Below are positions 1-21,592 of a stretch of DNA of 21,592 nt, in pieces; position 1 is the first letter of the stretch, and every line of letters begins with the position of its first letter. Source of the stretch: a virus. Location: positions 1 through 21,592 of IMG/VR virus record IMGVR_UViG_3300023112_000110. The stretch is one strand, 5' to 3'. Below the pieces are notes generated by a model that saw only the letters and a list, made by a program, of their open reading frames with translations, searched no databases and had not been told where the DNA came from. Both the position numbers and the translations under genes were made by a program.

Positions 1-256
1 TTTGATTCTCTCTGTAGATATCTAGCACGTTTCCATTGTGGTCCATGAAGACTGCACAAGTAAAATCTGACTCTCTGGCAAGGTCACATCCAACATACAC
101 TTTACCTTGTGGTATTTTTGGCCATTGGTTAACCATACAAGATTTGTAGTTTTGGAATACCATTGATTCTCCTTCTATGAATTCTCCTTGGTACTCTGCT
201 CTGAAGATTGCATCTGGTAGTGTTTTACGGGCTGCATTGATTTCTTCCATATCTAC
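1..256. repeat. Left copy of 256-bp contig-end repeat
   Basis: Bases 1-256 match 21337-21592 except at positions 23 (T here, C there), 130 (T/C) and 131 (A/T). All three lie inside terL: position 23 is silent in Leu266, 131 is silent in Val230, and 130 changes residue 231 from Asn (left) to Asp (right). I read this as assembly overlap of a circular or permuted genome from a mixed population, not as a biological repeat. Confidence 0.9.
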
Positions 257-820
257 AAAAGGGTTACCTTCGTATGTCATTCTATATGATTCATAGTTAG
301 GGTATTCTTTGTCGAGGCCTAGGTGGTACATTTCGTAGAATTGGTCACGGCCACGTGGTGTAGACATGAGGATGACCTTTTTACCTTTGATCAGTACTGT
401 TGGTTGGATCGCTGATCTCCAAGCTTGTTGTTTGATATAGGCTGCTTCATCAAGAAGCATATAGTCGAATGTGTACCCTCTAAGTGCATCATAGTTTTCA
501 GCTGATCTGAAGTAAATAGCTGAACCATTTTGTAAGTGTATCTCATGGTTAGAGAAGTTTACCTTCTTTGTGATTTTTGATTCTGCTATAGCATCATTGA
601 GTTCTTCCATCACCTTTCTAACTTGTTGGTATGTTGGTGAGATGAATGCTGTTTTAGTACCCGGGTCGTTGATTGCAAAGTAAAGTAGAAGGTTTAGGCC
701 AAGCATGGTTTTACCGGCCTGACGGCTTGACACTAACGTATAGTATTTTGCCTCCGTACTAAATAGGAGGTCTATGAATCCTTGTTGGCCTGAGTGAGGC
801 CTAAAGCCTTCTGCTGTCAT
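1..820 (-). CDS. terL: Terminase large subunit, N-terminal part (continues at the right end of the window)
   Basis: This is the ATPase half of the DNA-packaging motor, which pumps genomic DNA into proheads through the portal. Translation from the ATG at 818-820 gives a Walker A motif SSRQAGKT (residues 31-38), a Walker B MLLDE (121-125) and a coupling-type motif STPRGRD (153-159), all classic for TerL. The frame is open to base 1, and the same protein resumes at the right end of the window, so the whole protein would be about 410 residues. The start lies just after the stop of the 49-residue gene upstream, separated by two bases. The last 256 bases are a near-duplicate of the right end of the window. 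The gene is not truncated in nature; the break is where the contig was cut. Confidence 0.95.
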   Translation of the reverse strand, partial: MTAEGFRPHSGQQGFIDLLFSTEAKYYTLVSSRQAGKTMLGLNLLLYFAINDPGTKTAFISPTYQQVRKVMEELNDAIAESKITKKVNFSNHEIHLQNGSAIYFRSAENYDALRGYTFDYMLLDEAAYIKQQAWRSAIQPTVLIKGKKVILMSTPRGRDQFYEMYHLGLDKEYPNYESYRMTYEGNPFVDMEEINAARKTLPDAIFRAEYQGEFIEGESMVFQNYKSCMVNQWPKIPQGKVYVGCDLARESDFTCAVFMDHNGNVLDIYRENQ

Positions 821-822
821 AT

Positions 823-972
823 CTATTCTTCGTTAGAACGAGATCTATTGATAGGTCTCATCAGTAGAACTAGTTTGTAGTCGTAACTCACTACTATCCA
901 CCCATGAAGGCCCTCTGCTTGAATATCCGCTAGAACATTCGATTTGATCACTTTGTATTCGTATTGTATCAT
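823..972 (-). CDS. Small DUF4177-like protein (49 aa)
   Basis: This short gene encodes 49 residues. Its ATG (970-972) overlaps the TGA of the TerS-like gene in an ATGA arrangement, and its TAG ends two bases before the terL ATG, so it fills the gap exactly and is very likely translated. The protein begins MIQYEYKVIKSN and continues with AEGLHGWIVVSY and YKLVLLMRP. The YEYKV...EGWxxV...LxxxP layout resembles the small DUF4177 family, a beta-alpha-beta-beta fold of unknown function common in phages and bacteria. Its tight coupling between the two terminase genes suggests co-expression with packaging proteins, but no packaging role can be shown from sequence. Confidence 0.75.
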   Translation of the reverse strand: MIQYEYKVIKSNVLADIQAEGLHGWIVVSYDYKLVLLMRPINRSRSNEE

Positions 973-1292
973 TCTTCATCTGATTCTCTTTTGTCAGAAT
1001 CAATAGGAGGCCCGAAATTGAACTTCAATGAGTTTAGTATCTTCTCTCCATCTGTTGTGATATCTGTGTGACGTAGTTTAGGTACGAATCTTTCTGACAT
1101 ACGTAACATGATATCTAGTGCTGCCTTTGGATCGTCTGCTGCTACTTGTGCTAACCATATAGATAGATTGTCTAGGTTACCTTCTAGTAACATACCAAAT
1201 GCTTGTTTGATTTGTTTTGTGTGTTTGTTAGTTGTGCCTTTTTGACGGCCGGCACGGTTGATGTTCTCATCTCCTCCTCTGAATCCGCTCAT
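969..1292 (-). CDS. Putative terminase small subunit / DNA-binding packaging protein
   Basis: A 107-residue basic-to-acidic protein. The N-terminus (residues 1-25) has the NRAGRQKGTTNKHTKQIK pattern, the 'GRPKGxxNK' basic leader often seen in small terminase-like proteins of Bacteroidota phages. An alpha-helical central part follows, containing LLEGNLDNLSIWLAQVAADDPKAAL, and then a FVPKLRHTD segment and an acidic tail. It would recognise phage DNA and deliver it to TerL. Its place is two genes ahead of terL in the same transcription unit, linked by an ATGA overlap to the 49-residue gene. The assignment rests on position and this sequence pattern; a generic DNA-binding protein is the alternative. 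Confidence 0.65.
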   Translation of the reverse strand: MSGFRGGDENINRAGRQKGTTNKHTKQIKQAFGMLLEGNLDNLSIWLAQVAADDPKAALDIMLRMSERFVPKLRHTDITTDGEKILNSLKFNFGPPIDSDKRESDEE

Positions 1293-1293
1293 A

Positions 1294-1506
1294 CTATTCT
1301 TCTTTTTGTTTTAGATATTGTTTGTATACATGACCTTTTACATTTCTCCAACATCTTCCACAAGAATTTGGTTTCTTCTTCTGTTTAGTTAGCGCATTGT
1401 AAATGTCGTAAACAGCATCTCTTTGTTCTTGAGTTGCTACTGCATTTACTCCAAATATAGAAAGGTTGATTTCTAAATATTTCAATTGTAACACTGTTAG
1501 TTTCAT
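1294..1506 (-). CDS. Hypothetical protein with CGRC motif (70 aa)
   Basis: A 70-residue protein with a hydrophobic-helical first half (LTVLQLKYLEINLSIFGV), a middle QRDAVYDIYNAL helix, and a basic C-terminus containing NSCGRCWRNVKGHVYKQYL. The CxxC pair (residues 49 and 52) followed by a basic helix could be half of a zinc site or a redox pair, but with only two cysteines neither can be claimed. The stop is followed one base later by the TerS-like ATG, so it belongs to the same operon. I do not recognise a function. The tight spacing on both sides supports it as a real gene. Confidence 0.6.
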   Translation of the reverse strand: MKLTVLQLKYLEINLSIFGVNAVATQEQRDAVYDIYNALTKQKKKPNSCGRCWRNVKGHVYKQYLKQKEE

Positions 1507-1512
1507 TTGTAA

Positions 1513-1752
1513 CTATTGTTTGTTTAAATATCTATCGATGATTTCTGTTAGTAGTCCGACGATTCCTGCTAGAAGAAAGCCCCTAAACCCATACATTCCT
1601 ACAAGTGGTATCACTGAATACCAGTAACCTAGACACAGAGCACATTTAAATGGCTTCTGTGGCAACTTCTCTTCTCTATCAATAGTATCTATGAAGTCTA
1701 CTAAGATAGCTCCTAAGGATGCGAATCCTAAAAGGTTAAATATCATGTCCAT
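1513..1752 (-). CDS. Small membrane protein with KPFKCALCLGYW motif
   Basis: A 79-residue protein with two hydrophobic segments (about residues 4-21 and 45-68) separated by a charged loop with the cysteine motif KPFKCALCLGYW (residues 33-44). The CxxC-x-GxW arrangement before a membrane helix recalls small DUF1360-like membrane proteins found in bacteria and phages. It overlaps the start of the sigma-like gene upstream by 17 bases. Size and topology would also suit a holin or a protein modifying the host envelope early in infection. It lies in the early/packaging block, not with the late genes, which argues slightly against a holin. Function unknown. Confidence 0.6.
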   Translation of the reverse strand: MDMIFNLLGFASLGAILVDFIDTIDREEKLPQKPFKCALCLGYWYSVIPLVGMYGFRGFLLAGIVGLLTEIIDRYLNKQ

Positions 1753-2353
1753 ATTCTCTCATTTTGTTTTGTATGTACTGTTTACATTCGTTAACTGCTT
1801 GGCTGATTGAGGTACGAGGTATCTTTGTTCGTCTTTCTAGTTCTGAATAGTTTGGTGTTTCTATCCACATTCTAAATAGAGTTGCCATATACCATACATG
1901 TTGTTCGTCTGCCATCATATCTTCTAGTATACCTTCTATAGTATCAAGTTGTAGATCTTGTATGAAGTCGTAGTCTTCTGTTTCTAAATGATCCCATACC
2001 TTCTGTCTTTCGGTCTTGTTACCTTTTGCGCTACTATATCGTAGTTGATCATTGTCTAACATACCATCTTCATCGAACTGCGATTGTATTCTAAAAAGAT
2101 TGTCTTTTGCGTATACACGGCCACTCTGCCTGAATATCTTGTGGTATGGGCTCGTAGAGCTATGGTAGTTACGATGGATCATACCAGACATGAATCGCAT
2201 TGCATTGCCTTCATCAACTAACTCTTGTGCTCTTTCGTGCATCATGAATTGTTCTATGATGAAGTGCGCAATCTCTCTATATTCAGGGTCTTGCGTGATC
2301 TTCTCTGACATCTTGACGATATCTTCGTATCTATCTTTTAAAAAGGTATTCAC
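1736..2353 (-). CDS. Sigma-70 region-4-like helix-turn-helix regulator
   Basis: A 205-residue protein. The C-terminus (about residues 150-197) reads TLFRMWIET PNYSELERRTKIPR TSISQAVNECKQYIQ, which has the layout of sigma factor region 4: helix, 'selerrtkip' turn, then a recognition helix (TSISQAVNEC). The N-terminal 145 residues are helical and acidic with no clear region-2 motif. It could act as a phage late-transcription factor that redirects host RNA polymerase, which would fit its position at the end of the early block and the TATATTTG boxes in front of several late genes. Alternatively it is a general HTH adaptor. It overlaps its upstream neighbour by 23 bases, indicating translational coupling. 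Confidence 0.6.
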   Translation of the reverse strand: MNTFLKDRYEDIVKMSEKITQDPEYREIAHFIIEQFMMHERAQELVDEGNAMRFMSGMIHRNYHSSTSPYHKIFRQSGRVYAKDNLFRIQSQFDEDGMLDNDQLRYSSAKGNKTERQKVWDHLETEDYDFIQDLQLDTIEGILEDMMADEQHVWYMATLFRMWIETPNYSELERRTKIPRTSISQAVNECKQYIQNKMREYGHDI

Positions 2354-2888
2354 GTTCTACGTTCTTTCTATTTCGTTTGTTTAGTGGATCTCCTAACATG
2401 TTCTCTACACTAAATCTATCCTGTACACTATATGTAGTTGTAGGACCTTTACCAAATCTACTGCTTTCGTGGTCAACTGGTTCAAATGGTGAATCACTCT
2501 CAGATACAATACTATCTATGAAGTTTAAAGCAGCATGTAGGTAGATACCAAGTTTCATTGCATACTCATCTACAATTTCTGTTTTTAGTACGCCAAGTCT
2601 TCTACCGTTGTATTTTTTGTCTAACACATCTTGTCTCAAACGTATAGCTATTCTATCGCCAAGGTCAATGAACAGAAATGCTTTAGACAGTGGTCCTTCT
2701 TGTATCTTCTCTAGTGTAAATTTAACACATGTTGTATTGAACAAAATATATTGAATATCCGTACGATGCATTGTTAGTGTATCGTGTTCTCCTAGATGTC
2801 TAAACATGCATGTTAAAAACCATGAGAAAAGCGCTTCATTGTCGCTCATTCCTTTACTCAATGCAACCTTGTATACTTTTAGTATCAT
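2331..2888 (-). CDS. Hypothetical early protein (185 aa)
   Basis: A 185-residue soluble protein with a mixed N-terminal part (about 1-130) that includes FSWFLTCMFRHLGEHDTL and FLFIDLGDRIAIRLRQDVL. The hydrophilic, probably disordered C-terminus is rich in Ser, Arg and Asn (ESSRFGKGPTTTYSVQDRFS, NKRNRKNVEREY). I recognise no family. It sits directly behind two winged-helix genes, the slot where lambda-like phages keep a helicase loader, but no AAA or loader motif is visible. The start codon ATG at 2886-2888 is immediately next to the stop of the upstream gene. Confidence 0.55.
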   Translation of the reverse strand: MILKVYKVALSKGMSDNEALFSWFLTCMFRHLGEHDTLTMHRTDIQYILFNTTCVKFTLEKIQEGPLSKAFLFIDLGDRIAIRLRQDVLDKKYNGRRLGVLKTEIVDEYAMKLGIYLHAALNFIDSIVSESDSPFEPVDHESSRFGKGPTTTYSVQDRFSVENMLGDPLNKRNRKNVEREYLFKR

Positions 2889-3329
2889 TTAAAATAGTGT
2901 GTTAACGTTTGTTACTTCGTGTTTTACTTTGTTTAGGGCTTTGTTTACCATGGCTTCTCCGTATTCAGTTAGTTGAATATGTTCAAGTAACTTCGTGCCA
3001 TCTTGGTAACCTGTGGGAACAGTTTCTGTCCTCACTATATGTATCCACCTTTTTTCTATCAAAGTGTCCATAGCATGCTTCCAAATGGTTCTGGTAACCT
3101 TCTTCTTGATATTGTAACGGTGTGCATGTTGATTTGCCATTTCTGTCATAGAATTTACCGCTGTCCCACGAATGAAGGTACGTTCGTTCTTTGCTTTACC
3201 AGTCATGTTGTAAACCATACCTAAAGCCAATGCTTCTTCTGGAGTTAAAGTATCGAATCTAGCATCTTTTAGGTACCAGTTGTTAAATCCTTTGTATTCT
3301 TCTATTGATCTACTTCTTGTTGCTTTCAT
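2889..3329 (-). CDS. Winged-helix DNA-binding protein, probable replication accessory
   Basis: A 146-residue basic protein. Residues about 28-115 look like a winged helix: TPEEALALGMVYNMTGKA helix, a segment with MTEMANQHAHRYNIKKKVTR (HTH-like), helix TIWKHAMDTLIEKRWIHI, then a wing with IVRTETVP and the terminal LTEYGEAMVNKAL helix typical of winged-helix folds. It lies one base downstream of the iteron-bearing initiator, with which it probably shares a transcript. It could be a second initiator subunit, a helicase-loading partner or an early repressor. The DNA-binding fold is a pattern judgement, not a family match. Confidence 0.55.
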   Translation of the reverse strand: MKATRSRSIEEYKGFNNWYLKDARFDTLTPEEALALGMVYNMTGKAKNERTFIRGTAVNSMTEMANQHAHRYNIKKKVTRTIWKHAMDTLIEKRWIHIVRTETVPTGYQDGTKLLEHIQLTEYGEAMVNKALNKVKHEVTNVNTLF

Positions 3330-3330
3330 G

Positions 3331-3900
3331 TTAAATTTCTGTATTTAGTTCTAGTATCAGTTCTTGCATGGTTTCTTCAGGGTCCTTTTCGCCCTTTGGA
3401 GAAGACGATGACGAAACGTCGTCTTCTCCCCTATATAGATCTTTACTATTTGTAAGATCTATACTATCTATATGTGTAACCGCCGGTAACAGGTCTGTAC
3501 CTCCAGGGTTACAGGTTTGTCCTCCAGGGTTACAGGTCTGTACCTCTGGGGTTACAGGTTTGTCCTTTAGGGTTACAGGTCTAAATAGCTTTTTGTCGTT
3601 TCTTTGAGCCATTCTCTCTACTAAATCAAAGTTAAACTGAAACGTATTGTATACAGAACCTTTAGTATTTTCTGAGTTTGGTCGTAGTATACTTTTCTGT
3701 ATACAGAGTTTAAAGAAGCCGTTAACGTACTTTCTAGTACATCCAGTTTTGCCAGCATATTGATTTTGGCTCCATTTGACTTTACCGTTCATGGCATAGT
3801 CGGACAGCATTGATATCAATACTAGTTTTTCGTTAGGTGAGAACGTCGTAGAACTGAGTAACCAGTACGGCGCTTTGTGGAAATCTTTGTCTATCTTCAT
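3331..3900 (-). CDS. Replication initiator (lambda O-like layout) with internal iterons
   Basis: A 189-residue protein. Residues about 8-75 fit a replication-type winged helix: HKAPYWLLSST, then FSPNEKLVLISMLSDYAM, and a WSQNQYAGKTGCTRKYVNGFFKLCIQK helix-turn-helix. A Pro/Thr/Gly-rich linker (107-142) follows, then a Ser/Asp/Glu-rich C-terminus (150-189). The linker is encoded by five 21-22-bp DNA repeats, as in lambda O, where the initiator gene contains the origin it binds. The C-terminal part would then recruit host helicase or its loader. It is the first gene after the large intergenic region and thus the likely start of the early operon. No RepA or DnaA catalytic motif is seen. The name rests on fold pattern plus the iterons. 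Confidence 0.7.
   Translation of the reverse strand: MKIDKDFHKAPYWLLSSTTFSPNEKLVLISMLSDYAMNGKVKWSQNQYAGKTGCTRKYVNGFFKLCIQKSILRPNSENTKGSVYNTFQFNFDLVERMAQRNDKKLFRPVTLKDKPVTPEVQTCNPGGQTCNPGGTDLLPAVTHIDSIDLTNSKDLYRGEDDVSSSSSPKGEKDPEETMQELILELNTEI
3398..3478. other. Candidate origin flank: 11-bp hairpin and AT-rich segment
   Basis: Next to the iterons, inside the initiator gene, is a perfect 11-bp inverted repeat (GGAGAAGACGA at 3398-3408, TCGTCTTCTCC at 3419-3429, 10-base loop). An AT-rich stretch (about 3430-3478) follows, with an imperfect palindrome built on AGATCTTTAC...GTAAGATCT (3439-3463). This matches the usual origin order of iterons followed by an easily melted region. The unwinding role is inferred. 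Confidence 0.5.
3486..3580. repeat. Five iteron-like direct repeats (candidate replication origin)
   Basis: Five copies of GT(T/A)ACAGGT start at 3486, 3508, 3529, 3551 and 3572, giving steps of 22, 21, 22 and 21 bp, about two helical turns each. Flanking bases alternate between CTGTACCTC and TTGTCCTCC versions. Because the 22-bp steps shift the frame, the same DNA is read as T-D-L-L-P, T-C-N-P (twice) and P-V-T (twice) in the protein. Conservation therefore acts on DNA, as expected for initiator-binding iterons. Confidence 0.8.
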
Positions 3901-4038
3901 TGAGGATCGTATATTTTTGTATTTTTACTCAGTCTATATATACGAGTAGTTTACAAAAGTTTCAATATTTTTAAACAAATCGATCAAAACGAATGTAAAT
4001 CGATCCTGTAGTACTGTTACGATTGTAACTTTTTAGAC
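3901..4038 (-). promoter_or_regulatory. Early-operon promoter/operator region with repeats
   Basis: This non-coding stretch lies between the late-unit terminator and the initiator start codon and is very AT-rich. It holds two exact AAATCGATC copies (3977-3985 and 3997-4005) exactly 20 bp apart, and a GTTAC-GATT-GTAAC inverted repeat (4016-4029). These look like binding sites for an early regulator or the initiator. I could not find a clean TTG plus TAnnTTTG promoter pair; AACTTTTG around 3953-3960 (read on the minus strand) is the nearest -7 box. No ORF of useful size is present on either strand. Confidence 0.45.
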
Positions 4039-4069
4039 AAAAAAAGACCCAAGAGAACCTTGGGTCTTT
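4039..4069 (-). terminator. Rho-independent terminator of the late unit
   Basis: A perfect 11-bp stem (AAAGACCCAAG at 4043-4053, CTTGGGTCTTT at 4059-4069) with a 5-base loop. Read on the minus strand it is followed by seven T residues (complement of 4039-4045). It lies downstream of the last leftward late gene and separates it from the early block. Confidence 0.92.
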
Positions 4070-4071
4070 CT

Positions 4072-4134
4072 AAAGTACAGCTAAGATAGTGTGTGAGTAA
4101 ACCAAATATACAATGAAATTGTAGCGTGTACTTT
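4072..4134 (-). other. Structured non-coding segment upstream of the late terminator
   Basis: Inside the 3' region of the late unit are an outer inverted repeat AAAGTACA (4072-4079) / TGTACTTT (4127-4134) and an inner one TACAAT-GAA-ATTGTA (4109-4123). A TATATTTG box on the minus strand (4103-4110) could start a short transcript of roughly 55-60 nt ending at the terminator. No coding potential is seen here. The remaining bases 4135-4203 hold a GTTTAAAC palindrome (4193-4200) and nothing else I can name. Confidence 0.3.
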
Positions 4135-4203
4135 GCTCTGACTGATTTTAAGTATCTATTGTATGCAGCAACTACCGCATTGTTTCAAAAATGTTTAAAC
4201 TAT

Positions 4204-4503
4204 TTACAAAGAAATAGTAGCAGTCATACCTTGAGCAGCTAACATTGTTACCAATGCATTGTGTCCAATCAATAGAATATCTGTACCATCAATAGTTCTG
4301 TCATATGCTACTGAAGCTGTTCTTTTGAAACCAACTTCTAAAGGTGCAAGACCAGTAGTAAAAGCTGCTTCTGATGTATAGATATCTACTAGAGAATCTA
4401 CTTGAGTACCAGTTGCTTGATCTACTGCAGAAACTCTTCCGTATGCGCCAGCTACTTCGATACCTGAAGGTAGTGTTAGTGTTGTTGTGAAATTTAAAGC
4501 CAT
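4204..4503 (-). CDS. Small structural protein at the end of the late unit (99 aa)
   Basis: A 99-residue beta-rich protein with an N-terminus MALNFTTTLTLPSGIEVAGAYGRV, a shape I associate with small virion-associated proteins found near fibre genes in marine phages. The remainder has alternating hydrophobic residues (DSLVDIYTSEAAF, YDRTIDGTDILLIGHNALV) and no cysteines. It is the last gene before the strong terminator and follows the fibre gene by 39 bases, with an A-rich leader (ACTAAAACAAAAAAC) and no Shine-Dalgarno box. It may decorate the fibre or capsid. The exact function is unknown. Confidence 0.55.
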   Translation of the reverse strand: MALNFTTTLTLPSGIEVAGAYGRVSAVDQATGTQVDSLVDIYTSEAAFTTGLAPLEVGFKRTASVAYDRTIDGTDILLIGHNALVTMLAAQGMTATISL

Positions 4504-4542
4504 TTTAAAATGTTTTTTGTTTTAGTATATATTTGATTTTCT

Positions 4543-5763
4543 TTACGCTATTCTGATGCGTAGTGCTCCTGCATTGTGGTATACACCACCTAGTGCTACA
4601 CCACCTGACGCAGCTGCAGTATCATCTGCGTAGTTTAAACTTGAGTAGTTAGCTATTGCAAGCTGGTTAACTGTTGTTGAAGCAGTCCAGTTGATAGCTG
4701 TTACGTTTCTACCGATAGCTACAGTCTCATTGTTGTTTGATTGTGCACCATCACCGATAGCGACTGCGTAGTTACCTGCAGCTCCCGCATCACCGATAGC
4801 GATAGAAGCTTCACCTACTGCGATTGAACTTGCACCGATAGCTACTGAGTATTGAGCTGCTTTAGCGTCATATCCAATAGCTACTGTATCTACACGAACT
4901 GCATCATCTACACGAGCGAAGTTACCGATTGCAACACAGTTTGTAGCTCTTGATTGTGAGTTGTAACCTATACCTATACCTTGTGCTTGTTTTGCTTCAG
5001 CGTTTCTACCGATAGCGATAGAGTATCCACCGTTTGGCTCAGTTAAAGTACCTATACCTATTTTGTCTTGGCCACTTCCACTTTGATCAGATTGATAGCC
5101 TAAAGACACGCCTCTGTCAGAAGAAGTAGAATGCAGTCTACCTATGAGTATAGCACCATCGCTACTAGCACTGTTACTTTCACCGATGACCAGACTGAAC
5201 CTTGCACCAGCATTTACATCAGTACCTATAGCTATAGTTCTACCATCGTTACTAGTACCTCCTACTGCTATTGCATTGTCACCTAAAGCTATCGAGTTTG
5301 AACCACTTGCGTTTGCTGCTGTAGTTGTTAAAGAAGCAGCTGACTGCATACTATCGCTACCTGTACCGCTTTCTAGTCCAGCAGCACCACCGCCACCTGC
5401 AGCGTCGATTGTGATATTGTTTGAGCCATCATCTGTTAAAGTGATGTTAGTACCTGCTACAAGAGTTACATCGTCTGTAGTAGCGTCTGAGCCAGTTAGA
5501 GTTACTTCTACGTTTAAACCTGCTTGAGCAGAAGTTAAGTCGTATGTAGTGTTAGGATCTACTGGTAAACCAGTTACTGTAGCACCTGACACATCAAGTG
5601 TTCCTGTAAATGATGCAGATGTAGTACCTAAAGATAGTGTTGAATCGTTACCTACACCATCACCTACTACTTTTTCAGTAGCACCGATAGCCGCATTGTC
5701 TGAACTTTTAAGAAGTCCAGGGTACGTGTTGTTGATTTGAGTTCCGTTTAACGTTGTTCCCAT
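4543..5763 (-). CDS. Tail fibre / receptor-binding protein with YadA-head-like beta-roll repeats
   Basis: A 406-residue fibre. The N-terminal ~125 residues are typical of phage fibre shafts (GDGVGNDSTLSLGTTSASFTG, LVAGTNITLTDDGSNNITID). A glycine hinge (GGGGAA, about 123-128) leads to roughly 200 residues of 13-16-residue repeats with the signature SIALG..A.A, TVAIGYDAKA, SVAIGASSIA, SIAIGDAGAA and AVAIGDGAQS. This is the left-handed parallel beta-roll of trimeric autotransporter (YadA/Hep_Hag) heads. It would trimerise and bind host surface. No S74 intramolecular chaperone domain is visible at the C-terminus, which ends GGVALGGVYHNAGALRIRIA. It follows the Trp-repeat protein by 16 bases. The family fold assignment is confident; the receptor is unknown. 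Confidence 0.85.
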   Translation of the reverse strand: MGTTLNGTQINNTYPGLLKSSDNAAIGATEKVVGDGVGNDSTLSLGTTSASFTGTLDVSGATVTGLPVDPNTTYDLTSAQAGLNVEVTLTGSDATTDDVTLVAGTNITLTDDGSNNITIDAAGGGGAAGLESGTGSDSMQSAASLTTTAANASGSNSIALGDNAIAVGGTSNDGRTIAIGTDVNAGARFSLVIGESNSASSDGAILIGRLHSTSSDRGVSLGYQSDQSGSGQDKIGIGTLTEPNGGYSIAIGRNAEAKQAQGIGIGYNSQSRATNCVAIGNFARVDDAVRVDTVAIGYDAKAAQYSVAIGASSIAVGEASIAIGDAGAAGNYAVAIGDGAQSNNNETVAIGRNVTAINWTASTTVNQLAIANYSSLNYADDTAAASGGVALGGVYHNAGALRIRIA

Positions 5764-5779
5764 GTTTTAAATATATTGT

Positions 5780-6136
5780 TTACGCGTTCCACAGAGTAGT
5801 CTCTGCTTCCCAATTTGTTGTTGTTGTGTTCCAGATCAAGCCTACTGGAGGCCCTGGAGCTGGTAAGTTTGCTAGTGCGAACCACCAAGAGTTGTTTAAC
5901 GGTGTAGTTAAACCATAGTAAGTTGCAAGTGCTTGTACCCATGAACCATTTACTGGAGCTGTTTGTCCAAAATGCATTGCAAGTGTTTGTACCCACGAAG
6001 TACCTACACGAGTAGTTACTCCTAAATACTCACAATATGCTTGTACCCACGAACCATTTACAGGTGCCGTTACAGCTCCAGATGATTGAGTTTCTACATA
6101 TACTTGTACTGCTGATGTGATGTCGTTTGGTATCAT
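5780..6136 (-). CDS. Trp-repeat protein (four 18-residue repeats), probable tail appendage
   Basis: A 118-residue protein made mostly of four repeats with an exact 18-residue period. Ser-Trp pairs fall at residues 29-30, 47-48, 65-66 and 83-84, in the pattern P-V-N-G-S-W-V-Q-A-x-x-x-Y-x-G-x-T. The C-terminal tail is Trp/Thr-rich (LIWNTTTTNWEAETTLWNA). There is no signal peptide or clear membrane span. It sits immediately before the fibre gene, so a role as a fibre adaptor, small adhesin or virion surface protein is plausible. It starts 7 bases after a TATATTTG box. I recognise the repeat style from phage and environmental sequences but no assigned function. Confidence 0.7.
   Translation of the reverse strand: MIPNDITSAVQVYVETQSSGAVTAPVNGSWVQAYCEYLGVTTRVGTSWVQTLAMHFGQTAPVNGSWVQALATYYGLTTPLNNSWWFALANLPAPGPPVGLIWNTTTTNWEAETTLWNA
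5849..6064 (-). repeat. Four 54-bp coding tandem repeats
   Basis: These are the DNA counterpart of the four 18-residue repeats. The core (C/T)TTGTACCC recurs at 5932, 5986 and 6040, exactly 54 bp apart, with the fourth, leftmost unit diverged (its Ser-Trp-Trp codons near 5880-5890). The constant period indicates past tandem duplication with later divergence. Confidence 0.75.
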
Positions 6137-6143
6137 ATATCTT

Positions 6144-6170
6144 CAAATATATTTTTAGTTCGAGTTGTTT
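6144..6170 (-). promoter_or_regulatory. TATATTTG box 7 bases before the Trp-repeat gene
   Basis: On the minus strand TATATTTG (6144-6151) ends exactly 7 bases before the ATG at 6134-6136, and CAA occurs 13 bases upstream of the box. The box fits the Bacteroidota -7 consensus TAnnTTTG. If it is used, the transcript would begin at or very near the start codon. It is preceded by ACTAAAAA. Confidence 0.5.
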
Positions 6171-6349
6171 AAACCACGTAGTCTTGTTACCGCATCTATG
6201 GCACCCTGTGTACCTATATACATGATAGCTATGTTACACCATTCCGAAGACGTTAGAGTTCCCCAGAACAACCCGTATGAAGCTACAAAGAATACTAGTA
6301 ACTTCTTTGAGATCCAGCTATTTAGAAATTTGTCTATCTTTGCTTTCAT
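6155..6349 (-). CDS. Holin-like small membrane protein (64 aa)
   Basis: A 64-residue protein with a charged N-terminus (MKAKIDKFLNSWISKK), a hydrophobic span about 17-31 (LLVFFVASYGLFWGTL), a second weaker span about 37-54 (WCNIAIMYIGTQGAIDAV) and a basic-polar tail (TRLRGLNNSN). Size, two-span topology and charged tails fit phage holins, which form pores in the inner membrane at lysis. The late-gene location between connector and fibre genes is compatible. No lysozyme-like gene accompanies it. A virion membrane-interacting protein is the alternative. Confidence 0.55.
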   Translation of the reverse strand: MKAKIDKFLNSWISKKLLVFFVASYGLFWGTLTSSEWCNIAIMYIGTQGAIDAVTRLRGLNNSN

Positions 6350-6390
6350 TGAAGTAGTGTTTTAGTTTCTTGATGTTTGTGTTTCCACGT

Positions 6391-6981
6391 TTAGTTAAGC
6401 GGTGTACCTCCGATGCATTCACATCCTTGGCCACTACAGTCGTTACATTTCTTTCCATATTTACTAAAGTAGTTTGGTGTAACAAGACCTGCAAAATATG
6501 CCTTGTCGTTGTTTGGTTCCATACCTTGAGATCCTGGAGAAGAATACTCTGGGAATGTACCTGATGGTACATCACAAAGACGCTCTCGTAGACGCTCGTC
6601 ATAGAACTCTGCCGTATCTAGTACTGATTGACGTAGATACTTTAACTCATCTAAAGAAGTTGCTCCAGTCTCTTCTGATTGGCCTGAAAGGATGCCCTTT
6701 TCTACTAACTTGTACTTTAGTCCTGGTAACATCAAATATACTGAGAAATGTGCTAACATTGGAGCTATATAGTCGTTTAGTAGTGCTTTTTCTTCAGTTG
6801 TTAAATCATCAGCAATCACACCGTCTTTTAACCTATCAAAAAACTTGGTACCAATACGGTCCTGTAAATATAGGTCTTGACTTTGTATGATGAATGGAGT
6901 AACTTCTTCTACTCTTACGTTGTCATCTAGGTTAGTTAGTTGTTTAACCCTCTGTTCTGATATCAATATCGCTAGTGCCAT
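6391..6981 (-). CDS. Head-tail connector / adaptor protein with Cys-rich tail
   Basis: A 196-residue helical protein encoded directly after the portal, which it overlaps by 38 bases. The opening region with NLDDNVRVEEVTPFIIQSQDLYLQDRIGTKFFDRL matches the style of phage DUF6712-like head-tail connectors (gp6-type adaptors), which bind below the portal and seal the head. Residues 130-150 carry a helix DTAEFYDERLRERL. The last 22 residues contain four cysteines (179, 182, 187, 189; C-x2-C-x4-C-x-C), an unusual possible zinc-binding tail. Function is inferred from position and similarity of style. Confidence 0.7.
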   Translation of the reverse strand: MALAILISEQRVKQLTNLDDNVRVEEVTPFIIQSQDLYLQDRIGTKFFDRLKDGVIADDLTTEEKALLNDYIAPMLAHFSVYLMLPGLKYKLVEKGILSGQSEETGATSLDELKYLRQSVLDTAEFYDERLRERLCDVPSGTFPEYSSPGSQGMEPNNDKAYFAGLVTPNYFSKYGKKCNDCSGQGCECIGGTPLN

Positions 6982-8101
6982 TCTCTTCTATTTTGATTTC
7001 TTCTTCTACAGTTGGTAGAATTTCGTTTGGTTCTACTTCTAAAGTTACATTGTAGCCTGCAAATTTCAATGGCCATCCGAATGTCTTTAGTATATGTGAT
7101 TGTTTTGGATCAACCACAGTACCCATGAAGTGGTTGTACGCTACTTTGATTTCTTCTGCATTGCTTGAGAAACCTGCAGAGTCTTTGATACCTAAAAGTA
7201 ACGGTGATGTGATTCTGTGTGATGTCAAGATTCTAGATGTGATTCTTTGCTCTAACGTGATATAGTAGTCATCGTTTGCAGAATCAAGTGGAGTAACTTG
7301 CATTTCTTCGCCGGCTCTCGAAAAACTCAAGAAAAATCTACCGGCATTCTCTTCGCCTGAGAAAGTTTCGTCGATCTCTCTATAGATATCTCTACGTTCT
7401 TCTGGTGTTGGAATTCCTGAACGGAACTGTACAAACATTGAAGGGTTTAAACCTTGCTTTAGGTTCTGATTGTGGAATCTAGAGATTCTTGCATCTAGAT
7501 CGATATCCGTTAAAGCACCAGTATATGATGGTAACGGGTAAAATTGTTGTCCTGGTTGGTAGTCAAATACGTAGTAGATCTGTGATGCATTGTCTCCTTT
7601 GTTGTCTGTAGGATCAAATGATTTGTACTGCTTTGGCTCGTATTTACGTGTATTTCCCCAGTTAGTTGAGTAGTAGTACGAATCTATTTCCGCATCTTCA
7701 TTCTCTTTACCTGAACGTACGTTAGCCATTGGTAGGTGGTAGATCTCAGCGATCTTGTTACCTTCTTTGTTCCACACTACGTTTAGTGAGTATCCTCCAA
7801 ATAGAACGTAGTCTAGTACAATCTTTCCGTAAACATCATCAATAGTCTCACCTTGTAGGTTGATGTATTCGTCACCGATGATATCGATGCCTTGTCCTTT
7901 GATACCATCTGTGATGGCGTTAACTGCAGTCGCGTGCATTGCTGACGTGTTGTACAGCTCAATCAATTCTTGCGGAAACAAGTTAGTTGCTCCAAACTTC
8001 ATGTAGTCTTTACCACGTTGTTCTGAAACCTTTGGTAACTCTACTGCAGCGAATTGTGCTCCTTTTACGCTATATAGCGTCTCTGGTACTCTATTGCTCA
8101 T
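6944..8101 (-). CDS. Portal protein
   Basis: A 385-residue portal, the dodecameric ring at the capsid vertex through which DNA is packaged and ejected. The sequence shows the PBSX/HK97-like portal pattern: FGATNLFPQELIELYNTSAMHATAVNAITDGIKGQG near the N-terminus, a strand region GKIVLDYVLFGGYSLNVVWN, and a stem/crown region with ISRFHNQNLKQGLNPSMFVQF. It continues into ITSRILTSHRITSPLLLGIKDSAGFSSNAEE, a strongly portal-like segment. The end is acidic. It is separated from TerL by about 13 kb of tail and head genes, which is unusual. It starts five bases after the upstream stop, behind TACTAAAAACT. Confidence 0.88.
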   Translation of the reverse strand: MSNRVPETLYSVKGAQFAAVELPKVSEQRGKDYMKFGATNLFPQELIELYNTSAMHATAVNAITDGIKGQGIDIIGDEYINLQGETIDDVYGKIVLDYVLFGGYSLNVVWNKEGNKIAEIYHLPMANVRSGKENEDAEIDSYYYSTNWGNTRKYEPKQYKSFDPTDNKGDNASQIYYVFDYQPGQQFYPLPSYTGALTDIDLDARISRFHNQNLKQGLNPSMFVQFRSGIPTPEERRDIYREIDETFSGEENAGRFFLSFSRAGEEMQVTPLDSANDDYYITLEQRITSRILTSHRITSPLLLGIKDSAGFSSNAEEIKVAYNHFMGTVVDPKQSHILKTFGWPLKFAGYNVTLEVEPNEILPTVEEEIKIEENGTSDIDIRTEG

Positions 8102-8106
8102 AGTTT

Positions 8107-8469
8107 TTAGTATTCGCCCTGGTAGTAAACTGGGCCTTGTCTATTTTCGTTGTTACTCTCATATGCTACCGTTCCGTTTCCACCACCGCTACCAGTTACT
8201 AGTTTTAGTAAACCTGTTTCAGTAACTATACCATTTGTGATAGTATAGTCGTAGATACCGTTCTTGTGTTGTTCTGGTAAAGTAGATGGAATATCAAATG
8301 AGAATTCTGTATATCTATTGTTAGTAACTACAACATTTAAAGCTAAATCATCTAGTGTATCTAAATTTGATAGCTGTGACGTCAATGTTAGCGTCCAAGT
8401 TCCTGTTACATTTGTAACGTTAAAGGCTAAAGTGTAGCCTACTTGATTGTCAACTAGTTTTAGGGTCAT
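8107..8469 (-). CDS. Beta-rich virion accessory protein (120 aa)
   Basis: A 120-residue beta-strand-rich protein with an immunoglobulin-like rhythm: YTLAFNVTNVTGTWTLTLTSQL, LALNVVVTNNRYTEFSFDIP, HKNGIYDYTITNG. It ends with a Gly-rich linker (GSGGGNGTV) and a tail ending QGPVYYQGEY. Such proteins often decorate capsids or line the tail. It lies between a terminator on its upstream side and the portal gene, and has its own TATATTTG box 19 bases before the ATG, so it may head a new transcript. No family is recognised with certainty. Confidence 0.55.
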   Translation of the reverse strand: MTLKLVDNQVGYTLAFNVTNVTGTWTLTLTSQLSNLDTLDDLALNVVVTNNRYTEFSFDIPSTLPEQHKNGIYDYTITNGIVTETGLLKLVTGSGGGNGTVAYESNNENRQGPVYYQGEY

Positions 8470-8488
8470 AGTGTTAGACTGTTTAAAT

Positions 8489-8515
8489 CAAATATATTTT
8501 TTAGTGTAGTTGTTA
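8489..8515 (-). promoter_or_regulatory. TATATTTG box downstream of a terminator (candidate late promoter)
   Basis: TATATTTG on the minus strand (8489-8496) lies 19 bases before the ATG of the 120-residue gene, with CAA 13 bases upstream of the box. It directly follows the terminator at 8537-8562, the arrangement expected where transcription is restarted for the portal segment. Confidence 0.55.
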
Positions 8516-8534
8516 CTACTATATGTATCTAACT

Positions 8535-8562
8535 AAAAAAGCCTAGCTTTCGCTAGGCTTTT
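8535..8562 (-). terminator. Rho-independent terminator after the tail-tube-like gene
   Basis: A perfect 11-bp stem (AAAAGCCTAGC at 8537-8547, GCTAGGCTTTT at 8552-8562) with a 4-base loop. On the minus strand it ends in TTTTTTAG. It sits 26 bases beyond the stop of the 171-residue gene. Confidence 0.9.
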
Positions 8563-8587
8563 AAGTCCCTATTGGGTATCGTGACGA

Positions 8588-9103
8588 CTATGCTTCTAGT
8601 AAAGCTGAGTCGATTGTAAATGCTGGAACCATCTCTTGAGATGATAGAGTCATTTCGTACCCGTTGCGATCCGCAAATGTTGCACCTGTAGCTGCTGTAG
8701 CTGCTGAAGTGTATACACCTTTGTCTAAACCGAATACCCAGTATTCACCGTTAGCGTCTTCAAATGCACAAATCATATCTTGATTTTGTGTAGCTAGAAG
8801 AAGCTCGTTTCTTTTTGTAGCTGTCATCTTGTTAAAGACTACTGCTAGATCCTTTTGGAAGAATAGAGTACCGTTCTCAACCGAAACATTTGCTGCTTCA
8901 GTGTATGAAGAAGTTTGTCTTGGAAGTTCCCACTCAAACCAATCAGAAGGACCTACTGCTGAACCACCTACCGTGATAGCTGTAACATCGCCTGCCGTTG
9001 CACTGTAAGAGTCTGCTGGTCCGTTTAGAACCCATACTTTTACAATTGAACCTGCAGAGTCAATACAATCTAAAGATAGATTTTGTGTTAAATCACATGC
9101 CAT
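8588..9103 (-). CDS. Probable major tail (tube) protein
   Basis: A 171-residue protein typical in size for a siphovirus tail-tube subunit. It contains VKVWVLNGPADSY, a long region of beta strands, FNKMTATKRNELLLATQNQDMICAFEDANGEYWVFGL and the ending NGYEMTLSSQEMVPAFTID. That ending is a recurring pattern in Bacteroidota phage tail-tube-like proteins and resembles the 'G-x-x-x-T-L-x-x-x-E' strand of tube subunits. It lies directly after the capsid gene and is enclosed by two hairpin terminators, consistent with strong, separate expression of abundant structural proteins. A head decoration protein is the main alternative. Confidence 0.55.
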   Translation of the reverse strand: MACDLTQNLSLDCIDSAGSIVKVWVLNGPADSYSATAGDVTAITVGGSAVGPSDWFEWELPRQTSSYTEAANVSVENGTLFFQKDLAVVFNKMTATKRNELLLATQNQDMICAFEDANGEYWVFGLDKGVYTSAATAATGATFADRNGYEMTLSSQEMVPAFTIDSALLEA

Positions 9104-9125
9104 ATGTTCTGATATTTTTTAGTTA

Positions 9126-9150
9126 AAAAGGGAGGGCCGAAGCCCTACCC
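9126..9150 (-). terminator. Terminator after the major capsid gene
   Basis: On the minus strand: GGG-T-AGGGC, loop TTCG, GCCCT-CCC, then TTTTT. This is an 8-bp GC-rich stem with one bulged T and a UUCG-type tetraloop, 20 bases past the capsid stop. It probably causes partial termination that sets the capsid to tail-tube ratio. Confidence 0.82.
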
Positions 9151-9169
9151 CGTTGTTTAGTGGTTACTT

Positions 9170-10042
9170 TTAGAAGTTACCGTTTACTGCAGTGTTTGCT
9201 ACGTCGTAAACAGCAAGACCTCTTCTGTAGTAAGCTCTCATTGCTACTTTGTCATTTACGTTGTCGTAAACCATTCTGATAGTTTCTGCGTCGTCCATCA
9301 GACCTGTTGCGAAGATCGCTTGAGATGCTGAGAATGCTAGGAAACGGTTAGAACCGATCATACCTGATGATTGAACTAAAAGTGCGTTTGTACCTGGAAG
9401 GTATACATCACCAGTACCAGCTGCGAAATCGTAGTGGAATTGGTTAGCTGCAACGAATGCACGTACTGCCATTCTGTAGAAAGAAGGAGACATGAAAATC
9501 TTTACATCGTCTTTTAGTTGAATTGCTGCTGGTAAAGCTTCGTATAGATCGTTTAGATCGTCGATGATAGTACCTGCTGTAGAAGCTGCAGTTTGACCTG
9601 AGTTCTGAGCACCACCGCCAACATTGATGTTTGAAATCAATGCACCGCCGATGAAGTCAGAGATGTTTTTCTGAACTGAAGATGCTACGTAAGAAACGAT
9701 TGTTTCCTCGAAAGGAACTTCTTCGCCACCTACTGCTCCTGGACGCATTCTTTCTGCTAACCAGTACTCACGTAGGTCTGTTGGACATAGATCTTGAGCG
9801 ATTGCTTTGTCTTCTACGTCGATCACTACTTGATCAAATGTTAGGTTACCAGCGTCTGCCATGTTGCAGTCTCTGTCTTGTTCTGTGATTGTGCCCGAGA
9901 ACACGTTGATTGCAGTGCGAGCTGCAGGAACACCCGTTCTGATAGATACGTGTGCTAGTTCGTCTGTGTTTAGTACAGCTGATGAAAGAAGATCTGTGTT
10001 CTCCTGAGTGTAAGCTGTAAGTGCTGCTAAGTTAAAAGCCAT
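9170..10042 (-). CDS. Major capsid protein
   Basis: A 290-residue HK97-fold-type capsid subunit. Supporting patterns are the helical N-arm (residues 1-25), FSGTITEQDRDCNMADAGNLTFDQ, the central DLCPTDLREYWLAERMRPGAVGGEEVPFEETIVSYVASSVQ helix region, and IIDDLNDLYEALPAAI with KIFMSPSFYRMAVRAF. The terminal DKVAMRAYYRRGLAVYDVANTAVNGNF is the usual P-domain/A-domain ending in Bacteroidota phage capsids. It follows the scaffold gene by 31 bases with an A-rich leader (AAAAACAAAAACAAG) and no Shine-Dalgarno box, and it is closed by a terminator. Gene order protease, scaffold, capsid supports the call. Confidence 0.85.
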   Translation of the reverse strand: MAFNLAALTAYTQENTDLLSSAVLNTDELAHVSIRTGVPAARTAINVFSGTITEQDRDCNMADAGNLTFDQVVIDVEDKAIAQDLCPTDLREYWLAERMRPGAVGGEEVPFEETIVSYVASSVQKNISDFIGGALISNINVGGGAQNSGQTAASTAGTIIDDLNDLYEALPAAIQLKDDVKIFMSPSFYRMAVRAFVAANQFHYDFAAGTGDVYLPGTNALLVQSSGMIGSNRFLAFSASQAIFATGLMDDAETIRMVYDNVNDKVAMRAYYRRGLAVYDVANTAVNGNF

Positions 10043-10073
10043 GTTACTTGTTTTTGTTTTTGTTAGTTTAAAT

Positions 10074-10715
10074 TTACTTCTTGCGTCTGATAGATGCTAG
10101 TCTGTCTACTCTAGACTCCTCAGCCATTTTAGCGGCTTTAGCTTCTTCGAAGAAAGACTTCTTTACTGTTTTAGCAGCTGGTGCGTCAGCTACTACGTTA
10201 AATCTTTCAGTTAGTACTGAAAGCTCTTCTTTAACTTCAGACATCTCTAGAGATGATGCTACTTTGTACTCTTCAATGAGTGCAGCGATAGCTTCTAGTA
10301 GTTGTCCTGCGTCAAATGCTTCTTCTGCTTTAGGTTCTTCTGATGCTTCTTCTTCCACAGCTTCTTCAGCCATTTCTTCTTTTACCTCTTCTTCAGCAGC
10401 TACTTCTTCAACAGAATCTGCAGCTTTCTCTTCGATAGAGATGATTTCACCAGCTTCACCAACAGTAACGATCATACCGTCAGTTGTTTCGTGCATTCCT
10501 TCTGGAGCTGCTAGTTCTTCACCAGCCTCTGTAGTTACCTTTAGGATAGCACCAACTTCCAACTCACCTTCAGTTGATACTTGCGTACCATCTACTAAAG
10601 TTGCTGACGCATGATTGTGCTCTACAACTTCCGGTGTTTCTAGTTCGACAGCCTTGTCAGCTACGTCAGAACCTAGCATCACACGGATAGTCTTGATTGC
10701 TTCTTTTACGTTCAT
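10074..10715 (-). CDS. Capsid scaffolding protein
   Basis: A 213-residue, strongly acidic protein. Residues 35-95 form a small beta-rich part (LVDGTQVSTEGELEVGAILKV, GMHETTDGMIVTVGEAGEI). Then comes a long Glu/Ala-rich helical region (about 97-135) and a coiled-coil-like stretch (AGQLLEAIAALIEEYKVASSLEMSEVKEEL). The C-terminus is basic (VDRLASIRRKK) and probably contacts the capsid subunit, as in other scaffolds. It lies between the maturation protease and the capsid protein, the classic scaffold position, and would be digested by the protease during expansion. Its ATG lies behind ACTAAAAATAGTAAAACTAAC. A distinct capsid-fold delivery protein is unlikely. Confidence 0.8.
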   Translation of the reverse strand: MNVKEAIKTIRVMLGSDVADKAVELETPEVVEHNHASATLVDGTQVSTEGELEVGAILKVTTEAGEELAAPEGMHETTDGMIVTVGEAGEIISIEEKAADSVEEVAAEEEVKEEMAEEAVEEEASEEPKAEEAFDAGQLLEAIAALIEEYKVASSLEMSEVKEELSVLTERFNVVADAPAAKTVKKSFFEEAKAAKMAEESRVDRLASIRRKK

Positions 10716-10828
10716 ACTTGTTAGTTTTACTATTTTTAGTATGTATCTGCCTTTTTTAAAGGCTCTACGTATACAAATATAGAACTGTTAAAAGCTGACA
10801 GAATGAAACAAAAGCACCAATATATACT
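10716..10828. promoter_or_regulatory. Divergent regulatory region between scaffold and zinc-finger genes
   Basis: This 113-base gap separates the leftward scaffold gene from the rightward zinc-finger gene, the only divergent pair in the window. It contains a TATATTTG box facing left (10774-10781), about 60 bases before the scaffold ATG, inside the 15-mer TATACAAATATAGAA (10770-10784). The 15-mer is repeated exactly at 10851-10865, inside the zinc-finger gene. A 6-bp hairpin GCCTTT-TTT-AAAGGC (10749-10763) lies in the scaffold leader. No clear rightward promoter was found. Confidence 0.5.
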
Positions 10829-11065
10829 ATGAGTACTAACACTCAAAAAATATACAAATATAGAATGGGATTTACTAAAGAACAAATGGCCAAAGGTGGC
10901 CGATCACAAGCAGAAAAGCTTTACATATGTCCGTCGTGTGGAGATTGTGGAGGAACTAACAAAATGATACACCACATCAAGAATTGCGATGGCACTGGCC
11001 TAAAGAACTATTGGGCCAAGAAACGTAGCAAAGAGCTACTAAAGTATTTAGCGTCTATTTTTTAG
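10829..11065 (+). CDS. Small zinc-finger DNA-binding protein, only rightward gene
   Basis: A 78-residue basic protein encoded against all its neighbours. The N-terminal part includes MGFTKEQMAKGGRSQAEK (residues 13-30), a helix-forming basic stretch. Residues 34-53 form C-P-S-C-G-D-C-G-G ... M-I-H-H-I-K-N-C, which resembles the CPxCG-x-x-GG-xxM-xxxHxxxC zinc module seen in phage homing-endonuclease-related and small DNA-binding proteins. The C-terminus is basic (NYWAKKRSKELLKYL). No HNH or GIY-YIG catalytic core is present, so it may be a remnant or a free-standing regulator. Its 3' end overlaps the convergent holin-like gene by 11 bases. The motif and codon pattern suggest a genuine gene; function is unknown. 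Confidence 0.65.
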   Translation: MSTNTQKIYKYRMGFTKEQMAKGGRSQAEKLYICPSCGDCGGTNKMIHHIKNCDGTGLKNYWAKKRSKELLKYLASIF

Positions 11066-11231
11066 ACTCTTGCTTGACTCTTTGATTTGTAGCACGTATC
11101 CTCACTACATTGAGTACTATACCTGTACTGATCAGTACGAATGTTAGAATTTCATTGAAACCTATCATTGCACTTCCAGTACCTAGTAGTGTGGTTACGT
11201 TTGCTATAGAGTCTTTCATATCTGGCATCAT
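11055..11231 (-). CDS. Holin-like single-span membrane protein (58 aa)
   Basis: A 58-residue gene whose ATG (11229-11231) overlaps the TGA of the maturation protease in an ATGA junction, so it is translationally coupled. The protein is MMPDMKDSIANVTTLLGTGS, then a hydrophobic span of about 22-44 (MIGFNEILTFVLISTGIVLNVV), then a basic tail (RIRATNQRVKQESKK). A second possible start is Met2. Size, single span and charged tail fit a class III-like holin or a small virion membrane protein. It ends inside the antisense zinc-finger gene. Confidence 0.65.
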   Translation of the reverse strand: MMPDMKDSIANVTTLLGTGSAMIGFNEILTFVLISTGIVLNVVRIRATNQRVKQESKK

Positions 11232-13297
11232 ATTGCTTCTTCGATGAAGTTACCTGAGATAGAGTAACCTTTTAGTTCGCCTGACTTGATTTTCTTCCAT
11301 GTATCTTCATCATTGATACGCATTGAAAGCATCCAAGTACCTTTAGGCACCTCAAAACCATATATAGAAGACTTGTCTTTTGTTGTATCTTCTACTATCC
11401 ATGATTCTAACAAGGTATTTGTTTGTACAATATTGCCATCATGGTCAATATCTGTATTGTTCTGGTAGTTCTTTGCGAAGAACTTTTCTGCGATATCTTT
11501 GATAGTATTCTCTGAGAAGTAAACGTAGTATTCTTGACCTAGTTCGTTACGTCTTTTGATCATCACTTTAGGTACCATTGCAGGTGCCACTACGATTCTT
11601 TGATCTTCATCAATAGTTTGGAAGTTCTGTTTAACTTTTGTTACAGCTTCTTCAACAACTTTAGTAAAACTATCTTTACCTATTGTTGTTTCTACTCCTG
11701 TTCTGATCAGTAGTGTTCTACCGCCAGCAGCTTTAAACATCTTGTATTCTATCCAACGGTGGTTACAGTTAGAACCGCCAGCGTATTTAAATACATCATA
11801 TGAACTTGCAGTAGCTCCTGCTCTATTTACAGCACCGCCGTTAACGGCCGCTACGGACATCCTATCGATATCTTCTGCAGAGAATACTTTAGTCCTAGAT
11901 AGACCAACCATAGCTCTACAGAACTTGCGTGAGTTGCTTTGTATAGGGCCTTCGTATTTGTATACTACTTTTGATTCTTCTTCTGCATCTCTCTTTGATA
12001 GAATATCTAGTGCTTTAACTGCATCTGCAACTGCTCCTACGGTTGTTTCTTCTGCAAACCCTTCTTCTGATAGATATGTAGTTAGTTTCTCATCAATCTC
12101 TTCTCCAAGTTTCTCTGCTTCTGCAAGTATTGCATCTTGTGCAAATTGTTGGTCCATTGACTCTACTTTTCTTTTAGACCATTCTAAGGCTTCAGGGCCA
12201 CCCCATAGTAGATATGATATTGTACCACAAGAAGTTGTATCAGATGGATCGTAGTATACCTCAGCGCGGCTCAGGTACGAGTACATACGTCTAACTGTAT
12301 CTTCTGATATAGGTTTACCTTGCGCAAGTTGCTGTGCTCTAACTTTACCAGTTTGTGTAGCACATTGATTGCCGATAGCTTCGTTTAGTGATATACCACG
12401 TTTAGCAGCATCTTTGATATATTGAGGGTAGTCGTCTATTGATTCAAATGTAACAGAATTGTTCACCGGTACACAGTTTGGTACTTCTTTACCATTCTTT
12501 GTTTTCATACCAATTGCTTCGTAACCAGGCCAACAAGCGTCGTCTAGGTCAAAACAATCTGTACAGAAATCTTCATGTACAAAGAAATCTTCTGCAGTAA
12601 ATGTAGCACGTAACTCTTCGTATTTAGCAGCTTTGTAAAACTTCTCAAGGAATTCATTCTTCTCATGACTTTCTTTCCAAGCCTTGTAAAGCTTTAGAGT
12701 TTGTAAAGAAGGTACAGTAGTTTCAAATTCTACTCTGTCTCCATCTACATTGTAGTATGGGAAACCTAGATTTGCATTGCGACCATCTACATAGTAGTCA
12801 TTGATATCTAGTATACCATCAAACTGTTCTGCTGATAGATCTATGATACGGCCATTTTCGTGTTGTACATACCAGTGTGTAGATTTAAAATCTATACCAT
12901 CTACTTTGTATTCCATACCTTTGATACATTTGAGGCTATACTGGCTTTCGTAACCACCTAACATGTAAAATACAAATTGTGCTATCTGGAAGCAGTAACC
13001 GAATGGGTACCCTGTATCAATACCTTTCTCTTCTAGTACTTTCATTTGTTCTCCGTGATCTACAGCTCCTTCACCGGCAGCACCGCCACCTGGTTTCTTG
13101 AATAGATCTACATTGTCATCTAGGAACTTCTTGTAGTTTTCGAAACCTTCGTTGTCTACATATAGTTCTACATCTTTTTCAAATGCAAACCATTCGTAAC
13201 CTATTGCTGGGTTCTCTACTAAAGATACCACGTCTACGCCTAACTCTTCTAGTTCTAGGTCTTGTTTTTTGATCAGTAGTTCTACAATCTTCTTCAT
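11228..13297 (-). CDS. Capsid maturation protease, XkdF-like, with large inserted domains
   Basis: A 689-residue multidomain protein. Residues 1-40 (VVSLVENPAIGYEWFAF) match the opening strand of XkdF/S78_2-type phage proteases, and residues ~565-689 match the rest: VVAPAMVPKVMIKR, YYVYFSENTIKDIAEKFF, DIDHDG (His619), ESWIVEDTTKDKSSIYGF, GTWMLSMRINDEDTWKKIKSG and GYSISGNF (Ser679/681). Between them are about 500 extra residues: a papain/NlpC-like segment with Cys102, His141 and Asp153 (about 84-160), a Cys segment (245-275), a phage-type ISLNEAIGNQCATQTGKVRAQQLA domain (~290-375), and a segment with Cys460 and a GGSNCNHRW motif (~450-515). The active residues are inferred by pattern. It precedes scaffold and capsid, the expected site for cleavage of the scaffold. 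Confidence 0.8.
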   Translation of the reverse strand: MKKIVELLIKKQDLELEELGVDVVSLVENPAIGYEWFAFEKDVELYVDNEGFENYKKFLDDNVDLFKKPGGGAAGEGAVDHGEQMKVLEEKGIDTGYPFGYCFQIAQFVFYMLGGYESQYSLKCIKGMEYKVDGIDFKSTHWYVQHENGRIIDLSAEQFDGILDINDYYVDGRNANLGFPYYNVDGDRVEFETTVPSLQTLKLYKAWKESHEKNEFLEKFYKAAKYEELRATFTAEDFFVHEDFCTDCFDLDDACWPGYEAIGMKTKNGKEVPNCVPVNNSVTFESIDDYPQYIKDAAKRGISLNEAIGNQCATQTGKVRAQQLAQGKPISEDTVRRMYSYLSRAEVYYDPSDTTSCGTISYLLWGGPEALEWSKRKVESMDQQFAQDAILAEAEKLGEEIDEKLTTYLSEEGFAEETTVGAVADAVKALDILSKRDAEEESKVVYKYEGPIQSNSRKFCRAMVGLSRTKVFSAEDIDRMSVAAVNGGAVNRAGATASSYDVFKYAGGSNCNHRWIEYKMFKAAGGRTLLIRTGVETTIGKDSFTKVVEEAVTKVKQNFQTIDEDQRIVVAPAMVPKVMIKRRNELGQEYYVYFSENTIKDIAEKFFAKNYQNNTDIDHDGNIVQTNTLLESWIVEDTTKDKSSIYGFEVPKGTWMLSMRINDEDTWKKIKSGELKGYSISGNFIEEAI

Positions 13298-13310
13298 AGT
13301 ATATGTATCT

Positions 13311-14867
13311 TTACAATCTTGCTAGATCGTCTAGTTTTTTGTTTGCTTCTTGTGATGATGTAACCTCAGACGCTACTACGTAAGCGCGTACAGGGCTACC
13401 TGATGAGCCACCTGATGGTGTAACAACGTTACTACCTTGGTTAAATAGTTCGTCGCTCACGTTAACTCCTTGTGTAGAGAAACTTGGAGCAGTTGGTGCT
13501 GAAGTTGCTCCTGCAGTTTCGCCACCTGGTGTCGTTGTCTTTAGTATATTCTTTACTTGTAGTAAACCTTGTGCTACTGTAGCTGCTGCCGCTATTTGAG
13601 GGAACGGAGGAGGAGCTGGAGTATTTGCCAAGGCATTTGTAGCAGCTTGGTAAGTATTGATAGTGGCTTGAGAGATAGCAGCCGCTTTACCCAACGCAGA
13701 CTGCTCACCAGCAATTGCAGTGATAGTAGAAAGAGCACTATTGGCAACATCAATTTTCGATTGCGCCACAGCATCCTCAAGGGCTTTCTTTTCCGCTGCT
13801 TCTGCTTCTGCAATTTGTATTGCTTTTTCTGAAGCTGCTTTTTGCTCTGCAAGATCTTTTTGTCTTTGCGCTTCTTTCTCCTCAGCTCTTTTCGCGTCTT
13901 CCTCTGCAGCTTTAACTTTCCTAGCTTCTTCCTCTTCGGCTGCTTTTCTCTTCTCTTCTTCTTCGGCTGCTCTGATTTCTCTAGCGACTCTTGCTGCATC
14001 ATATTCTACATTTTGTAACGTAGTAGTTTGGTCGATCAAGTCAGCTTGTAACTGTGCTATCTCTTCTTGCTTCTGACGTCTTTCTTCGAAGTTGTTGATG
14101 TTAACTAGTTCAGCTTTTGCTTGATCAAGTGCTAGTTTAGTTTCATCAATTGTATTCTGTTGAAGTGCTCTTGTTGCTGCGTTAACCTTGTCTAGTGCTT
14201 CTAAACGTTTTTCGGCACTCAACGTGCTATCTTCAAGTACTTTCTTGTTCTTCTCAATAGACTGGTTTAACTTCGCATTCTCAATGATGTTCTTCTGGCG
14301 TAGTTCTGATAGTTTACCCTCAGCTTCAAACTGCTTGTCAACTGCTTCTGTCGCTTCTACTACAGAGTCTTTTAGTACATCGAATGCTTCCGAAAATTTA
14401 CCACGTACTACTAAAGAGAATGCTTTAGAAACGTTAGTAACGATTGCACCAAGGCCAGCCATCACTTTCTTTAGTGCTTTAGCTCCACCTTCTAGGTTAG
14501 TAAAGTAGTCAATCAATGATACTACTGCTACTACTAGTAAACCGATACCAGTTGCTGCAATGGCGCCTTTCGCTATTCTACCGAAGTTCTTCGCAGCACC
14601 ACCAGCGGTCTTGAAGCCTTTGGCGAATTGACCAAGGTTCTTGAAACCGTTTTTGATACCACTACCAACTTCTTTTAGTGTGGCCTTGATGCCGTTTAAA
14701 CCTTCTTTTAGTTCTTTAGATTTTTTACTAAAGAAACCTTGTTCGTCTCCTGCATCTTTTGCAGCTTTTGCAGTGTCCCCTAACGCTTCGTTTAGTTCGT
14801 CTACCGAGTTGACAGTTTGTTGGATGCCATCAACTTCAAATGTGATTTTTACGTTCTTTTGTGCCAT
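13311..14867 (-). CDS. Tail tape measure protein
   Basis: A 518-residue helical protein. After an N-terminal strand region (residues 1-25), there are Lys/Gly-rich helical repeats (KNGFKNLGQFAKGFKTAGG), a hydrophobic segment about 103-122 (IAATGIGLLVVAVVSLIDYF) that may enter the host membrane, a long Lys/Glu/Ala coiled coil (about 195-370), and a Ser/Thr/Pro-rich C-terminus (QGVNVSDELFNQGSNVV...). This layout is typical of tape measure proteins that set tail length; fully helical, this length would predict a tail of roughly 75-80 nm (inference from 0.15 nm per residue). It lies after the tail-fibre-base genes, unlike the usual order of tape measure first. Its ATG lies exactly 7 bases after a TATATTTG box. 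Confidence 0.85.
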   Translation of the reverse strand: MAQKNVKITFEVDGIQQTVNSVDELNEALGDTAKAAKDAGDEQGFFSKKSKELKEGLNGIKATLKEVGSGIKNGFKNLGQFAKGFKTAGGAAKNFGRIAKGAIAATGIGLLVVAVVSLIDYFTNLEGGAKALKKVMAGLGAIVTNVSKAFSLVVRGKFSEAFDVLKDSVVEATEAVDKQFEAEGKLSELRQKNIIENAKLNQSIEKNKKVLEDSTLSAEKRLEALDKVNAATRALQQNTIDETKLALDQAKAELVNINNFEERRQKQEEIAQLQADLIDQTTTLQNVEYDAARVAREIRAAEEEEKRKAAEEEEARKVKAAEEDAKRAEEKEAQRQKDLAEQKAASEKAIQIAEAEAAEKKALEDAVAQSKIDVANSALSTITAIAGEQSALGKAAAISQATINTYQAATNALANTPAPPPFPQIAAAATVAQGLLQVKNILKTTTPGGETAGATSAPTAPSFSTQGVNVSDELFNQGSNVVTPSGGSSGSPVRAYVVASEVTSSQEANKKLDDLARL

Positions 14868-14874
14868 ATAGTAT

Positions 14875-14901
14875 CAAATATATTCTAGTCTCTGGTTGAA
14901 C
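14875..14901 (-). promoter_or_regulatory. GTTCAA-N13-TATATTTG motif before the tape measure gene
   Basis: On the minus strand GTTCAA (14896-14901) is followed 13 bases later by TATATTTG (14875-14882), which ends 7 bases before the ATG. The arrangement is identical, base for base in spacing, to that before the chaperone-like gene at 20696. Confidence 0.6.
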
Positions 14902-17336
14902 TACTCGTTACAACTAAAGCAGTCTGGGAATGTTTCTAGTACAACAGTATCGTGTGGTGATGTTGTGTGTGCGATGACCTCGTAGCAAATATCTACGTGA
15001 GCTACTCCTGACATTTTAACTGAGTCTCCAATAGCTATCAATGAATCATGTCGTGTTACTATAGAGTCTCCTGGGTTGTCACAAGATTGTACAGTATGGT
15101 AGTAGTATGTAAAACCACCAGTTGGAGTACCACCACCTCCAGTAACTACGACGTCATCAATACCTCCACCACTTGGCGTTGGGTTTCCGGCATTTGCAAA
15201 CGTTTCTACATCTAGGACCTTCACAAGGTCTACTTTAACTGTTGATGTTTCAGATAGTGGTGCATCGTATACCTTTAAGATTCTCCAGTACGAGTTCTTG
15301 ATGAATATGAGATCATCAAAAGAAAGTACACGCATATCCTGTGAATCAAGGTTAAAGTACCCTGTAAGCATTCTAGCTTCTTTAGAGTACAACTCTTGAA
15401 TGTATGTATTCCAATATTCTTCGTAAACTGATTTACCATCGTTAGGTCCTTGGAAGTATGTAGCATCTCTAAACCAATTTAGATTGATTGTGGTAGACGT
15501 TGTTGGGAAAACTGAATATGGTGTAAACCTTGGATAGTTCGTCGTATTGTGGACAACTGTGGTACCATCAGTGTAGTACCAGGCTTCGTTTAAACCTTGT
15601 GCAGCTAAACCATTCCAGAATAGTAGTCTTGGTTTGATCTTCATTGGTAGTTCTTGAAGGTGACCATGATCAGACTCTTCATCTCCTAGTTTAGCAAGGA
15701 ATGGTATCACAAACTCTGATGCTGCATCAAAGCCTTCTACAATATCTACAGGAGTAGGCGCAAAGATAGTCTCAACCTTTTTAGTACCTTGTAGTAAATC
15801 ATTTTTACTATCAAACTGTAAAGCACCATATGTACGACCTTCATTTTCTTGGAAAGGCTTGTTACGCATATCCTCATCTGGCTGATCTGTAAAATCAATC
15901 AACTGACTTTGTTCAAAGAATATTGGAGAAAGTTTAACAGTTTTAGAATTGTCAAGCTTGTTAGTCCAGTCAAGTCTGTCACCTGATGCAATGTAGTCTT
16001 TCCATGGTTTTACTTCAAACTCAAATTCATTGACACTTGAAGGTACCATCATCAACTTGAATTTAGTCAAGATTGATTTTAGGAAGTCTACACATTTAAC
16101 ATCGTACTTCATCAAAGAAGCAATAGACACCGAAGAAGGTGCTGTGGTTACATCCCATGAAGAATCTGCTTGTACCTCATTGTTAAAGGTACCATTCTCT
16201 ACTTTAACTTCTACTACAACCGCTTGTGAGGTACCTGTACCCGCTACTAGTGGTTCGAGTGTCATAGATAGTGTATCTGTTAGGTTGATCGCAAAGACAC
16301 CGAATGGTACTGTTACAGTTTTAGTATCGATGATGTTTGCACCTTGTCTAACTCTGATTGTGTAAGTAGGCGTAGGATGTGCTATAGATCTACCAATACG
16401 TAGATTTAAAGAAATAGCCATTGTATAGTTACCAGCTACTGGAGGGTAGTAGAAACCAAGGTTACTTGCAAATGCGTTAGCAGGGTCAGAGATCTCATTT
16501 GTAAACTCTACATATTCGAATGATTCAAATGGTCGTAGTGATTGGCCAGTTGATAGTGCTTCTAAAGTACCACCAGCTTGTTGAAATGTTGATGAAGCAT
16601 CTACTATAGTATCTATGTAAAGATCCTCAAATAGAGTTGTGTTAAAAAATGAATCTGAAGAGTATGAGTAACCTGTTTGTACAAAGACAGCATCGATGAT
16701 TGCCTTGGCTCTAACCATAGGTGTAAGCTGTGAAATGTTTAACGGGTGGTTAGACTTCTGAAATGAGTTAGTATGTTGTGAAGCATCTGCTATCTCTGCA
16801 AGTGATCCTGTGATAGTACCTGCATCATCATACTCATACCCTCTAACTGCTAGTGCATATCTAACATCACCGTTTGCAAGGGTACCTGCCCAAGAGTTCT
16901 GTACGTTTGTTAGTGTTAGCTCGTGGTTTAAACTTGTTAGGTTTAGATTGTTTAGAGTGATCTCACCAATTTGAGATGCAAAGTCTCTAGCTTCTCCAAA
17001 GAAGACTATCTCTAGGTCTACTTGTGAAGTCTCATCATTTACATATGCTGCTTGTATTCTGATATGGCCAGACTTGTAGAATAGGCCATCAATATGAATC
17101 TCAGCAACCACACGGCGCGTGATGTCAAAGTCTACTGTATTTACTTCGTACCACCATTGGAACACTTTAGAGTTGTTCTGTGTAGCCGGTATTCTAAAAG
17201 ACTGAGAGAACGCTGAGTTTACTCTTGGTAGGTCCGCTAAATCTTCTGCTGATAGTGTTAGCTTTAGAGGTTCTTCCTTGTAAAGGTCCAGTTCGTATCT
17301 GGCACCAGTATCGTCGTATACGTATATTTGTGTCAT
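14901..17336 (-). CDS. Large tail / baseplate protein (811 aa)
   Basis: An 811-residue structural protein. The N-terminus (MTQIYVYDDTGARYELDLYKEEPLKLTLSAEDLADLP) followed by SFRIPATQNNSKVFQWW and YKSGHIRIQAAYVNDETSQVDLEIVFFGE has the style of tail-tip/baseplate hub proteins that begin the distal tail. The middle has WTNKLDNSKTVKLSP and a long beta-rich body; the C-terminus is Gly-rich (TPSGGGIDDVVVTGGGG) and ends with a Cys-containing beta segment (EVIAHTTSPHDTVVLETFPDCFSCNE). It is adjacent to the 444-residue protein with a one-base gap and precedes the tape measure. No lysozyme or peptidase motif was recognised. Function is inferred from size and place. Confidence 0.6.
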   Translation of the reverse strand: MTQIYVYDDTGARYELDLYKEEPLKLTLSAEDLADLPRVNSAFSQSFRIPATQNNSKVFQWWYEVNTVDFDITRRVVAEIHIDGLFYKSGHIRIQAAYVNDETSQVDLEIVFFGEARDFASQIGEITLNNLNLTSLNHELTLTNVQNSWAGTLANGDVRYALAVRGYEYDDAGTITGSLAEIADASQHTNSFQKSNHPLNISQLTPMVRAKAIIDAVFVQTGYSYSSDSFFNTTLFEDLYIDTIVDASSTFQQAGGTLEALSTGQSLRPFESFEYVEFTNEISDPANAFASNLGFYYPPVAGNYTMAISLNLRIGRSIAHPTPTYTIRVRQGANIIDTKTVTVPFGVFAINLTDTLSMTLEPLVAGTGTSQAVVVEVKVENGTFNNEVQADSSWDVTTAPSSVSIASLMKYDVKCVDFLKSILTKFKLMMVPSSVNEFEFEVKPWKDYIASGDRLDWTNKLDNSKTVKLSPIFFEQSQLIDFTDQPDEDMRNKPFQENEGRTYGALQFDSKNDLLQGTKKVETIFAPTPVDIVEGFDAASEFVIPFLAKLGDEESDHGHLQELPMKIKPRLLFWNGLAAQGLNEAWYYTDGTTVVHNTTNYPRFTPYSVFPTTSTTINLNWFRDATYFQGPNDGKSVYEEYWNTYIQELYSKEARMLTGYFNLDSQDMRVLSFDDLIFIKNSYWRILKVYDAPLSETSTVKVDLVKVLDVETFANAGNPTPSGGGIDDVVVTGGGGTPTGGFTYYYHTVQSCDNPGDSIVTRHDSLIAIGDSVKMSGVAHVDICYEVIAHTTSPHDTVVLETFPDCFSCNE

Positions 17337-18671
17337 CTAGCCTCTTTGTATTTTCTGGTTGTTTGAGAATTCTACTGTTAGTTCGTGTTGGAATAGCTGG
17401 TTTCTTGCGTAGGTCTTCTCAGAGTACGAAGAAGTTGTGATTGTACAAGGTTCCCACTGGCCATTGATGTATAGTTGTACTGATGGCGAAATGTAAAGCT
17501 CTTGGAGCCACGTAGAGACGCTATCTTCCATCCAGTCAGTAGATAGGGTTACTCTAGTCATTGCATCGCTTGAGAATGTAGTTTTACCACGACCATGCTG
17601 GTCTATTGCAAACGAATCTGATGACCATGAGCCTAACACTTTAGTGTAGTTGTTTCTATTTGTGTTAGTAGTACTCGTGTTTCTTTTCTTGAAGTCCATA
17701 TAGTCTTTAACACCATATTGGTTCACAAACGATACAGTTACAGGGTCGAATCTTTCACAAGTATCGTCTACTGTAAATGTAGCTTCATAGATGATGTCGC
17801 CAAGGTAACCATCTGATAGTATCTCACTAAAGTCTAAACAGTCTGATATAGTTGTGTCCATACAGTGGTTGTAAGCATGTACATGTACAATGTATGATGC
17901 CCAGTTAGGATCCCACGTGATTCCACCATCTTGCTGGTTTTGTGGTCCTACACCGATTGTAGTGATTCTGTTGTCGTTAGTCTGGTTAACCGTCATATCT
18001 TGACAGTTAAGTCTCAGAGACGAACCCCATGATTGTCCAAGGGTATACACTGCATTTGATAGTGAAGTACCTGCTTCATTGAAGTATTCGATATGTACAA
18101 AGAATGGTGCTTCGTTAGGTCCCCAGTTAGGTCCTATATTTGTGTTAGTCGAAAAGAATGATAGCGTCTTGTATTCATTCGAACGTACCTTGTAGTCTTC
18201 TGGGTAGTTTGTTAACCAACTCAAAGGGCTAGCATACCTTGCATTTACATTCGAGTTTCTACAAGTATCATCACCTGGGTTAGGTAGAAAGTCTGTTAGG
18301 TCTTGGTTAACTACTCTCCAGTTGTCATATGAGTTGATCACGAACTTTGTAGTAGAGGTACCATCGATAGTTACTGTTGTTCCAGTCTCTGTACCATATT
18401 GTACTTGGTATGACACTAAAGCATCTGGCGTATCTGCTGCAAATGTAGTTTCTTCTAGGAATGCCGGTTTAAGGTACGATTGTACGATCTTCTGTACATC
18501 GAATATACCAACACCTTCTGGGTTTGCCGGTTGCTTGATAGTAGACACGATAGTGCCGTTTAACAGTACATTTAGTACGTATCTATCTTCTGTTGTTAAA
18601 CCATCTAGAACCCATACGTTTGGTACGTATGCTCCGTTGTATAGATTTGGTTGTTGTGAGATTGTTGCCAT
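17337..18671 (-). CDS. Tail structural protein (444 aa), possible distal tail/baseplate component
   Basis: A 444-residue beta-rich protein. It starts MATISQQPNLYNGAYVPNVWVLDGL, followed by YVLNVLLNGTIVSTIKQPANPEGVGIFDVQKIVQSYLKP, a segment found in this kind of Bacteroidota phage tail protein, and an ending NQLFQHELTVEFSNNQKIQRG. It has several Cys residues (CRNSNVNARY, RLNCQDMTV, HNHCMDTTISDCLDF, TVDDTCERFD) which could form metal or disulfide sites. Directly coupled to the 811-residue protein downstream. The position between gp10-like and baseplate-like genes supports a tail role; the precise component is uncertain. Confidence 0.55.
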   Translation of the reverse strand: MATISQQPNLYNGAYVPNVWVLDGLTTEDRYVLNVLLNGTIVSTIKQPANPEGVGIFDVQKIVQSYLKPAFLEETTFAADTPDALVSYQVQYGTETGTTVTIDGTSTTKFVINSYDNWRVVNQDLTDFLPNPGDDTCRNSNVNARYASPLSWLTNYPEDYKVRSNEYKTLSFFSTNTNIGPNWGPNEAPFFVHIEYFNEAGTSLSNAVYTLGQSWGSSLRLNCQDMTVNQTNDNRITTIGVGPQNQQDGGITWDPNWASYIVHVHAYNHCMDTTISDCLDFSEILSDGYLGDIIYEATFTVDDTCERFDPVTVSFVNQYGVKDYMDFKKRNTSTTNTNRNNYTKVLGSWSSDSFAIDQHGRGKTTFSSDAMTRVTLSTDWMEDSVSTWLQELYISPSVQLYINGQWEPCTITTSSYSEKTYARNQLFQHELTVEFSNNQKIQRG

Positions 18672-18672
18672 G

Positions 18673-19110
18673 TTAGTCTTCTAAAAGTGTGTTTACTATC
18701 AGGTCATCTAACCCTGAGATTGTATCAGCTGCTGATTGTACTCCGAATATACCTGGGTGTTTGATCTTGTTAAATTTAAAGTTAGTGATTCCGTTAGGTG
18801 TAGAACTCAAGTTCTGTAGTACTGAAAGAGGTAGACCAAACCCGGCTACCTTTGTTCCAGTTACTCCAAAGACTTGGAAGTACCCATATGCTTTCATCTC
18901 TAACGATAGTTTGTTGTTGTTTACGGTTGCTTGTATAGAGTTAGAAAGGCCGTATGTACGGTTAGTCTTTTTAGCGAATATCTGAGCACGTAACTGGTTT
19001 GGTAGTGCTCTAGCTATTTCGTTTAAACTAGTCGTTGTAGTTTCTTGTAGCTCTTCACCAAAGTTGGCCAAGTCTGCTAGTACTTCATCTAAACCTTCTA
19101 CTTCTACCAT
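18673..19110 (-). CDS. HK97 gp10-like tail completion / head-tail joining protein
   Basis: A 145-residue protein with the gp10-like layout. It has an N-terminal GLDEVLADLANFGEELQETTTTSLNEIARALPNQLRAQI helix pair, then the conserved-style RTYGLSNSIQATVNNNKLSLEMKAYGYFQVFGV segment, then GLPLSVLQNLS...NFKFNKIKHPGIFGVQSAAD. Such proteins complete the tail tube and join it to the head. The gene follows the tail terminator with almost no gap and is preceded by GAACTAAAATG, again an A-rich start. The call rests on family-style pattern and position. Confidence 0.65.
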   Translation of the reverse strand: MVEVEGLDEVLADLANFGEELQETTTTSLNEIARALPNQLRAQIFAKKTNRTYGLSNSIQATVNNNKLSLEMKAYGYFQVFGVTGTKVAGFGLPLSVLQNLSSTPNGITNFKFNKIKHPGIFGVQSAADTISGLDDLIVNTLLED

Positions 19111-19111
19111 T

Positions 19112-20035
19112 TTAGTTCTTGTATACTTTTAGTTCTGATCCTGCAAGTTGTGTACCTACATCACCTGGTACAGGCGGCGTAGCGTAGAACTGGTAGATCT
19201 TGTAGTAGTATTCCGCTCCTTCTGTAAAGTCTGCAGTAAACGTAGCCTTGAAGTTTTCTATCTTGCTTGATGAAACCCAAGGTCTTTCGAACGTTTGAAT
19301 CAAGTTAGCAGTAGATAGTCTGATACCGTATTTAAGTATACCAGAGCCATCTTGTGGTTCATTGAATGTAAAGTTCATATCAAACTCTAAAGTATATGAG
19401 CCTGTTGATTTTGGTCTAAATGAACGGTACGCTACTCCGTATTCTGGATCGTGGCCACGTTCTAGTATGTATGTAAGTCCATCTGTTGATAGCATTTCAA
19501 AGTTTGCAAACTCATCAGCTCCATCAGGGTACCCATCATAGTCTATGACTTCGTCTACATCGTTTCTTCTCCAGATGTTTGGTGTTCTTGGAATCGGTAG
19601 AACCGGTGCATCACATGCATCCAATTGGTCCGCAAGGGTTACTTGTAGATTTAGAGTAGCACCCGCTACTTCATCTTGGAACCTTTCACGGAATACCTGT
19701 ACTGATTGTGTTAAACTGATATCGCCATCAAAGGTTGTGTCAAACCGTAGGTCCGCTACAAGGTCATTGATGTACTGTACACAGTCTGATTGTACTTTGA
19801 GGATCTCTCTTGGTGTGATAGCCATCTCCATGATGATCAATGAGAACGTGTAAGTAACCGCTTGTTGTGCTCTTGAAATACCGTTAGGTAGTAGGAACGC
19901 ATACGGGTAGTCTGCACCGTCTCCATCTTGATCAAGTACTTTGATATCTGATAGCTGACCGTAACCGAAGTCGGCCAACATCTTGTGGCGATCAACGGCA
20001 TCTTCAATTCTATCTACGAGGCTTTTGTAAGTCAT
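19112..20035 (-). CDS. Tail terminator-like protein with extra C-terminal beta domain
   Basis: A 307-residue protein. Residues 1-150 (MTYKSLVDRIEDAVDRHKMLADFGYGQL, YPYAFLLPNGIS, YTFSLIIMEMAITPREILKVQSDCVQYINDLVADLR and SLTQSVQVFRERFQDEVAGATLNLQVTL) match the tail terminator (gpU/gp17-like) style in length and order. Residues 150-307 form a second, beta-rich domain with Pro/Trp-rich linker NIWRRNDVDE, Y-SFRPKSTGSYTLEFDMNFTF and YYKIYQFYAT, resembling a carbohydrate-binding or jelly-roll fold. The extra domain is unusual for a protein at the head-tail junction and could decorate the tail. It overlaps the upstream gene by 26 bases. Confidence 0.6.
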   Translation of the reverse strand: MTYKSLVDRIEDAVDRHKMLADFGYGQLSDIKVLDQDGDGADYPYAFLLPNGISRAQQAVTYTFSLIIMEMAITPREILKVQSDCVQYINDLVADLRFDTTFDGDISLTQSVQVFRERFQDEVAGATLNLQVTLADQLDACDAPVLPIPRTPNIWRRNDVDEVIDYDGYPDGADEFANFEMLSTDGLTYILERGHDPEYGVAYRSFRPKSTGSYTLEFDMNFTFNEPQDGSGILKYGIRLSTANLIQTFERPWVSSSKIENFKATFTADFTEGAEYYYKIYQFYATPPVPGDVGTQLAGSELKVYKN

Positions 20036-20696
20036 ATTGTCTCTTCTGTTGTTTTAACCTATTTAGTTCGGCTAGTTGTTTCTCTTTGCGTACTGCCATG
20101 AAGTTTAGGGTCTCTTTAACTCCAAGTTCTGTGATCTCTTTGATCTTTAGTACATCATCGTTGGCTAACTCTACAATCACTCTATACCAATCGCTTGCGA
20201 CCTTTACAGGTGTTAGTGCCTTGCGTGTTTCTAAACCATCTTCAAGATCTTCTACTTCATCTAAACCGAATAGTGCAGTGTATCTTTTAAATATGTTAGT
20301 ACGCCACTTGATATAGTTCTCAATCACATACAAGGCCTCTTGTGCCCTGTCATACTTTGCATTTAACTTCTCTAGCATTTGTTTCAGTGCTTTCTCAGTT
20401 CCATGTGCTAGTAGATATTCTAGATCTACAAACTGGCCAAAGGTGATGGCCTCAAAGTCTGGTAGTTCTACTTGTGACCTTTCAGATATTGAATGAGCAA
20501 TCATAGTAACGGCCAAACGTTGTTGTTCTGAGTTCATCTCTCTGATAGTGTTAAACTCTAAATCTGTTACGGCTCTGATGATGTATGGCCAGTGTACATG
20601 AGATTCGAAGTCCCATTTCATCACTTCTTGCCATTGCTCTATCGTAGGGTTACCTGCGATCGTGTATCTGTTGTTGTCTATTTTTAGTGTAACCAT
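20010..20696 (-). CDS. Tail assembly chaperone-like protein
   Basis: A 228-residue, mostly helical, soluble protein. It starts with a short beta region (MVTLKIDNNRYTIAG) followed by NPTIEQWQEVMKWDFESHVHWPYIIRAVT, TMIAHSISERSQVE and a long helical end with many Lys/Arg residues (RKEKQLAELNRLKQQKRQYDLQKPRR). This resembles tail-assembly chaperones that bind the tape measure in other Bacteroidota phages, though no ribosomal frameshift product is evident. It is the first tail gene after TerL and has its own GTTCAA-N13-TATATTTG-N7-ATG upstream motif. The alternative is a general structural assembly factor. Confidence 0.5.
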   Translation of the reverse strand: MVTLKIDNNRYTIAGNPTIEQWQEVMKWDFESHVHWPYIIRAVTDLEFNTIREMNSEQQRLAVTMIAHSISERSQVELPDFEAITFGQFVDLEYLLAHGTEKALKQMLEKLNAKYDRAQEALYVIENYIKWRTNIFKRYTALFGLDEVEDLEDGLETRKALTPVKVASDWYRVIVELANDDVLKIKEITELGVKETLNFMAVRKEKQLAELNRLKQQKRQYDLQKPRR

Positions 20697-20703
20697 TCGT
20701 ATT

Positions 20704-20730
20704 CAAATATATTTGGTATATGTATTGAAC
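20704..20730 (-). promoter_or_regulatory. GTTCAA-N13-TATATTTG motif before the chaperone-like gene
   Basis: On the minus strand GTTCAA (20725-20730) is followed 13 bases later by TATATTTG (20704-20711), which ends 7 bases before the ATG at 20694-20696. It shares spacing and both boxes with the site upstream of the tape measure gene. Confidence 0.6.
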
Positions 20731-20733
20731 TTT

Positions 20734-20913
20734 CTAGAATCGCTCTGCGGCCCATACCATGAAGTGTTTGAGTTTGTGGCACTCTTCATACTCCTCATAG
20801 CGCTCATGCATCTTGAGATCTGCGTAGGCCGCGTCTAGTAGTTCTTCTAAAAAGTTCTCGTCCGACCATTCAATACTATAGTTAGTTGTGTAAATGTAAA
20901 GGACATCGTTCAT
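20734..20913 (-). CDS. Small acidic protein after terL (59 aa)
   Basis: A 59-residue acidic protein: MNDVLYIYTTNYSIEWSDEN followed by a Glu/Tyr-rich helix (LLDAAYADLKMHERYEEYEE) and CHKLKHFMVWAAERF. I choose the ATG at 20911-20913, 10 bases after the terL stop; the frame is open upstream to an ATG at 20991, but that version would overlap terL by 68 bases. The helix has a regular pattern and might bind another protein, perhaps TerL or the tail chaperone. I do not recognise a family. No cysteine pair or membrane span is present. Confidence 0.5.
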   Translation of the reverse strand: MNDVLYIYTTNYSIEWSDENFLEELLDAAYADLKMHERYEEYEECHKLKHFMVWAAERF

Positions 20914-20923
20914 TTGAAACTCA

Positions 20924-21592
20924 TCAAATCCGCCTCCCGGCCCCATATACCGCATATTGTCCTGCATTTTGTTTTCGATTGTAGTTCGCAATTGCTAGGG
21001 CCATCACAAGGTCGTCGTGGAATGGCTCACGTGCACTGTAGATGACCGATCTTGATTTTGGTGAGTACTTCATCTCAAATACATCTAACTCGTTCTGAAG
21101 TGGCTCAAAGAGCTCGGGCCCTGGAATACGAATATTCTCTTCAGTAAAGTCAAGTATCAGCCCTTCTATGATTTCTTGCTTTGATTTGTTAGTTGTTGTA
21201 AAGCCTTCTACATTGTTGTATAGCTTTCTCATTTGTTCTAGTACTACGGTTCCCATTGAGTTTGTCTCTACCATGATATGGGCCTGAAAGGTTCTAGCCC
21301 TCTTTACTATCTCTGAGATCATGTGAGACCAATCTCTTTGATTCTCTCTGTAGATATCCAGCACGTTTCCATTGTGGTCCATGAAGACTGCACAAGTAAA
21401 ATCTGACTCTCTGGCAAGGTCACATCCAACATACACTTTACCTTGTGGTATTTTTGGCCATTGGTCTACCATACAAGATTTGTAGTTTTGGAATACCATT
21501 GATTCTCCTTCTATGAATTCTCCTTGGTACTCTGCTCTGAAGATTGCATCTGGTAGTGTTTTACGGGCTGCATTGATTTCTTCCATATCTAC
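20924..21592 (-). CDS. terL: Terminase large subunit, C-terminal part (nuclease domain)
   Basis: This is the same terL gene as at the left end; the frame is open through the right edge. The part shown contains the RNase H-like nuclease of TerL, which cuts packaged DNA: VYVGCDLARESDF (Asp about residue 246 of the whole protein), IMVETNSMG (Glu about 297) and FHDDLVMALAIAN (Asp about 381/382), the three acidic metal-binding positions. The C-terminus is YAVYGAGRRI. Together with the left fragment the protein would be 410 residues, a usual TerL length. The right copy carries Asp at residue 231 where the left copy has Asn. Confidence 0.95.
   Translation of the reverse strand, partial: VDMEEINAARKTLPDAIFRAEYQGEFIEGESMVFQNYKSCMVDQWPKIPQGKVYVGCDLARESDFTCAVFMDHNGNVLDIYRENQRDWSHMISEIVKRARTFQAHIMVETNSMGTVVLEQMRKLYNNVEGFTTTNKSKQEIIEGLILDFTEENIRIPGPELFEPLQNELDVFEMKYSPKSRSVIYSAREPFHDDLVMALAIANYNRKQNAGQYAVYGAGRRI
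21337..21592. repeat. Right copy of 256-bp contig-end repeat
   Basis: This matches bases 1-256 with three substitutions, all within terL and two of them silent. The match starts exactly at the first base and ends exactly at the last base of the window, which is the mark of a circular assembly. Confidence 0.9.

Follow-up and report, generated by a model that had tools for sequence, protein, structure and literature searches.

A probable lambda O-type initiator gene with a replication origin inside its own coding sequence, from a phage likely to infect flavobacteria

Do the five short repeats inside a 189-aa gene of this viral genome serve the peptide that they encode, or the DNA itself, and if the DNA, in what process? 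An exact motif scan of the window, by which we mean the whole stretch of 21,592 nucleotides that was analysed, recovered exactly five copies of GT[AT]ACAGGT, all on the plus strand, starting at 3486, 3508, 3529, 3551 and 3572 in steps of 22, 21, 22 and 21 bp, as the first-pass annotation had described them. Exact copies are absent from the rest of the window, including the region upstream of the gene, and with two mismatches allowed the other matches stay near the background level. In gene order the copies fall in frames 2, 2, 0, 0 and 1; the peptides assigned to them earlier are correct, but the two reading frames named in the heading of that annotation are in fact three. We conclude that positions 3331 to 3900 very probably encode a lambda O-type initiator and hold a replication origin in the linker-coding part of the same gene. 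The gene and its repeats, numbered in gene order, are laid out as follows.

3331 to 3900, minus strand: initiator gene, an open reading frame of 189 aa with a predicted N-terminal winged helix, a disordered linker holding the iterons and a C-terminal helix
3601 to 3900, minus strand: winged-helix part, residues about 1-100, with the recognition helix at about residues 56-68, from the predicted model and a fold search
3572 to 3580, plus strand: iteron 1, GTTACAGGT, gene frame 2, peptide P-V-T
3551 to 3559, plus strand: iteron 2, GTTACAGGT, gene frame 2, peptide P-V-T
3529 to 3537, plus strand: iteron 3, GTTACAGGT, gene frame 0, peptide T-C-N-P
3508 to 3516, plus strand: iteron 4, GTTACAGGT, gene frame 0, peptide T-C-N-P
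3486 to 3494, plus strand: iteron 5, GTAACAGGT, gene frame 1, peptide T-D-L-L-P

The two ends of the contig (1-256 and 21337-21592) share 256 bp that are 98.8% identical. The window thus nearly completes a map of about 21.3 kb for a genome that is probably circular or permuted, with strain differences within the shared ends. Nearly all of its genes lie on the minus strand. The portal protein is approximately 32% identical to that of Nonlabens phage P12024, and one relative contig, L113, was binned in an uncultured Flavobacteriaceae assembly; the host is likely a flavobacterium, and the bin may reflect a free phage. A DNA search of window positions 1-8000 against isolate phages and a search of bacterial genomes with TerL gave no match, and initiator searches in isolate phages returned nothing or marginal matches. 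Open-licence papers on lambdoid phages were found, and none on this phage group or on paired hairpins. Several other features of the genome were recorded along the way. A 406-aa protein (4543-5763) carries many SIAIG-type repeats, like adhesin-head repeats, and differs in size and repeats between relatives, and a tandem repeat with a 54-bp unit (5926-6073; 2.7 copies, 70% match) lies inside a likely structural gene.

Pfam gave no match to the window protein, and in PHROGs the protein fell below threshold for every family, the best being O-like at a sub-threshold E=0.03. AlphaFold2 predicts a winged helix, in which the block of residues 11-70 has pLDDT 76-95, with a whole-chain pTM of only 0.44; the iteron-coded linker, residues 102-170, is mostly below pLDDT 50 and is predicted to be disordered. 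A winged helix is also predicted for the protein of L065, a relative considered below. The structure search proposed in the first-pass annotation upheld the winged helix without singling out O, returning generic winged helices (MarR, CRP, RepA N-terminal domains and DnaD), and we rejected the fold search as proof of O identity. Profiles do point to O: of 18 scanned proteins of syntenic relatives, 16 have a match, at best 1.9e-9, to phrog_678 ('replication initiation O-like'), 13 to phrog_270 and 12 to phrog_428; some relatives also match phrog_186, a DnaD-related comparison. The putative identification of the window protein thus draws on synteny, predicted fold and layout.

The surroundings of the gene are as follows.

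2889 to 3329, minus strand: 146-aa gene directly downstream of the initiator, of unknown family, with distant homologues in the same place in L009, L014 and L021
4043 to 4069, minus strand: terminator-like hairpin, an 11-bp stem running into a minus-strand T run, at the end of the upstream transcription unit

Other relatives lack the single winged-helix initiator and have in its slot either an O-like protein accompanied by a DnaC-like loader (E 3.9e-18) or a primase-like protein (L060:4245-5528, L062:56-1265 and L042:1830-3071), which is why we regard the slot as a replication module. From its position, the 146-aa gene is possibly a replication partner. Neither this gene nor a 185-aa neighbour matches any family, and no P-type helicase loader is recognisable beside the window initiator.

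A protein with a fold resembling MarR and CRP regulators might instead bind its own gene as an operator array, repressing or roadblocking transcription and not starting replication, and binding there would indeed affect transcription. We consider this very unlikely, as the promoter side is without intact sites, all groups with such sites have them behind the DNA-binding domain, and both the PHROG matches of 16 of the 18 relatives and the O-like and DnaC-like modules in the slot point to replication. Autoregulation could, moreover, coexist with origin function.

As to what maintains the repeats, the first-pass annotation held that selection has to work at the DNA level. None of 40 codon shuffles scored above 11, and the array scores 40; it can also be described as a 43-bp unit repeated at 90% match, so the window taken alone is insufficient for that claim; a recent tandem duplication could mimic selection. 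The one near-identical contig, L003/L004 (99.6%), adds nothing on this point because its initiator gene is the same letter for letter. It differs from the window in a 107-aa gene upstream of terL (969-1292), where protein identity is only 88.8% and the neighbours stand at 99.6-100%, which suggests local divergence or recombination.

More distant relatives were gathered by TerL and by a 205-aa protein encoded at 1736-2353, and the gene occupying the slot was examined in every one. Repeats were scored when at least 11 of 13 bases matched at a lag of 21-24, with synonymous-codon shuffling as the null. Near-exact 13-bp repeats of this kind were found behind the winged helix in 21 of 27 syntenic genes, against 4.7 expected, with a peak at lag 23 (14 genes against 1.1 expected); the 27 genes are related and are not 27 independent events, and the iteron-bearing set spans several protein groups. 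Gene by gene, the window, L046, L020, L040, L065, L031, L080 and L083 exceed all 40 codon shuffles, and the repeats of L021, L014 and others are weak when judged singly. No repeat passed at lags 21-24 in L051, L064 and L071 (the NWYWECGL group), which keep both hairpins described below, and no initiator with iterons was recognised within the stretch searched in L017/L018.

The repeat sequence itself changes from group to group, and at times inside a group. Beside the window repeat, ACCTGTAAC, stand GGTTAGCATAA in L014, CAGTGTTCA in L021/L009, TAGAAGTGAAG in L083 and ATACTGTTCACAG in L031. L046 carries five copies of GGCCCAAAACGAG in exact 22-bp steps and frames 1, 2, 0, 1 and 2, and the iteron of L080, ATGCACTGCCA, is unrelated to it, although the two proteins are 56% identical and the flanking peptides are the same. 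Most steps across the relatives are not multiples of three, and the copies consequently fall in different frames. L009/L021 and L014 share neighbouring genes at 97.8-100% identity and have different initiators with different iterons, those of L021 and L014 being only 42% identical, a pattern that reads as the exchange of a cognate module. The comparison proposed at first pass, of whether the spacing persists while the linker peptide diverges, thus came out in favour of the DNA: a spacing of 21-24 bp and the position are kept, and sequence, frame and peptide change. Changing sequences at a kept spacing support selection on the DNA, so that claim regains its footing once the relatives are added.

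A subfamily of 13 members, to which L065 belongs, indicates what may read these repeats. Its members have two palindromes, NGXCAAAATGX'CN, 23 bp apart. Nine members have A at X, three (L065, L022 and L037) have T and L081 has C, and both arms of the palindrome change together. Only five variable protein columns separate the X=A members from the rest: alignment columns 79 and 87 belong to the recognition helix, two more are iteron-encoded and column 33 is at neither place; the sample is one of 13 related sequences with few independent changes. Between L020 and L022, at 75% identity, most of the differences fall in the recognition helix and the iterons. The iteron GGTCAAAATGACC of L065 accompanies the recognition helix SPATIKR, and GGACAAAATGTCC of L096 accompanies TGKTISR. 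Taken together, these sequence comparisons offer good circumstantial evidence that the protein reads the iterons in its own gene. In L113 several frame changes break the initiator region (2900-3570), which could be assembly error or decay, and subfamily-like DNA with an ATACCCC/GGGTAT hairpin is still there.

Behind the iterons in gene order lie three further elements.

3430 to 3484, no strand assigned: AT-rich segment adjoining iteron 5, a candidate unwinding element
3434 to 3463, minus strand: hairpin 1, TATAGATCTT (10 nt) AAGATCTATA, a perfect 10-bp stem
3398 to 3429, minus strand: hairpin 2, GGAGAAGACGA (10 nt) TCGTCTTCTCC, a perfect 11-bp stem

The AT-rich segment and the 11-bp hairpin had been reported at first pass as flanking the array, and both were found; the 10-bp-stem hairpin, which sits inside the AT-rich segment, had not been noticed. 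The segment is only moderately AT-rich, with 69% AT against 60% for the genome, and 9% of 55-bp windows are equally AT-rich. The two hairpins, with those at 4043-4069 and 8537-8562, make up the top four of the window's perfect stems by strength. Rfam gave a single match, to a microRNA model below threshold, which was taken as chance.

Across 21 representative genes, 25 perfect stems of at least 7 bp occur behind the iterons, against a mean of 3.0 and a maximum of 8 in 100 synonymous shuffles. Per kb, this part of the genes has 7.9 stems, the winged-helix-coding part 0.3 and the window 0.9. When stems of at least 6 bp were counted downstream in 24 genes, 18 had two or more, three had one (L096, L098 and L046) and three had none (L080, L082 and L083). 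The hairpin pair is not universal, since the group of L046, L080, L082 and L083 has iterons and lacks the two hairpins. Pairing is kept as the stem sequence varies, with CTGCTTC/GAAGCAG, TTGTTTC/GAAACAA and GTTTTTC/GAAAAAC around the same loop, TTTAGC. The hairpin pair behind intragenic iterons, present in most subgroups, is an element new to us.

Genes may contain packaging sites and hairpins may work at the level of mRNA, so the block of repeats and hairpins might have nothing to do with origin firing and be another kind of cis site, for example one for packaging (pac) or for regulation through mRNA structure. Such a role is very improbable given that some 2 kb separate the block from the genes on the terminase side (969-1292 and terL) and that the recognition helix of the encoded protein and the repeats change in step. 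Least credible of all is a functionless array made by neutral tandem duplication in the linker, for which the 43-bp unit and the predicted disorder might speak, but spacing and position recur with unrelated repeat sequences beyond the synonymous-shuffle nulls, cores stay while spacers and frames vary, and palindrome arms change jointly.

For the intragenic origin, we infer binding, unwinding, replication and the role of the hairpins as follows. The winged helix would bind the five iterons to form an O-some-like complex, a step backed by the co-variation in relatives; with the iterons about two helical turns apart, the bound sites would lie on roughly one face of the DNA. The complex would then strain and open the adjacent AT-rich segment at 3430-3484, and the host helicase, loaded by host factors or by a neighbouring phage gene, would start theta replication. 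The hairpins at 3434-3463 and 3398-3429 would belong to the same cis element, most likely as a single-strand protein-loading or priming site. We suggest more tentatively that these phages represent a class of origin in which intragenic iterons are combined with two hairpins that vary in sequence and still pair, forming a structured single-strand site for loading or priming, and in which the recognition helix and the iterons quickly acquire new specificity in step, leaving related phages with mutually incompatible origins.

This family of small uncultured phages offers a natural set of putative initiator-origin pairs with readable specificities, in which one winged-helix scaffold goes with palindromes spaced by 23 bp and a variable base separates with recognition-helix residues. 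How an initiator and an origin trapped in its own gene change together is hard to approach with lambda alone and becomes testable by swaps. Candidate origins and initiators can also be assigned to a phage group whose initiators match isolate phage records only marginally.

Among known systems, DnaD and the DnaD-like phage loaders share the N-terminal winged helix (2v79, TM by target 0.53), but no DnaD C-terminal domain is recognised in the window protein and intragenic iterons are not a defining trait of DnaD. The iteron plasmids of the RepA/Pi type have direct iterons of ~22 bp and a winged-helix initiator, and the RepA N-terminal domains 4pt7, 4pql and 5kbj resemble the window protein weakly in fold and sequence. 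Plasmid iterons typically lie outside the rep gene, whereas all five copies in the window are intragenic, on which ground a RepA/Pi type with a separate origin outside the rep gene was set aside; only one winged helix is predicted, in further contrast to these plasmids.

The closest likeness, one of layout, is to lambda O and ori-lambda, where the iterons also lie within the gene for the initiator, past the part that codes for the DNA-binding domain, at a spacing of about 20-24 bp and in several frames. Run as a control, lambda gave four iterons in O with steps of 20, 24 and 23, frames 0, 2, 2 and 1, and A-tract palindromes. Some relatives of the window have A-tract palindromes as well, and as in lambda O, where an AT-rich tract follows the iterons, the moderately AT-rich candidate unwinding segment is on the far side (PMC3349717, PMC7466680). 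Unlike lambda O, the window protein has about 60% of the length of O and no detectable P partner. Its iteron is not a clean palindrome, clean palindromes being seen in the 13-member subfamily, and where the window has two strong hairpins, the same scan shows no downstream stem longer than 6 bp in lambda O, so that the pair is an origin element without an obvious counterpart there. The lambda-O-like layout put forward at first pass is borne out by the conserved spacing and position, the predicted winged helix and the O-like PHROG matches of the relatives. The accompanying suggestion of an undescribed initiator-origin pair stands at the level of the family: the kind, a lambda O-type intragenic origin, is already known, and what is new here is the family, its hairpin pair and its co-changing specificity.
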